The notes: generated by a model from the letters alone, not told the origin. DNA of 64,000 nucleotides from Nitrososphaerota archaeon (GCA_021323705.1 JAJPKL010000014.1:1-64000), one strand, 5' to 3'; shown: positions 1 through 64,000, counted from the stretch's first letter. Translations and numbers: made by a program.

Positions 1-2
1 AC

Positions 3-323
3 ACACAGTATACCCCACGCGAGGAAGGTATAGAGCTTATTGCAAAAACGCTTGGAGTGGACAAAAGCAAAGTCTTTGTGCCAAAGGCAAGAGATGTGGA
101 GAGACTTTTAGCGACACAGCAAATTCCTGAAGAGTTGAATAAAGTGTTAGAGGGGTCTCACAAATCATTGCTTGTCTGCATGGCAGGATACACTTCGTTA
201 AATGCTGTAAAAGTGCTATCAGACAAGGGCATCGTAAGCGAGAGTTTGAGTGGAGGCATATCGGCGCTCTCACAGGGAAAAGGCAAACAAATTTCAGAAT
301 TAATACAAATAGCAACGGAATAG
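3..323 (+). CDS. Rhodanese-like domain protein, C-terminal part (5' end outside window)
   Basis: The reading frame is already open at the left edge, so this is the last ~106 residues of a longer protein. The end holds a rhodanese-like fold: the active-site loop reads CMAGYTS (Cys first, Gly and Ser in the usual spacing), followed by the typical SLSGGIS turn. Rhodanese domains carry persulfide sulfur on that Cys, and they occur as C-terminal domains of FAD-dependent disulfide oxidoreductases as well as alone. The upstream part is not visible, so the full architecture is unknown. It ends about 90 bp before the PAC2 gene and may share a transcript with it. Confidence 0.6.
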   Translation, partial: TQYTPREEGIELIAKTLGVDKSKVFVPKARDVERLLATQQIPEELNKVLEGSHKSLLVCMAGYTSLNAVKVLSDKGIVSESLSGGISALSQGKGKQISELIQIATE

Positions 324-415
324 CATCCAACTTGTCAGTTTTAATGAATTCAATACTTCGCAGCCTGCCTAGTAAAATATCTTGATTTAAAAGGATGTAC
401 ACAATATGACAACTC

Positions 416-1129
416 ATGAATAATGAAATTGTAATCCGTGAGCTAAAATCAATCAACATTGAAGGCGGATATGTAATAGATGGTTTTCCATATGCAGGCC
501 TGGCAAATGCCATAGCCACAGAATCTCTGATAAATACAACATCGCAGTTTGAGTTAGCTGGAGTTCTTGATTCAGAACTCTTTCCCCCAATCAGCATCAT
601 AAGAGATGAGATTCCAGGATTTCCCGCAAGAATATTTGTCAATGAACAACTCAAAGTAGCAGTGTTTTCATCATATCTTACTCCTCATGAGTCTCTTCAC
701 AGAGAGGTAGCAAAGACCATTTTGAAATGGGCAAATGATCACAAGTGCTCACTCATAGTAAGCAGTTCTGCCGTAAAGACAGAAGAAAAACCGTTTGTCA
801 TAGGAGTTGCAACAACGCCAGAAACAAAGAAACGGTTGGCAGATGCCGATATACCAGTGCTCAAAAACGGCACGGTTCCTGGCATACCAGGGATTTTGTT
901 AAATGAAGGCTCAATTACAAAAACCAACGTAATCGTACTCTTATACAAAGGACAAGAGACAGGTCCAGACTTTAGAGCAGGTGCAGAAATTTGCATGGCA
1001 ATGGCAAAGCTTGTGCCAGGAGCAGCCTGTGACCTCCGAACTTTGATGAGCGAAGCAGAAAATGTGGAACAGCAGATGAAGCAGGCGGAGGAGGAAGCAG
1101 GCCCACTTCGAGATGCCATTTACGGATGA
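416..1129 (+). CDS. PAC2 family protein (proteasome assembly chaperone-like)
   Basis: The 237-residue protein has the PAC2 family pattern: an N-terminal GGYVIDGFPYAGLAN segment, a central ATP-grasp-free alpha/beta core, and a C-terminal tail (about 205-237) rich in Glu and Gln that is likely helical. Eukaryotic PAC2 and archaeal PbaB relatives help assemble the 20S proteasome; whether this member does is inference. Its stop overlaps the start of the next small gene by 4 bp (ATGATC at 1126), which points to translational coupling. Confidence 0.75.
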   Translation: MNNEIVIRELKSINIEGGYVIDGFPYAGLANAIATESLINTTSQFELAGVLDSELFPPISIIRDEIPGFPARIFVNEQLKVAVFSSYLTPHESLHREVAKTILKWANDHKCSLIVSSSAVKTEEKPFVIGVATTPETKKRLADADIPVLKNGTVPGIPGILLNEGSITKTNVIVLLYKGQETGPDFRAGAEICMAMAKLVPGAACDLRTLMSEAENVEQQMKQAEEEAGPLRDAIYG

Positions 1130-1374
1130 TCTATCAAGAACGAGAGATTGCAAAGGACAACTTGGAAAAATACCTAAAAGTTTTAGATTCTGATGAGGGA
1201 ATTAGAGTAGAAAACGGAGCAGAGTTTGTTTTCATCAACAAGACCTCGAGAAGATACTGCGTTAACATATCAAAGGATAACAAGGATGAATTTTTGTATA
1301 TGAATGAGGCATCTGAGGTACTACGTTTTCTAGCAAACAGATTAGGGCCTAACTCAAAAATTTTCTCATACTAG
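1126..1374 (+). CDS. Small hypothetical protein coupled to PAC2 gene
   Basis: This 82-residue soluble protein has no motif I recognise. It is mixed alpha/beta, with charged residues throughout and no signal or membrane segment. The ATG overlaps the end of the PAC2 gene, so the two are probably translated together; a role with the PAC2 protein is only a guess from context. The LysE gene follows after 18 bp on the same strand. Confidence 0.6.
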   Translation: MIYQEREIAKDNLEKYLKVLDSDEGIRVENGAEFVFINKTSRRYCVNISKDNKDEFLYMNEASEVLRFLANRLGPNSKIFSY

Positions 1375-1392
1375 TTGCTCTGATAGGATACA

Positions 1393-2010
1393 ATGACATC
1401 AATACTTGAGTTTGCAATAACTGTAATCGTCATTTCAGTCTCGGGAGTCATGGCACCAGGACCTCTATTTGCTTCAAATGTTGCATACGGCATCAAGGGA
1501 GACTGGAAATCAGGAATAAAGATTGCCTATGGGCATACGCTAGTTGAGCTTCCCCTTGTCATACTTCTCGGAATTGGTGCAATATCGCTTCAAGTCTTTC
1601 CACATTTTAGAGAATACATCTCAATACTTGGTGCCATCAGTCTCTTTGTTTTTGCAGCGTTTCAGATAAGAGACCTATACAAAAAAACAAAATCAGAGAA
1701 GATACCAAAACACGGACCGTTTTTCATAGGAATCGTGCTAAGTGCACTCAATCCATTTTTCTTGATCTGGTGGTTTACCATAGGCTTCAAGTTGATTTCT
1801 GATGCACTTGTCTTGTATTCGTTTGTTGGGATTGGCATAGTGTTTGGATTTCACATCTGGATGGATTATGCATGGCTTGGCACAGTAGGGTTTTTGTCAA
1901 ACCGAGGGAAAACCATCTTGTCTACAAGAAATTATAAAATTTTCATGGTTGCGCTAAGCGGGGTTTTGGTTTATTTTGGAATAAGCTTCTTAATTGAGGC
2001 CACGCGCTAG
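1393..2010 (+). CDS. LysE family amino-acid exporter
   Basis: The 205-residue membrane protein has about six hydrophobic helices. The N-terminal signature, SGVMAPGPLFASNVAYGIKGD at about residues 17-37, contains the PGP motif typical of LysE/RhtB translocators, and LNPFFLIWW near residue 120 is the second family signature. Members export amino acids or related solutes across the cytoplasmic membrane; the substrate cannot be read from sequence. Length fits the family (about 200 residues). The stop overlaps the stop of the opposing gene by 4 bp (CTAG). Confidence 0.8.
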   Translation: MTSILEFAITVIVISVSGVMAPGPLFASNVAYGIKGDWKSGIKIAYGHTLVELPLVILLGIGAISLQVFPHFREYISILGAISLFVFAAFQIRDLYKKTKSEKIPKHGPFFIGIVLSALNPFFLIWWFTIGFKLISDALVLYSFVGIGIVFGFHIWMDYAWLGTVGFLSNRGKTILSTRNYKIFMVALSGVLVYFGISFLIEATR

Positions 2011-2246
2011 CCGCAGTCAAGCATCTCAAAACCCCCTTGGCACTCATTGTCAAACTGTGATATTCGGTCATTTAATTGCGCACAGAGTTCTGGGTCTTTT
2101 GTTTGGTCATATTTTTTGAGGTCGCTTGTAATGCCAATCTGTTTTATTGGGCATGTGCTTACCAGTCCCACACCATACAGAGCAACTACTGCAATTGCTC
2201 CAGATGCTATAATGATAAAACTGTACTTTGAAAGCTTGTTAGACAT
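2007..2246 (-). CDS. Small membrane-anchored Cys-containing protein
   Basis: The chosen start (MSNKLSK) overlaps the Alba stop codon by 8 bp. An upstream alternative start at 2273 exists but would lie deep inside Alba. The 79-residue protein has one N-terminal hydrophobic helix (about residues 8-27) followed by a short domain with four Cys residues, two of them in NECQGG and MLDCG near the end. The tail probably lies outside the membrane and could form disulfides. I do not recognise a family. Translation is likely coupled to Alba. Confidence 0.6.
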   Translation of the reverse strand: MSNKLSKYSFIIIASGAIAVVALYGVGLVSTCPIKQIGITSDLKKYDQTKDPELCAQLNDRISQFDNECQGGFEMLDCG

Positions 2247-2532
2247 TTTCGGGTTTTGAAACGTCAACTTCAATTGTTGAGACGTTTCTTTCTTTGCCGT
2301 CTTTTGACTCCATTCTTTCAGAAAATATCCTAACTCCGCTAACTTTGTAACCTACTGCGTTCATTCTCTTTACTATCATTTGCGATACATCCACTGCAGT
2401 CGTTATGCTCTTGCCTCTTGCTTTTATGGTCACAGTCGGTTCATTTGCAAGCAACGTAAGTGTGGCATTAACATATGTAAGAATCGGTTTTTTACCAATA
2501 AAGACAATGTTTGGAGGTCTTGTCACATCCAA
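2239..2532 (-). CDS. albA: Alba, archaeal chromatin protein
   Basis: The 97-residue protein matches the Alba fold throughout. NIVFIGKKPILTYVNATL near residues 8-25 contains the conserved lysine pair that contacts DNA, and acetylation of this lysine is known in Sulfolobus. The central GKSITTAVDVSQMIVKRM helix and the VSGVRIFSE strand follow in the usual order. Alba coats DNA and RNA as a dimer. It is the first gene of a two-gene minus-strand unit with the Cys-rich membrane protein. Confidence 0.92.
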   Translation of the reverse strand: MDVTRPPNIVFIGKKPILTYVNATLTLLANEPTVTIKARGKSITTAVDVSQMIVKRMNAVGYKVSGVRIFSERMESKDGKERNVSTIEVDVSKPENV

Positions 2533-2640
2533 ACTCTCTATGTGTTTTATTTAATGGTATAGAAACCGAATCTGCACTTAACCAAAGTTTGTTCTATAGC
2601 GATAAGACTTTTTGAAGAATTATCAAATCATCTTCAATTT

Positions 2641-2669
2641 AAAAACCCAAGTACCCTCGAGGTGCTTTG
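2641..2669 (-). terminator. Hairpin plus T-run after the ArsR-SRPBCC unit
   Basis: Read on the minus strand, an imperfect stem (CCAAAGCACC paired with GGTACTTGG around a short CTCGAG-centred loop) is followed by four Ts. It lies 28 bp downstream of the SRPBCC stop codon, so it is well placed as a terminator. Archaea mainly use T-rich tracts, so the hairpin may be incidental. Confidence 0.35.
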
Positions 2670-2696
2670 GTATATTGAGTTTGATTTATCCTTTCA

Positions 2697-3140
2697 TTAA
2701 CCGGATCGTGTAAGATATGTTGTCAATTCGTTAAGAAAGAACGACCAGCCTTGGGAATGGCCTTTGACTTGGTCATCACTTGTAAATCCTGTATGAGTTA
2801 GTGTCAATCTAGTCTTGTTTTTGCTTATTTCTTCTAATTCCCATGTTACTATGGTTTCAGGAAAGTCCGGCACATCCATGTCTTGCCAAGTATAAACAAG
2901 TTTTTTGTTCTTGACAAATTCTAAAACCCTTCCTTCATTAGATTTATCATGATCCCTTACACAGTTTGTCCTCTTCGAATCCTTGGAAAAAGTGAATTTG
3001 GTTTTCCCTCCAATCTTGGGTTCCAATATTGCTGCCTCCGGAAACCAGTTGGTTAATTCACCGGGATCAGAAATGGCCTTGAATACAACTTCTGGAGAGA
3101 CATCAATTTCAATGGATTTCCTAACTTTTAGATCACTCAT
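2697..3140 (-). CDS. SRPBCC (AHSA1/START-like) family protein
   Basis: The 147-residue protein begins with the AHSA1-type strand (KSIEIDVSPEVVFKAISDP) and WFPEA, has a central GRVLEFVKNKKLVYTW strand, and ends with TLTHTGF and GWSFFLNELTTYL. These are the standard landmarks of SRPBCC proteins that bind hydrophobic ligands in a deep pocket. It overlaps the upstream ArsR-type gene by 8 bp. ArsR-SRPBCC pairs are common in bacteria and archaea, with the regulator controlling the pair; the ligand is unknown. Confidence 0.85.
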   Translation of the reverse strand: MSDLKVRKSIEIDVSPEVVFKAISDPGELTNWFPEAAILEPKIGGKTKFTFSKDSKRTNCVRDHDKSNEGRVLEFVKNKKLVYTWQDMDVPDFPETIVTWELEEISKNKTRLTLTHTGFTSDDQVKGHSQGWSFFLNELTTYLTRSG

Positions 3141-3447
3141 GTCCCTTTTTCCTTTCCTTGTTCTCGATGTATTCTTTAAGCGAGTCTAGCTTGTATCCCC
3201 ACATCTTTTCAAAGAAATTTACAATCTCAAGAGATTTTTTTTCGTTTAATGAATAGTATCTGTTCTTGCCCAATTTTTCCTCAGTGACCAAGTCTGCGCT
3301 CTTCAATATGCGCAGGTGACTTGACAAGGCAGGAGCCGTAAAATGAAAGTGTTCGGTCAGCTCACCTGGAGTCATCTTCTTTTTTCGAAGCAGTATCAGT
3401 ATCTCGCGCCTGCTATCATCTGACATTGCCTTCCAAACTGATTCCAT
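3133..3447 (-). CDS. ArsR family winged-helix repressor
   Basis: The ATG at 3447 (MESVWKAMSDDSRREIL) fits the family start; an in-frame TTG at 3468 lies inside the palindromic operator and is rejected. The 104-residue protein has the ArsR winged helix: MTPGELTEHF, then the recognition helix APALSSHLRILKSADLV and the wing KLGKNRYYSLN. No metal-binding Cys pair is visible, so it probably senses an organic ligand or works through its SRPBCC partner. It is cotranscribed with that partner and very likely represses itself through the inverted repeat at its promoter. Confidence 0.85.
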   Translation of the reverse strand: MESVWKAMSDDSRREILILLRKKKMTPGELTEHFHFTAPALSSHLRILKSADLVTEEKLGKNRYYSLNEKKSLEIVNFFEKMWGYKLDSLKEYIENKERKKGHE

Positions 3448-3461
3448 ATTGATATAATAAT

Positions 3462-3483
3462 TAAACAATTATTTAATTGTTTA
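3462..3483 (-). promoter_or_regulatory. Perfect inverted repeat, likely ArsR operator
   Basis: TAAACAATTA and TAATTGTTTA form perfect 10-bp arms separated by TT. The repeat starts 15 bp upstream of the ArsR start codon and covers the AT-rich promoter region, the expected place for an autoregulatory ArsR dimer site. Confidence 0.7.
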
Positions 3484-3532
3484 GTTTAATTCGTCGTCTT
3501 GAGGAATGTGTCACAACCAGTTTGGCTCCCTT

Positions 3533-3828
3533 TCATTTTCGTGCAATCGTATTAGAACCCATTTGATAGACTTCAAACTCTAAACCTGCTTTGACTGCAG
3601 GATCGTTTGTTCCAATCCAACGAGCAATTTGTTCGCTTTCTACCTGAACAACAGCCATTCCCCAAGCTCCTTTAGGATCAAAAACCGGCCAACTACAACT
3701 ACAATTCCCTCCTGTAGAAGATTTTGCCAGTAAGCAAAGTGCTCTTGCATTGCTTTTTTCTCAGTATCAGTCATATCTTGACGAAATGTAGGACGAGGCG
3801 GAATCAACTTATAGAAAAACAAGCCCAT
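3533..3828 (-). pseudogene. YCII-related protein gene with a one-base frameshift
   Basis: The first 47 codons give a typical YCII/YciI-like N-terminus (MGLFFYKLIPPRPTF, then AYWQNLLQEG). The frame then runs into an unrelated tail and stops early, near 3640. From about 3690 a second frame continues the family pattern exactly: PVFDPKGAWGMAVVQVES, then IGTNDPAVKAG, ending with a stop at 3533. A single missing base in the sequence gtagttggccgg explains the switch. YCII proteins are small ferredoxin-like-fold proteins of uncertain enzymatic role. This may be a decayed gene or a sequencing error. Confidence 0.8.
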
Positions 3829-3922
3829 TAAACATCATCTGAGATTTATTTTCTCTTAAAATATACTTTGCCTCGATCACTAAAAGTCCTGAGAAATTCT
3901 AGCGCGCAATATTGAAATTCTT

Positions 3923-4177
3923 TTAATGGTTAAGGTTCTTTTTTTCGATATAATTTTCAAGTGTTTTTTCAATGTCATCTGGTTTTGATTGTTTAACTTC
4001 GTCGACGATTTCTCTTTCTTCAATTTCATAGCAATTTAGTAGATCATTTTTGTCCTTGAAAAAAAGCATTATTTTGTCTTGATATATACAATAGTAAAGC
4101 TTGTCAACTTGCATTTTTTCTGTTTGCAACTTAATTCCATCTTTTTCTATTGAGACCGGATAGTCCACTATTTCCAT
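3923..4177 (-). CDS. Small hypothetical acidic protein
   Basis: This 84-residue protein has no recognised family. It has two beta-rich segments (LQTEKMQVDKLYYCIYQDKIMLFF) and a charged, probably helical C-terminus rich in Glu and Lys. It has no signal peptide or membrane helix. It stands alone on the minus strand, divergent from the Dpo4 gene. Confidence 0.5.
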   Translation of the reverse strand: MEIVDYPVSIEKDGIKLQTEKMQVDKLYYCIYQDKIMLFFKDKNDLLNCYEIEEREIVDEVKQSKPDDIEKTLENYIEKKNLNH

Positions 4178-4266
4178 TTACATAAACTCTATTTAGATGT
4201 AATTTGGAGATTTTGTAAGCCAGATACACCAAAATATAATAAGTAAAACTAGACAACAAGAGATTT

Positions 4267-5361
4267 GTGCAACAACGAATCGTATGCCACATAGATTTTG
4301 ATTATTTTTATGCCCAGTGTGAAGAGTTAAGAAAACCAGAGCTGAAAACAAGGCCTATTGTTGTATGTGTATATTCAGACAGAGGTGGCGACAGCGGCGC
4401 AGTCGCAACAGCAAATTACCAAGCAAGAAAATACGGTGTCAAGTCAGGAATGCCGATAAAATTTGCAAAAAGAAAGCTCGAAGATGTACCTGATGCAGTA
4501 TTTTTGCCCACCGATTTTGACTATTATTCAGAAATATCAGAATCAGCCATGAAAGTCATCAGGGAATATGCAGATGTTTTTGAGTATGTTGGAAGAGATG
4601 AGGCATACCTTGATGTCACAAAAAGGTCCGGAGGGGATTTTGCCAAAGCGGCTCATCTTGCCCAGCAGTTAAAAAATGCCATACGTAGCAACGTCAGACT
4701 TTCATCCACAATTGGCATCTCTGCAAATAAGCTAGTCTCAAAGATAGCTTCTGATTTTAAAAAACCAGACGGATTAACTATGGTAGAACCAGAAAAGATA
4801 GAATCCTTTCTTGATCCCCTTCCAATCAAATCCATTCCAGGCATTGGTAAAAAATCTGAAGAAAAATTTCTCGAGATGGGTCTTCGAACCATATCAGATC
4901 TAAAAAAATTAGATGTCTTTAAACTCAATAGTCTATTTGGACGAAAAATTGGTACCTACATTTACAATGCGGCAAGGGGAATTGACGAATACCCCGTATC
5001 GCCAAAAGGAGATCCCATACAGTATAGCAGGATAATTACATTAAAGCAGGATGCAAAGGATTTTGAATTTCTGTCAAAGGATCTAGAACAATTATGTACA
5101 GACATACATGATGCCATAGTAAAAGACAATCTTGTTTTCAAATCTGTAGGAATCCAGTTTGTACAAGAAGATCTTTCAAACAGGACAAAATCCAAAACAT
5201 TGAAAAATCCAACATCCAGTCTTGAAGAACTGAAGAAGACTGCACTACTATTGCTCAGAGAACTACTAGAAGATCAAAGACTGTTAGTTAGAAGACTAGG
5301 TGTCAAGGTTTCTGAATTTACCGAAGTATCAGGACAGGCGGATATTACAAACTTCTTTTAA
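4267..5361 (+). CDS. dpo4: DNA polymerase IV (Dpo4, Y-family translesion polymerase)
   Basis: The 364-residue enzyme copies past damaged bases. Metal-binding carboxylates are visible in CHIDFDYFYAQCEE (Asp10) and in GRDEAYLD (about residues 109-116; most relatives have S-D-E here). The palm and thumb follow, with a helix-hairpin-helix at SIPGIGKK, then the little finger. The protein ends in QADITNFF, a PIP box with the spacing used to bind PCNA. The start is GTG. Its stop overlaps the opposing HEXXH gene by 4 bp (TTAA). Confidence 0.93.
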   Translation: MQQRIVCHIDFDYFYAQCEELRKPELKTRPIVVCVYSDRGGDSGAVATANYQARKYGVKSGMPIKFAKRKLEDVPDAVFLPTDFDYYSEISESAMKVIREYADVFEYVGRDEAYLDVTKRSGGDFAKAAHLAQQLKNAIRSNVRLSSTIGISANKLVSKIASDFKKPDGLTMVEPEKIESFLDPLPIKSIPGIGKKSEEKFLEMGLRTISDLKKLDVFKLNSLFGRKIGTYIYNAARGIDEYPVSPKGDPIQYSRIITLKQDAKDFEFLSKDLEQLCTDIHDAIVKDNLVFKSVGIQFVQEDLSNRTKSKTLKNPTSSLEELKKTALLLLRELLEDQRLLVRRLGVKVSEFTEVSGQADITNFF

Positions 5362-5843
5362 GGCAGCAGGCCCACATGTGTTACAAGCCTCTTGTGCTCG
5401 TCAGGTGTAATCCACTCTACCTGTAAGTAGTCAAGTATCTTATCATAATCCATACCTAGTCTTTTTGCTTCCTCAACGGCAACAATATAGGCCTCAATCT
5501 CAGTAGGTCTGTCAACATAAGAGTAGGATTTATCATACAAGTCAAGCCCTTTCCGCTGTTGCTTTACGTGTACTAGCTCGTGCACAATATCAAGATACAG
5601 TGTGACAGCATCAGAGTTTTGCAGGTGGTTTAGGGATACTACGATTGTAGCATCTTCGTTTTTTACATGCATATAGTGGTGGTTTGTATCAACAACAAGT
5701 TTTGTGTTAAAAAATACATCGGTCAGTTCTTTTTTTGAGCCAAAGACCTTTTCCAGAATCTTGGCTTGTTTCAGGCCTCCAAAAACATCCTCGATTTTGT
5801 AAGTACCAGGGTTTACGTCCCTATTGATTTTTATCGAGTTCAT
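5358..5843 (-). CDS. HEXXH-containing putative metallopeptidase-like protein
   Basis: The protein has about 161 residues. It contains DIVHELVHVKQQRKG around residue 90, a HEXXH zinc-binding motif of the kind used by metallopeptidases, followed by PTEIEAYIVAVEEAKR, whose Glu could be the third zinc ligand as in gluzincins. It has no signal or membrane helix, so it would act in the cytoplasm. The start lies inside the end of the archaeosortase gene (about 23 bp overlap), so the two are translationally linked. A job related to surface-protein processing is inference from that overlap. Confidence 0.7.
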   Translation of the reverse strand: MNSIKINRDVNPGTYKIEDVFGGLKQAKILEKVFGSKKELTDVFFNTKLVVDTNHHYMHVKNEDATIVVSLNHLQNSDAVTLYLDIVHELVHVKQQRKGLDLYDKSYSYVDRPTEIEAYIVAVEEAKRLGMDYDKILDYLQVEWITPDEHKRLVTHVGLLP

Positions 5844-6756
5844 GTTTTGCAACTTTTACTTCACTTTTTTTTAATCGCTTTGTTTCTACGTATGTGACAA
5901 TCAGCAGGAAAACAAAGAGCCATGGAAGAAACATTATTTCTCCTGCAATGCCATGAAATGACTGAAATTCATTTACGTCAGTGGATACCTTGAGCACAAA
6001 CAGAGAAAGAGAGAGTATTCTGATTACATTTACACCAATTGTTCCAATTACACCAAGTGCAAAGTATGCCGCCTTTCTGTTTCTTTGTATATTCATCTTC
6101 AGCAAGAAGGCCATCATTACAAGTGAGTAAATGATTATACTGTGCACGCCGGCTGATGGCCAGAATACCTGAAGAGCAAACGGCCCATGGTCACCGCTTA
6201 GGAACATTATATTTCCGTGTGCGCTTGCAATACCAAGATTAAATGTAGTTATCAAAAAGACGTCAAGCTTGACAAGATATGGCACCACGTACTGTAAGGG
6301 GCCGAGCGTATCATATGGGAAGAAGGCGTCAAGTGACAAGATTATTGCAGTGCCGGCAGCATATATGGGCCCTGCGGGGGATATTCGTATCCATTTTTTG
6401 CCAAACAGTACAGTCAGTGTAATCATGAAAAATGCAGCGATGACAATAAAGTCCCACATCCAGACCCACGAATCCTTTAGAAGCACGTGGAACTGGGGTG
6501 CGATAGATACAAGATAGTCTTTTAGACCGTACTCGACTCCAACAAGATATGCAATTACTGCGCCGGCTATTGGAATTGCTGCAACAAGTCTTTTCTTTGG
6601 AATCTCAAATTTGATGCCAATAAGCTCTGCTGCAATAAATGCCAAGGCAAAAAGGAATCCACCCCTGCCTTGATTCCAGCCAAGACTAAATGAGTCTGGA
6701 AATACAGCTAGCGCAAACATTATTGGAGATGCAATGATCGCAATAGCGATAAGCAT
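5821..6756 (-). CDS. Exosortase/archaeosortase family protein (thaumarchaeosortase-like)
   Basis: This is a polytopic membrane protein of about 311 residues. I prefer the ATG at 6756; a TTG at 6795 would add 13 residues. The three exosortase signature regions are present in order: WPSAGVHS, GVNVIRILSLS with the conserved Arg, and SFHGIAGE with the conserved His. Where exosortases and archaeosortases have a Cys (ACTGIQS pattern) this protein has Ser (PSAGVHS). The family cleaves C-terminal sorting signals such as PEFG-CTERM in thaumarchaea and may attach lipid. No PEFG-CTERM substrate is seen in the window. It lies between NreA and the HEXXH gene. Confidence 0.8.
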   Translation of the reverse strand: MLIAIAIIASPIMFALAVFPDSFSLGWNQGRGGFLFALAFIAAELIGIKFEIPKKRLVAAIPIAGAVIAYLVGVEYGLKDYLVSIAPQFHVLLKDSWVWMWDFIVIAAFFMITLTVLFGKKWIRISPAGPIYAAGTAIILSLDAFFPYDTLGPLQYVVPYLVKLDVFLITTFNLGIASAHGNIMFLSGDHGPFALQVFWPSAGVHSIIIYSLVMMAFLLKMNIQRNRKAAYFALGVIGTIGVNVIRILSLSLFVLKVSTDVNEFQSFHGIAGEIMFLPWLFVFLLIVTYVETKRLKKSEVKVAKHELDKNQ

Positions 6757-6810
6757 GCTTCTATTTTGCAATGATTTAGTGCAATACGCGTTCAATAAAA
6801 ACTCTAGCAG

Positions 6811-7971
6811 TCAAAAATAATCTCTGATGGATTTTTGCTTTCTTGCGTTTTGTAGTTTGCTTCTAGTAAGCCATTCTTTCTTATCTATGCTGAGGCCTTT
6901 ACATGCAAGATCTAAAGCTTGCTCAAAACTTGGTACTGGCACTGGCTTGTTTTTTAATGCCATCCTTACTCCTTCCCGTACTTGCCACACACCCACAGGT
7001 ACTGCATATTCTGGCCTTATCTCACGGAGCACCATTGCTCCAGCCTGAACCTTGTGCTCAAATAGATATTCAACTACTGCAAGTCGAGACGCAAAATGTG
7101 CACCAGTAGTCTCAGGATAGTGCGAGAGTCCGTTTACGTCTTCAAAATCAGAACCAAATCCCACATTCCCATCCTGATCATACCACGCTTCCTGCATCTC
7201 AAACATCCACCTGCTTGGAAATAAAATTATAGCGTAGAGGTTTCCAAGGTGTTCAAACGTGAAAAGATAACAACTGTCAATCTCTGCAAAATCAATTATC
7301 TCTTTTACAAGAGATTTTGAGACCATATCATCGGTGGCAGTTATGCTCCATCTCGTAGGGACAAGCTTGCGGCTTTTGCCAAACATCCCGATGCTGAAAC
7401 ACTTTTGGATCTTGCTTATCTCAACGCCTCTGTTGTATAGTTCAAGGACAGCATCTTGTGCCAAGATGTCTTTGTCATAGTACATACGTTGAATGTTTTT
7501 GTCAGATGACGAACTTGAAAACTTGGCGCTTTTTATCTCACCTACCGGTCCAAACGGCGCACTTTCAGAATCTACAAATGAATGCGCCCTTGCATTTTTT
7601 ACAAACTCTACCTCAGAGTCGGTCGAGTTTGTCGACATGGCAAGACCTTGCAGGCTTTCGATGTACCTTCCCTGAGATTCATCTACCTTGACTTGCTGTA
7701 TGCCCCTTACCAGCGATAACCGGTAGTTCACAATGTCTTCCAGGCTCTTTCCAACCCAAGATTCCGGCATGTCCATGACCATCGTATTACCATGAACTGG
7801 CGGGACCATAGGGCCAACCAACACCTTTGGGTACCCATACGAGCCAACAAAGACAGAGGGCGGGCTTGAGCCTTCAACATAGTTTGATGAAAAAAGGTTT
7901 GCGTACTTTGAGAGATATTCGTTCCAGTTGGATTCTATGGCTTTGCGTATCTCAGCTGCAGTCCTAGTCAC
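6811..7971 (-). CDS. nreA: Nre family DNA repair protein
   Basis: The 386-residue protein matches archaeal Nre proteins. The N-terminal half carries PPSVFVGSYGYPKVLVGPM, the C-terminal half carries IGMFGKSRKLVPTRWSITATDD and AGAMVLREIRPEYAVPVGVWQVREGVR. It ends in QKSIRDYF, a PIP box for PCNA binding, which is known in this family; Nre proteins have been linked to survival of DNA damage in haloarchaea. The N-terminal C4 zinc motif of some euryarchaeal members is absent. The start is GTG. It is first in a unit with the archaeosortase, 16-55 bp downstream depending on its start. Confidence 0.9.
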   Translation of the reverse strand: MTRTAAEIRKAIESNWNEYLSKYANLFSSNYVEGSSPPSVFVGSYGYPKVLVGPMVPPVHGNTMVMDMPESWVGKSLEDIVNYRLSLVRGIQQVKVDESQGRYIESLQGLAMSTNSTDSEVEFVKNARAHSFVDSESAPFGPVGEIKSAKFSSSSSDKNIQRMYYDKDILAQDAVLELYNRGVEISKIQKCFSIGMFGKSRKLVPTRWSITATDDMVSKSLVKEIIDFAEIDSCYLFTFEHLGNLYAIILFPSRWMFEMQEAWYDQDGNVGFGSDFEDVNGLSHYPETTGAHFASRLAVVEYLFEHKVQAGAMVLREIRPEYAVPVGVWQVREGVRMALKNKPVPVPSFEQALDLACKGLSIDKKEWLTRSKLQNARKQKSIRDYF

Positions 7972-8061
7972 TGTATTTGGTATTTGACTCTTCGTCTAAT
8001 AATGTATTTGATGGGTACAGTTTTGAGTTATATTCAACTGATTTTCAACGTATAGCAAAAA

Positions 8062-8448
8062 TTGGCAGACTCGGAATCATTTGGCATTGAGAAAGGATAT
8101 GGAAAACAGGCAGTAGAGTGGATGAATGAGGAAGCCAAAAAGTCAGAATTGAAATTCGAAGCCAAGCTATACGATTATGAGATAACCACAAAAAATTTTG
8201 GTACATTTGAGATGTTTTCATGGATTGGGGATTCAAAAGCAGCACGTGAACTTGTTATCAAAGCTAGCAAGAGGTTTAAGATCAAAGTGATTGAAGGCGG
8301 ATACAAAACGAAGCAGATGATCATCAAGATGGTTCGTAATGAATACGGTATGGTGCGTAAAGGAGACCGTGTGATCGGACAAGTAGAGTTTTCCTCATCT
8401 CGTCTGACACAAAGCAAATGGACATTAACCAAGGAAGAGCGAAAATAG
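8062..8448 (+). CDS. Hypothetical conserved-looking small protein
   Basis: This 128-residue soluble protein is basic and alpha/beta, with segments such as GTFEMFSWIGDSKAARELVIKA and VIEGGYKTKQMIIKM. I do not recognise a family. The start is taken as TTG. It converges on the DUF99 gene with a 4-bp gap. Confidence 0.55.
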   Translation: MADSESFGIEKGYGKQAVEWMNEEAKKSELKFEAKLYDYEITTKNFGTFEMFSWIGDSKAARELVIKASKRFKIKVIEGGYKTKQMIIKMVRNEYGMVRKGDRVIGQVEFSSSRLTQSKWTLTKEERK

Positions 8449-8452
8449 GATA

Positions 8453-9028
8453 TCAGGAATTCAAATCAAGAACTGTCTTGGCAAGAAGTTGGGCCACGCG
8501 TAATGGTTCAGGAATTGCTCCCTGCAGAGTAAATACATCAAGGAGTTTTTTTGCTTCTTTTATCTCGCAGCCCTCAACGCGAAGATAAATGTCATGCTTT
8601 GTGTGTAGCGATATCTTTGTCCTAGACCCTAGTCTTTGATATTGCGATATCTTTGATTCGTAAGAATCTGGAAAGTGGTATTTGATTGCGTCCTCAATAC
8701 CGTCGGATTCTTCGTAAGTGACACCAACGATTGGTATTTTGAGTTCCTTACGTAATTTTTTGATATCAATAATGTTGTACATTGATATGATTAGTCCAGA
8801 AAGCAGGATAAAGCTGATGTCTTGGCGATGCAATTTTTCATACATGGAAATTACCACACTTGTAGCATCATCTCCTTCTAGGGTGGCTTTGCCAAAAACA
8901 AATCCATCGATTACAAAATCTCTTCTCATCACAACCCCAGCCAAGTGTGATGTCAAATCAGTTTCTCTAAAGCTCTCTGCTATAGCAAGTCCTCGTAAAC
9001 CTTTTTTCTCAAGATGTATGTGATTCAT
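8453..9028 (-). CDS. DUF99 family protein (endonuclease V-like fold)
   Basis: I start at the internal ATG (MNHIHLEKKGLRGLAIAESF), which fits the family, rather than 33 bp upstream. The ~191-residue protein shows the DUF99 landmarks: KKGLRGLAIAESF, then VVMRRDFVIDGFVFG, ILLSGLIISMYNIIDI, and IPIVGVTYEES. DUF99 is related to endonuclease V by fold, but a DNA-repair activity is not established. It stands alone on the minus strand. Confidence 0.82.
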   Translation of the reverse strand: MNHIHLEKKGLRGLAIAESFRETDLTSHLAGVVMRRDFVIDGFVFGKATLEGDDATSVVISMYEKLHRQDISFILLSGLIISMYNIIDIKKLRKELKIPIVGVTYEESDGIEDAIKYHFPDSYESKISQYQRLGSRTKISLHTKHDIYLRVEGCEIKEAKKLLDVFTLQGAIPEPLRVAQLLAKTVLDLNS

Positions 9029-9203
9029 CGATGTTTCTTTTTGTAAATTTTTTATAAACAAGGACAGTTATAACCATGAAAATAGTCGTTATAGAAGACC
9101 ACGAAATAAAGGCAACAGTATCAAAGTTAGCCATGTACATTACGATTATCATGTAGCGATATTTTAGTCAATGTAAATATGTAGAGGCAGAATTAATTAC
9201 CAG

Positions 9204-10124
9204 TCATCGTACAATTGGCCCGCTGCCCACTATGCGTATAGTCTGTGACTCGGGTTTTAGGATCACACAGATCTCATTTTTAATAAACGCCGTTGGTTTA
9301 TTGAGTGAAAGTTTCATTGGGTTAAGTGATATTATTTTAGCAGCTCTTGTCTGCATCCCTATGTTGACAAGAAAGGTCTGGTTTTCAGCCACATGTTCCT
9401 TAAAGAACTTGTTTTGTAAATAATCCAATACTATGTCTTGGGACATATTGATTTCATCTCCAACGCATAGCTGGTCACCTCTTTGGACATCATCAGCCGC
9501 TACACCCTTTACTGCAAGCCCTACACGTGCGGGAGATGCAGCTTCTTCCACTGGGTCGTCGTGCATCTGGATGGATTTTATCATGATTTCATCTCCTTTT
9601 GGCAACAGCTTGAGCTTGTCATATGCTTTGACTTTTCCTTGTGATACTTTGCCAAGTATTACGGTTCCTACGCCTTTTACATCAAAGCAGTGGTCAATTG
9701 GTATCCTTGCGTTGCCTTCTTGCGAGATTGGCTCTAGTGCATCCATCTCTTTTTTCAGGTCTGATAGCTCGACAATCTTGTATTGTTCTACAACGGTTCC
9801 TTTTATCATCATGAGAAGTTTTTCTCTGTCTACCTCATAAGAATGGGTCAAAATGCCCTTGTTTTTCTTGAGAACGTCGAGCGCAACTATCTGCTCTCCT
9901 GTAAACTTGTCTAGTTTGGATACGTGAAAAATGACATACTCTCCCATATTTATGGCCTGAAGAAGCGGAGGTATCTTTTCTGGGAACCCCGTAGGTATCG
10001 TCCATGTCTTTACAAAGCCGGTCTCTTTTTTATCATATATTGTGATATCAGTTGAAGTGCCTTTTTTTCCAAAATCTTTGGCAAGTGATTCATCTCCAAG
10101 TAATGTAAAATTGATCGATTTCAT
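9204..10124 (-). CDS. EF-Tu/SelB-like protein without a functional GTPase site
   Basis: The C-terminal two thirds (about residues 135-306) have the beta-barrel domains of translational GTPases, with IDHCFDVKGVGTVILGKVSQGKV and VGLAVKGVAADDVQRGDQL as in SelB and EF1A domain 2. The N-terminal G domain is recognisable in length and strands but lacks the P-loop: LGDESLAKDFGKKG stands where GxxxxGKS/T is expected, and no NKxD is visible. It therefore probably does not hydrolyse GTP. Similar GTPase-dead SelB paralogues exist in archaea, and their role is unclear. The gene stands alone. Confidence 0.75.
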   Translation of the reverse strand: MKSINFTLLGDESLAKDFGKKGTSTDITIYDKKETGFVKTWTIPTGFPEKIPPLLQAINMGEYVIFHVSKLDKFTGEQIVALDVLKKNKGILTHSYEVDREKLLMMIKGTVVEQYKIVELSDLKKEMDALEPISQEGNARIPIDHCFDVKGVGTVILGKVSQGKVKAYDKLKLLPKGDEIMIKSIQMHDDPVEEAASPARVGLAVKGVAADDVQRGDQLCVGDEINMSQDIVLDYLQNKFFKEHVAENQTFLVNIGMQTRAAKIISLNPMKLSLNKPTAFIKNEICVILKPESQTIRIVGSGPIVR

Positions 10125-10203
10125 TTCACTTGTGAGAATTCACAACCAGTAAAATATCTTGCCCTAATGCAAAGTCAATCGATAACGTATCATCGGGTTT
10201 TAA

Positions 10204-10518
10204 CTATACGATGCCCACTTTATGCAATGTAATTAGGCCATTATCTCCAATGATTTCTTTAATCTCAGGCAGTATTGTTTCGATTTTTTGGAGCTCGTCG
10301 ATTACCTCAATTAATAGTGGCATGTTAACTGATATCCCTTCTATTTGAAAATTGGACTTGCCGCGATTGCCATACCCGGCTACCCCTGTCCACACTGTAG
10401 CTCCCGAAATCTTTCCTTTCTTTAAAATATCTAACACTATGTTGTGTACACGTTTTCCCTTGAAGGTGTCGTTGCGCTTTATCCTAATTACAAGTGACCA
10501 CATCTCAAGCGTTCTCAT
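10204..10518 (-). CDS. DUF190 family protein
   Basis: The 104-residue protein carries the DUF190 pattern: a basic first strand, a GATVWTGVAGYGNRG loop, and SVNMPLLIEVIDE. The fold is PII-like, which suggests a small trimeric regulatory protein. It overlaps the upstream CrcB gene by 4 bp. DUF190 next to crcB is a common arrangement, so a link to fluoride export is likely but unproven. Confidence 0.88.
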   Translation of the reverse strand: MRTLEMWSLVIRIKRNDTFKGKRVHNIVLDILKKGKISGATVWTGVAGYGNRGKSNFQIEGISVNMPLLIEVIDELQKIETILPEIKEIIGDNGLITLHKVGIV

Positions 10519-10904
10519 CTAAATCCTCCCTCAAGAATCACACTAGTCAATGCCCTGCCGCCAAATATAGCTCCAAGCGATAATCCCACATTGGTCAGTA
10601 CATTGATTGCCACTAGTAAGTATTGCTTGTTATCGATAAGGTTTGAAGCTTCAAGAGCAAACGATGACATTGTGGTAAGTCCTCCACAAAATCCAATTGC
10701 TACAAGCAACGCGTATTTTTCATCAAGGTTCCACTGTTGTGATAAAACTGCAAATGCGCCAAGAATAAAACTTCCCACGACATTCACTATTAACACGTTC
10801 ATAGGCAAGGCACCAAGTAAGAGCGGCGATTTTGTAATTCCATACCTTAGGAAAACTCCAGAAACGCCACCCACTGCAAGAAATGCCAATTCAATCATTT
10901 TCAT
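10515..10904 (-). CDS. crcB: Fluoride channel CrcB/Fluc
   Basis: The 129-residue protein has four membrane helices and the Fluc signatures GGVSGVFLRYGI near the start and GFCGGLTTMSSFALEA around residue 75, the latter containing the central Gly/Thr/Phe region. Fluc proteins form dual-topology dimers that let fluoride leave the cell. No fluoride riboswitch is seen upstream. Translation of DUF190 follows directly with a 4-bp overlap. Confidence 0.92.
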   Translation of the reverse strand: MKMIELAFLAVGGVSGVFLRYGITKSPLLLGALPMNVLIVNVVGSFILGAFAVLSQQWNLDEKYALLVAIGFCGGLTTMSSFALEASNLIDNKQYLLVAINVLTNVGLSLGAIFGGRALTSVILEGGFR

Positions 10905-11037
10905 ATCGACTATGGTACGAGATACTTAAATTAACTACATCATTAGTTTTTTGCAGTTTCAACAGATTAAGCATATGATTCTAAGAGAGATTTGTCACAT
11001 GGTACGTTTAGATGTGCTATCTGCATATCATCAATTG

Positions 11038-12546
11038 TCATATTGGTGTCCTTTTCTCTGAAGTTTTATCACTTTTCGTCTTCAAAGCTGTGTAACCGGT
11101 GTCCTCTCTTTTGGCTCTATGTTTAATGATGTATATCGCTACAACTGCTCCACCCGTTGGCGCAAATAAGAGCGGCATTAACCACCAAGTCAATTCTAGG
11201 TTTCTAGCAGGTTCAACGATGGGCATATCCATGTTACTCATATCGGTAGAGTTTCCAGGTTCTACTATCGTAGTGTACTCTATGCCTTGGTTCGTATGTG
11301 CAATATCAAGGAATTTGAAACTTACAGGGCCTGGTTTGTCAAATCTGAAGTATTGATATCCGCCACCAAACTGTGTTGCATCGTCGACCCTATACAGTTG
11401 TTGCCCATCCTGTGTAATTGTAAAGGTGTATGGTTCAGGAACCGCTAGGTCTTTAATGGTATCATAGAATTGAAATACGAAAATAATTTTTTGCCCAGTA
11501 GTGATATAGTGAGGTTCCCATCCAAGATCTAACTCGTACCTTCTATCAGGAGTAAATTTTACAATTGGAAACTTGGTAATCTTGTTTCCCTCTGCATCAA
11601 CAGGCGTAGGAAGTTTTGGTTGAACAATCACATAACCTTGCATCCAAGGGTGTATAGTACAAAAATACTCGAAGGTGCCAGGCTTTGTGAACTCATGGGT
11701 CCACGATTCTCCCACCTTAATGTCTCCGCTATCAAAAAGCCCGTTTGGTTGACCTTCTTTATTTCCTATAAGCGATGCCCTTCCAGGAGACTTGCCGCTA
11801 GTTATGGTATGGGTTTCTTTATCCTGATTTATCCATGTTACACTTTGATTTACTTGAATAGTAACGACAGCAGGCTGATACCATTGCGGAGCTGCAGTAT
11901 TGAAATTTGGATCATAGGCTCCAAATGGAATGGTGACTACTTGAGATGATGTAGAAGGAGCTTGGGATACCGCTATATGAGCAGCGTATTCTTGGCCCAA
12001 AATTATGCCTACAATCTCAACTGGTCCTTTCCATTCTGTGATACTGGTATCTGGAGAACCTGCTCCTTGTAGTTGTATTTGAAAGTTGATAGGACTAACA
12101 TTTTGAAGAGCACTGGAAGTCTGTATGTCTTGTCCGTTTACAGCAAGTGCAGAATAATTCGAAATTATCAATACGCCATTTCCTTCCACCTGTTGAGCTC
12201 TTATCCCATAATGCTCATACGGAATTAGGTTTCCCCCGGGGTCTGTAAACGATATCTGTAAGGCAAGTGGCTTGTCTTGTTCGATTGGCGTAGATTGTAT
12301 TGTGACATGGACTGAGCCGTCTGAAGAAACGCCTGTTCCTTCTATCAATCGATTACTAGATCCTGTTTGTGCAAAGGCTGGATCATGCACAAAATACAAA
12401 CCTAGTACAGCGATTAAGACACCAAATATGAGAGAGTTATCAACTATTTTTTTTAATTTAATGCCTGATTGGAATGCGGGTTTCTTAGATAAGTCAAAGT
12501 ATTTTTCTTTTCTAGTCTTATTGTGATTTTTTGCTTTTTTGTTCAT
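11038..12546 (-). CDS. Membrane-anchored cupredoxin-domain protein
   Basis: The 502-residue protein has an N-terminal hydrophobic helix at about 35-55, a large extracytoplasmic part, and a C-terminal helix at about 455-478 with a basic tail. A type 1 copper domain lies around residues 205-310. Its ligands are visible as the His of KETHTITSG and the Cys, His and Met of YFCTIHPWMQG. Flanking beta-rich regions probably form further Ig-like or cupredoxin-like domains. It may carry electrons outside the membrane, as expected for copper-dependent ammonia oxidisers. Its 5' flank carries a pair of inverted octamers, and the integrated element lies just upstream. Confidence 0.85.
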   Translation of the reverse strand: MNKKAKNHNKTRKEKYFDLSKKPAFQSGIKLKKIVDNSLIFGVLIAVLGLYFVHDPAFAQTGSSNRLIEGTGVSSDGSVHVTIQSTPIEQDKPLALQISFTDPGGNLIPYEHYGIRAQQVEGNGVLIISNYSALAVNGQDIQTSSALQNVSPINFQIQLQGAGSPDTSITEWKGPVEIVGIILGQEYAAHIAVSQAPSTSSQVVTIPFGAYDPNFNTAAPQWYQPAVVTIQVNQSVTWINQDKETHTITSGKSPGRASLIGNKEGQPNGLFDSGDIKVGESWTHEFTKPGTFEYFCTIHPWMQGYVIVQPKLPTPVDAEGNKITKFPIVKFTPDRRYELDLGWEPHYITTGQKIIFVFQFYDTIKDLAVPEPYTFTITQDGQQLYRVDDATQFGGGYQYFRFDKPGPVSFKFLDIAHTNQGIEYTTIVEPGNSTDMSNMDMPIVEPARNLELTWWLMPLLFAPTGGAVVAIYIIKHRAKREDTGYTALKTKSDKTSEKRTPI

Positions 12547-12547
12547 T

Positions 12548-12577
12548 GTCTACCTGCTTTATTTTCATTAGGTAGAC
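12548..12577. repeat. Inverted octamers beside the cupredoxin start
   Basis: GTCTACCT at 12548-12555 and AGGTAGAC at 12570-12577 are exact reverse complements 14 bp apart, directly upstream of the cupredoxin ATG. The same octamers form the palindrome at the RHH gene inside the neighbouring element (16698-16717). The octamer also occurs by chance elsewhere in the window, so only the paired arrangement is notable. Confidence 0.4.
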
Positions 12578-12616
12578 ATTATCAGCACTTTCTGGGCGGT
12601 TTAGGATTATTCCAAG

Positions 12617-12631
12617 GCTAATGTCATAGCC
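12617..12631 (+). repeat. Left attachment repeat (attL candidate)
   Basis: GCTAATGTCATAGCC here is repeated exactly at 17623. With its flanks the left copy is symmetrical: AAGGCTA, ATGTCA, TAGCCTT, i.e. 7-bp inverted arms around a 6-bp core, the layout of a tyrosine-recombinase crossover site. Confidence 0.75.
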
Positions 12632-12659
12632 TTTGTTATTATGTCTAGGCTATTGACAC

Positions 12660-12669
12660 TTAAATAATA
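12660..12669 (+). promoter_or_regulatory. TATA-box candidate for the integrase
   Basis: TTAAATAATA sits 20-29 bp upstream of the integrase TTG start, a spacing that fits an archaeal TATA box driving a leaderless transcript. Confidence 0.4.
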
Positions 12670-12688
12670 ACATTACCCCATTTTTCTA

Positions 12689-13798
12689 TTGTCATACCTA
12701 GACAAGCAAAGAAGCCAAGAAACCTATTATGATAAAATTAGAACGAAATCAAAATCAATGCGTACCAATACTGAGAAGGCGGTTAAACGCTTTGAAAAAT
12801 TCTGTAAGTTGAATTACAAAGAAGATATGCAATCTGTAATTAATGAAATTAAGAGATTAGCAGGAGAACAAAAAGAACGCGTTATTTTCGATACATTGCA
12901 AGACTTTGTTAATTATCTGTCTGAAGAGATTAATCCTAATACCGCTAAGCTTTACTTTGCGGTATTCAAACCGTATTTCGCATACGTAACCTATTCAAAG
13001 ATTCATTCAGAAGACATCAAAGAAAACATCAATTTTCCACGAGTAATAGAAGAAGAGCCATACCCTTTATCGATAGACGAGATCAAGGAATTATTGAAAC
13101 ATTCAAACTTTGAACGTAAAGCGTCTTATCTGACTAGTATAAGTTCTGGCATTAGAATTCAAGAACTTTGTAAGTTAAGGAAACGTGACTTTGATTTATC
13201 TAAGCCACGTTTCATGATAAAACTACCTGGAGCATACACAAAGAACCGTAAAGTGAGGCGTACTTTTGTTAGTTTTGAAGCTATGGACAATCTTAAGCCA
13301 ATACTAGATAAGAAAAAAGATGATGAATTAGTATTTACTAATACTGAGGATTCGGAGACAGCCGCAGGCAATGAAAGAAGTGTATTTCACAGGATACGAG
13401 AATCGGCAGGATTTGACAATCTTAGGTATGATTCAGGCATGCATAAGATAACAATCCATAGTTTTCGTTCATTTTTTATTACCAAAGCCGAGAGAGTACA
13501 TGAGGGTCTAGGTCATTTCTTAGCTGGACATGGTAAAAGGTATCTGAAGAAATACGAACGTTATACTGATTCGGAATTGCTTGAATATTATCTAAAAATT
13601 GAACCTGAATTAATAATATCTAACGAAAATCGCTTAAAGGTTGAGAGTCAAAGCAAGGACGAAAAAATAAAGAATATGGAATCACAGAACAATGAAAGAC
13701 TTCATGTCATCGAAAAAAAATTATCGGATTTCGAAAATATTATGCCAATGATTAAGAAATTATTAGAACAAGCACAAAAAGATATCAAAATTAGCTGA
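12689..13798 (+). CDS. Tyrosine recombinase / integrase
   Basis: The 369-residue protein has an N-terminal SAM-like DNA-binding domain (about 20-110) and a C-terminal catalytic domain. The catalytic residues are visible in order: Arg in SSGIRIQEL, the HxxR box in ITIHSFRSFF, a later His in FLAGHGKRYL, and the Tyr in KKYERY about nine residues on. The tail (about 315-369) is a charged coiled coil, unusual in plain XerC/D enzymes. The start is taken as TTG. It sits 58 bp inside the left repeat, as expected for the enzyme that moves this element. Confidence 0.92.
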   Translation: MSYLDKQRSQETYYDKIRTKSKSMRTNTEKAVKRFEKFCKLNYKEDMQSVINEIKRLAGEQKERVIFDTLQDFVNYLSEEINPNTAKLYFAVFKPYFAYVTYSKIHSEDIKENINFPRVIEEEPYPLSIDEIKELLKHSNFERKASYLTSISSGIRIQELCKLRKRDFDLSKPRFMIKLPGAYTKNRKVRRTFVSFEAMDNLKPILDKKKDDELVFTNTEDSETAAGNERSVFHRIRESAGFDNLRYDSGMHKITIHSFRSFFITKAERVHEGLGHFLAGHGKRYLKKYERYTDSELLEYYLKIEPELIISNENRLKVESQSKDEKIKNMESQNNERLHVIEKKLSDFENIMPMIKKLLEQAQKDIKIS

Positions 13799-14034
13799 CA
13801 AAGTTTCTTCATTATCGACGAAGGATAATAAAAATATTTGAAAAAATGTGCAAGATCCGTATTTAAAGCAGAAGTTGATTTTTCTCTATATACTACTAAA
13901 TGTTAAACATTAGTAAAATATTTTTGTTGAATTTACTCATGTTTTATTACACATTTCAAAAGTTTCAAAAATAAAATCTGCATAAGAAAAATTAACTATC
14001 ATTTACTTATGGAAGTGAATTCAATACATTAGTA

Positions 14035-14211
14035 ATGCAAGAAAATAGAACGACCATTACCATAACAAAAGACGCCAAAAAAATCCTTGATGAGCTTGGA
14101 AAAAAGAATGAAAGCTACAGTGATTTGATTATGAGGGTATCTGAGTTATGTAATTGTCATAAACAAGAAGAAACGAAAATGACCGAGGATGAAAGCGAAA
14201 GTGTCGAGTAA
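14035..14211 (+). CDS. Small RHH/antitoxin-like protein of the element
   Basis: The 58-residue protein starts with TTITITKDAKKILDELGKKNESYSDLIMRV, which fits a short beta strand followed by two helices, as in VapB-type antitoxins and ribbon-helix-helix proteins. The acidic tail contains a C-N-C-H cluster. It overlaps the next gene by 23 bp. No toxin partner is next to it, so it is more likely a copy-control or transcription regulator. Confidence 0.6.
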   Translation: MQENRTTITITKDAKKILDELGKKNESYSDLIMRVSELCNCHKQEETKMTEDESESVE

Positions 14212-14371
14212 TCCAAAGTCCAATTTTTCTTCAGATAAAAAGCCACTCTATGATGATGAATGGATTTTTGATGTCGAATCATGCACTAGTTGTGGAAGAC
14301 CAGTATCGGAACATGATTCAAGTCAAGCGGTACGATGTGCCTTATCCTTAATTGAAGGGGTGACAGGTTAG
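14189..14371 (+). CDS. Small CxxC protein of the element
   Basis: The 60-residue protein has one CTSCGRPVSEHD motif (CxxC followed by a His), suggesting a single zinc knuckle with a further Cys in AVRCALS. It has no signal peptide. It overlaps the preceding small gene by 23 bp, and both belong to the run of microproteins leading into the Rep gene. The family is not recognised. Confidence 0.55.
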   Translation: MKAKVSSNPKSNFSSDKKPLYDDEWIFDVESCTSCGRPVSEHDSSQAVRCALSLIEGVTG

Positions 14372-14431
14372 AACTAGAAAAGCTCTGGGAGCGATTTGAG
14401 ACCCGAACCCAGAACCCATACCTGATTAGAT

Positions 14432-14566
14432 ATGTACATTTTATCAAGACCTAAAATTAAAAAGGTTTGTTTTCACGATTTTCGGCTCAAATATGAGCAA
14501 GGAACACGAGATCCGTATCTGGTATGCTTGGATTGCGGATGTAGGAGAAAGATTTGGTGGCTATGA
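14432..14566 (+). CDS. Cys-rich microprotein upstream of Rep
   Basis: The 44-residue basic protein has VCFHDF followed by VCLDCGCRRKIWW, so C, H and a CxxCxC cluster that could bind one zinc ion. Its TGA overlaps the ATG of the Rep gene (ATGA), which strongly suggests that it is a real, translationally coupled gene in spite of its size. The family is not recognised. Confidence 0.5.
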   Translation: MYILSRPKIKKVCFHDFRLKYEQGTRDPYLVCLDCGCRRKIWWL

Positions 14567-15744
14567 GTCAATTAACTCTACAGTTACAACCGCTAGACGA
14601 GATAGAAATCAAGCCGTATAGGTGGACTACTCTCCAAGAGCAAAAAGAGTTTATTGAATTTCTTGATGCAATGGATTTGCAAGAATATCACCATAAGCTA
14701 GGCGAATGTGCTAAGAAATGGAAGAAATTCAGGTGTTCAAATGACCATACTCATTCTAAAAAACTGGTTTACGAATCATGTGGTCTGCGTGGCATATGTC
14801 CTAGATGCTCAATGGCTTATGCGAGTAAAAGAGCAGAAATAATGTATCAGTGGATTAAGCGAAACATAGCTGACAAACTATTCTATACTTTTGACTTGAA
14901 AATGAATCAGATTGTCTTAACCCTTCCTGAAGATCTTCATTCAGACATTGAAAACAAGACTTTTGTAAAAATGATAAAGTCGTTTATTAAAAAATGTGGC
15001 ATCGAGGCGTGGGGTTATGTTATTCAAAATTGGCATAGTAGTAACCCATTAGGTGAAAAATTCATTCATGCTCACATTTTATCTTTGAATATAAGGCAAG
15101 ATGGAAAACGACTTGTTCAGAATGACTACTATTTTGACGTTGAAAAAATGCGAGCCGATTGGAAAGAATCGATAAAAAAAGAAACAGGCTTTGAGATCGA
15201 AGGCGAGGTTAATGTTCATACTGAATATAGAAGTGTATTAGATCAAAAGGATGAGGTTAAGCACCTTCTAGAGTATGTCTACAGATATCCAGTAACAGAC
15301 TTGTTTAAGGCTCAGGTTAGAAACAAGACTGTAAATTATGTTCAACCGTTGCAAATCGAAAAAAAATTCTGCGTCTCATGTTACGAGCACATACCTATAG
15401 AAGATACCGAGAGGTTATCACATTGCAGGTATCTTAGGCATGATATACAGGATGCTTGGGATAGAACCACATCTAATAATATAGTGCAAATCGACCTAGC
15501 TTCAAAAATCTCTGAAATGGTAAGCTCGAAACCTAGATTGGTGTGGTGTGGGCTTCTGACCTCTGCTAAGCGTGACCTATTGCAGAGTTTGTTAGATATC
15601 GGTGACAGTTTATGGCAGAATTTGAAGGATATTGAGATTGATTTAGAGGTAAGATCTCATAATTGCCGAGACTGCAAGCATCCGTTAGAAAAGCGACCTT
15701 ACGATAGAGGCGAATACATAGGGGATAACGAGCCCATATGGTAG
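14563..15744 (+). CDS. HUH-type replication initiator (Rep)
   Basis: The start MSQLTLQLQPL is set by an ATGA overlap with the upstream microprotein. The 393-residue protein has an N-terminal Cys/His-rich segment (CAKKWKKFRCSNDHTH, then CGLRGICPRC), a QIVLTLP strand, the HUH metal-binding motif in KFIHAHILSL, and LLEYVYRYP, whose Tyr is a candidate for the nicking residue. This order is shared with plasmid Rep proteins and IS91-like transposases, which cut one strand and replicate by rolling circle. More CxxC pairs lie in the C-terminal third. In this element it most likely starts replication of the excised circle. Confidence 0.75.
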   Translation: MSQLTLQLQPLDEIEIKPYRWTTLQEQKEFIEFLDAMDLQEYHHKLGECAKKWKKFRCSNDHTHSKKLVYESCGLRGICPRCSMAYASKRAEIMYQWIKRNIADKLFYTFDLKMNQIVLTLPEDLHSDIENKTFVKMIKSFIKKCGIEAWGYVIQNWHSSNPLGEKFIHAHILSLNIRQDGKRLVQNDYYFDVEKMRADWKESIKKETGFEIEGEVNVHTEYRSVLDQKDEVKHLLEYVYRYPVTDLFKAQVRNKTVNYVQPLQIEKKFCVSCYEHIPIEDTERLSHCRYLRHDIQDAWDRTTSNNIVQIDLASKISEMVSSKPRLVWCGLLTSAKRDLLQSLLDIGDSLWQNLKDIEIDLEVRSHNCRDCKHPLEKRPYDRGEYIGDNEPIW

Positions 15745-15914
15745 ACATTTCAGATCTTCTAGATTGTAAGCCTGAGTGGAAACAGTGTAAAAAGTGTAAT
15801 GCATGGCTATCGTCTGAGGAATCTTTGATCAGGCATTATGAATTTTCACATATGTCCTATACGCCATTTGATGAACCTCAGAGACTAAAGGAAAAATGGG
15901 ATTTGAGTAAGTGA
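15738..15914 (+). CDS. C2H2 zinc-finger microprotein
   Basis: The 58-residue protein contains CKKCNAWLSSEESLIRHYEFSH, with CxxC, twelve residues, then HxxxxH: a classical C2H2 finger. Its ATG overlaps the Rep stop (ATGGTAG), so it is translated with Rep. It probably binds nucleic acid and could help Rep or control expression of the element. Confidence 0.65.
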   Translation: MVDISDLLDCKPEWKQCKKCNAWLSSEESLIRHYEFSHMSYTPFDEPQRLKEKWDLSK

Positions 15915-15915
15915 T

Positions 15916-16032
15916 ATGTGTCTGGGTTTTCATCATTGTCCAAAATGTAATGAGACTTACCCTTGTAATGAAACATTGAGAGCTAATCCAGATTGCAAAA
16001 TTCTCGATGTCTCCATATGTAGAAGGCATTAG
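15916..16032 (+). CDS. Cys-rich microprotein
   Basis: The 38-residue frame starts one base after the stop of the zinc-finger gene and contains HHCPKCNETYPC plus two more Cys residues, enough for one zinc site. The close spacing and the Cys/His pattern support a real gene, but it is very short and I do not recognise it. Confidence 0.4.
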   Translation: MCLGFHHCPKCNETYPCNETLRANPDCKILDVSICRRH

Positions 16033-16176
16033 TTTTTGATACTTTATAACACGAAAAAACCCTTGTTTGTGAAAAGATGTTTTTATGAATCTAGGCTATT
16101 AGATGAGGATCTAGAGGATTTAGAAGATTAAAGAGATTTTTGAAGCTTTATCAAGATGTTTTATGATACTCAAAAT

Positions 16177-16359
16177 ATGACAGAAAAAAGAGGTAGAAAA
16201 GGCAGAATAATTACTTGCCCATATTGTAGAAAACGATTTTCATTACATAGTAAGAAAAAAACTCCTCATGAAAAGGCATTAGCAAGAAATTATGCCAGAA
16301 GAAAAAGAGCCTCTAAGAAATTTGCTGAGTCAATAGCAAAATCGATATTTCGTCAGTAG
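16177..16359 (+). CDS. Basic single-zinc-knuckle protein
   Basis: I start at MTEKRGRKGR; an in-frame ATG at 16156 would add seven residues. The ~60-residue protein has ITCPYCRKRFSLHSKKK, i.e. CxxC with a later His, and a strongly basic helical C-terminus (about 17 Lys/Arg in the last 40 residues). It probably binds DNA or RNA. It is the last plus-strand gene of the microprotein run and converges on the RHH regulator. Confidence 0.6.
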   Translation: MTEKRGRKGRIITCPYCRKRFSLHSKKKTPHEKALARNYARRKRASKKFAESIAKSIFRQ

Positions 16360-16379
16360 GACCACTATCTAATACCTTC

Positions 16380-16694
16380 TCATTTTAAAATTTTAACAAT
16401 TTTTGCTTTGGGAATATCTTTATCTCTCCAAATGGTTTCATCTTGTACTAGTCTATCTCCTTCCCAATGAAAGCGTAAGACAGGCACTTTTCCCTCATGG
16501 TTGTCTGTTTGCTCAATGTTAGAATTTCTTGGGTCGGTAGAATCGGGTTTGCTCATATTTTTAGATGAACTACAACTCACACAATTTTGGACTAATCCTC
16601 TAAGTTTTTCAGATACCGAACAACCCTCAGTGTTGCAGGTATCCAGCAGTTTATCAAATAAGGCTTGGTCTACCTTTGTGCTTATGGTCTTCAT
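16380..16694 (-). CDS. Ribbon-helix-helix regulator of the element
   Basis: The 104-residue protein begins with KTISTKVDQALFDKLLDTC and VSEKLRGLVQNC, the strand-helix-helix of an RHH DNA-binding domain. The rest is a polar linker and a short beta-rich tail (VPVLRFHWEGDRLVQDETIW) of unknown role. It is the only minus-strand gene in the element and lies divergent from the cargo gene. A perfect palindrome sits directly at its start, so it very likely represses itself and perhaps the divergent cargo gene. Confidence 0.7.
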   Translation of the reverse strand: MKTISTKVDQALFDKLLDTCNTEGCSVSEKLRGLVQNCVSCSSSKNMSKPDSTDPRNSNIEQTDNHEGKVPVLRFHWEGDRLVQDETIWRDKDIPKAKIVKILK

Positions 16695-16697
16695 TAC

Positions 16698-16717
16698 AGG
16701 TAGACTAGGGTCTACCT
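16698..16717 (-). promoter_or_regulatory. Perfect inverted repeat, likely RHH operator
   Basis: AGGTAGAC, TAGG, GTCTACCT: 8-bp perfect arms beginning 4 bp upstream of the RHH start codon. A third GTCTACCT lies inside the gene at 16668-16675. It is placed between the RHH gene and the divergent cargo gene (start 16798). Confidence 0.65.
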
Positions 16718-16797
16718 AGATCTAAAAGTTACGTTCATACTGGATATTGAATTCCAATTCAGAACAGAGATAAATAATAGTAAACCAACCTTAAGCA

Positions 16798-17547
16798 ATG
16801 AAAAATGTAATTTTTGGCTTAATTATCGCGTTTTCTTTGGTTTCTAGTGTTTACACCTTAACAGCATATGCCGATAATCCGATTCCTCAATGGATTAGAA
16901 ATAATGCAAAATGGTGGTCCGAGGGAGCTATAAGTGATGCTGAATTTCTCAAAGGCATACAATATCTAATTCAAGAAGGGATTATTCAGGTTCCCATTTC
17001 ACAAGTTACAGCAACAAACGGTAATCCGAGCGATAGTGACAGAGTTACATCAATAGTGGTTAATTTCTTAAACATAGATAACGGGCCAGCCGGCCTTCCT
17101 TCACAATTAACATTCAATTCATTTCAAAGGATTGGTGAGTTTGGGCAGACCACGACAGGTTATGGAAATACTGGCTCGCCGAATGCAGTTAGCGTGTCAC
17201 CGGAATTTCAATTAATAGATTTGCCTAGCAAAGACAAATCCCAATATTATCAACTGTTAGAAAAGGCGCTGGAAACTGTTGGGCAGGGATCAACTCAAAC
17301 TAACCAAAAGACATCATTTGATGTCAAAATTGACTTGATAACGGGTGATGGTACTCTTCTCCATACTGTAGAGTATGACAAGTGTAATGTTCTCACATAT
17401 TGGGTTTATACTGACAGCAATAAACAAGATTACAGAATGGCAGGTGAGGATCAGGCCGAATATAGAGAGGTCACGAATTTCCTATGTCAGGGATATCATT
17501 TGGATTTTCCCAGTACTAGTGTAGGGCCAAACTATGGGTCACAATGA
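16798..17547 (+). CDS. Secreted cargo protein with a WIKNNAKWW-type module
   Basis: The 249-residue protein has a signal peptide (about 1-26, ending near AYA), then one ~38-residue module IPQWIRNNAKWWSEG ... FLKGIQYLIQEGIIQVP. The remainder (about 75-249) is a beta-rich polar domain with two Cys residues that I do not recognise. The same module occurs in chromosomal secreted proteins at 17870 and 63259. The protein is expected to be exported. It is the last gene before the right repeat, the usual place for cargo, and its role may be at the cell surface. Confidence 0.75.
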   Translation: MKNVIFGLIIAFSLVSSVYTLTAYADNPIPQWIRNNAKWWSEGAISDAEFLKGIQYLIQEGIIQVPISQVTATNGNPSDSDRVTSIVVNFLNIDNGPAGLPSQLTFNSFQRIGEFGQTTTGYGNTGSPNAVSVSPEFQLIDLPSKDKSQYYQLLEKALETVGQGSTQTNQKTSFDVKIDLITGDGTLLHTVEYDKCNVLTYWVYTDSNKQDYRMAGEDQAEYREVTNFLCQGYHLDFPSTSVGPNYGSQ

Positions 17548-17622
17548 AAGGGTAAAACGCCTTTTCGCTTTCTTAGCCATTAAGATAGAATTTCCTCAAA
17601 TAGCCACGACAAAAATAACTAA

Positions 17623-17637
17623 GCTAATGTCATAGCC
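17623..17637 (+). repeat. Right attachment repeat (attR candidate)
   Basis: GCTAATGTCATAGCC is identical to the left copy at 12617 and in the same orientation. Outside the 15 bp the flanks diverge, though ATGTC recurs 13-14 bp after the repeat on both sides. Confidence 0.75.
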
Positions 17638-17869
17638 CTTTACACTCATGTCAATGATACTCTACTTTTAAGGCTTTTTATGGATCCGATTTTCGTCATA
17701 ATTGCATTTTGAAATTATCATTTTTGCAGAGATAAATACAAAACCTTTTGATGTAAAAATGGCAATTACTCCTTATCTCATAAAACACAGATTCAATTCC
17801 TGTCAAGGTTCCTGTTACGCGGAATGCATACTTGAGAAGTAATTGTGATTTATCTAAGCGCTATAAAAG
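17638..17869. other. Gene-free stretch right of the element
   Basis: No coding frame is convincing here. A segment near 17788-17805 resembles the T arm of a tRNA (ACAG, TTCAATTC, CTGT), but no D arm or anticodon arm could be fitted, so no tRNA is called. Confidence 0.4.
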
Positions 17870-18670
17870 TCAATTTCGGGAGTAAGTTCCCATCAATATA
17901 GTCTTGTTAATTATATGTCCTACCATGGCTTGTTCCAAACCACTTCGTGTAGTACTAGAATCCAAATTAAGAACAGTATCAAGTGCGTATAACGTAAAGA
18001 AATATCGATGGACACCAAAGGGAGGACATGGTCCCTTGTATCCATTTGTGCCAGCACTTGTGAGCCCTTGAGGAAATTGGAGTGTTTCATTTCTTGAAAG
18101 ACTAGTACTATTTGGAGGGATGTTCCACACCACCCAATGCGTAAACGGACCGCTTGGAGCATCTACATCCACAACAGTAAGTGCAAGACTTTTTGTATTT
18201 TGCGGAATGCCAGAAATCTCGATTGGTGGCTGAGTGTTGTTGCCATCGCATGTATATTTTGCAGGGATTGTACCATTATTTTCAAATGCAGAGCTAGTTA
18301 TAACAAAGACGGGATAGTCAATTTTAATAATTTTTACATCTACTAGATATTGTATTCCCTTGACAAAGTCTTGGTCTCCGACCTGACCGCTTGACCACCA
18401 GCCAGCGGTAGTCTTAACCCATGAAGGAATGTGTTGCAGTGTAGATGTTATGTTAGAGTTTGCTTGTGCAGGTATCCGCATTATCCCCTTTTGAATCAAA
18501 TACTGTATTCCCTTGATAAAATCAGAGTCATCCACTTGACCTTGCGACCACCACTTGGCATTATTTTTTATCCATGACGGAATCTGAGTAGAATCAGCAT
18601 GCGAATTTTGAATTAATATGGTGGAAATCACAACAGCAAGCATCATCCCATAAAACAATATCTTCAACAT
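17870..18670 (-). CDS. Secreted YbhB/YbcL (PEBP-fold) protein with two WIKNNAKWW-type modules
   Basis: The 266-residue protein (ATG at 18670; a GTG 12 bp upstream is possible) has a signal peptide of about 26 residues and two tandem ~38-residue modules, IPSWIKNNAKWWSQG ... and IPSWVKTTAGWWSSG .... A C-terminal phosphatidylethanolamine-binding-protein domain follows. That domain shows the family signatures PAKYTCDGNNTQPPIEISG, VDVDAPSGPFTHWVVWNIP and GPCPPFGVHRYFFTLYALD. PEBP-like bacterial proteins bind small ligands, and the exact role here is unknown. The protein is probably outside the cytoplasmic membrane, with the modules acting as an anchoring or spacer region. Confidence 0.88.
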   Translation of the reverse strand: MLKILFYGMMLAVVISTILIQNSHADSTQIPSWIKNNAKWWSQGQVDDSDFIKGIQYLIQKGIMRIPAQANSNITSTLQHIPSWVKTTAGWWSSGQVGDQDFVKGIQYLVDVKIIKIDYPVFVITSSAFENNGTIPAKYTCDGNNTQPPIEISGIPQNTKSLALTVVDVDAPSGPFTHWVVWNIPPNSTSLSRNETLQFPQGLTSAGTNGYKGPCPPFGVHRYFFTLYALDTVLNLDSSTTRSGLEQAMVGHIINKTILMGTYSRN

Positions 18671-18779
18671 GAAAACTAGCACTTGGTTTTAAATAAATTA
18701 ATTCTATGGAACCGCGCACTGAGTTTTAACCTATGATAAAATTACAAGATTTTAATAGATTCACATAGAAAGCAAGACC

Positions 18780-19856
18780 ATGGTAGTAGACGTAATTAGA
18801 ACGATCAACAGAGTAGGCAAATGGTCCTTGAACAGAGCAGTTGGGAGAAGAAGGCCTCTTATTGCTGTCTTTAGCCTTACCCATTACTGTAACTATTTTT
18901 GTCCCATGTGTCCGTTTGGAGACTCTGACAAACAAGAACAGTTGAAACTTGCAAGTAAGAATGACCTTACTACTTTCCAATGGAAGCAGATATTTGACAA
19001 AGTTGCCAAGTATTGTATCTGGTCAATAATCGAAGGTGGCGAGCCTACCAGTAGGCCAGACTTTATGGAGCTTGTGCGTCACCTGTACAGCCTCAAGTTG
19101 CCAATAACATTGATTACGAATTGCTCTCTGCTGCATACGATTGACCTTGATGAGCTAAAGAAATACATCCAGTTCATTACATGCAGCATAGATTCAGTAT
19201 TTGAGGAATCGTACTGCAAGGTGCGCGGCGTTGCTCCACAAACCTATCAACGCGTAATGCAGAATCTGCAGTTGTTAACAGAGCACAAGGTTCCCCATTA
19301 CTTCAATTCTGTAATTACCAAGTTTAACACTCAGGAATTTATCGACAAATCTTACTTTCGAAGAGCAAAGGAGCTTGGCGTGAATGCAGTCTCACTGACC
19401 TTTGTAGAAGATAGATCAGATGTTAATTATTCTCTTCTGCCTGACAGGGATACCATTGTCAAAGTTTGTCAGAGCGTGCTTGAGCACATACAGAGTAGAG
19501 AAGATCCACAGGTGATGATTCCACCTCAATACTTTGAGCAGATAATACAACATGGACGAGGAATGTATGATGAATGTGGAGTTTGGAAAAGCATTTTTGT
19601 GAATGGAAACGGTACTGTTATGGTTCCATGTTGGAAATACAGCAGTCCGCAGAACACATACAACCTTCTTGAAAAGAGCGTAGATGAAATCTGGAGTGCA
19701 CCACAATGGGAGATTGCAAAAACATGCCATGACTGCGAGGTACTTGGATGCATATGGTACTCCTCGCAGCCTGTGACAACTTTTGCCCAAAATTACATGA
19801 GAGGATTATCCAAAATGATAAGCCAGCGCTCGCCTGAGATTGCGCAAGAAATCTAG
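18780..19856 (+). CDS. Radical SAM protein with SPASM-like C-terminus
   Basis: The 358-residue protein has the radical SAM iron-sulfur motif in THYCNYFCPMCPFG (CxxxCxxC) near residues 36-45, and the WSIIEGGEPTSRPDF strand that binds SAM. The C-terminal part has further Cys residues (DECGVW, MVPCWKY, CHDCEVLGC) in a SPASM-like arrangement that would hold an auxiliary cluster. The substrate cannot be inferred. It converges on a methyltransferase gene with a 4-bp stop overlap (CTAG). Confidence 0.88.
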   Translation: MVVDVIRTINRVGKWSLNRAVGRRRPLIAVFSLTHYCNYFCPMCPFGDSDKQEQLKLASKNDLTTFQWKQIFDKVAKYCIWSIIEGGEPTSRPDFMELVRHLYSLKLPITLITNCSLLHTIDLDELKKYIQFITCSIDSVFEESYCKVRGVAPQTYQRVMQNLQLLTEHKVPHYFNSVITKFNTQEFIDKSYFRRAKELGVNAVSLTFVEDRSDVNYSLLPDRDTIVKVCQSVLEHIQSREDPQVMIPPQYFEQIIQHGRGMYDECGVWKSIFVNGNGTVMVPCWKYSSPQNTYNLLEKSVDEIWSAPQWEIAKTCHDCEVLGCIWYSSQPVTTFAQNYMRGLSKMISQRSPEIAQEI

Positions 19857-20728
19857 ATGTATTTCTGTGCAATAATTAGGTCAACTTTGTAATGCAGGTT
19901 GAGACGCGGGTTTACGTTAAGCTTCCAGTGGATGTATTGGGGCTGACAAGTTCCCCAAATCAGCCTAAAGCCGCTATTTTTCATCTGGGCTCGAAGATCC
20001 TCGGGGGTGGTCATTAGTTTTACAGAATTTTTCCCCCGCTCAAAGTCGTATGGATCAGACAGCATGATGAATTTTTTGGTCTGGCGCGACATCACTTTTA
20101 ATAATTTTTGAGGCTCTACAATATCAAGCAGATTCAAAGCCACAACTAGGTCAAACTTTTGATTTCCAAAAGGATTGTTCAACGAGTCTGCTACAACAAA
20201 GTCAGAGTTTTTTCTTTGATACTTTTTTGCCTCTAAGATACCATAAAACGACTTGTCAATTCCAAATACGCAAGAATTTCTTTTTGCTGCCTCTCTTGCA
20301 ACATACCCTATAGAGCAGCCATGTTCTAGAACAAAATCACAAACAGGCAGTTTGTGTATATAGTCTTTGATTCTACGATAGAATTCTGACCTTATGCTTC
20401 GTTTGTATATTGCTACCCATTTTTTCTCAAGTTCAGACGTATCGTCTGATGTCTGTTTTATCTTCCTCAAAGTATTCTTTACAAACGATTTCATTTTATC
20501 TGTCTTGGATTGCAACAGGAGGTGGCCACCAAGCGACATCCTAATTGAAAAATACGATGAAAGGTCTTCCAATACAAAGGGTACTGATGATATGATAGGG
20601 TAATACGATTTGCATCTTTCACAGATTAAGAACCCTTCTTCAATCTCTGTTTTGCAAATTAGTGGTTCAACCGATAAATCTGATTTGCAGTTTACACATT
20701 TGAGGTATTTTGCAGTAAAGTCAAGCAA
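19853..20728 (-). CDS. SAM-dependent methyltransferase with N-terminal zinc ribbon
   Basis: The 291-residue protein starts with a Trm112-like zinc ribbon (CVNCKSDL ... ICERCKSYYPI; two CxxC pairs), followed by a class I methyltransferase domain. Its SAM-binding motif is VLEHGCSIGYVA at about residues 130-142, with the acidic loop in VFGIDKSFY and the later DLVVALNLLDIV. The start is TTG. The substrate is unknown; it could be a small molecule or lipid. Its stop overlaps the stop of the radical SAM gene. Confidence 0.85.
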   Translation of the reverse strand: MLDFTAKYLKCVNCKSDLSVEPLICKTEIEEGFLICERCKSYYPIISSVPFVLEDLSSYFSIRMSLGGHLLLQSKTDKMKSFVKNTLRKIKQTSDDTSELEKKWVAIYKRSIRSEFYRRIKDYIHKLPVCDFVLEHGCSIGYVAREAAKRNSCVFGIDKSFYGILEAKKYQRKNSDFVVADSLNNPFGNQKFDLVVALNLLDIVEPQKLLKVMSRQTKKFIMLSDPYDFERGKNSVKLMTTPEDLRAQMKNSGFRLIWGTCQPQYIHWKLNVNPRLNLHYKVDLIIAQKYI

Positions 20729-20768
20729 CTAGATTTTATGATATATTGCAGATTAAATTTATAGCGTT

Positions 20769-21569
20769 CTATTCACGAATCTTACTTTCTTGAAACGGAC
20801 TAGAATTATACCAACAGTATCGGAAGTAGTCCAAACACCACTCATGGAATAAAGGGTCTTTGCTATAGAACATCTCCCTCATATCTGCAACGCCATCAAG
20901 CGTTGGAAAACCGACACATGCTTCTTTTTCGTTCAATACCACTACTACGTTTGTCCCTGTTCGCATCCTTCGTTCAACTAGACCCTTGTCGATTAAATCT
21001 TTCATACCCAACTTGTTGAGTAACTCTTTTCTACCTTTTGGTACGATGACCGATTCGGAAAAAATGTATTGTAGTTTTATTCCTTGTTTCACCCTTGTTA
21101 GTAGAGGCTCTATCAAGTCAAGAGGTACTTCGGTGAAAATCTCATACACAAACTCGTCTGCGTTTTTATAAATCGACTTCCACTGCTCTAGAACTTTGAC
21201 AAATCCCTTGATCTGTTGTCCTCCAGCAAGCGCTCCTATCCTTTGTATAAACTTCATAGGCACATCTCCAAAATCATGGTTCTCGAAATATTTTCTGTTT
21301 TTAGATAAAAACAACAAAGATGGGACTTGGGTACACATGGTTTTTCCATAGGTTGTAAGGTCATACATGCCATCCTTGTCTTTCATTATTAGTCCAGCTC
21401 CTGCGAGACGCTCAAAGTTTCGGTGAACCTCTTGTACTGTGGCATGAAGTTCTTTTGCCATGTTTGAGATCTTTGATTTTTTTTCCAATAGCTTGAATAT
21501 TATGTTTAGACGTTGTTCACTTGCAAGTTCAAGAAAGTCGTTTGCGGCGTTCTCGTATATGTTAGTCAC
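20769..21569 (-). CDS. FilR1-like winged-helix transcriptional regulator
   Basis: The 266-residue protein has an N-terminal winged helix (SEQRLNIIFKLLEKKSKISNMAKELHATVQEVHRNFERLAGAGLI) and a C-terminal domain of the FilR1/DUF1724 type found in many archaeal regulators (FTEVPLDLIEPLL, then VERRMRTGTNVVVVLNEKEACVGFPTLDG). The family includes methanogen quorum and growth regulators, but the signal here is unknown. The start is GTG, with a TATA-like element about 24 bp upstream, so the mRNA is probably leaderless. Confidence 0.82.
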   Translation of the reverse strand: MTNIYENAANDFLELASEQRLNIIFKLLEKKSKISNMAKELHATVQEVHRNFERLAGAGLIMKDKDGMYDLTTYGKTMCTQVPSLLFLSKNRKYFENHDFGDVPMKFIQRIGALAGGQQIKGFVKVLEQWKSIYKNADEFVYEIFTEVPLDLIEPLLTRVKQGIKLQYIFSESVIVPKGRKELLNKLGMKDLIDKGLVERRMRTGTNVVVVLNEKEACVGFPTLDGVADMREMFYSKDPLFHEWCLDYFRYCWYNSSPFQESKIRE

Positions 21570-21586
21570 TGACAGGATTTTACAAA

Positions 21587-21599
21587 GTATTTATGTAAA
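21587..21599 (-). promoter_or_regulatory. TATA-box candidate for the FilR1-like gene
   Basis: On the minus strand the sequence reads TTTACATAAATAC, centred about 24 bp before the GTG start. The same 13 bases occur at the expected promoter position of the pyrophosphatase gene (33722-33734). Confidence 0.4.
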
Positions 21600-21743
21600 T
21601 CTTTGCCCCCAATGATAGCTCTTAGGACAGGATGCAAATGGCAGCAAGTTCAGTGTGATAAATCATGATAAAAGGAAAATACAAAAAGACTTAGTTAACT
21701 TGGTTAAGTAATCCATTAAATTGCTGAAGTCAAATTAAGAGTA

Positions 21744-22010
21744 ATGTTAGAGATCACCGACGAAAAAGACCCTGAGATTCAAAATCTCTTGGCTGACAGT
21801 GCCAACAGAGCCATACTACAGGCAATCATGGCAATCCCAAAATCTACAAGTCAGTTGTGTATCGAATGCAACATACCAACAAGTACTGCATACAGAAAGA
21901 TGCAAAAGCTAGCGGAACACAAGATGATACGCAAAATTGGAACAATAAACGAATCAGGTAAGAGAGAGATACTTTACAGGAGCAATTTTTGTCCTGAAAA
22001 AACAAAATGA
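21744..22010 (+). CDS. Small winged-helix DNA-binding protein
   Basis: The 88-residue protein is a single winged helix: ANRAILQAIMAIPKSTSQLCIECNIPTSTAYRKMQKLAEHKMI, with the recognition helix at PTSTAYRKMQKL and a short wing (KREILYRSNF). It has no sensor domain. It is divergent from the FilR1-like gene and could act on that gene or itself. Confidence 0.75.
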   Translation: MLEITDEKDPEIQNLLADSANRAILQAIMAIPKSTSQLCIECNIPTSTAYRKMQKLAEHKMIRKIGTINESGKREILYRSNFCPEKTK

Positions 22011-22049
22011 ATTGTTAAACTAAAATACAGTTCTATTTTTTGTTAGATT

Positions 22050-22418
22050 GTGATAACAGTAGATTGCAGAGAGGTACCTTCCATCAAATCATCGTTGGCA
22101 GTTTACACCTCTGATAAAGTGGGGGCAGTTCCAGCTTTGAAGATACATGAGTTTATTCTTGCGCCAATTGAAGATGAAGAGATAAGCCCAACTGAGGTAA
22201 TTACAGCAGTTAAGATGTTTTTGGCATCACTTGGTTGTGAGAGGCACTTTGCAGTAATACAAAGGAACAATGTAATTGCAATAGTCTCACTTGATGGCTA
22301 CAAACTAGAATCATTTCCGCAGGGAAAGACAGACCAGTTTTTCTCCTGCATTCACTGTGGACATGTAACACAGTTTGAGACTGTACATAACAATCACATG
22401 AAGATTCACTATTTGTGA
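22050..22418 (+). CDS. Hypothetical protein with C-terminal zinc finger
   Basis: The 122-residue protein (GTG start) has an unknown alpha/beta part (about 1-95) and a C-terminal CIHCGHVTQFETVHNNHMKIH segment with CxxC and two His residues in C2H2-like spacing. It lies 40 bp after the winged-helix gene on the same strand, so the two may be transcribed together and have related regulatory roles. Confidence 0.6.
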   Translation: MITVDCREVPSIKSSLAVYTSDKVGAVPALKIHEFILAPIEDEEISPTEVITAVKMFLASLGCERHFAVIQRNNVIAIVSLDGYKLESFPQGKTDQFFSCIHCGHVTQFETVHNNHMKIHYL

Positions 22419-22467
22419 GATATTGACACTTGGAAAATATGTATTGATGGAAGCCGTGCGCGTCTAG

Positions 22468-22749
22468 CTAATTGACAACTTCATAAAACACTGGTTTTGG
22501 AGGAGTTTCCATGTAAGAATGTCCCTTTGACTGAATTCTGAAATGCTCCTGTGTTTGATGCATTTTTTCAAACTTTGCTTGATTTTCAAATTCTACCAGC
22601 ATAGCATGTTTGCCCGTACGAGTAGCCAACAATCTTCGGTTAACGAATCCATCAAACTTTGCCAGTTCTTTATTGGATTCGTTCACCCATTTTTTGAATT
22701 CTTCTTCCATTCCCTTCTTTAGTTGAACTTCAACTACTGCTACGAACAC
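22468..22749 (-). CDS. Antibiotic biosynthesis monooxygenase (ABM) domain protein
   Basis: The 93-residue protein fits the small ferredoxin-like ABM fold: FVAVVEVQLKKGMEEEFKKWV, then FDGFVNRRLLATRTGKHAMLVEFENQAKFEKMHQTQEHF. Members include heme-degrading IsdG-type enzymes and quinol monooxygenases; there is no decisive catalytic residue to choose. It stands alone. Confidence 0.78.
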   Translation of the reverse strand: MFVAVVEVQLKKGMEEEFKKWVNESNKELAKFDGFVNRRLLATRTGKHAMLVEFENQAKFEKMHQTQEHFRIQSKGHSYMETPPKPVFYEVVN

Positions 22750-22822
22750 AAAATTCTTCGGCGATAAAGGATTTAAGAGGATTTCTCATATTCCCATTTT
22801 GAGCAAGTAAGATTATCACATA

Positions 22823-23113
22823 ATGCTAAATACAGGATCACTTTCGATCAAACATATGAATGAGAAGTTGCTGATATTTGGAGGACTTGCGGCTGCCATA
22901 GTAGTTATGACCACGTTAATCTTTCCATTTTGGAACCTTATTCCAAATACAGTAACTGAAGAAGTGACAGTCAGGGCAGTAGACCAAAACGGTTGCTATG
23001 TCGAGACAAAGGATCATTTTGTTGTGCACATACCTCCGTGTCATGCACAACCAGGGCAGAACATTACAGCATCATTTGATGCCAAAGTACGAGAACGAGA
23101 GAAACAGATCTAA
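22823..23113 (+). CDS. Small single-span membrane protein
   Basis: Up to 96 residues; an internal ATG at 22859 gives 84 residues starting MNEKLLIFGGLAAAIVVM. One hydrophobic helix near the N-terminus is followed by a compact beta-rich extracytoplasmic domain with two Cys residues (NGCYVETKD, PPCHAQPG). The family is not recognised. Its stop overlaps the Pth2 stop by 4 bp (CTAA). Confidence 0.6.
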   Translation: MLNTGSLSIKHMNEKLLIFGGLAAAIVVMTTLIFPFWNLIPNTVTEEVTVRAVDQNGCYVETKDHFVVHIPPCHAQPGQNITASFDAKVREREKQI

Positions 23114-23466
23114 AGCAATTTCAGATTTTTAGTAACCTTGTCAATCACATCTTCTGGAGCCGGACCTATAGAAATGCATGTAACAGTCCCGGGTTCGATC
23201 TGGGTATGACCAGCATCAGTAACCTCTGCCCACGGCAAGCCAAGCGACATTGCGTGTTTTTTTACGTCCTCAAGTTCAGATAAACTAGAAACCTTGAGAA
23301 CTACTTTTTCTTGGCCAAACTCTGCCCATGTATCGTACCACTCTCTATGAGACTTTCTAACATATTCTGCACCTAATACACAAGCATGACCTACCTGCGC
23401 CGCAATCTTTCCAGTACCCATCCCAAGGTCTCTTCTAACAACTATCACTTGCTTTATGGTGCCCAT
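23110..23466 (-). CDS. pth2: Peptidyl-tRNA hydrolase, archaeal/eukaryotic type
   Basis: The 118-residue protein matches Pth2 along its whole length: VVRRDLGMGTGKIAAQVGHA near the start, the KVVLKVSS strand, then TDAGHTQIEPGTVTCISIGP. The enzyme releases peptides from prematurely detached peptidyl-tRNAs. Lys and Asp residues in those motifs are the known catalytic region. Length is normal for the family. Confidence 0.93.
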   Translation of the reverse strand: MGTIKQVIVVRRDLGMGTGKIAAQVGHACVLGAEYVRKSHREWYDTWAEFGQEKVVLKVSSLSELEDVKKHAMSLGLPWAEVTDAGHTQIEPGTVTCISIGPAPEDVIDKVTKNLKLL

Positions 23467-23594
23467 ACCAATTCTGAATTATGATGGGACATGTTAAACT
23501 TTTGAATTTGTAGCTTTAGTTGTATAGTAACAAAGGATGTGTTTTGTCATAATACAAACAGGAAGTTATATTCAAAATCAGAGACAAAAAACCC

Positions 23595-23735
23595 ATGAGG
23601 ACTGGCCAGAAGATCATCAAACCATCATGCGCACTCTGCAATACAGAGATAGTGTTTGTAGAAGGTGATGTAATATTTGGTGATGAGTGGTTCCATAAGG
23701 ACTGTGCGTCAAAGTATAGACATAGCTGCAGATAA
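23595..23735 (+). CDS. Small zinc-binding protein (single LIM-like half)
   Basis: The 46-residue protein has CALCNTEI, then EWFHKDCASKYRHSC: CxxC followed by HxxC, the spacing of one LIM or treble-clef zinc site. The frame is free of odd codons and sits in a gap otherwise without genes, which supports a real gene. Function is unknown. Confidence 0.5.
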   Translation: MRTGQKIIKPSCALCNTEIVFVEGDVIFGDEWFHKDCASKYRHSCR

Positions 23736-23822
23736 ATTTTGATTATACATTCTAAGAAAAACATTAGGAGGTTAACCCTGTTTTTATGTTTGATATAAAT
23801 AAATGATAAAAAGTAAGAAGGT

Positions 23823-24959
23823 GTGGATTACGATGTAGTTGTTGCAGGTGGAAGTGTAGCAGGCCTTCTGTGTGCAAGAGAGATAGCAGCACGAGATCAC
23901 AGTGTGCTTGTCATAGAAGAGGACTATGAGATTGGTACGCCTGAACATTGTGGAGGTCTTGTCAGCACATCTGCAATGGATGACCTTGGCATCATCCCCA
24001 TGAGAGCTACACTTGATAATAAGATAAGGTCAGCACGTATTGTATCTCCATCAGGAAAAGATTTCACATTTGATGCAAGACCCCAGCAGGTCATAGTGCT
24101 TGATAGACGCGAGTTTGACAAACAAATTGCTCACCAGGCCAAAGTAAACGGTGCGGAGATTCGTGTAAGGACTTCGCTTAGAGAGATAACCAAAGATGGT
24201 GTTAGGACCAGTGATGGTGACATCAAATGCAAAATAATCGTCGATGCAAGAGGAGTTTCACCACTGATTAACAAAGACCGTACTGGAGCGTTGCAGTCGG
24301 CACAATACGAGGTATACGCCGATTGGATAGACAAGGAAAGAGTAGAAGTCTATCTTGATCAAAAGAAATATCCTGGATTCTTTGCATGGATAATACCAAC
24401 TAGGCATGATGAAGCCAAGGTGGGGGTTGCTGGAAGGGGGATCAACACGGCTACAGCACTTGAGGACTTTTTGAAGCAAAAAGGCAAACACTCTACTGTA
24501 AGAAAGATTTTTGCTCCCATATGGGTAAAGGGTCCAATCAAGGAATTTGCAAATGGGAACACAGTGATTGTGGGTGATGCGGCAGGACAAGCAAAACCTA
24601 CAACAGCGGGAGGAATTTATTCGTCGGGAGTTGGAGGAATATTTGCAGGGAAGGCAATATCTGGATTTTTAGAGAGTGGGAAAGAAAGCAGATTACAAGA
24701 ATATCAGAAAGAGTGGTCAGATAAGTTTGGAAAAGAGTTCGGGCAGATGCTTCTTGCAAGATCCCTCCTTGAGAGATTAGACAACAAATCAATCGATGAT
24801 CTTTTTGAATCAATTACCCCTGATGTACTAAGTGAGATTTCCAAAGATGGGAGTTTTGACTTTCACACAACATCCGTTGCAAAACTTTTAGGTGTAAAAG
24901 GTTCTGTAAAAGCACTTCAGGCAATTTTAGGAAATGAGTTGAGACGATTTTTAGGTTAA
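23823..24959 (+). CDS. Geranylgeranyl reductase family FAD-dependent oxidoreductase
   Basis: The 378-residue protein begins with the FAD dinucleotide motif DVVVAGGSVAGLLCAREIA and has the family segments EHCGGLVST, RREFDKQIA and, about 240 residues in, VIVGDAAGQAKPTTAGGIYSSGVGG. In archaea these enzymes saturate the geranylgeranyl chains of membrane ether lipids; other members act on quinones or chlorophyll. The ether-lipid role is the most likely one but is not proved by sequence. The start is GTG. It leads a same-strand run with the Zn-ribbon, aEF1B and CDC48 genes. Confidence 0.88.
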   Translation: MDYDVVVAGGSVAGLLCAREIAARDHSVLVIEEDYEIGTPEHCGGLVSTSAMDDLGIIPMRATLDNKIRSARIVSPSGKDFTFDARPQQVIVLDRREFDKQIAHQAKVNGAEIRVRTSLREITKDGVRTSDGDIKCKIIVDARGVSPLINKDRTGALQSAQYEVYADWIDKERVEVYLDQKKYPGFFAWIIPTRHDEAKVGVAGRGINTATALEDFLKQKGKHSTVRKIFAPIWVKGPIKEFANGNTVIVGDAAGQAKPTTAGGIYSSGVGGIFAGKAISGFLESGKESRLQEYQKEWSDKFGKEFGQMLLARSLLERLDNKSIDDLFESITPDVLSEISKDGSFDFHTTSVAKLLGVKGSVKALQAILGNELRRFLG

Positions 24960-25013
24960 AGACAGATTAATTGATAAGGAAGATATAAATTCGGTAGAAA
25001 ATCAGTTTCAATC

Positions 25014-25193
25014 ATGTCGTCGTCTATTGCCTTGCCGGTATGCAGTTCATGCCATAGGCCAATAATGCCTAACGATAAATGTGTAAAATTCAACTGCCCT
25101 AGCTGTGGCTCCGTACTGCTTTGGAGATGCGAGAGTTGCAGAGAAGCAGCAAGAATATACACATGCAAGTCATGCAATTTTCAAGGACCATAA
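25014..25193 (+). CDS. Zinc-ribbon protein, four CxxC motifs
   Basis: The 59-residue protein has four CxxC pairs: VCSSCHRP, FNCPSCGS, RCESCREA and TCKSCNFQGP, so it can hold two zinc ions. This matches the archaeal Zn-ribbon RNA-binding protein that is commonly encoded just before aEF1B, as here (6-bp gap). It is probably associated with translation. Confidence 0.8.
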   Translation: MSSSIALPVCSSCHRPIMPNDKCVKFNCPSCGSVLLWRCESCREAARIYTCKSCNFQGP

Positions 25194-25198
25194 AGAAA

Positions 25199-25480
25199 AT
25201 GCCACGATTAACATTACGAGCAAAGATTCTGCCGACAGGAACTGAGATCGATCTTGATAACATTGCAAAAAAAATTAGTACGGTACTAAAAGACGGCATA
25301 GTGTTGTCAAGATACACAAAAGAGCCTCTTGCTTTTGGTCTCTACTTTATTAATGCCGAATTCTCCCTAGAAGATAAGGAAGGACAGATGGACTCGCTTG
25401 AAAACAGTGTCCGCTCAATTGATGGCGTGGGAGAGTTTGAGGTGCTGGGAATAAGCCGAGCTTCTGTAGATGCAAAGTAG
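25199..25480 (+). CDS. ef1b: Translation elongation factor aEF1-beta
   Basis: I start at the ATG of MPRLTLRAKILPTG (93 residues), which matches archaeal EF1-beta length and leaves the Zn-ribbon gene intact. The protein has the exchange-factor fold, with KEPLAFGLYFINAEFSLEDKEG and a C-terminal GVGEFEVLGISR. It reloads EF1A with GTP. Confidence 0.9.
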   Translation: MPRLTLRAKILPTGTEIDLDNIAKKISTVLKDGIVLSRYTKEPLAFGLYFINAEFSLEDKEGQMDSLENSVRSIDGVGEFEVLGISRASVDAK

Positions 25481-25488
25481 GTGTCTTT

Positions 25489-27660
25489 TTGGTTAGAAAA
25501 GACGATCTGCTTCAAATGCGCGTCGGAGAAGCCAAGCAGCGAGACGTAGGCAAGAGGAGAGCTAGAATAGAACCAGAGGCAATGGAATTCTTAAAAGTTG
25601 AACCTGGCGACATGATCGAAATAATTGGTAAAAAGTCCAGTTGTGCAATAGTATGGCCTGCGGATGACGATAACAAGGCACCAGACATGATACGAATAGA
25701 CGGTCAGACAAGAAAGAATGTCGGTATTGGAATAAACGATCTGGTAAATGTGCGAAAAGTTACTGCAAAACCAGCAAAATCCGTTGTCCTTATGCCCGTA
25801 AATGGGAATGTTACAGTAGACAAAGAATTTACAGATTTTGTCAAAAACAGACTGAAAGGCTTGCCGCTTTCAGAAGGCGACGAGATATCAGTCATGATAC
25901 TAGGAAACTCAATGGACTTTAAGATTCACAAAATTTCACCAAAAGGAGTCGTCAAGATAGAGCGTGGCACAACACTTACAATTTTGACAGAAGCCTCAGT
26001 GGACAAGAAGATTCGTGTCACATATGAAGAGATAGGCGGACTGAGGGCGCAGATAAACAGAATGCGCGAGATTGTGGAGCTTCCCCTAAAACATCCCGAG
26101 GTCTTCAATCAGTTAAACATAGAACCACATAGTGGAATCTTACTGTATGGTCCCCCAGGATGCGGAAAGACGCTTATTGCCAAAGTACTTGCAAGTGAGT
26201 CGGAGGCCAACTTCTTTTCCATAAACGGTCCTGAAATAATGAACAAGTATTATGGGGAAACAGAAGCGAGACTGCGCGACATATTCAAAGAAGCAAAAGA
26301 CAATGCCCCAAGTGTAATATTTATTGATGAAATTGATGCAATAGCTCCAAAAAGAGAAGAGGCCTACGGAGATGTAGAAAAGAGAGTCGTAGCCCAGCTC
26401 TTGGCATTAATGGATGGTTTAACAGATAGAGGAAACGTCATAGTTCTAGGTGCAACCAACAGACCGGAGAGTGTAGACCCAGCACTTCGAAGACCCGGCA
26501 GATTTGACAGAGAGATCGAAATATCAGTACCAAATGCAGATGGCAGATTAGAGATTCTCCAGATTCACACAAGAGGCATGCCTCTTGCAGACGACGTTGA
26601 ACTAAAAACGTTAGCAGCAGAGCTTCACGGTTACACAGGTGCAGACATTAAATCGCTTTGCAGAGAAGCTGCTATGAAAGCCCTTAGAACATTCCTGCCA
26701 GAAATTGAGATGGAGACAGAAAAAATATCGCATGAGGTTTTACAAAAGCTGACAATACGACTTCAAGACTTTTACGATGCCATGCATGAAATTGTCCCCA
26801 CTGCAATGAGGGAGTTCTATGTGGAGAGCCCAAAGATATGGTGGAAAGATGTAGGGGGATTAGACGATGCAAAGCGGACACTAAATGATAATTTAATCAC
26901 TGCAATAAAAGAGCCAGCCAAGTTTCAAAAGATGGGCATCAAACCTCCAAAAGGAGCATTACTTTACGGTCCACCAGGCTGCGGAAAGACATTACTTGCA
27001 AGGGCGCTGGCAACAGAGAGTGGAGGAAACATGATATTGGTAAGAGGAGCTGAAATACTCTCAAAATGGGTAGGAGAATCGGAAAAAGCAATAAGAGAAA
27101 TTTTCAGAAAAGCAAAAGCTTCGTCCCCCTGTATCATAATTTTTGATGAGTTGGATTCATTGGCAAGATCAAAATCGCTTGAAGAAAATGGAGTTGGAGA
27201 GAGATTGCTTAGTCAATTGCTCACCGAGATGGAAGATGGAGGAGCAGCAAGAGTGATTGTTGTTGGAATCTCAAATAGACCAGATTTGATAGACCCCTCA
27301 TTGCTCAGACCCGGTCGTCTTGATTTGATACTCTTCATTCCCCCACCGGAAGAGAAGGGACGGTTTGAGATAATCAAGGCGCTCACACGACAGATGCCGT
27401 TATCAGGAGATGTAGATTTGAAAGAGATTGCTCTTTCTACAAAGGGGTACACAGGCGCAGATTTGGTGGCAGTATGCAGAGAAGCCGCAGTACAGGCCAT
27501 GAGAAACAACTCACCTAAGATAAACAGCGTAGACTTTGCCGCTGCATTAAAAGTAGTCAAACCTTCCATTACAAAAGGTGTTGAGGATTGGTATTCCTCA
27601 ATCAAAGACAATATATCATACGCTTTACCAAAACCAATCGACAAGGCGTTTTACGGATAG
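25489..27660 (+). CDS. cdc48: CDC48/VCP-type double AAA ATPase
   Basis: The 723-residue protein has an N-terminal double-psi barrel domain (about 1-180) and two AAA modules. Walker A and B motifs are GPPGCGKT and FIDEID in D1 (about 221 and 278), and GPPGCGKT and IFDELD in D2 (about 494 and 552), with arginine-finger regions in both (RRPGRFD, LRPGRLD). It unfolds proteins for the archaeal proteasome or other clients. It starts with TTG 8 bp after aEF1B. The next small winged-helix gene starts 2 bp after its stop. Confidence 0.95.
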
Positions 27661-27662
27661 AT

Positions 27663-27977
27663 ATGACAACCATGCCACTTAGAAATTCAGTATACGAGAT
27701 AGTAAAAAATGCAGGCTCGATGACAGACTCGGAGCTCTCAAAAGCATTGATAAAAGCAGGGATTTCAATTCCTGAAGATGAGTTCAACAAAACTCTCCTC
27801 AGTCTTGAGATTTATGGCCTAATCAAAGTCACATGGCTCACAAAAGACGAGAGGAGAATAGAGATTGCAACCAAGGAAGCAGATGAGGATGAGATAGAAA
27901 GACAAAACAGAGAGAGTCTAGAAAAAGAATACGAAGCAGGATTTCCCGGCGTAGAACAAGAAGACCAGCAGGAATAA
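27663..27977 (+). CDS. Small winged-helix protein downstream of CDC48
   Basis: The 104-residue protein has a winged helix (MPLRNSVYEIVKNAGSMTDSELSKALIKAGISIPEDEFNKTLLSLEIYGLIKV) and an acidic tail (about 75-104) rich in Glu and Asp. The ATG at 27663 is chosen because it follows the CDC48 stop by 2 bp. It is probably cotranscribed with CDC48. Its stop is 1 bp from the stop of the opposing heme o synthase gene. Confidence 0.75.
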   Translation: MTTMPLRNSVYEIVKNAGSMTDSELSKALIKAGISIPEDEFNKTLLSLEIYGLIKVTWLTKDERRIEIATKEADEDEIERQNRESLEKEYEAGFPGVEQEDQQE

Positions 27978-27978
27978 T

Positions 27979-28905
27979 TTAGTGTATTACCGGAAAGTGG
28001 AATGCTGCGTCAAGTGCTATTCCGACAAATATTATTGTGAGGTATGGTGCTGTTACCTTGTAGGCTTTCCATGCAAAATCAGAAGTTGGGTTCTTTGTTA
28101 GCTTGTAGTGATATAACAGCATGAGTCCTCCTGAGACTGCGGCAACTGCAAGATAGACATATCCAAGTCCAAATGCTACTAGTGCAAGTGAGTATGGAAG
28201 CAGTATTGCAGTGTTTACAAGTATGTACTTTGATGTCTTTTGCATCCCTATCAACACTGGAAGCATAGGTACGTGTGCTTCAGCATAGTCATCTCGTATC
28301 TTCATTGCGAGACACCAAAAGTGAGACGGTGTCCATACAAATACAAGAATGCCTACCAGTGCGCCAAGCAAATCTATCGAGCCTGTTGCTGCAGACCATC
28401 CCGCCATTGATGCGCAGCTTCCAGCAAATCCACCGATCACAATGTTTGATGAGTTTGTGCGCTTAAGCCAAGCAGTGTAAATTATGACATAGAAGAAGAC
28501 TCCAAGTGCAATGAAGAGGGTTGAAAGTGGGTTCAAGGTAAACCATGCATAAATTACAGAGATCGCACTAACAGCAAGTCCATATATCAAAACACTTCTT
28601 GCAGACATACGTCCAGATGGAATTGGTCGCTTGCTGGTTCTTTTCATCAGCGGATCAATATCTCTATCATAATAATGATTGAGAGCGCTTGATCCCGCAG
28701 AAGAAAGCGCGCCTGCAATTATAATGTGTAATAGACTTAGATAATTAAGCGGTGGGCCTATCAATTTGCTTGCAGCATACATCGACGTTATTGCTGTTAT
28801 CACAAGTAAAACTACTATACGTGGTTTTGATATTTCCAGAACTTCTTTTAATCCCACTAACCATAGCGGTTCCGTTGGGAATTTAATTTCTTCGAAGATG
28901 ACCAT
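27979..28905 (-). CDS. ctaB: Protoheme IX farnesyltransferase (heme o synthase)
   Basis: The 308-residue polytopic membrane protein has about eight or nine helices and the UbiA-type Asp-rich motif in LNHYYDRDIDPLMKRTSKRPIP (about residues 75-96), with the second cluster near KIRDDYAEAHVPMLPV. It adds a farnesyl (or geranylgeranyl) chain to heme b for terminal oxidases. It is divergent from the double cupredoxin gene, so both may serve the respiratory chain. Confidence 0.93.
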   Translation of the reverse strand: MVIFEEIKFPTEPLWLVGLKEVLEISKPRIVVLLVITAITSMYAASKLIGPPLNYLSLLHIIIAGALSSAGSSALNHYYDRDIDPLMKRTSKRPIPSGRMSARSVLIYGLAVSAISVIYAWFTLNPLSTLFIALGVFFYVIIYTAWLKRTNSSNIVIGGFAGSCASMAGWSAATGSIDLLGALVGILVFVWTPSHFWCLAMKIRDDYAEAHVPMLPVLIGMQKTSKYILVNTAILLPYSLALVAFGLGYVYLAVAAVSGGLMLLYHYKLTKNPTSDFAWKAYKVTAPYLTIIFVGIALDAAFHFPVIH

Positions 28906-28950
28906 TTGAGGTCAAAAGAATTAAGTACCTCACTTAATCGAACTAACACG

Positions 28951-30051
28951 ATGAGCGACTGGGACCTCATGATGCCAGGCATGGGCCTAACTGCTATCGG
29001 TCTTTCAGGAGTCATTTTATCCTATTTGGGCATTGCCAACACGTTCCTTACAGGCATGCAGGCACTTTCAGGCCTGACCATGTTCATTGGTATGATATTC
29101 CTTTCTGCTGGAATTCTAAACGGCGGAGTATCGACCAGTGGGAGAGCCAAGGCGACAACTCTAGTAATATTTGGCATAGCCGGCTCAGTTGGAGCTTATG
29201 CACTAAGTCTCAATACGGTCATAACATCAATGCCAAGATTTATCGGCGTTTTGATAATCATAATCATACCAACCATTGTCATAGCTTTTACGTCAATGAA
29301 GATGCAGAAATACTTCAAACCAATAGCTGTAATATTTGTGGCAGCCATGGCGGTAGGGATTGGTTCCTACACTGCATTTGGGTTTCTCGGACCTGGTGCT
29401 CAGTTCTCGCTGCATCCGCAAAATGAGACTAGTGCAACAGAAGCAGGAGAAGAGGCAGCTCCAACGGCGCCAGTGATTACAGTCAACATCCCGGTTAACT
29501 CATCTATCAAAGGAAATCCAAACTTTACACCAGATACGGTTACGGTTCCAAAAGGAGACATAATCAAGTGGACTAACAATGACACAGTACCTCATACAGT
29601 TACAAGCTCTGCTGACGCTGGTGCAGCATTTGACTCTAGCTTAATTGCAGCAGGCAAGACATACTCTCTTGATACCTCAAAACTCAACGGAACAGAATAC
29701 GATTACATGTGTACAGTTCATCCATTTATGACAGGTAAGATAGTGATAACCCAGCCAGTCATATCAAATGTCAACATATCAAAGGGTGCATCCACGCAAA
29801 GTGCAGGACAAAAATATTTTGATCCAGCAGATGTTTCCGTTAAAGTTGGAACAACGGTTGTTTGGACCAACCAAGATAGTGCCGCACATACAGTAACAAG
29901 CGGCGACCCAAGCGGCGGACCCTCCGGCGCATTTGACTCCGGACTCATCAAGCCAGGCAACACATTCAAGCATACTTTCACATCAACTGGCACAACTTCG
30001 TACTTTTGCACAGTGCATCCATGGATGACTGGAAAAGTTACAGTAGGATGA
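28951..30051 (+). CDS. Membrane protein with two C-terminal cupredoxin domains
   Basis: I start at MSDWDLMMPGMG; an upstream start at 28906 would add 15 residues. The N-terminal half (about 5-140) has four or five membrane helices. Two plastocyanin-like domains follow. The first has TVPHTVTSS and YMCTVHPFMTGK, the second has SAAHTVTSG and YFCTVHPWMTGK, so each has the His, Cys, His, Met ligands of a type 1 copper site. They probably face outside and carry electrons. The stop overlaps the JAMM gene (ATGA). Confidence 0.88.
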   Translation: MSDWDLMMPGMGLTAIGLSGVILSYLGIANTFLTGMQALSGLTMFIGMIFLSAGILNGGVSTSGRAKATTLVIFGIAGSVGAYALSLNTVITSMPRFIGVLIIIIIPTIVIAFTSMKMQKYFKPIAVIFVAAMAVGIGSYTAFGFLGPGAQFSLHPQNETSATEAGEEAAPTAPVITVNIPVNSSIKGNPNFTPDTVTVPKGDIIKWTNNDTVPHTVTSSADAGAAFDSSLIAAGKTYSLDTSKLNGTEYDYMCTVHPFMTGKIVITQPVISNVNISKGASTQSAGQKYFDPADVSVKVGTTVVWTNQDSAAHTVTSGDPSGGPSGAFDSGLIKPGNTFKHTFTSTGTTSYFCTVHPWMTGKVTVG

Positions 30052-30461
30052 CTCTACAAAGCGAACTAATCCTTTCCAAAAATCACGTCGATATACTAAA
30101 AAAACATGCAAAGCAAAGCGAGCCCAACGAGTCTTGTGCCATATTATTTGGAAGAAAAGAGGAAGGAACGTTTTCAATAACTGATGTTTTCCTAACAGAA
30201 AATTCGGTGCCCTCTCCGGTTAATTTTACAATATCAAATGAAGAACTCATAAAAGCATATCAAGAATCAGAGAAGAAAAACCTAGAGGTAATAGCAATAT
30301 TCCACTCTCATCCAGATTCACCGGCGTATCCCTCTTTGACTGACAAACAATACATGGAGATAAATCCTATTCCGTGGATAATCTATTCAAATGTAAATGA
30401 CGAGTTTAGAGCATATATTTTAGAATCAGCACTTGTACCAATCAATGTGAGAGTTCTCTAG
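30048..30461 (+). CDS. JAMM/MPN metalloprotease (M67 family)
   Basis: The start MTLQSELILSK is set by an ATGA overlap with the cupredoxin stop. The 137-residue protein has the JAMM zinc site: the Glu in NESCAILFG near residue 30, then IFHSHPDSPAYPSLTD (HxHP, seven residues, S, two residues, D). JAMM proteases cleave ubiquitin-like modifiers or process sulfur-carrier proteins in prokaryotes. No ubiquitin-like gene is seen nearby, so the substrate is unknown. The overlap with a copper protein gene is unusual. Confidence 0.88.
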   Translation: MTLQSELILSKNHVDILKKHAKQSEPNESCAILFGRKEEGTFSITDVFLTENSVPSPVNFTISNEELIKAYQESEKKNLEVIAIFHSHPDSPAYPSLTDKQYMEINPIPWIIYSNVNDEFRAYILESALVPINVRVL

Positions 30462-30463
30462 TG

Positions 30464-30616
30464 CTATTGCTTGTGTATGTTTCTTTTATGGCGTTCAAAA
30501 TGCTCCTTGTCTACAAAGGTAGCACTGCAATCCTTACACCTAAACTCTGACTTTTGACCCCACAACGGCAAATAATACGCACAAGTTACGTAAAAAGATT
30601 CTGTGAAAGATATCAT
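30464..30616 (-). CDS. C2H2 zinc-finger microprotein
   Basis: The frame of 50 codons ends in FRCKDCSATFVDKEHFERHKRNIH, a C2H2 finger with CxxC, twelve residues, HxxxxH. The ATG at 30616 is the first possible start; TTG starts further in (about residue 16 or 18) would give a ~33-residue finger alone. The stop is 2 bp from the JAMM stop. It resembles the microprotein at 53863. Confidence 0.6.
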   Translation of the reverse strand: MISFTESFYVTCAYYLPLWGQKSEFRCKDCSATFVDKEHFERHKRNIHKQ

Positions 30617-30637
30617 TAACTTGGTGCATCTCTAAAA

Positions 30638-31042
30638 TCATGCCAGTCTAAAGTGGGCCTGAGTTCCATCATGCACGTTTTTTATGAATCCCTTTTCAGC
30701 AGTTCTTATCTTGCCAATTACATTTACAGGTGAATATGGTCTTATCTCTCCAGATGAACCAATGGGGGTTGGTCCAAAAAACAGGCATATTGCATTTCCC
30801 TGTGGCCAATAAGCTACATCCATCAGATCTACCAAAGATTTGGAGTTTTCTGCACCTACATCCATAGACGTTTTATCAGTGTAGAGCTCTTCACCCCAGA
30901 CATTTATCCCAACGTCAAGTGGGAGACAATCAAGAAATGCTTTGACTGTCTTTGGCGCAATTGTATCATCCAGTTCTAGAATGATGTTCTTGATCGACAA
31001 AAGATCGACTGCCACTTTATGTATCATAATAAAAAGATACAT
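30638..31042 (-). CDS. Cyclophilin-like fold protein
   Basis: The 134-residue protein (an ATG five codons in is equally possible) fits the small cyclophilin-like family typified by TM1367: IAPKTVKAFLDCLPLDVGINVWGEELY, then DVAYWPQGNAICLFFGPTP and SPVNVIGKI. No peptidyl-prolyl isomerase active-site residue is obvious, so a chaperone or binding role is possible. It lies upstream of the C2H2 microprotein on the same strand. Confidence 0.72.
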   Translation of the reverse strand: MYLFIMIHKVAVDLLSIKNIILELDDTIAPKTVKAFLDCLPLDVGINVWGEELYTDKTSMDVGAENSKSLVDLMDVAYWPQGNAICLFFGPTPIGSSGEIRPYSPVNVIGKIRTAEKGFIKNVHDGTQAHFRLA

Positions 31043-31079
31043 GCTTTAGAATAAATATCCCTTTTCGGCCATCAAAAAT

Positions 31080-31337
31080 ATGGAAATTCATGTATACGAT
31101 ACATACGTGGAAGCAAAGGACGGCCATACGATGCATTTTGACGTGATCACGGCAGTAAAAGATCACCAAAAGGCAATCCAGTATGCAAAAGAATGGCTCA
31201 AATCAATAGGCGAAGGAGAATCCAAAGTTTCTACCGAAGAGTGCCAGTTCTGCCATTCACAAGGTGCACCCCCGCCAATTGCTGATGAGATCCAAAAGAA
31301 AGGATACTTCATCCAGAAGATGGAAGGCTGCCCATAG
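31080..31337 (+). CDS. DUF2024 family protein
   Basis: The 85-residue protein follows the DUF2024 pattern from end to end: MEIHVYDTYVEAKDGHTMHFDV, AIQYAKEWLKSIGE and EECQFCHSQ, ending in KMEGCP. The CxxCH in the middle suggests metal binding. Function is unknown. Confidence 0.85.
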   Translation: MEIHVYDTYVEAKDGHTMHFDVITAVKDHQKAIQYAKEWLKSIGEGESKVSTEECQFCHSQGAPPPIADEIQKKGYFIQKMEGCP

Positions 31338-31407
31338 AAACTCTCTTTAATTTTTAATCTCATTATTTTTGAAAACTCTTTTTAGATTGGTCCTTATAAC
31401 TTGGGTT

Positions 31408-31605
31408 GTGACAAGAAAGAAGTATAACAAACTCACCGTGGAAGGCGAGGTTCAAACTAGGTGGATATGCGGCTGTTTTGAGACAGTAGATGGTTTTTTC
31501 AAGTTTTGCCAGGAACACAGCGATGCAATGAAGCGCACCATAGAGGCGCAGATAGATGAGCTTGACATGACTCTAGTGGTGGACGACAAAAATCTGGCAA
31601 CCTAG
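31408..31605 (+). CDS. Small hypothetical Cys-containing protein
   Basis: I start at the GTG of VTRKKYNKLTVEGEVQTRW (65 residues); a TTG at 31369 would add 13. It contains WICGCFETVDGFFKFCQEH, with CxC, then C and H, a possible metal site. The family is not recognised. Its stop overlaps the pyrophosphatase stop by 4 bp (CTAG). Confidence 0.55.
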   Translation: MTRKKYNKLTVEGEVQTRWICGCFETVDGFFKFCQEHSDAMKRTIEAQIDELDMTLVVDDKNLAT

Positions 31606-33698
31606 AGCATTACTAATGCTATAAACGCAGATACAAAGACGATTGCTACAGTGTTTAGCAACTTTATTACCGTATTGAGAGCAGGCCCTGCCGTATCTTT
31701 GTATGGATCACCTATGACATCACCAACAATGGCAATTTTGTGTTCTTCCGTTCCCTTCTTTCCTTTTATTTCCATGTATTTTTTCGCGTTATCCCAAGCC
31801 CCGCCAGTATTTGCAAGGTGGAAAGCCAAAAAGATTCCAGTGATTACAGCGCCCATTAGCAACCCCACTACGGCGGGCGGTCCAATTGCAATTCCCAAAA
31901 TGATTGGAGCTGCAATAGTAATTGCAGCAGACTTCCAGAGTTCTCGTAGCGAGGCAACGGTTGCCACATCGACACATTTGGCATAATCTGGCTTTGTTTT
32001 GTATGTCAAGATGTCTGGAGATTCTTTGAACTGCCTTCTTATCTCTTCTACCATCTTTGATGCAGCTCGTGCAACTGCAGACATTAGTTGATTTGTTATG
32101 AAAAACGGCAACAGCCCTCCAACAAGCAGGCCCACCACAACAGCTGGATTTGAGAGACTGTAGTTCAATGCATAATGAACTGTGCTTGTAGGATCGTGTC
32201 GAATTATTTTGTTTCCTACAAGATCAAATATTTTTCCCGCTTCGTATTGAAACGCCTGAATCATAGCAAGGGCAGCAAGTCCAGCACTTGCGATCGCAAA
32301 TCCTTTTGTCACGGCTTTGGTCGTGTTTCCGACAGCATCAATCTCGTCAGTCACCTTGCGGTTTTCTTCTCCCATCCCTGTCATCTCGACAATTCCCCCT
32401 GCATTATCACTGATTGGACCAAACGCATCAATGCTGAGAACTATGCCAGCCAAGCTCAGCATGGCCATTGCGGTAAGCGACGTTCCAAATATTCCGTACA
32501 GAACAACTTGAGACTGGTCGGTCTGAATCTCTCCTGCAGCAGATGATACTAACGCATAGGATATGGCAAGTGAGACCACAATTGCAATCATGAATGGACC
32601 TGTGGAGCGCATGCCCTGAATTATTCCCATCAGCGTAAGAGATGCATAGCCCCATTTGGCGGAACCTTCAATCTCTTGAACAGGTTTGAATCTATAGCTT
32701 GTAAAATAGTCTGTAATTCTCTGTATCACTGGAACCAGTATTACCCCAACAACCGTGCTTCCAAATAGTGCATATGACAATGCGGAATGATCAAGGAAGA
32801 TATACGTGAAAACAAAATTGAGTCCAATTGCTATTGCTGCAGAGACATAGAACGCTCGTGCCAGAGGTTTGTTTACATCATCAATCTTTCGCGGACCAAT
32901 AGTTGATACCCCGATGATAGAAGCAATCAGACCAGAAGCTCCAATTAACATAGGATAGAATACGTTTTGCTCATTTCCAATTAGAGCTGCAAGTAATAGA
33001 GAAGCAAGCATTGTAACAATATAAGATTCGTAAATATCAGAACCCATACCTGCTGCATCACCTACGTTATCACCTACATTATCGGCTATGGTAGCGGGGT
33101 TTCTTGGATCATCTTCTGGTATGTTTGCTTCCACCTTCCCCACAAGATCTGCGCCCATATCAGCGGCCTTTGTGAATATGCCTCCTCCGACTCGTATGAA
33201 AAGAGCAATCAAGCTTGCTCCGATTCCTACACCCGCAATTGTTATTGGGTTTTGGAAAAAGTGATACAGTATAGTTATTGCAAGAAGAGCCATTGCTGGA
33301 ACTACCAACCCAACCGTGGCGCCACCCCTGAATGCGAGGGCAAATGTATGTCCAAGTCCCTTTCCGGAAGAATTGGCCGCCCTTACTGCAGCCTTTACTG
33401 TTATTTTGAGGGCTATTAGACCTGCAACTGCAGACAGACCTGCACCCACCGCAAACGCAATTCCGTTAGAGTAGCCAATTGCCACCCCAATGATTACTGC
33501 AATTCCTATTGCTATAGGAATAACTATCTTAAATTCACGTTTGAGAAAAGCCATAGCTCCTTCTCGAACTGCGTTTGATATGTCAAGCATTTGTTGGGTA
33601 CCAGGCTTTTGTTTTGATACCCATCCTGCAAGTGCCGCTGCAACAATAAAGGAGATAATGGACGCCCCAACGGGTACTACAACCTCTTTGAGCGTCAT
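31602..33698 (-). CDS. hppA: Membrane-bound proton-pumping pyrophosphatase, K+-independent type
   Basis: The 698-residue protein has about sixteen membrane helices. It has the substrate-site segments GGIFTKAADMGADLVGKVE and DNVGDNVGDAAGMGSD (about 170-220) and the second acidic site DNAGGIVEM and GNTTKAVTKGF near residue 455. The Lys in GNTTKA is the mark of the K+-independent, proton-pumping subclass; K+-dependent enzymes have Ala there. It couples pyrophosphate hydrolysis to proton export. A TATA-like element lies about 24-36 bp upstream. Confidence 0.95.
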   Translation of the reverse strand: MTLKEVVVPVGASIISFIVAAALAGWVSKQKPGTQQMLDISNAVREGAMAFLKREFKIVIPIAIGIAVIIGVAIGYSNGIAFAVGAGLSAVAGLIALKITVKAAVRAANSSGKGLGHTFALAFRGGATVGLVVPAMALLAITILYHFFQNPITIAGVGIGASLIALFIRVGGGIFTKAADMGADLVGKVEANIPEDDPRNPATIADNVGDNVGDAAGMGSDIYESYIVTMLASLLLAALIGNEQNVFYPMLIGASGLIASIIGVSTIGPRKIDDVNKPLARAFYVSAAIAIGLNFVFTYIFLDHSALSYALFGSTVVGVILVPVIQRITDYFTSYRFKPVQEIEGSAKWGYASLTLMGIIQGMRSTGPFMIAIVVSLAISYALVSSAAGEIQTDQSQVVLYGIFGTSLTAMAMLSLAGIVLSIDAFGPISDNAGGIVEMTGMGEENRKVTDEIDAVGNTTKAVTKGFAIASAGLAALAMIQAFQYEAGKIFDLVGNKIIRHDPTSTVHYALNYSLSNPAVVVGLLVGGLLPFFITNQLMSAVARAASKMVEEIRRQFKESPDILTYKTKPDYAKCVDVATVASLRELWKSAAITIAAPIILGIAIGPPAVVGLLMGAVITGIFLAFHLANTGGAWDNAKKYMEIKGKKGTEEHKIAIVGDVIGDPYKDTAGPALNTVIKLLNTVAIVFVSAFIALVML

Positions 33699-33721
33699 CT
33701 TATGGGTAAAGCTCAGATGGA

Positions 33722-33734
33722 GTATTTATGTAAA
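33722..33734 (-). promoter_or_regulatory. TATA-box candidate for hppA
   Basis: On the minus strand the sequence reads TTTACATAAATAC, 24-36 bp before the hppA ATG, consistent with a very short or absent leader. Confidence 0.4.
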
Positions 33735-33799
33735 TTTATCCTACTTTTTGCGTAGAATGTCATAATGATGTTGATTTAGAACAATTTTAACTGGAATTT

Positions 33800-34162
33800 T
33801 TATGTTCTTTTTCTGTATGGTTTGAAATTTTTTCCTGCCAATCCTTGTCTTACAAGTCTGTTGAAGCGTTTCCCATGACTAAGATATGGAAATCGCAAAT
33901 GTATGAGTTCGTGTACTATTGTATTTTCAAGAGTCTTATCATCGGGTATTTTCTTGATGTTGATAAATACTAGATTGTGCTGCAAATAGGAAACTCCCAG
34001 GTACTTGTATGCAGATGTTCGTCGGCCTTGAGTTACATCCTTTGGTAACTCTAGCACTTCTCGTGTAGTCAACACTACCTTGGGTTCTGTGATTCCAAAC
34101 CTAGTTGAATAGATTCCAACTTTTTCAAGCACCCTAAATCGCATATCTGGGTCAAGTTTCAT
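33800..34162 (-). CDS. SprT-like zinc metalloprotein
   Basis: The 120-residue protein has TIVHELIHLRFPYLSHGKRFNRLV near residue 80: a HEXXH zinc motif followed by a third His in HGKRF, the arrangement of SprT-like and YgjP-like proteins. The C-terminus is basic. Relatives include proteases for DNA-protein crosslinks, but small archaeal members are uncharacterised. It stands alone. Confidence 0.75.
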   Translation of the reverse strand: MKLDPDMRFRVLEKVGIYSTRFGITEPKVVLTTREVLELPKDVTQGRRTSAYKYLGVSYLQHNLVFINIKKIPDDKTLENTIVHELIHLRFPYLSHGKRFNRLVRQGLAGKNFKPYRKRT

Positions 34163-34450
34163 ACTTTAGATTCTATATAGTCAGTTTAATTGGAATTGTC
34201 AAATATCATGTAAGGGTTTGTGTATTTTTTCGATTTTACCAACAAAATGGTAAATAGGGTCAGATATTGTGTAGCTTCATCACAAATCATACAGCCACCG
34301 GATCATCATACCCCAACTATATCACTTGTAACTACGTCATAAAAAGAGTGTTTTCTAAAACAAGGTGTGGCACAATTCAACCTGAGATGTATTCATAGAT
34401 AATCATGATGATTAGCTTTTGTAATGATGGATTCCTATTTTGAAAATAGT

Positions 34451-34945
34451 CTATACCATTGAATTCATGATTTTCCTTGCCTTCTCTTTTATCTCTTGGT
34501 TTATTGTCATTATAACTAGGCCTTCGTTTGGCTGCCCATACATGATGGTAGAGTTTTCATGTGCATACAGCACAACTGGTAAGACAAGCAAGTCTTCCTC
34601 ACCATTTACGACTATCCTTACTGGTCCTGCTTCGCCAAGTGCCTTCTTGATTACATTGATGCTTTCATCCGTTATCTCGGCTGCAGGATTGGTGCAATGA
34701 AGAGTTGTTCTTACTTTACCCTCTGGCAGTTTTCGCCTATGTCTCTTTTCCAGAGAATCTACAATCTGCAGTGGTGGGTCAAGACCAAATTTTATCATCT
34801 TCTCCGTAGTAGCATCCCCTACAGTAATCAGAAATGTGTCCTTTGGTATGTTTTTTAAAATATTTTCTTTTGTTGCCTCATCATCTTTAAGTAGCAGACC
34901 CATCGGTCTCTTAAGCGTCTCACGTAGGTTTTCTGGCAGATGCAC
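34451..34945 (-). CDS. GTP-dependent dephospho-CoA kinase
   Basis: The 164-residue protein (former DUF359) carries LRETLKRPMGLLL, LITVGDATTEKMIKFGLDPPLQIVDSLEKR, CTNPAAEIT, and VVNGEEDLLVLPVVLYAHENSTIMYGQPNEGLV. The GD, D, GEED and GQP clusters are the family's active-site residues. It does the last step of CoA synthesis in archaea. It lies 25 bp after the Mrp gene on the same strand. Confidence 0.93.
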   Translation of the reverse strand: MHLPENLRETLKRPMGLLLKDDEATKENILKNIPKDTFLITVGDATTEKMIKFGLDPPLQIVDSLEKRHRRKLPEGKVRTTLHCTNPAAEITDESINVIKKALGEAGPVRIVVNGEEDLLVLPVVLYAHENSTIMYGQPNEGLVIMTINQEIKEKARKIMNSMV

Positions 34946-34970
34946 GAAATAACTTAAAGATATTCTCTTT

Positions 34971-36053
34971 TTATGTCGTTGCTTCTGCCTTCATTTCTTC
35001 GCCAAGTTGCGTTGCAATCACACTACATCGTGCGGCAACGTTCTTTGCTACAACCATAAAGGCCTGAGCGTGAGGAGAGTTTGGATCAGTGACAAGTACT
35101 GGTTTGCCAGTATCAGAACTTTCCATGATTCCTGGGTTCAATGGTATTCCTCCCAAAAATGGCAAGTTGTATTTTTCACTCATCCTTTTTGCACCGTCCT
35201 TGCCAAAGATGTAATGATCAGTATTGCAATTATTGCATTTGAAATAACTCATGTTCTCTATTACACCGAGGATTGGCACGTTGAGTTTTTGGAACATACC
35301 AAATGCCTTTACTGCCACATTACTTGCTACCTCCTGTGGTGTTGTCACTACCACTATTCCGGTGATTGGGATTGTCTGAGCAAGTGTAAGCGGTATGTCG
35401 CCAGTGCCTGGTGGGAGGTCCACGATTAGATAATCAAGATCGTTCCAGTTTGTGTCCACTAGAAATTGTTTTAGAATTCCCGAAATTATCGGCCCTCGAT
35501 ATATTGCGGCTTGGTGGTCCTGGTCTGCAAAGAATCCAAACGATACTACTTTGAGGCCGTGCGATTCGGCAGGCTGTAGTTTGTTATTTTCAACCTCCAT
35601 TGCTGCTTTACCCATTCCAAGCATGAGTGGCACGCTTGGGCCGTAAATGTCGGCATCCAAGATTCCAACCTTGGCACCAGTACGTGCTAAAGCTAGTGCC
35701 AGATTTACAGAAACAGTGGTCTTACCCACTCCTCCCTTTCCACTTGCAATTCCGATGATGTTCTTGACGGTTGGGAGCATCTCATCCATGGAAAGTGCTC
35801 TGCCTTCCATTACTTTGGCTGTAACCTTGATGTCAGTCTTTGACACGCCGGGAATTTTAGATACTGCTTGTCTGACATCTTGTTCTATCTGATCATTGAA
35901 GGGACAAGCAGGTGTAGTTAGTTCCAGGGTAAACTTGAGATCACTTCCATTTATTTCCAAATCCTTGATCATTCCCATTGATACAATGTCTTTTTTCAGA
36001 TCAGGATCAATGACTGTACTTAGAGTCTGTAAAACTTGGTCAACTGATACCAT
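34971..36053 (-). CDS. Mrp/ApbC-type iron-sulfur carrier ATPase
   Basis: The 360-residue protein has an N-terminal MIP18 (DUF59) domain (about 1-78) and an Mrp/NBP35 P-loop domain with the deviant Walker A GIASGKGGVGKTTVSVN at about 101-117. The IVDLPPGTGD segment follows, then the CNNC pair (YFKCNNCN) near residue 272 that bridges an iron-sulfur cluster between two subunits. It delivers clusters to target proteins. Confidence 0.93.
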   Translation of the reverse strand: MVSVDQVLQTLSTVIDPDLKKDIVSMGMIKDLEINGSDLKFTLELTTPACPFNDQIEQDVRQAVSKIPGVSKTDIKVTAKVMEGRALSMDEMLPTVKNIIGIASGKGGVGKTTVSVNLALALARTGAKVGILDADIYGPSVPLMLGMGKAAMEVENNKLQPAESHGLKVVSFGFFADQDHQAAIYRGPIISGILKQFLVDTNWNDLDYLIVDLPPGTGDIPLTLAQTIPITGIVVVTTPQEVASNVAVKAFGMFQKLNVPILGVIENMSYFKCNNCNTDHYIFGKDGAKRMSEKYNLPFLGGIPLNPGIMESSDTGKPVLVTDPNSPHAQAFMVVAKNVAARCSVIATQLGEEMKAEATT

Positions 36054-36151
36054 ACGATAAAAAATTCTTTGGGACGATATTTAAAGATAGGCAAAAATAG
36101 CAGACAAGGCATCCAAAGATTCATAAATTCAAATTTTATCACTTTTTTTGG

Positions 36152-36751
36152 ATGTTTTCTATATCAACCCTTACTGATGTAGTTAGGGTACCTCCTAAAC
36201 TGTTTGGCGAGTCGCTCAAAAAAGCAGCCATAACAATACTGCGAGAAAAGTACGAGTCCATGATAAACCCAGAGCTTGGATATGTCATAATGATAATGGA
36301 TACCAAGGTGGAGAAGATGGGAAAGATAATCGCAGGAGATGGGGGAACATATCACAGAGTAGAGTTTACTGCACTCACATTCTATCCAAAACTACAAGAA
36401 ATTGTCAGAGGAGAGATTGTCGAGATTACAGACTTTGGAGCATTTGTAAGAATTGGTGCAACAGATGCATTGTTACACTTGTCACAGATAATGGACGACT
36501 ATCTCAAGAGCGATGTCAAGTCAGGTATGATTTTAGCTAACCAAAGTGGAAGAAGCATGAAGATTGGCACTACATTGCGGGCCAGAATTACTGCAGTCTC
36601 CCTTGGCAAGACAGCTGCAATGAAAGTAGGCATCACTTGCAGACAGCCGTTCCTTGGCGCAGACGAGTGGATTGAAGAGGAGATAAAGAAAGCCAAGGCT
36701 CCGCAGGCTCCACAAGCTGAAAAGACCAAAAAAACAGCAGAGGCCAAGTGA
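36152..36751 (+). CDS. rpo7: RNA polymerase subunit Rpo7 (RpoE')
   Basis: The 199-residue protein has the N-terminal tip domain (TLTDVVRVPPKLFGE at the start) and an S1 domain from about residue 82 (GEIVEITDFGAFVRIGATDALLHLSQI). The C-terminal ~25 residues are a Lys/Ala-rich tail (KAPQAPQAEKTKKTAEAK) of unknown use. Rpo7 forms the polymerase stalk with Rpo4. The Spt4 gene follows after 6 bp. Confidence 0.94.
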   Translation: MFSISTLTDVVRVPPKLFGESLKKAAITILREKYESMINPELGYVIMIMDTKVEKMGKIIAGDGGTYHRVEFTALTFYPKLQEIVRGEIVEITDFGAFVRIGATDALLHLSQIMDDYLKSDVKSGMILANQSGRSMKIGTTLRARITAVSLGKTAAMKVGITCRQPFLGADEWIEEEIKKAKAPQAPQAEKTKKTAEAK

Positions 36752-36757
36752 TGATAC

Positions 36758-36946
36758 ATGGTAAGAGAGATGGCTTGTCGCAAATGCAAATGTGTAACAA
36801 TTGGCAAAGTGTGTCCAATCTGTAAATCATCAGACCTTACACCAGACTGGCATGGCGCAGTTCTCATAGTAGACCCAGCAAATTCTGTCGTAGCAAAATC
36901 CTTAGGAATAACTGAAAAAGGAAAATACGCGCTCAAGGTAACTTAG
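36758..36946 (+). CDS. spt4: Transcription elongation factor Spt4 (RpoE'')
   Basis: The 62-residue protein has the Spt4 zinc site (MACRKCKCVT and CPICKSSDLTPDW) and the VLIVDPANSVVAKSLGI strand that pairs with the NGN domain of Spt5. It is in its usual place next to rpo7. The nadC gene starts one base after its stop. Confidence 0.93.
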   Translation: MVREMACRKCKCVTIGKVCPICKSSDLTPDWHGAVLIVDPANSVVAKSLGITEKGKYALKVT

Positions 36947-36947
36947 A

Positions 36948-37769
36948 TTGCACACTCGTGCAAAAAAAGCACTAGAAGCATTTCTCAAAGAAGATATTGG
37001 TAAGGGAGACATTACAAGCAAGCTTCTGCCAAGAAAAAAAATCTCTGCAAAAATAATTTCTCGCCAAAATGGCATCATTGCAGGGGTACAATATGCAAAA
37101 GAGATTTTTACTTCAAGAGATTGTCAAGTGAAAATTTTAAAAAAAGACGGTTCGACTGTTAGGCCTAATGATATCATAATGAGAATTTCGGGGCCAGCAT
37201 ATTCGGTTTTATCATGCGAGAGGACGGCACTTAATTTGCTGTCAAGGATGAGTGGCATTGCAACTGCAACAAGTTTGCTTGTAAAATCAATCAAGAGCGC
37301 AAACCCAAGAACAAACCTATACTCTACAAGAAAGACTGCCCCAGGACTTCGTCTCTTTGACAAGGAAGCAGTCGAGATTGGGGGTGGCAAAAAACATCGA
37401 CTCGCTTTGGACCAGATGGTCATGATAAAGGACAATCACCTAGCGGTTGTGCCATTGCAAGAACTTACACGCGCTGCAAAAAAGCGATATAAGAGATTTG
37501 AAGTCGAGGTTGAAAACCTGGATGATGCGGTAGTGGCGGCGCAGGCAGGCGCATCAACCATAATGCTCGACAACATACCTCCAAAGGAGATATTGCACAT
37601 CATCAAGGTGCTGACAAGGCTAGGTCTTAGACGAAGAGTGAAGATAGAGGCCTCAGGGGGAATAGATTCTTCAAATGTACGATCTTATGCCAAGACTGGA
37701 GTCGATATGATATCTGTTGGAAAGATTACAACCTCGGTTTCTGGGCTTGACCTAAGTCTGGAAGTTTAG
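36948..37769 (+). CDS. nadC: Nicotinate-nucleotide pyrophosphorylase (carboxylating)
   Basis: The 273-residue enzyme makes nicotinate mononucleotide from quinolinate and PRPP. Signatures are FLKEDIGKGDITSKLL at the start, CERTALNLLSRMSGIAT, STRKTAPGLRLFDKEAVEIGGGKKHR, LDQMVMIKDNHL and MISVGKITTS. The start is a TTG right after the Spt4 stop. Its stop overlaps that of nadA by 4 bp (TTAG), so the NAD genes face each other. Confidence 0.93.
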   Translation: MHTRAKKALEAFLKEDIGKGDITSKLLPRKKISAKIISRQNGIIAGVQYAKEIFTSRDCQVKILKKDGSTVRPNDIIMRISGPAYSVLSCERTALNLLSRMSGIATATSLLVKSIKSANPRTNLYSTRKTAPGLRLFDKEAVEIGGGKKHRLALDQMVMIKDNHLAVVPLQELTRAAKKRYKRFEVEVENLDDAVVAAQAGASTIMLDNIPPKEILHIIKVLTRLGLRRRVKIEASGGIDSSNVRSYAKTGVDMISVGKITTSVSGLDLSLEV

Positions 37770-38827
37770 CTGATTGCAAGCATGCGCTCTATTGCAAGCT
37801 GTGCCTTTTGAGCAACGTTTCTTGGCACCTTGACTTCGTATTTTTCTTCATTCAGTGACGCATAAACCTTGTCAAGTGTAATCATCTTCATGTACTTGCA
37901 TACAGCAGAGTCTGACATTGGGATAAACTCTTTTTCTGGATTTTGTTTTCTCATTCGGTACAATATTCCAGTTTCAGTAGCTACAACAAATTTCTTGTTT
38001 GCAGAACTCTTGGCGTGATTCATCATTCCTTCCGTTGACAAGATCTGCACCTGCCTGTTACCATAATCGCCGCATGCTACATCATACATGACAGAAGATG
38101 TACAGCTGCATTCTGGATGGACCAAAAACTCGGCATTTGTATACTGGGACAGTTTTTCTTGCACCTCTTGCGGCTTGATTCCTGCATGGACGTGGCACTC
38201 CCCTGCCCAGATGTACATGTTCTTTCTTTCTGTCATCTTGGCAACATAAGATCCAAGGAACATGTCTGGCAAGAACAATACCTCTCGGTCAGATGGAATT
38301 GAGCGCACCACATTTACTGCGTTTGATGATGTGCAGCAATAATCAAGTTCGGCCTTTACCTCGGCTGATGTGTTTACATAGCCAACTGTTACAGCGCCTG
38401 GATGTTCACTTTTCCACTTGCGCAGCTGATCTGCGTTGATTGTATCAGAAAGGGAACAACCCGCACCAAGATCTGGAATCAATACCTTCTTGTTTGGGCA
38501 TGTGATTGCGGCAGTCTCTGCCATAAAGTGAACACCGCAAAATAAGATAATTTTTTGTTCAGTCTTGGCTGCCTGGCGTGAGAGTCCAAGCGAGTCCCCT
38601 ACATAGTCTGCAATGTCTTGTACCTCCGGCAGTTGATAGTTGTGTGCCAGAATAAGTGCGTCTTTTTGTTTTTTCAGTTCGAGGATCTCAGATTTTAAAT
38701 CCAATGCAGAATAAAGCTGCTCCTCCTTTCCATTTAAAGGGTCGTGATGTTGACAAATTTCACGGCTAGACAAATGCCTCGTGGCAATATTTGCCAAATT
38801 ACGTTCCGATGTGAATCTCGCTTCCAC
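37766..38827 (-). CDS. nadA: Quinolinate synthase A
   Basis: The 353-residue enzyme condenses iminoaspartate with dihydroxyacetone phosphate using a 4Fe-4S cluster. LILAHNYQLPEVQDIADYVGDSL opens the first domain. Cys residues in FCGVHFMAE, HPECSCTSSV and SDSAVCKYMKMITL are in the family's cluster-binding regions. The assigned GTG start gives about 45 extra N-terminal residues compared with usual members and overlaps the upstream aspartate dehydrogenase by 29 bp; a later start is possible. Confidence 0.93.
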   Translation of the reverse strand: MEARFTSERNLANIATRHLSSREICQHHDPLNGKEEQLYSALDLKSEILELKKQKDALILAHNYQLPEVQDIADYVGDSLGLSRQAAKTEQKIILFCGVHFMAETAAITCPNKKVLIPDLGAGCSLSDTINADQLRKWKSEHPGAVTVGYVNTSAEVKAELDYCCTSSNAVNVVRSIPSDREVLFLPDMFLGSYVAKMTERKNMYIWAGECHVHAGIKPQEVQEKLSQYTNAEFLVHPECSCTSSVMYDVACGDYGNRQVQILSTEGMMNHAKSSANKKFVVATETGILYRMRKQNPEKEFIPMSDSAVCKYMKMITLDKVYASLNEEKYEVKVPRNVAQKAQLAIERMLAIS

Positions 38828-39617
38828 AAATCTTTCTCAGACATTCGATTGCAGACAGTGTTGCAAGCCTGCTTGTCTTTGGGTTGCTTGCACTTGGCAC
38901 GTTTTCAACCTTGATTGTAAACTGGCCAAATTTGCCCTTTGCCTCTATCTCATGGGTGTTCTTGTCGGTAGTGGGGTCTGCCACTAGTTTCACCCTAGTT
39001 TTGGTACTGCCCAGTCCTGCAAGGCTGAGAAGTGCAGCAACATTGATGTTTGCTGGAAACAGTGTCACTGCCTCCTGCGCCGTTCCCTCATAGAGCACAG
39101 TAGTTTCACGAATATCATCTGGGTTTATCTTGGACGTCTCAAAGAACTTGGCTCCCTTGAGTGCCCGTGGGTTCTTTGTTGTAATCAATACCAGAGAGTC
39201 AAGCTCGTCTTTTACTGCACGGACCGCATCAAGACCTGCAATTGCGCCAGTTGGGAGATAGACGTGCTTGTTAAAGTCCTTGCAGCCTTCCAAGATTATA
39301 TCAAATATTGACTCGTCAAGCAGTGCGCCAACACTCATTATCATCAAGTCCTTTCGGTTTTGGAGTATGGAAAGCGCGTTGTCCCTTACGGCATCCTGCG
39401 ACGCAGCTTCAACTATTAGATCAACAGGTGATGCAGCTAGCAGACCAACGTTTTCTGTTATTACAGGTTTGTTCTTCAATTTTGAGACCAAGAGGGCAGC
39501 TGAGTCTTTTGAGAAATCAAACACATGAGTAAGTTTTGCTGGAATTTTTCCCAAGTCTATGGCGACTGCAATCTCGGTACCTATTGCACCGCATCCTAAT
39601 AGCCCTATTCTTTTCAA
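38799..39617 (-). CDS. nadX: L-aspartate dehydrogenase
   Basis: The protein has an N-terminal NAD(P)-binding motif, RIGLLGCGAIGTEIA, and later CKDFNKHVYLPTGAIAGLDAV and FPANINVAALLSLAGLG, typical of aspartate dehydrogenase. It makes iminoaspartate for NadA without needing oxygen-dependent NadB. I start at TTG 39617, just before the nucleotide motif; open frame with only TTG/GTG starts continues to 39674. With nadA and nadC it completes the de novo route to NAD. Confidence 0.9.
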   Translation of the reverse strand: MKRIGLLGCGAIGTEIAVAIDLGKIPAKLTHVFDFSKDSAALLVSKLKNKPVITENVGLLAASPVDLIVEAASQDAVRDNALSILQNRKDLMIMSVGALLDESIFDIILEGCKDFNKHVYLPTGAIAGLDAVRAVKDELDSLVLITTKNPRALKGAKFFETSKINPDDIRETTVLYEGTAQEAVTLFPANINVAALLSLAGLGSTKTRVKLVADPTTDKNTHEIEAKGKFGQFTIKVENVPSASNPKTSRLATLSAIECLRKICGSEIHIGT

Positions 39618-39716
39618 ACAGTCTCTTTTGTCATGTACCCTTGTTAAATTTGTTCTTGGGTAATTCCAACACAAAATTGAATTACAGTTATCAACAAGAC
39701 GGAGTAAGAAACAGAG

Positions 39717-40592
39717 ATGGAGTCACACGAGTCTACACTTTTAGAGAAATTTCTTTTCAGAATAGCAAAACAGTGGATTGCTGGAAATACAATGGAAGAT
39801 GCCTTGCAATATGCACAGGATGCAAACAAGAAAGGCATGGATGCAATAATCAATAAACTTGGAGAACGCATGACATCAAAAGATCAGATTGAAGATACAG
39901 TATCTGAATATCTCAAGCTTGTATCAAGTCTTCGCAAGTTTAGAATATCAGGAGGCATATCAGTCAAGCCCACACAGGTTGGGTTGGGCAAGAGCGTCAA
40001 AGACTGTATAGAAAATTTAGAAAAAATAATTGAAAAAGCGATGGTGTCCCAGTCCTTTGTCTGGATAGATATGGAATCATCAGAGTATACGGATGATACA
40101 ATCAAGGTCTACCTTGGATTGTTTGAAAAATATGAAAGGCTTGGAATTGCGCTGCAGGCAAACCTCAAACGCACGGAAAGAGACCTCAAGGCTCTGCTTG
40201 AACACGGCGCAAAGATTCGCTTGGTAAAGGGAGCGTACAGGGAGAGCAAAAACAACGCATACAAGACAAGGCATGAGGTCGATGAAAACTACAAAAAACT
40301 TACCAAGATATTGTTTTTAGACGGCAACGAGTTTGCCATAGCAACCCATGACTCGGCAATGATTGATTTTGCCACAAGTCTTGCAAAGAGATACCAAAGA
40401 AAGTTTGAGTTTCAGATGCTAAAGGGAATACGAGATGAGCTAAAACCCCTCTTGATAAAAGACGGCTTTACAATATCAGAGTACATCCCGTATGGAACAA
40501 ACTGGCTGCCTTATTCCATAAGGCGCCTGAAGGAGAGAAAGCGCAACATCCTTCTTCTTGGCAGCTCCTTTCTTCACTCGCACCGCGTTTGA
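39717..40592 (+). CDS. Proline dehydrogenase
   Basis: The 291-residue FAD enzyme oxidises proline to pyrroline-5-carboxylate. The barrel shows SFVWIDMESSEYTDDTIKVY, GIALQANLKRTERDL, IRLVKGAYRE and, near the end, YIPYGTNWLPYSIRRLKER with the substrate-binding Arg pair. It faces the P5C dehydrogenase gene and overlaps its end by 19 bp, an unusual tail-to-tail arrangement for two steps of one pathway. Confidence 0.92.
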   Translation: MESHESTLLEKFLFRIAKQWIAGNTMEDALQYAQDANKKGMDAIINKLGERMTSKDQIEDTVSEYLKLVSSLRKFRISGGISVKPTQVGLGKSVKDCIENLEKIIEKAMVSQSFVWIDMESSEYTDDTIKVYLGLFEKYERLGIALQANLKRTERDLKALLEHGAKIRLVKGAYRESKNNAYKTRHEVDENYKKLTKILFLDGNEFAIATHDSAMIDFATSLAKRYQRKFEFQMLKGIRDELKPLLIKDGFTISEYIPYGTNWLPYSIRRLKERKRNILLLGSSFLHSHRV

Positions 40593-42139
40593 GTCTGCTC
40601 TCTCATAAATTGTAAAAGATAGTAGGCACCGCCTGCACCCTTGCCTGAGATTCCAGAATCTTTCCATCCAACAAACGGCTGGGCCCCAACCATTGCCCCT
40701 GTTGTAGCACTGGCATACCTGTTCAGATAGGTTACCCCCGCCTCTATTTTATCAAAGAACTTTTCTATCTCATTTTTGTCCTGGCTGAAAAGCCCTGCGG
40801 TCAGACCATAGTTGCTCTTGTTGGATTCAGAAATTGCCTCATCAAAGCTTTCAAACTCTTCGATGCAAAGAAACGGAACAAACAGCTCTTCGCGCACAAG
40901 CTCATGATCTTTTGGCAGTCCAACAACAATTGTTGGTTCAACAAAATTTCCGTCCTTAAATTTGGAATCAGACAAGACAGAGCCACCGCAGACTATCTTG
41001 CCCTCTTTTTTTGCAATCTCTGCAGCTCTTGTAAATTTTTTCAGTGCAGACTCGTTAATCACCGGACTTACAAAAGAGTCTTTTTCCCACGGCTTGCCAA
41101 TCTTTAGTGCCTTGGTTTTTGTTACAAGCTTTTCTACAAACTGTGATGTGATATCTTTTTGAACATAGACTCGCGAACATGCGCTACATTTCTGCCCGCT
41201 GTATCCAAATGCTGCCCTCAATACACCGTCAGTTGCTTTCTCCAAGTCTGCAGTCTTTGTTATTATTGTCGGATTTTTTCCTCCCATCTCAGATATGAAG
41301 GGGCGCGGAGTCTTGCCTACAAATGTGTTGTATCCTGAGATTCCAACCTCCTTTGAGCCAGTAAACGCAATTCCGTCAACTAGCGGACTCTCAAGTATTG
41401 TCCTCCCAACTATGCTGCCTGCACCGGTGACAAAGTTTACTGCTGCCGGCGGAAGCTTGTGGTATATAGATTCGACAAACTTGAATGCAGAAATTGGAGA
41501 ATCACTAGATGGTTTTAGAACTACGGTATTTCCAGTGATGAGAGCACCAGAGCTCATCCCTATTGCTATTGCAGATGGAAAGTTAAAGGGGGAGATGATT
41601 CCCCATACACCATATGGTTTGAGAACGCTTTTTGTCTTTTCATTTTTGAATGCACTCTGGGTCTCTTTTTCAAACCCTTGGTTTAGCTCAAGCTGCTCTG
41701 CATAGAACCTCATAAAGTCGATTGCTTCATCAAGATCACCTATTGCTTCAAGCCTGTTCTTGCCGTTTTCAAAACTCATTATTGCTGCAAGCTTAAACTT
41801 TTCGTGCGCAAATACATCTGCCACCTCTCTAAATATTTGAACTCTCTTTTGGTATGGCACAAGGGCCCACTTGGAAAAAGCCTCCTTGGCTGCCTCTATT
41901 GCATGCAGGGCATCCTCTCTTGAGGCCAGAGGAAAGGTAGCCAGTACCAGATTTTTGTCAGCAGGCGAGTGTACCTCAAACTTGTCATCTGAAAATATTT
42001 CCTTGCCGCCTATTATCATGGGATGATTTTTGCCAAAGTCTTTTCTTATTTCTTCTATAGCGTCATCAAATTTTTTGTGGAATTCGTCTATGTGGTTATT
42101 TTCGACAAACTTTGCATAGGTCTTTTCGTTTTGGAACAC
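40574..42139 (-). CDS. Delta-1-pyrroline-5-carboxylate dehydrogenase (aldehyde dehydrogenase family)
   Basis: The 521-residue enzyme has the aldehyde dehydrogenase landmarks: WGIISPFNFPSAI, GNTVVLKPSSDSP, the catalytic Glu in ISEMGGKNPTII and the catalytic Cys in GYSGQKCSACSRV (about residue 320). The long N-terminal part and overall length fit the P5C dehydrogenase branch. The neighbouring proline dehydrogenase supports the assignment: together they convert proline to glutamate. Confidence 0.92.
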   Translation of the reverse strand: MFQNEKTYAKFVENNHIDEFHKKFDDAIEEIRKDFGKNHPMIIGGKEIFSDDKFEVHSPADKNLVLATFPLASREDALHAIEAAKEAFSKWALVPYQKRVQIFREVADVFAHEKFKLAAIMSFENGKNRLEAIGDLDEAIDFMRFYAEQLELNQGFEKETQSAFKNEKTKSVLKPYGVWGIISPFNFPSAIAIGMSSGALITGNTVVLKPSSDSPISAFKFVESIYHKLPPAAVNFVTGAGSIVGRTILESPLVDGIAFTGSKEVGISGYNTFVGKTPRPFISEMGGKNPTIITKTADLEKATDGVLRAAFGYSGQKCSACSRVYVQKDITSQFVEKLVTKTKALKIGKPWEKDSFVSPVINESALKKFTRAAEIAKKEGKIVCGGSVLSDSKFKDGNFVEPTIVVGLPKDHELVREELFVPFLCIEEFESFDEAISESNKSNYGLTAGLFSQDKNEIEKFFDKIEAGVTYLNRYASATTGAMVGAQPFVGWKDSGISGKGAGGAYYLLQFMREQTQTRCE

Positions 42140-42246
42140 ATGGTAACTATGTTATTACCACCTTAAAACAGTTTGAATTGGTATTAGCTTGTGGACAAAG
42201 ATATTTCAAACGCGAAACATTTTATCCTTAGAGGTAAAGGTGTTTT

Positions 42247-43086
42247 ATGCTCAATACAGTATATCGTGATGCCTTGAAGAAGCGGGACGAGGCAAGATCC
42301 ATATTCAAGGGAGAGAGATTTGAGCGCATAATACAAGCAGCGCGAGAGAACTGGATAGATTACGAGCCGCAAAAAACGGATGCAGTAATTGCCGGCATAG
42401 ATAGCAGTTACAATAGCACCAAGTTTCAGGGGCTTGAACTTTGGGTTGTCACTGGCGTATCGATAAAATCAGATGGCACCATAATAACGGAGATTCACAA
42501 TCAAGGACTGGGCCAGCCAACCCCAGAGCTTGAGACGCAGGCAAGTAAGATGGAGGTAGAGGCATGTGCGGCTTCAGTGGAAAAAGCCGATCTTGTGGCC
42601 CTGGATGGCTCGCTTTATTCACAGTTCCTTACAAGACAGTCCTCGCTTGGGAGCTCCATCACATCTTCCATTAAAAAGAGGAACAATGTAGTGTTCATAT
42701 CAAAGACATCATCGGCAAGAAAACAGTTTGAAAAACTTGGTGCGATTGCAGGGGATATATTTTACTACAATCATGCCCTCAAAAGACCCGGCTTTAGCAA
42801 AATATTTGTGGACAATGACCTCGGCCCGGGAAGGGTCGTGTCATATGTGTATGCAAGGCTGAGGCATTCCACTCCACTAATCAAGATAGAGTTGCTAGGG
42901 GCAGGAATTAGTGAAAGCGAGATTAAATCCCTCTTAGATAGACTTACAAAAAATAGCGTTGGCGGATATCCTTATGCATTAAAGCTTGCTCACGAAAACT
43001 GCAAGATAACAAACTCTGATCTGTCAAGGCTTGTTAGTCTATATGGACTTGGAAACGAGGTTGGTTCAAGGGAGGTACTGAGTTGA
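42247..43086 (+). CDS. nurA: NurA 5'-3' nuclease
   Basis: The 279-residue protein has the NurA fold with the first catalytic Asp in VIAGIDSSYNSTKF, a second acidic motif in LVALDGSLYSQF, and a late HENCKIT segment. NurA and HerA resect DNA ends with Mre11-Rad50. It is the first gene of the four-gene operon, and its stop overlaps the HerA start. Confidence 0.92.
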   Translation: MLNTVYRDALKKRDEARSIFKGERFERIIQAARENWIDYEPQKTDAVIAGIDSSYNSTKFQGLELWVVTGVSIKSDGTIITEIHNQGLGQPTPELETQASKMEVEACAASVEKADLVALDGSLYSQFLTRQSSLGSSITSSIKKRNNVVFISKTSSARKQFEKLGAIAGDIFYYNHALKRPGFSKIFVDNDLGPGRVVSYVYARLRHSTPLIKIELLGAGISESEIKSLLDRLTKNSVGGYPYALKLAHENCKITNSDLSRLVSLYGLGNEVGSREVLS

Positions 43087-44603
43087 CAATAGGGGTAGTA
43101 ATAGGCGAGTCCAAGCCAACTGAGGTAACGGCCCAGTCATCACGCCCTCTTTCTGTTGGAGAATATGTCATAATAGATTCGCAGGAGGGCAAGATTCTAG
43201 GTCTGGTTGAAAAGTCGGCAATATCAAGCGAGGCGCTCACAAATGTCAGAAACTTTGACGAAGCAATAGAGAGCAAGGAGGTTGCAGAAATTAATTCAAG
43301 AGATAAAAATTACAAGGTAAAGATTGGCATACTTGGGTTTTTGGACAAGCTGCAAAAGGGACATGTCATAATTCCAGCAGTGCCGCCACTCCCTGGTACA
43401 TCAATACTTGAGGCCACACAGAAAGACCTTGGGATGATATTTGGTCCTGCCGGAAACGAGTGGATCAGAATAGGCTCGCTGCTGAGAAACTCTAGCATAG
43501 AGGCCAAGACAAACATCAACAAAATAGTATCAAGACACTTGGCAATACTTGCAATGACAGGCATGGGAAAGAGCAACTTGGTATCTCTGATTGCAAAGCA
43601 TGTTGCTACACTGAACGGTACACTAGTTATTTTTGATTACCACAATGATTACGAGAACCTCGATGTTGCAAAGATGAACTACATGATGGCAAAGATAAAT
43701 CCAAGGCTCTTGCCTGCAGACAAGCTTGCCGAAGTAATCGAGCTTCGCGAAAATGCAGACAAGCAGCAACGAGTTTTAAGAGAATCGCTTACAGAGACAG
43801 TCAGGCAAACAAAAGACTTTTGGGCATCTTTGGAAGAAAATGTTGCCTCGTTTGGCCGCACAACAAAAGGGTATGCAGACAGCGCAAGCAGAGTGCTTGA
43901 TAAGATAGATGATGCAAAGCACAGGTTCTCAGACATACTTGACCCAGACTGTGGCGACCCGGTAGATCTCATAAAGGAAGGAAGAGTCAACGTGTTAAAC
44001 ATTGCAGAGCTAAGCGAGAGGCAGGCAAATGCAGGGCTATCATACTATTTACAGGAGCTGTTACAGCAAAGAAAAGAATCAGTCTGGGAGAGAAAAGGCA
44101 AGTCTGTCCACAAGCGAAACAACAAGTTTCTTGCCCCAATCTTTGTCATAATAGAAGAAGCGCATGTCTTTATTCCAAAAGGAGAACACACAGATACCAA
44201 ATACTGGGCATCCAAGGTTGCAAGAGAGGGGCGCAAGTTTGGAATAGGGCTCGGCGTGGTATCTCAAAGACCAAGGAACATAGACCCCAACGTTCTCAGC
44301 CAGATGGGCTCGCTTGCAATAATGAAGATAGTCCAAGACGACGACCAGCAACAGGTAGCCTCTGCTGCCGAGTCGTTGAGCAAGGACCTCCTCTCACAGC
44401 TTTCGTCGTTGAACATTGGCGATGCTGTCTTTATCGGACAATGGGTAAACCTTCCTTCCATAGTGCACATAGATGAGGTGAAGAGCAAGCGTTCTGGCTC
44501 AGACCTTGATGCAGTAGCAGAGTGGAACCAGACAGACAGGTTCAAAGAGATTGGAAAAGAGTCAACACAGGCAATGATCCAAAAAGACCTTCTGCTTGAT
44601 TGA
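43083..44603 (+). CDS. herA: HerA DNA-translocating ATPase
   Basis: The 506-residue hexameric ATPase has an N-terminal beta-barrel HAS domain (about 1-95), Walker A in LAMTGMGKSNLV (about residue 158), and Walker B in IFVIIEEAHVFIP (about 360). The later GLGVVSQRPRNIDPNVLSQMG segment is typical of the HerA/FtsK group. It drives NurA along DNA. The start is TTG overlapping the NurA stop, and mre11 follows one base after its TGA. Confidence 0.93.
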   Translation: MTIGVVIGESKPTEVTAQSSRPLSVGEYVIIDSQEGKILGLVEKSAISSEALTNVRNFDEAIESKEVAEINSRDKNYKVKIGILGFLDKLQKGHVIIPAVPPLPGTSILEATQKDLGMIFGPAGNEWIRIGSLLRNSSIEAKTNINKIVSRHLAILAMTGMGKSNLVSLIAKHVATLNGTLVIFDYHNDYENLDVAKMNYMMAKINPRLLPADKLAEVIELRENADKQQRVLRESLTETVRQTKDFWASLEENVASFGRTTKGYADSASRVLDKIDDAKHRFSDILDPDCGDPVDLIKEGRVNVLNIAELSERQANAGLSYYLQELLQQRKESVWERKGKSVHKRNNKFLAPIFVIIEEAHVFIPKGEHTDTKYWASKVAREGRKFGIGLGVVSQRPRNIDPNVLSQMGSLAIMKIVQDDDQQQVASAAESLSKDLLSQLSSLNIGDAVFIGQWVNLPSIVHIDEVKSKRSGSDLDAVAEWNQTDRFKEIGKESTQAMIQKDLLLD

Positions 44604-44604
44604 G

Positions 44605-45759
44605 ATGATCTTTTCACATATTTCAGATACACATCTTGGGTTTGTACAGTATCATTCAGAGGAACGCGAAGATGACGTCTACAATGCATTCAACCAAGCA
44701 ATTGAGACTTCGATAAAAGATCATGTAGATTTTGTGATATTTGCAGGAGACATATTTCACGTGCCAAACCCAAGCGGCAAGGCAATAGTTACACTTGCAA
44801 ACGCGCTAAAAAAACTGCGACAAAACAGCATCGACTCTTTTTTCATCTTGGGAGAGCACGACATTAGCAGAATACGCGCTACCCCCGTACCATTTGTGTA
44901 CCACAACCTAGATTTTTCAAAATACATTGGAGGTGGCAAGCCTTTGGTATACAAAGATGTCATGATTTTGGGTTTTGACAAGCGGAGAAAGAGCGAAGTT
45001 CACACCTTTGAAAATGATTTTGCAGTAGCTGATGCAGCTGCAAGGAACCATCAGGGCCACAAGATACTTGTACTGCATCAAGGAATCACAGAGATTAACA
45101 AGTTTGCAGGAGAGCTAAACTCTACCGACTTGCCAAAGAACTTTACATATTATGCAATGGGGCACCTCCACGAGCAAGAGCTGAAAAAGTTTCCCAATTT
45201 GGGAGGCCCGCTTGCATATCCTGGCTCCATAGAGAGGACTTCAAGTGAGACCATAAAAGACACCCAAAAGGGATTCTATGAGGTAGACATATCACGTCCA
45301 GAGGCCTTGCCTGCATGGATAAAACTTGATACAAGACCACAAATGTCTGTCAAGACGTCAATTGAGAGGCTTTCAGATGAGATAAACGAACTTGCAGGAA
45401 AGATAAAGGAATACAGCAGAAAACCAGTAGTTGAGATAAAGATTACGGGGGAGGCTTTGGATCCCAGCTTTGTCCAAGGGCAAATTGCAAGGCTGTCTGA
45501 CATTACGCTGCGGTGTTTTTGGAAACATATTTCGGCTGAACAGGCAAACGGTTCAGTCTTTCTTGAAAGGCCCATCAAGATAGAAGACGAGATGCACAAG
45601 ATAGCAAAAGACATTCTAGGTTCTGCAGAGCTGGCAAACTTTGCTATCGATGAGTTGCTGCCTCTTCTAGCAAAGGGAAGCGTTGAGGAGGCAAGTCATG
45701 CAATCAATGAAAACTATATTCAATTCAAGCGAGGGTTTGGAAATGTTACATTCAGTTGA
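44605..45759 (+). CDS. mre11: Mre11 nuclease
   Basis: The 384-residue phosphoesterase has motifs I-V: FSHISDTHLGF, FAGDIFHVPNPSG, LGEHDISR, LVLHQGI and MGHLHEQE. Motif III is GEHD rather than the usual GNHD, so Glu replaces a metal-binding Asn. The C-terminal helices bind Rad50. The start MIFSHISDTHLGF follows the HerA stop by one base, and the end overlaps Rad50 by 17 bp. Confidence 0.93.
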   Translation: MIFSHISDTHLGFVQYHSEEREDDVYNAFNQAIETSIKDHVDFVIFAGDIFHVPNPSGKAIVTLANALKKLRQNSIDSFFILGEHDISRIRATPVPFVYHNLDFSKYIGGGKPLVYKDVMILGFDKRRKSEVHTFENDFAVADAAARNHQGHKILVLHQGITEINKFAGELNSTDLPKNFTYYAMGHLHEQELKKFPNLGGPLAYPGSIERTSSETIKDTQKGFYEVDISRPEALPAWIKLDTRPQMSVKTSIERLSDEINELAGKIKEYSRKPVVEIKITGEALDPSFVQGQIARLSDITLRCFWKHISAEQANGSVFLERPIKIEDEMHKIAKDILGSAELANFAIDELLPLLAKGSVEEASHAINENYIQFKRGFGNVTFS

Positions 45760-47821
45760 GATTGAAAATTTTCTATCACATGGGCACACTAAGCTTGACT
45801 TTGGCAGCGGCGTGACAGTCTTTGTAGGACCAAACGGGGCTGGAAAATCAAGTGTAATTGACGCAATAACATTTGCTTTGTTTGGCGAACACATAAGAAA
45901 GTCGACAAAGGGCTTGCTGCGCAGAGGGACAAGTCAGGCATATTCCAAAGTAGAGTTTTCCATAGGAAATAGAAAGTTTGAAGCGATTCGCAAGATAGAT
46001 TCCAAGGGAACAGTCTCGGCCCAGTTGCATGAGAAAAAGAAAAATGAACTAATACCGCTTGCAGCAGGCGAGAGGAAACAATTTGGCGAGTCCATGACTC
46101 AGACCATAGAGACATTGATAGGCCTTGATTTTGAGAAACTCAAAGTGGCATCAATTGTACAGCAGGGAGAGCTGCAGACAATCATCGAAGCAGATCCAAA
46201 GAAATTCAAAGAACTTGTAAATGCGATAATTGGTATCGACAAGCTTGACATTGCATATGAGCACATGAGAAAAACTATCGACGTGTTTAGGACAACAATT
46301 AGGGCAAGACTGGATTACGACGATACAAGCATCGAGTCGCTTCAAAACAAGCTAGATTCCCTCTCAAAAGAGATAACCTCCTTGGAGCCGCAAAAAAAGA
46401 ATCTTGAAGAAGAAAAAAGTAGAAAAGAACAAGAATTTGCCACGCTTCAAAATGAGATAGAAAGCGAGACCCCAAAGGAACTCAAAATAAAAGAGATAGA
46501 GAAGAGAAAAGAAGAACTTGCAAGATATCTTAAAAATGCCGTAGCCTCAATTAAAACTCAGATAGCTGAAAAAGAGAGAAAACTTGTAGAATGCTCAAGC
46601 GGTCTATCAGTGCTATCCATCAAGGCTCAGGTAGAGTCCGACAGCAAACACCTTCAGCAAGAGATAGAGCGCATACGAAAGGAGTCAAAGGAGGCAAGTG
46701 AAAAGATAGCCAAGATAAAGGGGCAGCAAGAGATTGCAGACAAGCTGCACCTAGTTGATGGGAGGTGTCCAGTGTGCGATTCCAAAGTAGACCGCGTCAA
46801 CCCCTTGTTTGAGCAAGAACATCTTCGTAAAGAACAGGACATGCTGACTAGAAAAAGAGAGGTCCTGTCAAAAGAGGAAGCTGTAACTGAGAGTAGGAAG
46901 AAAGAGATTGACTCAAAGATGCATCAAATATCAAAGGCAGAAGGGATGCTTTCTTCAAACAACATCAAAAACCAAGAAGACTTGGAAAGGCTAAAAGAAG
47001 AGATCTCAAGTTTGCAGACCAGCATAAGGCAAGTTCCAGTGGAGGTCAGCACTAGTGGAAACATGACCCAGTTTGCAATAGATGAAAATTCGACAAACGC
47101 AATTAGAGCAATTTCCTCACTAATAGAAGAAACAAGAGGTTTCGATGTGACAAAGTTTCGTGAACTCAAATCAAGACTAGATCAGCAAAGGATACTCATA
47201 AGCAAGCTAGACCAGGAACTTGGGGCCACAATCAAAAGCTTGCAAATGCACAAGGAGGAATCTCAAAAAATATCTTCAGTGTTATATGAGCTGCAACATG
47301 TGAGGCAGTACATAACAAGCCTTGAAACCATACGCAGTCAGATTTACAACAGGGATGGACCTGTAGCCACGAGCCTACGTTCATGGGCACTTGGTACTAT
47401 ATCTCAGAAGGCTTCAGAATACCTCAATACATTCAACGTAAAGGTCCAGAGAATAATTCTTGAAGACAAGGCAAGAGATATCGGCATAATGTGCTATGCA
47501 GGAAATTCCATGCTAGATTTAGAGTCGTTGAGCGGTGGAGAGAAGGTAAGCGTAGCTCTTGCACTGCGCCTTGGAATGGCACATCTCATGGGTTCGTCTC
47601 ATCTGAATTTTATCATACTTGATGAACCCACTACACATCTTGACCACGAACGAAGAAAATCTCTTGTAAATGTGCTCTCACAAGCTTTTGAATCAAACGT
47701 CGATGCAATATCTCAGTTTATCATAATAACCCACGATTCAGAAATATTTGAGAACTCTAACATAGATGCGATATACGACTTTAGGTCTACGCCAGAAGGA
47801 ACTCAGGTTATCCCAATCTAG
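45743..47821 (+). CDS. rad50: Rad50 ATPase
   Basis: I start at MLHSVEIENFLSHGH, the family N-terminus. The ~692-residue protein has Walker A GPNGAGKSS at about residue 30, two coiled-coil arms, the zinc hook GRCPVCDSKV at about 342, the ABC signature LSGGEKVSVALALR near 595 and Walker B/D-loop IILDEPTTHLDHE near 624. The arms are shorter than in well-known archaeal Rad50 proteins of roughly 850-1000 residues. It works with Mre11, HerA and NurA. Its stop overlaps that of the HEAT-repeat gene by 4 bp (CTAG). Confidence 0.94.
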   Translation: MLHSVEIENFLSHGHTKLDFGSGVTVFVGPNGAGKSSVIDAITFALFGEHIRKSTKGLLRRGTSQAYSKVEFSIGNRKFEAIRKIDSKGTVSAQLHEKKKNELIPLAAGERKQFGESMTQTIETLIGLDFEKLKVASIVQQGELQTIIEADPKKFKELVNAIIGIDKLDIAYEHMRKTIDVFRTTIRARLDYDDTSIESLQNKLDSLSKEITSLEPQKKNLEEEKSRKEQEFATLQNEIESETPKELKIKEIEKRKEELARYLKNAVASIKTQIAEKERKLVECSSGLSVLSIKAQVESDSKHLQQEIERIRKESKEASEKIAKIKGQQEIADKLHLVDGRCPVCDSKVDRVNPLFEQEHLRKEQDMLTRKREVLSKEEAVTESRKKEIDSKMHQISKAEGMLSSNNIKNQEDLERLKEEISSLQTSIRQVPVEVSTSGNMTQFAIDENSTNAIRAISSLIEETRGFDVTKFRELKSRLDQQRILISKLDQELGATIKSLQMHKEESQKISSVLYELQHVRQYITSLETIRSQIYNRDGPVATSLRSWALGTISQKASEYLNTFNVKVQRIILEDKARDIGIMCYAGNSMLDLESLSGGEKVSVALALRLGMAHLMGSSHLNFIILDEPTTHLDHERRKSLVNVLSQAFESNVDAISQFIIITHDSEIFENSNIDAIYDFRSTPEGTQVIPI

Positions 47822-48306
47822 CCGCCAGTCAACTTGGCAAATTTTTCGTTCTTGCAAAGACTTTCCATGAATTTTAGATTCGATAGAGCCACGACTGCAG
47901 AATCTCTTACTTGCTCACTAGAGTCCAAGAGCGCTTTTTGAAGTGTCTCCCTTGCTTCCTGTGAACCGATCACACCAAGAGCCACTGCGGCCTCGTGTCG
48001 CACAAAGAGGCTTGGATCATTTCTAGTAGCATCCTCTAGCGGTTTTATTCCGCTTCTAAGACACATCTGACCAAGCGAGAAGGCCGCCTCGTGTCGCACA
48101 AGTTCATTTGGATCATTTTTTAGTACACCTGACACGTGCGGAACAACATCCTCTCCTCCCATGTCGACTAGGATGCAGACTGCTCTGCATCGTATCACAA
48201 AATCTTCGCTGTTAAGAAGATTGACAAAATATTCCTTGTCCTTTTTCTCGTATCTCTCCTCCATCTCAGACAGGAGTTCAAGACGAGCGTCAGGAATGAG
48301 TTCCAT
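47818..48306 (-). CDS. HEAT-repeat protein
   Basis: The ~162-residue protein (start at MELIPDARLELL) is made of four to five HEAT/PBS-lyase-like repeats, e.g. LVRHEAAFSLGQM, LFVRHEAAVALGVIGS and VRDSAVVALSNL. Such proteins are protein-binding scaffolds. No catalytic residue is evident. It faces the Rad50 gene and stands alone on the minus strand. Confidence 0.82.
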   Translation of the reverse strand: MELIPDARLELLSEMEERYEKKDKEYFVNLLNSEDFVIRCRAVCILVDMGGEDVVPHVSGVLKNDPNELVRHEAAFSLGQMCLRSGIKPLEDATRNDPSLFVRHEAAVALGVIGSQEARETLQKALLDSSEQVRDSAVVALSNLKFMESLCKNEKFAKLTGG

Positions 48307-48346
48307 GCACACAATTTTATAATCGCATATTTATTTCAACTACTAA

Positions 48347-48805
48347 ATGAGCAGATTGCGATACTGGAAATTAACAATCGAGGATCTAAAAAAAGCGCAG
48401 TATGATCCAAAGAAGGTTCTGATATGGGAGATCAAGTGTACCAAAGATGACAAGGGTACACACTTTGGAGTGTTCTGCTACAGAAACGGTACCCCTTGGG
48501 ACTACACTTCAGTTCAGGGGATTGTCTTTTACCACAACATGATATCAAATGAGGAAGTGAAAAACATTACAAAGTTTCTAAAGGACAAGTTCGGCGGCGA
48601 GCCTGCAGAAAAGGGAAGCAGGATATTTTTGAAAGGCTCTCGGGAGATATATCAGCCAAAAGAGATAGCAGACTTGGCAGTAGAACTCGGAGATACGTTT
48701 GAGGCAAGCACAGAGCTAACAGTAGAGCTTGAAAACTTTACTTCTGCAGAGCAGGAGCAGAGCAACCTGCCCTCAAGCAAGATTCTGCCAATACCTGGCA
48801 AGTAG
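48347..48805 (+). CDS. Hypothetical protein, family not recognised
   Basis: This 152-residue soluble protein begins MSRLRYWKLTIEDLKKAQYDPKKVLIWEIKC and has a GVFCYRNGTPWDYTSVQGIVFYHN core, suggesting a compact alpha/beta domain, then an acidic, low-complexity tail. It is divergent from the HEAT-repeat gene, 40 bp apart. Confidence 0.55.
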   Translation: MSRLRYWKLTIEDLKKAQYDPKKVLIWEIKCTKDDKGTHFGVFCYRNGTPWDYTSVQGIVFYHNMISNEEVKNITKFLKDKFGGEPAEKGSRIFLKGSREIYQPKEIADLAVELGDTFEASTELTVELENFTSAEQEQSNLPSSKILPIPGK

Positions 48806-48953
48806 GCCAATTTTAGATATACTTGCTTTCTCGCAAAAACGATTGGAATCTTCCGTTATCTTTATAGAACAGCATGAAAAGGCTGTAAACTCTTCGAATG
48901 CGTCCTAAAGATACCATTAATTATGGATTTGACGAATTCAAAGATCTCTGGAT

Positions 48954-49745
48954 ATGTCAATGACGATCATGGATCATCTTGAGGAATTAAGAAAGCGAGT
49001 ATTCAGAATGGTAATTGCAATAGGTATTGTCACTTTCTTCATCTTAGGGTTTCATCTCACACCATTTGTTTACAACAGAATCCATTTCTACTATCCTACC
49101 TTTAGTCCGTTTGATAACATAGCAGCGCAAGCTACCTTATCCATGAAGCATCATCTGCTTCCACCTGAAGTTCAGCTGATCCAAACGGCTCCCGGTCAGG
49201 CATTTTTTGCCCAGTTCTATATTGCGGTGTTGCTCGGAGTTGCAGTGGCAATGCCTGTAATAGTAAGAGAGTTTATGGCATTTCTTACACCTGCTCTTGC
49301 CAAAAATGAGATTCAGATAATAAAATCAATCACCATTCCAGCAGTTGCTCTTTTTGTTGCAGGTTGCATCTTCTCATATACAGTTGTCACCCCATACACC
49401 CTTGCATTCCTCTACAAGTATGGCGAATCTGCAGGCCTTCTAACATTTCTCAATGTTGTAGACTTTATCACGTTCATACTGCAATTCATGCTGGCCTTTG
49501 GAATATCATTCCAGCTGCCTCTCATAATGTATGCAGTCACTGCATCAGGAATGGTTGACGAAAAGTTTTGGCGACGCAACATAAAGTGGGCAGTCATTGC
49601 AATAGTCATACTAGGAGCTGCAATAACTCCTGATGGAAGCGGAATTACAATGTGGTTTGTGGCAGGGCCTCTCATAGGACTCTACCTCATAGGCATGTTT
49701 CTTGCAGAGAGGCGCGCACCACCGATTGATACACTTAAATCTTGA
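48954..49745 (+). CDS. tatC: Twin-arginine translocase subunit TatC
   Basis: The 263-residue protein has six membrane helices and the TatC landmarks MDHLEELRKRVFRM at the N-terminus (the LEELR recognition site for the signal peptide), FLTPALAKNE and FGISFQLPLIM. It exports folded proteins, including cofactor-bound ones such as cupredoxins. A tatA gene follows 21 bp later, giving a minimal TatAC pair. Confidence 0.93.
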   Translation: MSMTIMDHLEELRKRVFRMVIAIGIVTFFILGFHLTPFVYNRIHFYYPTFSPFDNIAAQATLSMKHHLLPPEVQLIQTAPGQAFFAQFYIAVLLGVAVAMPVIVREFMAFLTPALAKNEIQIIKSITIPAVALFVAGCIFSYTVVTPYTLAFLYKYGESAGLLTFLNVVDFITFILQFMLAFGISFQLPLIMYAVTASGMVDEKFWRRNIKWAVIAIVILGAAITPDGSGITMWFVAGPLIGLYLIGMFLAERRAPPIDTLKS

Positions 49746-49766
49746 TCTGCCGAATTAATAACACTC

Positions 49767-49943
49767 ATGGCGTACGAGAATGTAATAATTGCCGTAGTAA
49801 TTATCGGGGTACTGATTTTTGGAGCAAAGAAGATTCCCGAGCTTGCTCGAACATTTGGCAAGGCCAAGGGCGAATACGAGAAAGGTAGAATCGAGGCCGA
49901 AAAAGAGCTAAAAGAGTTCAAAGACAAAGAAGAGCTCAAGTAA
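49767..49943 (+). CDS. tatA: Twin-arginine translocase subunit TatA
   Basis: The 58-residue protein has one short membrane helix (ENVIIAVVIIGVLIFGA), the FG hinge, the amphipathic KKIPELARTFGKAKGEYEKG and a charged tail, as in TatA. It forms the pore-like part of the Tat system and is cotranscribed with tatC. Confidence 0.93.
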   Translation: MAYENVIIAVVIIGVLIFGAKKIPELARTFGKAKGEYEKGRIEAEKELKEFKDKEELK

Positions 49944-49979
49944 AGAACGCTTTTTTACCCATTCAAAAATAGATTCCGC

Positions 49980-51071
49980 ATGATCAAAAGATCAGAAATT
50001 CAAAAAATAGTAAGAGGATACTCTGATCTATCAATCGGTACGCTTGGCAGCCATTCCGCTCTTGAGATAATGGATGGTGCAAAGGATGAAAATTTTAGAA
50101 CCTCGGTAATCTGCCAGAAAGGCAGAGAGATTCCCTACAAAAGATTCTCTCGAATTGCAGATGAAATAATCATCGTAAATAAATTCAAGGATATGCTGTC
50201 TCCCAAGATCCAATCAAAACTTAGGGCAGAGAACACTATCGTGGTTCCCCACAGAGCCCTTACTGCATATCTTGGATATGACGCAGTGGAGAACAAGTTC
50301 AAGGTTCCTCTGTTTGGAAATCGTACACTTTTTCAGGCCGAGGAGCGCTCACACAAGAAAAACCAGTACTATTTACTTAAAAAGGCCAAGATTAGACTTC
50401 CAAGAATATTCAAGGACCCAAAAGAGATAGACAGACCTGTCATAGTCAAGGTGCAAGAAAAGTCACGCAAATTAGAACGTGCGTTTTTCATTGCAACATC
50501 TTATGCAGACTATAAAGACAAGACAGAACAAAAGATAAGGCAGGGCCTCATCTCTCGAGAGGCTCTAAAGATTGCAAGTATTGAAGAGTTTGTTGTCGGC
50601 ACTTATTTTAATTTCAATTATTTTCATACACCAATATCAGACGAGGTAGACTTTCTTGGAATCGAACGGAGACTGCAGACAAATGTACATGACTTTGTTT
50701 CGCTTCCTGCAAAGCAACAGCTAGAGACAAACATAGAACTTCAAAACATAGAAGTTGGCCATACCCCTGCCAGTATAAGAGAGTCTTTGCTTGAAAAAGT
50801 CATAGAGGCAGGTGACAAGTTTGTCGCAGCAGTCAAAAGAGAATATCCACCGGGCATCATAGGCCCATTCTCTCTTCAAAGTGTAATTACAAGAGACCTT
50901 GAGATTCTAGTGTACGACGTATCTCTCAGAGTGCCAGGCAATCCAATTCTTGCCACCACCAGTCCCTATACAAAGTACAAGTACGGAACAACTTTTGGAG
51001 TAGGCAGGAGGATTGCAATGGAATTACGAAAAGCACAGCAGGAAGGAAAACTGGAACAGATAGTGACCTAG
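49980..51071 (+). CDS. purP: PurP, FAICAR synthetase of archaeal purine synthesis
   Basis: The 363-residue ATP-grasp enzyme makes FAICAR from AICAR and formate with ATP, the archaeal substitute for the PurH transformylase. Signatures are LGSHSALEIMDGAKDE at the N-terminus, RPVIVKVQEKS, FVVGTYFNFNYFHTPISDEVDFLGIERR, and near the end YPPGIIGPFSLQSVITRDLE. Its stop overlaps the DUF151 stop by 4 bp (CTAG). Confidence 0.93.
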   Translation: MIKRSEIQKIVRGYSDLSIGTLGSHSALEIMDGAKDENFRTSVICQKGREIPYKRFSRIADEIIIVNKFKDMLSPKIQSKLRAENTIVVPHRALTAYLGYDAVENKFKVPLFGNRTLFQAEERSHKKNQYYLLKKAKIRLPRIFKDPKEIDRPVIVKVQEKSRKLERAFFIATSYADYKDKTEQKIRQGLISREALKIASIEEFVVGTYFNFNYFHTPISDEVDFLGIERRLQTNVHDFVSLPAKQQLETNIELQNIEVGHTPASIRESLLEKVIEAGDKFVAAVKREYPPGIIGPFSLQSVITRDLEILVYDVSLRVPGNPILATTSPYTKYKYGTTFGVGRRIAMELRKAQQEGKLEQIVT

Positions 51072-51493
51072 GCTTCCATTTTTTCTTTTAGGAGATTTTT
51101 TCTAACAAGGATTGGCACATTGTAAAAAGTTGCAAGAGCTATTGCATCTGACGCTCGATAGTTTCTCATGACAACGTCGTGTTTTCCGGTAAAGTAGAGA
51201 TTGGCCCGCAGTACGCTTCCGCTTTCATACACCTTTATTCTGACAAGCACAAGCTCGTTTATCTCAGAGAGTTCCTCAATCATGTTGTATATGGTAGGAA
51301 TCGCACCTCTTTCTCCTTCAATAAAGTTTGAGATATGTCTTGCAACCTCACCTGAAAAGGCGCGCATGTGAAATTCCTTATCATCGTCAGATTTCAGAAC
51401 TACCAACCCTTCTACTCCATATGGATCTACAAAGCCCACATGTGTTATCTTTGTTGTTACATAATCAGAGTCTTGAGGTTCGTCTATCTTCAT
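51068..51493 (-). CDS. DUF151 (bifunctional nuclease-like) family protein
   Basis: The 141-residue protein has the DUF151 pattern: ITHVGFVDPYGVEGLVVLKSDDDKEFHMRAFSGEVARHI, then TIYNMIEELSE and YRASDAIALATFYNVPILV. Plant and bacterial relatives have reported nuclease activity; this is not assured here. It stands alone on the minus strand. Confidence 0.88.
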   Translation of the reverse strand: MKIDEPQDSDYVTTKITHVGFVDPYGVEGLVVLKSDDDKEFHMRAFSGEVARHISNFIEGERGAIPTIYNMIEELSEINELVLVRIKVYESGSVLRANLYFTGKHDVVMRNYRASDAIALATFYNVPILVRKNLLKEKMEA

Positions 51494-51599
51494 GATACAA
51501 CTTTCTATTGCCCATCATCGGATAAATACTTTGTAAGAACGATCTGCTTTTGAGAAAGACAGATAGGATTTAATGTCACCGTGTGCCGTTTTTTGCTAG

Positions 51600-52442
51600 T
51601 TGGAAAAACAGAGTATAGTTCACCGTTCACACAAAGCACTAGTAATTGTCGGATTTTTGGCCATCGCCGTATCCTTTCTTGCTTATGCAAGAAACAACGA
51701 GATCACAGTAACCCCTGCTGCAATGCCTGCCCTGCAACACATGGCAATTGCCACATATGTTATACTGTTCATCTCGTTTGGAGCCATAGGGTGGGGTTTG
51801 TACAAGTTTTACAAAGCAAAGGTAGAGCTTCCCGACTCTTCAATTTCATCTATAATTTCTAATGCGCTAAATAACAAGAGAGCAAAACGAATCCTTGTCA
51901 TAAGTGCCATAGGGTATGGCATATTCTTTGGTTTGACCTCAGGTGTAATTTTGTACAAGCCAGACATCAATGCAACAGATTATGGATTTCCAACCCCACC
52001 GCACATTGAACTCTCTCCATGCTGTGATCTTCCAGGATACATGCCAATGATATTTGCGTTTTTCACAGAGCATGTAGGGCTACAAATTGTACCGCTAAAC
52101 CTAGTTCTTCTTGTGGCAATATCATTTCTTGTCGGCCTAAACTTTTCTCTCGCAGCAACTACATTTACAGCAGCAAAGAGTGCAGGCAGGTTTGGCACGT
52201 TTGGCGCAGTAACAGGGCTCTTCGTAGGATGCCCAACATGTGCAGGAACTGCGTTTACAATGCTTTTTGGTCTTGGAGCCAGCGCAACAGGAGTAACATT
52301 GTTTTTGACAAGCTATGAAGCACAGCTGCAAACAATATTCATAGCCATATCCATTCCGATTCTACTTGTCACTCCATACATCATGGCAAGAAAAATAAGA
52401 GAGGCGCAAAACGGAAGCTGTGCACTAGAGCCTAAACAGTAA
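51600..52442 (+). CDS. Polytopic membrane protein with conserved Cys pairs
   Basis: The 280-residue protein (TTG start) has about six membrane helices. Two Cys features stand out: SPCCDLPGY in a loop and GCPTCAGTAFTMLFG at the start of a helix, a CxxC set in glycine. That pattern is reminiscent of redox-active membrane proteins such as the CcdA/DsbD group, but the overall sequence is not one I recognise. It may work in thiol or metal handling; this is inference. It overlaps the opposing gene by 11 bp at its end. Confidence 0.65.
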   Translation: MEKQSIVHRSHKALVIVGFLAIAVSFLAYARNNEITVTPAAMPALQHMAIATYVILFISFGAIGWGLYKFYKAKVELPDSSISSIISNALNNKRAKRILVISAIGYGIFFGLTSGVILYKPDINATDYGFPTPPHIELSPCCDLPGYMPMIFAFFTEHVGLQIVPLNLVLLVAISFLVGLNFSLAATTFTAAKSAGRFGTFGAVTGLFVGCPTCAGTAFTMLFGLGASATGVTLFLTSYEAQLQTIFIAISIPILLVTPYIMARKIREAQNGSCALEPKQ

Positions 52443-52695
52443 ATTTTGTTACTTGCGGAGTTTTCCAGTCCCCAATGTTGTAGCCCTTCTGCCTTAGATA
52501 TTTTAGAGTAAGTTTGTAGACAAGCTCATCGTGATCAGAGGTTTGTAAAATCGCACTCCACGATACAACGCCTGACTGTTCTATTTTCTTTGCAAGCTCA
52601 GAAGAGTTTGTTTCTGCAATTTTCCTGCACTCATCAAATGTTTTACCGTTTTTGTAGGCCCGAGTTCTGGCATCGCAGGCGTCCATGAATACCAC
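52432..52695 (-). CDS. Small hypothetical protein
   Basis: The 87-residue soluble protein is mainly helical (KTFDECRKIAETNSSELAKKIEQ; DELVYKLTLKYLRQKGYNIG). The family is not recognised. A start three codons in (MDACDARTR) is also possible. Confidence 0.5.
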   Translation of the reverse strand: MVFMDACDARTRAYKNGKTFDECRKIAETNSSELAKKIEQSGVVSWSAILQTSDHDELVYKLTLKYLRQKGYNIGDWKTPQVTKFTV

Positions 52696-52768
52696 ATTGC
52701 CAAGCCCAAATAAAAAGATGAACTAACGTGAAGAGTTTTTTAAGCCAAATTTGATAACAGTATGGTAA

Positions 52769-53662
52769 ATGCTAAACCAAGACCAAAAGTTGACAAGCAT
52801 AAATCCTATAGACATACTCTTTTGGACGTTTCGCCGAAATGAAACTGATGTCATAAATCTCTACGATTCACTTGCCTCACTAATGCAAATTTCAACAGGA
52901 GGAAACATGCTCAACTTTGGATACTGGAATAATAACACTTCAAATCCGGTCGAGGCGCAAGAAGCACTTTGTAAAATCATTGCAGACATGGCACAGCTAG
53001 ATTCTGCGCAAAGTGTTTTGGATGTTGGAAGCGGGTTTTCAGAGCCTGCCATAATTTGGAAAAAAAAGTTTCCACGCCTTAGAATTTTTTGTCTGAATGT
53101 AAACCAGACACAACTTGTTACAGCCTCAAAGATTCTCAAAGAAAATAAAAATACAGATTCAGAAGGAATAGGTCATGTCAATTCTACCGCAACAAGGTTG
53201 CCCTTTGCAACCAAGTCCATGGATAGAATAATAGCTTTGGAGTCTGCTCAGCACTTCAAGCCATTTTCAGACTTTATCTCTGAGAGCAAGAGAGTTCTAA
53301 GAGAGAAAGGAGTTCTTGCCCTAGCAATACCAGTCATGACGCATGCTGGAAAAACACTTGAATTGTTCAAGCTTGGCATTTTGTCATTTACGTGGTCGTC
53401 TGAGCACTATGCATTTGAGAGTGTAAAAAAGATCATCAAAAATTCCGGCATGAGGATAGATTCTGCAAATCTAATAGGATCAAAGGTATACGGACCGCTA
53501 GCAGACTATTACGTAAATAATAGAGAGGCCCTACGGGCCAAGATACTTGAACGATACCCATCTTATGTTGAGAAGATCCTCTTCAAGTCCTTGTTAAAGA
53601 TGAAGGAAGTCTCCGGGAACTCGACCATCGATTATGCCATTTTAAAAGTTGTCGCAGAATAA
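52769..53662 (+). CDS. Class I SAM-dependent methyltransferase
   Basis: The 297-residue enzyme has the SAM-binding motif VLDVGSGFSEPAI at about residue 88, an N-terminal NMLNFGYWN segment, and MDRIIALESAQHFKPFSDFISESKRVLREKGVLALA. This is the gamma-tocopherol/erythromycin O-methyltransferase style, where ESAQHF replaces the usual acceptor-site motif. The substrate is probably a small molecule, lipid or quinone; sequence does not tell which. Confidence 0.85.
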   Translation: MLNQDQKLTSINPIDILFWTFRRNETDVINLYDSLASLMQISTGGNMLNFGYWNNNTSNPVEAQEALCKIIADMAQLDSAQSVLDVGSGFSEPAIIWKKKFPRLRIFCLNVNQTQLVTASKILKENKNTDSEGIGHVNSTATRLPFATKSMDRIIALESAQHFKPFSDFISESKRVLREKGVLALAIPVMTHAGKTLELFKLGILSFTWSSEHYAFESVKKIIKNSGMRIDSANLIGSKVYGPLADYYVNNREALRAKILERYPSYVEKILFKSLLKMKEVSGNSTIDYAILKVVAE

Positions 53663-53706
53663 CAAACAAAGCCTTATCTTGTAGGGTGACACAGTTTATC
53701 TTGTAA

Positions 53707-53760
53707 TACCAGTTACTCTGGTACCCACTGCGTAGCGTAGTTTCTACGCAGGTGCCATTT
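53707..53760 (+). other. Two tandem perfect hairpins in an intergenic gap
   Basis: TACCAG and CTGGTA pair around TTACT (53707-53723), and CTGCGTAG and CTACGCAG pair around an 8-nt loop (53728-53751). A run of five Ts follows at 53757. The pair lies between the methyltransferase and a zinc-finger gene. It could be a transcription terminator or part of a small structured RNA. Confidence 0.45.
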
Positions 53761-53862
53761 TTCTCAAATCTTACGTGTGGAGATTACACAAATCCATTTT
53801 CTAAAACATTGAATCATGCAAAGGAGAAAAAGAATATTAGCACATTTTAGATATATCAGATC

Positions 53863-54027
53863 ATGGGCTTGTTTAAGAAAAAAGAAGAACCCCAGACAAA
53901 ATGCAAGGAATGCGGTCTTGAATTCAATGATCCTGTGCGCTTAGACAGACATATGAAAAAGGCACATAGACATGCACCACAGAGAAAGTTTGACGAGCAA
54001 GGGTTTACCACCAGCGGCATGTGGTAA
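53863..54027 (+). CDS. C2H2 zinc-finger microprotein
   Basis: The 54-residue basic protein has TKCKECGLEFNDPVRLDRHMKKAH, a C2H2 finger with CxxC, twelve residues and HxxxxH, then a basic tail ending GMW. It probably binds nucleic acid. Similar single-finger proteins occur at 15738 and 30464 in this window. Confidence 0.75.
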   Translation: MGLFKKKEEPQTKCKECGLEFNDPVRLDRHMKKAHRHAPQRKFDEQGFTTSGMW

Positions 54028-54069
54028 TCCGATAGGTATAATTCAGCAACCACACGGCTATAGAAGAAG

Positions 54070-54687
54070 TTGGTCACCTTCGAGATTTTATCAAGCCTGA
54101 CAAATTTCATCATTCAAACAATATCAAATTCCGGGTACCTCGGAATCTTCTTCCTAATGGTTGCAGAAAGTGCACTCGTTCCCATCCCAAGCGAAGTAAT
54201 CATGTCTTTTTCAGGTTATCTTGTGTCAGCAGGCAAGTTTAATGCCATACTTGTCATAGCTGCAGGCTCGCTTGGAAACCTTGTTGGCTCCCTAATTGCA
54301 TATTTTGTAGGAGTGTATCTCGGAAGAGGATTTGTGATACGATATGGCAAGTATGTCTTGCTCAAAAAATCACACCTTGAGCTTGCCGAGTCTTATTTTA
54401 AAAAGTACGGAGACAGGTCAACTTTCATCAGCAGATTGTTGCCTGCAATAAGGACGTACGTCTCTCTTCCAGCAGGCGCCGCCAAAATGAATCTCAAGCG
54501 GTTTTCAGCTTTTACCCTCATAGGCTCCACAATATGGAATACTGCACTTACGTTTATCGGCCTAAAATTAGGTGAAGAATGGGACAGCATTAGAAAGTAT
54601 TCTAGCTATTTTGACATAGTGGTAATTGCTGCCGCAATTATTGCCATAATTGTATATTTTAAGAAGCGCAAGGTCAGCGGTTCTTAA
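54070..54687 (+). CDS. DedA family membrane protein
   Basis: The 205-residue protein has the DedA landmarks: NSGYLGIFFLMVAESALVPIPSEVIMSFSGYLV, GSLGNLVGSLIAYFVGVYLGR, and FISRLLPAIRTYVSLPAGAAKM with the conserved Arg residues. DedA/VTT proteins move lipid carriers across the membrane. Length is normal. Its end overlaps the PIN-like gene on the other strand by 14 bp. Confidence 0.9.
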   Translation: MVTFEILSSLTNFIIQTISNSGYLGIFFLMVAESALVPIPSEVIMSFSGYLVSAGKFNAILVIAAGSLGNLVGSLIAYFVGVYLGRGFVIRYGKYVLLKKSHLELAESYFKKYGDRSTFISRLLPAIRTYVSLPAGAAKMNLKRFSAFTLIGSTIWNTALTFIGLKLGEEWDSIRKYSSYFDIVVIAAAIIAIIVYFKKRKVSGS

Positions 54688-54955
54688 AATTTCCCAGTTC
54701 CTCCAAGATTATCTTAAACAGTGTCTCCGTATCAAGTAGTACACATGGAATGTTGTTTTCCTTGCAGGCCTTACCTATCTCAATGTCTTCTGTCACCATA
54801 ACCATGCCATTTTCCTCTGCGTATTTTATGACCGAATAGTCACTTGCGAGCTTCTTGCCTTCCACAATCAGTTTTTTTACGCTAAACGCATCATAGCCAA
54901 ATTCCTTTAGGCGGACATCCATGCCGTCATACATCTCATCGACTAGTACTTTCAT
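54674..54955 (-). CDS. DUF5615 PIN-like nuclease domain protein
   Basis: The 93-residue protein has MKVLVDEMYDGMDVRLKEFGYDA, SDYSVIKYAEENGMVMVTEDIEIGK and CVLLDTETL, i.e. the Asp in the first strand and the TxD in the middle that form a PIN-type metal site. Many DUF5615 proteins are toxins paired with an antitoxin, but no partner is adjacent on this strand. The TA pair at 55.1-55.6 kb lies upstream. Confidence 0.78.
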   Translation of the reverse strand: MKVLVDEMYDGMDVRLKEFGYDAFSVKKLIVEGKKLASDYSVIKYAEENGMVMVTEDIEIGKACKENNIPCVLLDTETLFKIILEELGNFKNR

Positions 54956-55076
54956 GTCATCTTCTCGGTTCTAGGTTCCTGTTATTTATCTGATTTCAGA
55001 CAAGATTATGTATAATTCAAATTTAATCAAATGTAGTGATAGAAAAAACACGCTTGATAATCTATGTTACCGACCT

Positions 55077-55343
55077 TCAGAGTTTCCCGTAAATGTTGCT
55101 TCTGGGACCTACTTGGACTACAAAGATGATCAACTTTTGTTCTTCTAAATATAGGATTACTTGGTAATTTCCAATTCTTAGTTTTCTTAGATTAACGCCC
55201 CTGAGTTTCTCTGTAAAAAGATAAGGGTTGTCTGAAATCTCTTCAAGTTTTGTAACTATTTGCTGTGCAATGTTTTTATTCAATCTGAAAATTTTTCGAA
55301 GTTGGTTTTCGGCAGTTTTTGACCACTTGATATCCCAGGGCAT
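55077..55343 (-). CDS. RelE/ParE family toxin
   Basis: The 88-residue protein fits the RelE fold: WDIKWSKTAENQLRKIFRLNKNIAQQIVTKLEEIS, then LRGVNLRKLRIGNYQVILYLEEQKLIIFVVQVGPRS. The basic and aromatic residues expected for RNase-type RelE toxins are present in the last part. It is 10 bp downstream of its antitoxin gene. Confidence 0.9.
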   Translation of the reverse strand: MPWDIKWSKTAENQLRKIFRLNKNIAQQIVTKLEEISDNPYLFTEKLRGVNLRKLRIGNYQVILYLEEQKLIIFVVQVGPRSNIYGKL

Positions 55344-55353
55344 TTTCAGTGAT

Positions 55354-55587
55354 TTATCTCAAGCCCAGTCTTCGTTTCACGTCTTTATGTGAGGAGACTT
55401 TTCCTGCCTTGATCTCTGCCAGTGATTTTTCTATATCACTTATAGTTTGCTGGCTGATCTCTTCTCTTTGCTGCGATACGTTGTGGATAATCCTTGCAAT
55501 CACTTGATTGTATGTCTCACGTGGATGATTCTTTAGCTTGTCAAGGTCCTCTTTGATCTTTTTGTCGACTTGTATGGTGGTAGGCAT
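55354..55587 (-). CDS. RHH-type antitoxin
   Basis: I choose MPTTIQVDKKIKEDLDKLKNH at 55587; the ATG at 55605 lies inside the palindromic operator. The ~77-residue protein begins with an RHH DNA-binding segment (TTIQVDKKIKEDLDKLK, ETYNQVIARIIHNV) and ends with a basic, toxin-wrapping tail (AGKVSSHKDVKRRLGLR). It should neutralise the RelE toxin and repress the operon. Confidence 0.88.
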   Translation of the reverse strand: MPTTIQVDKKIKEDLDKLKNHPRETYNQVIARIIHNVSQQREEISQQTISDIEKSLAEIKAGKVSSHKDVKRRLGLR

Positions 55588-55603
55588 GTGTATTCTATAA
55601 TTC

Positions 55604-55621
55604 ATTATAGCGTACTATAAT
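55604..55621 (-). promoter_or_regulatory. Palindromic operator of the toxin-antitoxin unit
   Basis: ATTATAG, CGTA, CTATAAT: perfect 7-bp arms, 17 bp upstream of the antitoxin start, overlapping the AT-rich promoter. It is the likely binding site of the RHH antitoxin. Confidence 0.65.
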
Positions 55622-55698
55622 ATAAAAGCATGATCAATACAGGTATTGGAGAGTCAGTTAAAATTCAAATTACAATGTATTGGATGCAAGAGTCTAGT

Positions 55699-56745
55699 CT
55701 ATTGTTTTTTGAATCTCTTTCTTATGTTTCGCAGTCTTTCCATTCCTAGTGTTTTGCCAAAAAATCTTCTGACATAGAAATATGCCACAGCGGTGGCAAG
55801 CCCTGCAGAAACAATAATTGTACTGACAATGGGCCAGAACTGTTGCTCATGCCCAGGATAGAGACCGAAAACCGTTGCAATTGTATTTGGTACAAGCTCT
55901 GCAGTTCCAGCGACTGTCCACCAGATGATAAGTATTGTGACCTTGTTAGTTACTTCAGTTTGGATTACATTAGCACCAGTGGCAACCATCTGCATAACGT
56001 TTTCTGACATCTGTATCTGTCTGTCTAGCCTACCAAGTATGACCTCAAATTTTGCAAGGATGGTCTCATCATCAGAAACCATGTCTGCATCACCATACTT
56101 TAGGTTGTGGACTGTATCATAGGTAGCCCATATGGCATTTAGAAATGTCAAGAGTGCAGTCTTCATGTTTGAAAGCTCAAGCGAGATGTCTCGAGTCACT
56201 TGTCTTGAGCCAGCAAGATCAATCTCGAATTGCTCTGCGCGTTCAACAATTAATCTCAATATTGAAAAATTAGCTTCACTGATTTCATCAATTATTCTTG
56301 CAAGCAATAGGGTCTGTCTGTCAGCCCACTGTTCAGGATCTTTTGGAAGCTTGCGCAAAAGTGTTGGAGCATAATTATACAGACGGGTAATTTTTCCCCC
56401 ATAGTCATCATGTATAGTCAAAACAAAGTCTTTTTTCATGAACATTAACAACGGGGCTGTTTGAGTTGTGTTGTTTCCTGGTACAACAAAGGGAATCATC
56501 AGTCCTAAAGTGTCACCCCTATCCTCGTAGCTTGATACGTATGCAGAAAGAAGTATGGCAGGATCCATCGTAATACCAAGTTTTTCAAGAATCTTTGGAG
56601 TTTCCTCAGTTATACTATCAACTACGCACTCTACCCAAACAAGATTGCCTGCAGTAACAAATTGTGTAACTTCATCAAGTCCAACAGAAGGGTTCTTGAA
56701 AGGAACTCCATTTTGAAGACCTGCTACACTTACCGCCTTTATCAT
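55699..56745 (-). CDS. CorA-like membrane protein lacking the GMN motif
   Basis: The 348-residue protein has the CorA layout: a soluble N-terminal domain, long helices (about 165-265), two C-terminal membrane helices and a basic end. In magnesium channels the first of these helices ends in YGMN; here the same place reads ATVFGLYPGHEQ, so the selectivity motif is absent. It may carry a different ion or be a regulator. A TATA-like element (GTATATAG) lies about 33 bp upstream of the start. Confidence 0.8.
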   Translation of the reverse strand: MIKAVSVAGLQNGVPFKNPSVGLDEVTQFVTAGNLVWVECVVDSITEETPKILEKLGITMDPAILLSAYVSSYEDRGDTLGLMIPFVVPGNNTTQTAPLLMFMKKDFVLTIHDDYGGKITRLYNYAPTLLRKLPKDPEQWADRQTLLLARIIDEISEANFSILRLIVERAEQFEIDLAGSRQVTRDISLELSNMKTALLTFLNAIWATYDTVHNLKYGDADMVSDDETILAKFEVILGRLDRQIQMSENVMQMVATGANVIQTEVTNKVTILIIWWTVAGTAELVPNTIATVFGLYPGHEQQFWPIVSTIIVSAGLATAVAYFYVRRFFGKTLGMERLRNIRKRFKKQ

Positions 56746-57216
56746 GATATGGAGGAAAATTTTGATCTATATACGCCTATTTGTGAAACATCACAACACA
56801 GGTCTGCCAGTTTGTGGTTCACATCTCAAATGGATGCCACATGAGGCTATAGAAGGATGCATGTAAAACAGACGGTTGTTTTCAAAATTTCTTTTGCCGT
56901 TTCAAATGACAACGTCTTGGCATACTGGATTTCCAGCCATGATATGTTTCCAAATTATGTATGCCGATTCGATTGGTTCTGAATTATATCATTTCTAGTA
57001 ACAACATCGCCAAACTACCATTTTGTTATACGGGTGGACAATTTCATTCCCATTTGCTCTATCGCTTAGAAGCCAATTAGGTCACTTATTATAAAAAACC
57101 AGATCATTTCTGTTAAAAATGGCCCAAATAGGCTATAAAACTAGAATATCTCTATTTTTTTCTGAAAGTAAAAGGTTCATAAATCGAATCCACCAACTCT
57201 CGAAGAATTACTAGTC
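56746..57216. other. 471-bp gap with no gene seen
   Basis: The divergent promoters of the CorA-like and SNF2 genes lie here. The longest plus-strand frame (56662-56844) mostly overlaps the CorA-like gene and looks like noise. No strong hairpin, tRNA or repeat was found. Confidence 0.5.
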
Positions 57217-58929
57217 ATGAAAGAATTTGGAACCCTAGAGTATGTCTTAGACAATTACTCAAAAAACTGGACTTGGAAACTTACTGGCTCAAGAGCCGTC
57301 TCCATGGTTGCCCGTGTTATACCTCAGGCATGGTATGGAGACGGACCGGAGGAAGCCATGGTGCCTGATACAGTGCAAAATGTAGAGAAGATAAAGTGGA
57401 TAATGGAGACATATCCGCTTGAGATAAAGTCTAGAAACATTTGGCAGAGAAAAGTAAAGCACATGAAGGCCCCAAAAAAGAAGTGGACTAAGATTGAGAA
57501 GCTTCGAAAAGCAAATCCAGGCGAACAGTTTAGGGGAAACCTGCTCAACTTTCAAAGGGAAGGACTAGACTTTTTGTTGAAATCTTCTGGCAATGCTCTC
57601 TTGGCTGACGAGATGGGCCTTGGCAAAACAATTCAGACCCTATCATATCTTGCAACAGAAAAGCAAACATTTCCCGCACTCATTGTGGCACCACTTGTAA
57701 CTCTGACCAACTGGCAGAGAGAGATTCAAAAGTTCCTAAAAAGAAGAAGTAAGAATGGCCGAATAGTTGAAAGCGAGTATCCGTCATCAGTTTTAATTCG
57801 CACTGGAAAATCACAAGACATTGAAAAACATGACATTTACATCATAAACTATGATTTACTATACAAGAGACTAGACGACCTCTCAAAACTGAACATAAAG
57901 ACACTTGTATGCGACGAGGTGCAACACCTGCGTTCAAAATCAACCAAAAAATATTCAGCCGTAAAGAAACTTGCTGCCTTGGAATCAGTCAAGTATAGAA
58001 TTGGACTTTCTGGTACGCCAATTTACAATCGAGGCTCTGAGATATGGCCCATAGTCGATATACTAAGACCCGGTCTTCTTGGAAGCTTTGAAGAGTTTTG
58101 CGAGTACTTTTGTTATGTAAACGAAAAAGGCAAGGCAATAGTGCTTGAAAACAAGCGCGCAAGCCTTGGCGAAGAATTGCGAAAGCATGTCATGCTCAGA
58201 CGCAAAAAGTCAGACGTGCTAAAGGAACTCAAGGAAAAGGTAAGATACAAGGAGTTTATCGATTCTGATATCAACTATTACTATTCCGAGCTTGACAAAA
58301 TCTGGAAGCGTTTAGAAGAAGAACAAAAAACTGCAACGTCTGCCTTTGACAAGTTCTCATCCTACAAGAGAGCAATTCAAAGCGAGAGGCAAGCTGCAGG
58401 TGCTGCAAAGCTGCCACATGTTATAGAATTTGTCAAAAACATAATGGAGATTGAAGAAAGTGTGGTGGTGTTTTGTCATCACAAGGCAATCCATGCACTC
58501 TTGCACAAGAGTCTTCATGAGTATTTGCCTTCTTCCATAATAGGCGGGCAATCAGACAAGGAAAGACAGGACAATATAGACAGATTCCAGAACGGTCAGA
58601 CCAAGCTAATGATTGCAGGATTGCGGGCAGGAAACGTTGGAATAAACCTGAGCAGGGCAAAGTATGTCATATTTGCAGAGCTTGACTGGAGTCCTGCAAT
58701 TCACAGACAAGCCGAAGATAGGTTGCATCGGATAGGTCAGAAAAATACCGTATTTGCATACTATTTGATAGGCAACGGAACACTTGATGATCATGTTGCA
58801 AATGTACTAGTTGACAAGAGCTACGAAATTGACGCCATCATGGACGAAAAAGAGGAGCCCTTTGAAAACAAGGACAAGGCTGAACTAATCTTGGCTCAAA
58901 TACACGACAGACTTACCACAAAACACTAA
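57217..58929 (+). CDS. SNF2-family DNA helicase/translocase
   Basis: The 570-residue protein has an unrecognised N-terminal region (about 1-105), then both SNF2 lobes. Motifs are LADEMGLGKTIQT (I, about residue 130), LIVAPLVTLTNW (Ia), LVCDEVQHL (II, DEVQ in place of DEAH), GLSGTP (III), GNVGINLSRA (V) and QAEDRLHRIGQ (VI). It pumps along duplex DNA to move bound proteins or remodel forks. It has no partner gene next to it. Confidence 0.92.
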   Translation: MKEFGTLEYVLDNYSKNWTWKLTGSRAVSMVARVIPQAWYGDGPEEAMVPDTVQNVEKIKWIMETYPLEIKSRNIWQRKVKHMKAPKKKWTKIEKLRKANPGEQFRGNLLNFQREGLDFLLKSSGNALLADEMGLGKTIQTLSYLATEKQTFPALIVAPLVTLTNWQREIQKFLKRRSKNGRIVESEYPSSVLIRTGKSQDIEKHDIYIINYDLLYKRLDDLSKLNIKTLVCDEVQHLRSKSTKKYSAVKKLAALESVKYRIGLSGTPIYNRGSEIWPIVDILRPGLLGSFEEFCEYFCYVNEKGKAIVLENKRASLGEELRKHVMLRRKKSDVLKELKEKVRYKEFIDSDINYYYSELDKIWKRLEEEQKTATSAFDKFSSYKRAIQSERQAAGAAKLPHVIEFVKNIMEIEESVVVFCHHKAIHALLHKSLHEYLPSSIIGGQSDKERQDNIDRFQNGQTKLMIAGLRAGNVGINLSRAKYVIFAELDWSPAIHRQAEDRLHRIGQKNTVFAYYLIGNGTLDDHVANVLVDKSYEIDAIMDEKEEPFENKDKAELILAQIHDRLTTKH

Positions 58930-59114
58930 GTTGTAGTATTGGATCGGATTTAAAAAGTAAAATTTCTTATTTTTTGATAAAACAATTACAATACATCTTG
59001 GAATCAAACTTCTTTCAAAAACTCTTCTTTTATGATACCTCATCCTTCAAAACGACTCCTAGCAATCCCACATGGATTTCTTTTAGGGGCACAGTAAGTT
59101 CTTGATTCTTGTTC

Positions 59115-59291
59115 TTATCGTTCTTCTCGTATCTCATACTTGTTAAAAAAGTCCTGACCTTCGCCCTCTTTTTGTACAATAAACGCCTCTAGTTTTTTTA
59201 TGACCTCGGCCCTACTCATCCTTCCTTGGTTTGATGTATAGTATGGAGCTTCGTTTTCCCGGAACTTTTTGTAGCTCATGCCTTTTGCCAT
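59115..59291 (-). CDS. Small hypothetical protein
   Basis: The 58-residue protein MAKGMSYKKFRENEAPYYTSNQG... continues with RMSRAEVIKKLEAFIVQKEGEGQDF. It is charged and helical, with no Cys or membrane segment. It lies between two genes on a clean frame and has a normal ATG, so it is probably real. The family is not recognised. Confidence 0.5.
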   Translation of the reverse strand: MAKGMSYKKFRENEAPYYTSNQGRMSRAEVIKKLEAFIVQKEGEGQDFFNKYEIREER

Positions 59292-59325
59292 GTGTTATAC
59301 AGTATAAAGTTCCAAATAATATGTA

Positions 59326-60057
59326 TTATAACAAGTTCTTTGCCTGCTCGATGCATTTTTTTGCGTCTTTTTTCCTTCCCATCTCAAGCAAGAGGTTCCC
59401 CTTGTTGCGCCAAGCAGGTGCAAAGCCAGGGTTGAGTTTTATTGCTTTATCAAACGAGTCTAGCGCCTCATCATACCTTTTGAGACTATAGAGGCACACG
59501 CCTCTAAAGTTCCAGATTGCTTCATGTCTTGGATTTAGAATAATCGCTTCATCAAAGGACTCTAATGCCGCTTCGTATCTTTTCAGGTCAGAGAGGCACA
59601 CCCCTTTGAGATTCCATGCGCTCATAGATTCAGGATTTATCTCCAAGACTTTATCATAACATACAAGTGCGTCATCATACCTTTTCAGACTGGAAAGGCA
59701 GTCTCCTTTTCTGAGCCACGCATTCTCGTACCGTGGCAGTCGGTCGGTTGCTTTCCCATATAGCACAAGGGCTTCTTCATAGTTGCGCTTTGCATAAAGT
59801 ACTTCGGCTTGGTCATGCCATGATACTGCATCTTCGGGATAAAGATCGGAGAATTTTGCGGTAGGTTTTGCTTCCATATGAGGTTGGCTTTTGAGTGCTT
59901 GATACGCATCAGTTATCATCTTAAAGCGGTCTCCGTCTTTTTCAGAGTTTTTGTCTGGATGGTATCTGAGTGCCAATTTTCTGTATGCCTGCCTTATCTC
60001 GTTTACTGATGCCCCAGGCGCCAGCCCAAGAATTTCATAGCATTCAGCGATGTTCAC
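59326..60057 (-). CDS. DnaJ-domain protein with TPR repeats
   Basis: The 243-residue protein has an N-terminal J domain (AECYEILGLAPGASVNEIRQAYRKLALRYHPDKN, with HPD at about 35) and then four to five TPR repeats (for example AWNLKGVCLSDLKRYEAALESFDEAI). The J domain recruits DnaK/Hsp70 and the TPRs bind partners. It is not a standard DnaJ, since it lacks the zinc and substrate-binding domains. It stands alone. Confidence 0.9.
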   Translation of the reverse strand: MNIAECYEILGLAPGASVNEIRQAYRKLALRYHPDKNSEKDGDRFKMITDAYQALKSQPHMEAKPTAKFSDLYPEDAVSWHDQAEVLYAKRNYEEALVLYGKATDRLPRYENAWLRKGDCLSSLKRYDDALVCYDKVLEINPESMSAWNLKGVCLSDLKRYEAALESFDEAIILNPRHEAIWNFRGVCLYSLKRYDEALDSFDKAIKLNPGFAPAWRNKGNLLLEMGRKKDAKKCIEQAKNLL

Positions 60058-60282
60058 AGGCTACTCCCTCTGGTCACATACACATATCTTGTGAAAACTT
60101 GACAAGTTGTATGATTCCAACGCAACATCAGTGGTTTTATCATGGTATAAATGTAAAAACTCTATCTTTGTGCAATATTTATCAATATTTCAGACATGGT
60201 AACTCCGTTGAATTTTGTTTAATCCAGAGTATCAAAAAATTATTCCCAAGAAATAAATTGAAAAATATTTGAGCGAGATAAA

Positions 60283-60447
60283 ATGGCAAATCAAACAATA
60301 AATGAACTTGTCAAGATAGCAGACAAAATAGTTATTGACGAGATAAAAGGCAAAAAAGTCACCTTGAAGATCAGCTGGTTTGATCTCAAGGGAGCAAAAA
60401 AATCAAAAAAGTTTTTGCTAAATGAGAAGGAAAAGATCGAGTTTTAG
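60283..60447 (+). CDS. Small basic hypothetical protein
   Basis: The 54-residue protein (MANQTINELVKIADKIVIDEI, then GKKVTLKISWFDLKGAKKSKKF) is rich in Lys and lacks Cys. It has a clean ATG after an AT-rich stretch. The family is not recognised. Confidence 0.5.
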   Translation: MANQTINELVKIADKIVIDEIKGKKVTLKISWFDLKGAKKSKKFLLNEKEKIEF

Positions 60448-60572
60448 ATCTTTAACCTACAATTTTTTATTTTATATGCGATCTACTCTTGCTAAAAATT
60501 ACGGTACATCTCATGGCATAAAAATTTTGTTCACAAATTCCTCCAACTACTAATAAATAAAAAAGATTTCCT

Positions 60573-60820
60573 ATGTATGGCGGACCTTTCCTTGTTTGTG
60601 AAAGTCAGGAACTCTGGCATACCCACCGTGGCCTGAACGATCCATACCCACACAAGCAAGGAACGCCTATCATATTGCATACCACATAGAAATACCCAAA
60701 ACTTGGGATGACGCATATCATTCCATGAGCTTTGTGCTCCACAGCAAAAGGCGGGGCCTGCATAGAAAGACCTTCGTGCTTTACACAAGCGAGTATGTGA
60801 TATCCGACGAAGAAGATTGA
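60573..60820 (+). pseudogene. Possible frameshifted small gene
   Basis: A 38-codon frame (MYGGPFLVCESQELWHTHRG, then LNDPYPHKQGTPIILHTT) stops at 60689. Directly overlapping it, another frame continues in a protein-like way (YHIEIPKTWDDAYHSMSFVLHSK, later KTFVLYTSEYVISDEED) to a stop at 60820. One missing base near 60680-60690 would join them into one ~82-residue protein. The amino-acid composition supports coding, but no family was recognised. Confidence 0.4.
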
Positions 60821-60889
60821 CTGCAATCATACCATGTCAGAAAGTAACAAAACGAAATTAAGAAACACAAGTGACTACCATATCAATTT

Positions 60890-61126
60890 ATGAAAAAGCA
60901 TGAGGCCAACAAACTTTTGCTTGACAAATTTACTTTAGAACAGCTGCACGACCTCTGCAAGGAGTACAAAAGAGAGATGAACCCAATTGATTACAGAGAC
61001 AGGGTCATACTGGGGGAAACTGACCATGAAATAATAAAAAAGCGGTTTATCCCCTATATAGTTGGCTTTTTTGACCAGGCAGAGATTTTACAGTATGCCA
61101 AAAAGAACCAGATCAAAGTTAACTGA
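60890..61126 (+). CDS. Small hypothetical helical protein
   Basis: The 78-residue protein (KKHEANKLLLDKFTLEQLHDLCKEYKREMNPIDYRDR) is likely helical, with YIVGFFDQAEILQYAKKNQIKVN at the end, reminiscent of small helical DNA- or protein-binding domains such as SAP, but I do not assign it. It converges on the minus-strand gene at 61131. Confidence 0.55.
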   Translation: MKKHEANKLLLDKFTLEQLHDLCKEYKREMNPIDYRDRVILGETDHEIIKKRFIPYIVGFFDQAEILQYAKKNQIKVN

Positions 61127-61130
61127 ATTT

Positions 61131-61754
61131 TTATGGAATAGTTCCATTGTTTTTGGCATAGCTAGTCTCATTTCCTAATTGTATCTTATCTAGATAAAGA
61201 AGGCTTGTCATATTCATTCGTGCCTCAGCCAGCACCAGCTGCTCCTTGATATCACTTGAATGGTTTGGTTTTGTCTTGCAATCCCACGGTACGTTTCCAA
61301 AGATAAGGTTTGAGAATTCGGCAGGTCCATAATTTTTCTCATATGAATACGGAATTGCTCCAAAAAGTTTTTCCTTGACAAGAATCGTTGCGTTAAAGTC
61401 CGGATTGGTTTTGTCGTATAAAACTAAATCCAAAAATGATTTCATTGACTCAAAATCGACAAAATTTAGTCTTCCTTCAATGGATTCTTGTGATAGAGCA
61501 CTGATTGGCTTGCCTGCAACAGCAAGCGTTCCATACCTTGCCTGGCTTGAGTCCAGATTGCCGTCTACCTCCTCAACTGTTATTGGCACAATGGATGGAT
61601 TGCACGCTTGGAAGGACATGTCAATTCCCGACGCGTCTACCCTCTCCACTGCGAGCCCTGCCAGCTCGAGGCTTTTTTCTGAATGATGTAGTACGACAAA
61701 TGCCATGGCTACAATAGATACTGCAGAAATAAGCAATGCGACAGATCTTTTCAA
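61131..61754 (-). CDS. Membrane-anchored LEA14/WHy-like protein
   Basis: The 207-residue protein has an N-terminal signal anchor (RSVALLISAVSIVAMAFVVL). A beta-rich domain follows whose start, GLAVERVDASGIDMSFQACNPSIVPITVEEVDGNL, resembles the water-stress WHy/LEA14 fold. The rest is polar with several N-glycosylation-like NxS/T sites. It probably lies outside the membrane. A WHy assignment is tentative. Confidence 0.6.
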   Translation of the reverse strand: MKRSVALLISAVSIVAMAFVVLHHSEKSLELAGLAVERVDASGIDMSFQACNPSIVPITVEEVDGNLDSSQARYGTLAVAGKPISALSQESIEGRLNFVDFESMKSFLDLVLYDKTNPDFNATILVKEKLFGAIPYSYEKNYGPAEFSNLIFGNVPWDCKTKPNHSSDIKEQLVLAEARMNMTSLLYLDKIQLGNETSYAKNNGTIP

Positions 61755-61869
61755 GGTTGCATAGATCGCATTTTTTGTGCCATAAATTCCTTAACTACTA
61801 TCTTTGCCGCAAACCAAGAAATTCCACAATGGATGCAAATAACACACCTGTTTTCCACCGGGTTTATTA

Positions 61870-61890
61870 GTACAATACGGTATCCCGTAC
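61870..61890 (+). promoter_or_regulatory. Palindromic site before the RHH regulator
   Basis: ATAC, G, GTAT is a perfect small palindrome (61875-61883), and GTAC flanks it on both sides (61870-61873, 61887-61890). It ends 3 bp before the GTG start of the RHH gene. It is a likely autoregulatory site. Confidence 0.4.
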
Positions 61891-61893
61891 ACA

Positions 61894-62481
61894 GTGAAGA
61901 CCAAGGAAAAATTCAGCATCTCACTGTCAAGAGACGCGTTAGAGAGACTAAGAGAAGCGGCAAAAAAAGAGAACGTCTCAGTTAACAGCCTGATTAACAA
62001 GACGCTTGAGAATTACGCAATATGGAACCTTCACAATATCGAGTTTATCCCCGTAAGAAAGGCACTGCTTGTCAAATTCCTTGACAAGTTTACACATGAG
62101 GAAATAGAATCCGTTGCAGAAAGCATGGCACGCATGAACAAAGATACGGTACTGCGGCTTACAAGCAAGTATGACGTGCCGGCCATGATGAATACGTTTG
62201 ATGAATGGTTGCGCATGACTGGATTTCCATACTCTTATGAGGTTGACGGCTCGGTTCACAGGTTCATAGTGTTGCATGACCTTGGCAGCAAGTGGTCGCT
62301 TTACCTGACAAAGCTTGCATCAAGCACGCTAAATCAGTTTGGCATGATTCCAAAATACGAGTACACTGACAAGATACTCTCAATAACAATAGATCTTGCA
62401 CAGCTTGACGATGAAAAGAAACGAACTGATAAACAAATTGAGATGCTTGATGCCGCAATAAAAGAGATTGAGGTAAAATAG
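61894..62481 (+). CDS. RHH regulator with a large C-terminal domain
   Basis: The 195-residue protein (GTG start) begins with KFSISLSRDALERLREAAKKENVSVNSLINKTLENYA, a clear ribbon-helix-helix, then an unknown alpha/beta domain of ~140 residues that may sense a ligand (for example FPYSYEVDGSVHRFIVLHDLGSKWS). NikR-like regulators share this general plan, but the metal-binding residues of NikR are not evident. A palindrome lies at its start. Confidence 0.78.
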   Translation: MKTKEKFSISLSRDALERLREAAKKENVSVNSLINKTLENYAIWNLHNIEFIPVRKALLVKFLDKFTHEEIESVAESMARMNKDTVLRLTSKYDVPAMMNTFDEWLRMTGFPYSYEVDGSVHRFIVLHDLGSKWSLYLTKLASSTLNQFGMIPKYEYTDKILSITIDLAQLDDEKKRTDKQIEMLDAAIKEIEVK

Positions 62482-62490
62482 TAGATTACA

Positions 62491-62838
62491 TCACGGCGCA
62501 ACTTGATGCGGCAGGCAGTTTGATAGTTTTACAATAAGCCTTTGTGCTGTCTTGTTGTCTATCTTGCCCTCGCTGATTGTTGCCAATGGCAGAAAAGTCG
62601 AGGCGTAATCAAGGATGGAAATTATTGTCTTTGTGTCGTCTTCTTCCAAATGGAAACCAGACTGCAGCAGCACAGATTCTGTCTTTCTAAGCAAGAACTG
62701 CTTTAGGGTTCCAAAGGAATATTCGATTCCATGCTCCTCAGACGAGTGCTGCATGAATTTGCTGACCACATATTTTTCCTCGCCCTCTACTTCGTATCCG
62801 CATTCAAAGCCATAGTCGGCGCATGCAAATTTTGCCAT
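62491..62838 (-). CDS. DUF1059-type small metal-binding protein with added domain
   Basis: The 115-residue protein starts with FACADYGFECGYEVEGEEKYVVSKFMQHSSEEHG, which matches DUF1059 (two Cys residues and later His residues in the family spacing). A helical part of about 70 residues follows that plain DUF1059 proteins lack. The function is unknown. Confidence 0.75.
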   Translation of the reverse strand: MAKFACADYGFECGYEVEGEEKYVVSKFMQHSSEEHGIEYSFGTLKQFLLRKTESVLLQSGFHLEEDDTKTIISILDYASTFLPLATISEGKIDNKTAQRLIVKLSNCLPHQVAP

Positions 62839-63008
62839 CGCTTTTCATTATATTCATGAACTCTTAAGAAGTAGCTTGATCGAAAATCGCAAATCTTGAT
62901 GAATTTGACAAAAATAGAGCAAGACTTGAATTGGTGTCAAAAATCCGTTTTCTACATGTATGTGTGGTATCTTATGCGTGTCAGACAGGTTTTGGGAGGA
63001 ATTGTGCC

Positions 63009-63257
63009 ATGAAGCGTGGATACGGCATCATCATAACTGGCGTATGCATGTTAGTTATCGGTCATTTTGTGTCCCAGTGGATAATTGACAGCATACCCAC
63101 AATCAACCCGTCTCACTCTTCGATGATGGCAGATGCGCAGTATCATATGCTTGACTGGAGCAACCAACTAAATACAGTCAGCCAGTGGGGAATAATCGTT
63201 ATAACGATTGGCGTGTTTGTAACCATACTTGATAAGATGAGAAGATCAAAAGCGTAG
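63009..63257 (+). CDS. Small two-span membrane protein
   Basis: I start at MKRGYGIIITGVCMLVIGHFV (82 residues); an upstream start at 62931 would add 26. Two hydrophobic helices (about 5-24 and 55-72) flank a polar outside loop. The end is basic (DKMRRSKA). The family is not recognised. Its stop is one base from the stop of the peptidase gene. Confidence 0.6.
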   Translation: MKRGYGIIITGVCMLVIGHFVSQWIIDSIPTINPSHSSMMADAQYHMLDWSNQLNTVSQWGIIVITIGVFVTILDKMRRSKA

Positions 63258-63258
63258 T

Positions 63259-64000
63259 CTATTGCAACTTGATTATTCCTGTACTGATGAGATACTGAAT
63301 TCCTCGAACAAATTCATAGTCAGATATCTTGCCGTCTGCCCAAGACCCTGCATTTTCCTTCACCCATGACGGTATCAGATCAGATGTTGCAGAACTTGGA
63401 GTGTGCGGTACCTTCAGTACTCCCTGCTCTATGAGATACTTTATTGCACCTGTGAAATCTTTGTCGCCTACTTGGTTTTGGGACCACCACCTGGCAATAT
63501 TTTTTATCCATGCTGGAAGCTGTGACGGAACAGGTACAGTGTTTTGGGTCAGGTTTGCGGTTGTCTGCACTGTGTTGCTTGCAGGATTTGGAATGTTTTG
63601 AGTGATGTTTGATTGAGTTGGCTGCCCAAGTTTTACTGGCTTTGCAGGCATTCCAGAGGTTCCATAGATTGACTTGACCTCTTTGATGTCAAGCGGTGTG
63701 ATATCAAAGTGTGTCACTCCATAAGTAAATACGGTTGTAACCATGATTGACGGCATGTCTTGGTATCCTTGCACTATTCTGGGAAGTTCGGTATCAGATA
63801 CGATATAGTGTCCAAGACCTAGGGCGTGTCCAAGCTCGTGCCGAATTGTCATGTCAAGTTGTGGCTGGCTTGCAAGAAAGCCTGTAAAGTATGGTATCGG
63901 CTGGTATGTATAGTAGAGAGTGCCGTTTTGCCAAAATGTTTCATACTGCTCTTTGAGGCCAACTCCGAGATAGTATATTGTGACATGTATCTTTGGAAAG
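63259..64000 (-). CDS. Secreted metzincin-type metallopeptidase with two WIKNNAKWW-type modules (5' part outside window)
   Basis: The open frame runs past the right edge; the visible part is about 246 residues. It has MTIRHELGHALGLGHY, a HExxHxxGxxH zinc motif of the matrixin type, and a later hydrophobic Met-turn region (MPSIMVTTVFTYG). A Thr/Gln/Asn-rich linker follows, then two C-terminal modules: LPAWIKNIARWWSQN ... and IPSWVKENAGSWADG .... The protein is probably secreted, with the modules possibly binding the cell surface. Its N-terminus and signal peptide lie outside the window. Confidence 0.85.
   Translation of the reverse strand, partial: FPKIHVTIYYLGVGLKEQYETFWQNGTLYYTYQPIPYFTGFLASQPQLDMTIRHELGHALGLGHYIVSDTELPRIVQGYQDMPSIMVTTVFTYGVTHFDITPLDIKEVKSIYGTSGMPAKPVKLGQPTQSNITQNIPNPASNTVQTTANLTQNTVPVPSQLPAWIKNIARWWSQNQVGDKDFTGAIKYLIEQGVLKVPHTPSSATSDLIPSWVKENAGSWADGKISDYEFVRGIQYLISTGIIKLQ

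Follow-up and report, generated by a model that had tools for sequence, protein, structure and literature searches.

A plasmid-like integrated element in the P1 hairpin of a fluoride riboswitch of a Nitrosopumilaceae archaeon

The DNA analyzed was a stretch of 64,000 nucleotides (the window) from an ammonia-oxidising archaeon of the Nitrosopumilaceae, probably of the genus that contains 'Ca. Nitrosotalea'. Its features of interest are collected in Table 1. Two exact copies of the 15-bp direct repeat GCTAATGTCATAGCC (12617-12631 and 17623-17637; 18 bp if one mismatch is allowed) enclose a segment of about 5.0 kb with ten open reading frames. The initial annotation, made by reading the sequence alone, had placed a tyrosine integrase inside the repeats and this was confirmed by the Pfam search; the frame is intact and the catalytic residues R156, H257, R260, H281 and Y289 were identified by alignment. 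The same annotation listed five very small Cys/His-rich or RHH-like genes and an RHH regulator. Five Cys/His microproteins are indeed encoded, although none has a match to a curated family, and the regulator is RHH-like by eye with no meaningful match for the 16380-16694 product. The putative cargo protein resembles many host proteins, among them the product of a neighbouring PEBP-domain gene, but only in its N-terminal WWSxG domain; this domain is a host-wide module with 36 matches in the same genome. No virion, casposase or conjugation genes were found among the ten open reading frames, and the absence of virion genes agrees with the initial annotation.

Table 1. Coordinates of the integrated element and of adjacent host features in the window
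Feature	Position	Strand	Evidence or comment
Host DUF190 protein	10204..10518	-	PF02641
Host fluoride exporter CrcB	10515..10904	-	TIGR00494 above cut-off; PF02537
Host cupredoxin-domain protein, first gene after riboswitch	11038..12546	-	PF00127
Fluoride riboswitch aptamer (RF01734)	12566..12640	-	cmscan 42.9 bits, gathering 34, E 2.5e-9; RNA fold z -4.96
attL core GCTAATGTCATAGCC	12617..12631		Full hairpin GGCTAATGTCATAGCC at 12616-12631; single copy at empty sites
Arm/promoter-like block, TGTCTAGGCTATTGACA plus CTTAAATAATAACAT	12642..12673		TAGGCTATTKACACTTAA common to G566 attP, same register
Tyrosine integrase, 369 aa	12689..13798	+	PF00589 4e-12; TTG start at viral ATG position
Inverted second arm-like site TGTCATACCTAGACA	12690..12704		Sequence
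Small RHH/VapB-like protein, 58 aa	14035..14211	+	PF02697 6.3e-5, below cut-off
Cys/His microprotein, 60 aa	14189..14371	+	ORF
Candidate hairpin upstream of rep, CTCTGGG...CCCAGA	14384..14413		DNA fold z -3.1; possible origin
Cys-rich microprotein, 44 aa	14432..14566	+	ORF
Probable HUH rolling-circle Rep, 396 aa	14554..15744	+	Motifs; N-terminal zinc block
C2H2-like microprotein, 58 aa	15738..15914	+	PF13894 0.007, below cut-off
Cys/His microprotein, 38 aa	15916..16032	+	ORF
Zn-ribbon-like microprotein, 67 aa	16156..16359	+	Weak matches
RHH-like regulator candidate, 104 aa	16380..16694	-	By eye; no meaningful family match
Secreted protein (putative cargo), thaumarchaeal WWSxG N-terminal domain	16798..17547	+	Domain matches
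attR core GCTAATGTCATAGCC	17623..17637		First P1 pair lost: AGCTAATGTCATAGCC
Displaced host promoter of riboswitch operon	17665..17680	-	TATA CTTAAAAG, upstream BRE-like AAAAAG (AAAAAGC)

The second large gene has an intact frame and encodes a protein whose N-terminal part contains a Cys/His block and which also has the motifs HAH and YVYRYP. This block, the HUH motif and the Tyr motif follow one another in the same order as in the SNJ1 RepA and IS91-type HUH endonucleases, but the protein is too divergent for a family match. Searches against Pfam, PHROG and NCBIfam gave no match of note and a search against PDB nothing meaningful; a search with PF04986 gave no match anywhere, controls included, and so says nothing about this protein. 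Comparison with the SNJ1 RepA family by hhalign gave a weak match in the zinc/motif-1 region (probability 31%, E 5e-4), the best genome match was a similarly weak one to an IS91-like ORF (E 0.004), and a single-sequence AlphaFold model had a pLDDT of 35. No close relative was found in searches of plasmids, phages and viral contigs or in a pattern scan of genome contigs, and there was no convincing match in 61 genomes of relatives or in 398 genomes of the phylum. Judging from the motifs and the weak profile match, a rolling-circle Rep is the probable assignment for the gene initially read as a plasmid-type HUH Rep.

The length of the repeat is weak evidence by itself, since shuffling the 6.3-kb region 500 times gave an exact 15-mer repeat with copies more than 1 kb apart in 15 cases (about 3%); a handful of other 15-mers are repeated within the window. 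The left flank was matched in 28 genomes of the genus group, which numbers 37 with the host's own. Three genomes of the same genus (G017, G029 and G005, at loci L003, L004 and L027, respectively) contain empty syntenic sites. Their alignments follow the left flank to position 12631-12632 of the window and begin again at 17880-17889, with a single copy of GGCTAATGTCATAGCC between the aligned flanks. As these three relatives lack the segment and keep one copy of the repeat, the segment is an insertion bounded by the repeat. Thus the direct repeats enclosing some 5 kb and the predicted empty sites, each with one repeat copy, were both verified.

The left repeat falls on the 5′ P1 hairpin of the riboswitch aptamer together with its pseudoknot loop, and reads GGCTA-TGACAT-TAGCC on the minus strand. 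From the sequence and the known architecture of crcB aptamers we take the GACAU strand of the P1 loop to pair with AUGUC in GAUAAUGUCUACC. A second hairpin, GUCUACC/GGUAGAC, is predicted on the riboswitch strand and abuts the AUG, which is consistent with a translational switch. The cupredoxin, crcB and DUF190 genes follow on the same strand as a fluoride exporter operon, predicted to be controlled by the riboswitch, the only fluoride riboswitch in this genome. RF01734 was also detected at the empty sites and overall in 28 of the 37 genus genomes. Across most of the genus the last 110 bp or so of the left flank (12527-12637) are 80-88% identical, compared with near 70% for the coding flank. 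The 15-mer GCTAATGYCATAGCC is present in 36 of 151 family genomes; 31 occurrences were read and all except one, in G115, are P1 hairpins of riboswitches. Known copies outside riboswitches are thus the one in G115 and attR at 17623. The initial annotation had noticed neither that the repeat is a fluoride-riboswitch P1 hairpin nor that a tailed virus has the same att core. When genome contigs were scanned for the 15-mer, the matches listed were mostly due to chance.

The virus was found by scanning viral contigs for the att core, where many of the matches listed were chance ones. G566 (IMGVR_UViG_3300010371_000080; 34,665 bp) is a thaumarchaeal tailed-virus contig with genes for terminase and for portal-like and major head proteins; the terminase shares 57% identity with its counterpart in the Nitrososphaera provirus Nvie1 and 58% with one in a genome of the host genus. 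The same 15-mer core is located 56 bp before an integrase that is 50% identical to that of the window. The spacers between core and integrase are identical at 31 of 56 positions (shuffle p 9e-5), with TAGGCTATTKACACTTAA in the same register, which supports translation of the integrase from TTG at 12689. A scan of viral contigs with the window integrase alone gave no match, and G566 was the sole match of an integrase profile, which included the G566 integrase itself. Three further viral contigs matching the att core plus arm pattern were rejected as chance. The single copy of the core on G566 is flanked on either side by viral genes, with no riboswitch seen next to it, and therefore reads as an unintegrated attP; from this attP the virus would be expected to integrate into a riboswitch. 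G566 thus resembles the window element in its sister integrase, core, core-to-integrase spacing and arm motif, and differs in being 34.7 kb long, in carrying terminase, portal-like and major head genes and in being seen unintegrated.

In a tree of 31 integrases those of the window and G566 are sisters (100/99), with G025 the next relative (95/87); no att-like core was found before the G025 integrase. Complete or partial tRNA sequences lie near the integrases of three family relatives (L454, L455 and L473), so the use of a riboswitch appears to be a specialization within a clade that includes users of tRNA genes. In 40 riboswitch-bearing stretches of the family, extending up to 15 kb upstream (several are short), neither an integrase nor a second hairpin was present, which indicates that such sites are seldom occupied among the genomes sampled; the site in the window is the one occupied site found. 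A match at L414 in the integrase search was discarded, being a 510-aa ORF unlike the integrases of about 370 aa in this clade.

The insertion and its target identity are firmly established, as are the att core and the tailed-virus sister integrase with the same core. We put at roughly 85% the probability that this is a plasmid-like cryptic integrated element inserted site-specifically by its integrase into the 5′ P1 hairpin of the only fluoride riboswitch of the genome, upstream of the cupredoxin, crcB and DUF190 genes. The target is probably favoured because P1 is a palindrome whose loop the aptamer pseudoknot locks, which would keep it nearly invariant in the host genus. Since the left copy is the full P1 hairpin, the aptamer stays complete wherever within the core strands are exchanged, recombination being conservative; in the right copy the first P1 pair is missing. 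The attP copy thus rebuilds P1 from element DNA, as in integration into tRNA genes. The element could still be mobile, excising as a circle and replicating by the rolling-circle mode through Rep.

An ordinary intergenic integration, in which a palindromic DNA core merely happens to lie inside the riboswitch, the RNA function is irrelevant and the operon is silenced or unaffected, is unlikely though not far-fetched. Tyrosine recombinases require just a short core with inverted repeats, of 68 thaumarchaeal elements mapped, 15 lie between genes (PMC6563490), and G025, next in the tree, has no such core before its integrase. However, the core falls exactly on P1 and the pseudoknot loop, the 15-mer is found almost nowhere else in the family genomes, a second element, G566, has the same core, and regeneration of the hairpin parallels the targeting of tRNA genes. 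Less probable still is that the segment is a decayed or domesticated element or a remnant of an integrative virus, namely a degraded satellite that uses the integrase specificity of G566-like viruses and is no longer mobile. Such an origin would account for the sister integrase and att core of G566, the small zinc-type proteins, which are also numerous on that contig, and the missing pair of the attR hairpin; yet neither the integrase frame nor the Rep frame is broken, the viral genes found include no relative of Rep, and the other element proteins have no tblastn match to the viral locus. An assembly artefact or a chance repeat without insertion, which the shuffling result and the 44-contig state of the assembly might suggest, has virtually no probability left, having been refuted by the three syntenic relatives that miss precisely the 5-kb segment with boundaries at the repeat, and with the integrase starting 57 bp inside the repeat.

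The element fits a known class. Small thaumarchaeal 'cryptic integrated elements' were described by Krupovic et al. in 2019 (PMC6563490). The window element shares with them an integrase, short att repeats verified by an empty site (15 bp, compared with a median of 17 bp there) and the absence of virion, casposase and conjugation genes. Their described targets are tRNA genes, the 3′ ends of protein-coding genes and intergenic sites that are not further specified; here the target is a riboswitch aptamer hairpin, although a riboswitch may hide among the 15 intergenic sites. One such element, NitAQ6f-E2, has a rolling-circle Rep of the SNJ1-like type (PMC6563490), to which the similarity of the window Rep is weak. 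The integrated thaumarchaeal plasmid seen by the initial annotation is thus supported by the intact integrase, the probable Rep, the lack of capsid and conjugation genes and the empty sites equal to one repeat copy. Its candidacy for an undescribed family is only partly borne out, such elements having been described in 2019, although this Rep has no detectable close relative.

A parallel is offered by pTN3-like integrases, which target the 5′ half of tRNA genes, after which the tRNA is expressed from the integrase promoter (PMC8371274). In both cases the att site occupies the 5′ portion of a structured-RNA gene, whose sequence is rebuilt on integration while element DNA takes the place of the upstream promoter; by analogy, expression from an element promoter may occur here. 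The difference is that pTN3-like elements have a tRNA target and a split integrase gene, whereas the window element has a cis-regulatory riboswitch and an unsplit integrase. No report of integration into riboswitches was found in the literature searched, which covers part of the field.

The native promoter survives intact next to attR, 5 kb away from the aptamer, and its PWM score of 11.4 matches the best of 47 native riboswitch promoters. On the element side of attL, a TATA-like TATTTAAGTG is situated at about the native distance from the riboswitch. With the riboswitch-promoter matrix it does not rise above background, about 9-11% of positions scoring equally well, and for this reason promoter substitution is put forward as a hypothesis. 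The arm/TATA-like block beside attL would serve as promoter for the integrase; that it also stands in for the lost promoter of the riboswitch operon has, in our view, slightly less than an even chance. Conservation of this block in the virus could serve the integrase alone. Rather doubtful is the larger proposal, that an integrase lineage common to plasmid-like elements and tailed viruses has specialized on a riboswitch aptamer attB and that, in addition, an element-supplied promoter rewires the operon and couples the state of the element to fluoride resistance.

Structured-RNA genes such as those of tRNAs are preferred by integrating elements because their sequences are palindromes, do not vary and can be restored. 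A riboswitch aptamer hairpin as a target extends this rule to a cis-regulatory RNA, and the element separates a stress-resistance operon from its promoter. Two questions thereby become testable: whether the constraints that ligand binding places on an RNA can keep an integration hotspot in being, and whether the expression of fluoride resistance in ammonia-oxidising archaea comes under the control of mobile elements. Sites of attB can likewise be predicted for archaeal viruses that otherwise could not be placed. The host genus group probably corresponds to Nitrosotalea, cultured members of which are acidophilic (PMC5767755); fluoride stress at low pH could explain why the riboswitch is nearly universal in the genus.

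On the minus strand of the window, GGUAGAC lies immediately 5′ of the AUG and can be paired with GUCUACC, forming a putative expression platform; an arm of the same pairing overlaps the 3′ end of the aptamer. Together these features suggest that the riboswitch exerts translational control in this archaeal genus.

The integrase of the element appears to start at a TTG (12689), which matches the viral ATG in the alignment. Because this codon follows a TATA-like CTTAAAT by ~25 nt, the integrase may be leaderless. Two compared genomes, G155 (locus L454) and G160 (L455), each carry a related integrase whose start is separated by ~105 bp from the 5′ end of a tRNA gene. This tRNA gene is intact and may represent a further case of an RNA gene targeted at its 5′ end.

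An N-terminal WWSxG module, which occurs 36 times in the genome, is common to the cargo protein and the host PEBP-domain protein flanking the element.

Genomes G018 and G020 each contain a fluoride regulon island, in which 7-8 fluoride riboswitches are clustered. The G020 island is situated between the crcB operon and the PEBP/radical-SAM genes, where the insertion in the window is also located.

Features of the window and fluoride regulon islands
Feature	Position	Strand	Content
Putative expression platform	12535-12566	-	GUCUACC/GGUAGAC pairing
Cargo protein	16798-17547	+	WWSxG module
Host PEBP-domain protein	17870-18682		WWSxG module
G018 island (L101, L102)	contig C37, 50-85 kb		
G020 island (L103, L104)	contig C57, 22-60 kb		TFIIB-like factor, Mrp/NADH-dehydrogenase-like operon, MFS transporter, TIR-domain protein, enolase, UspA
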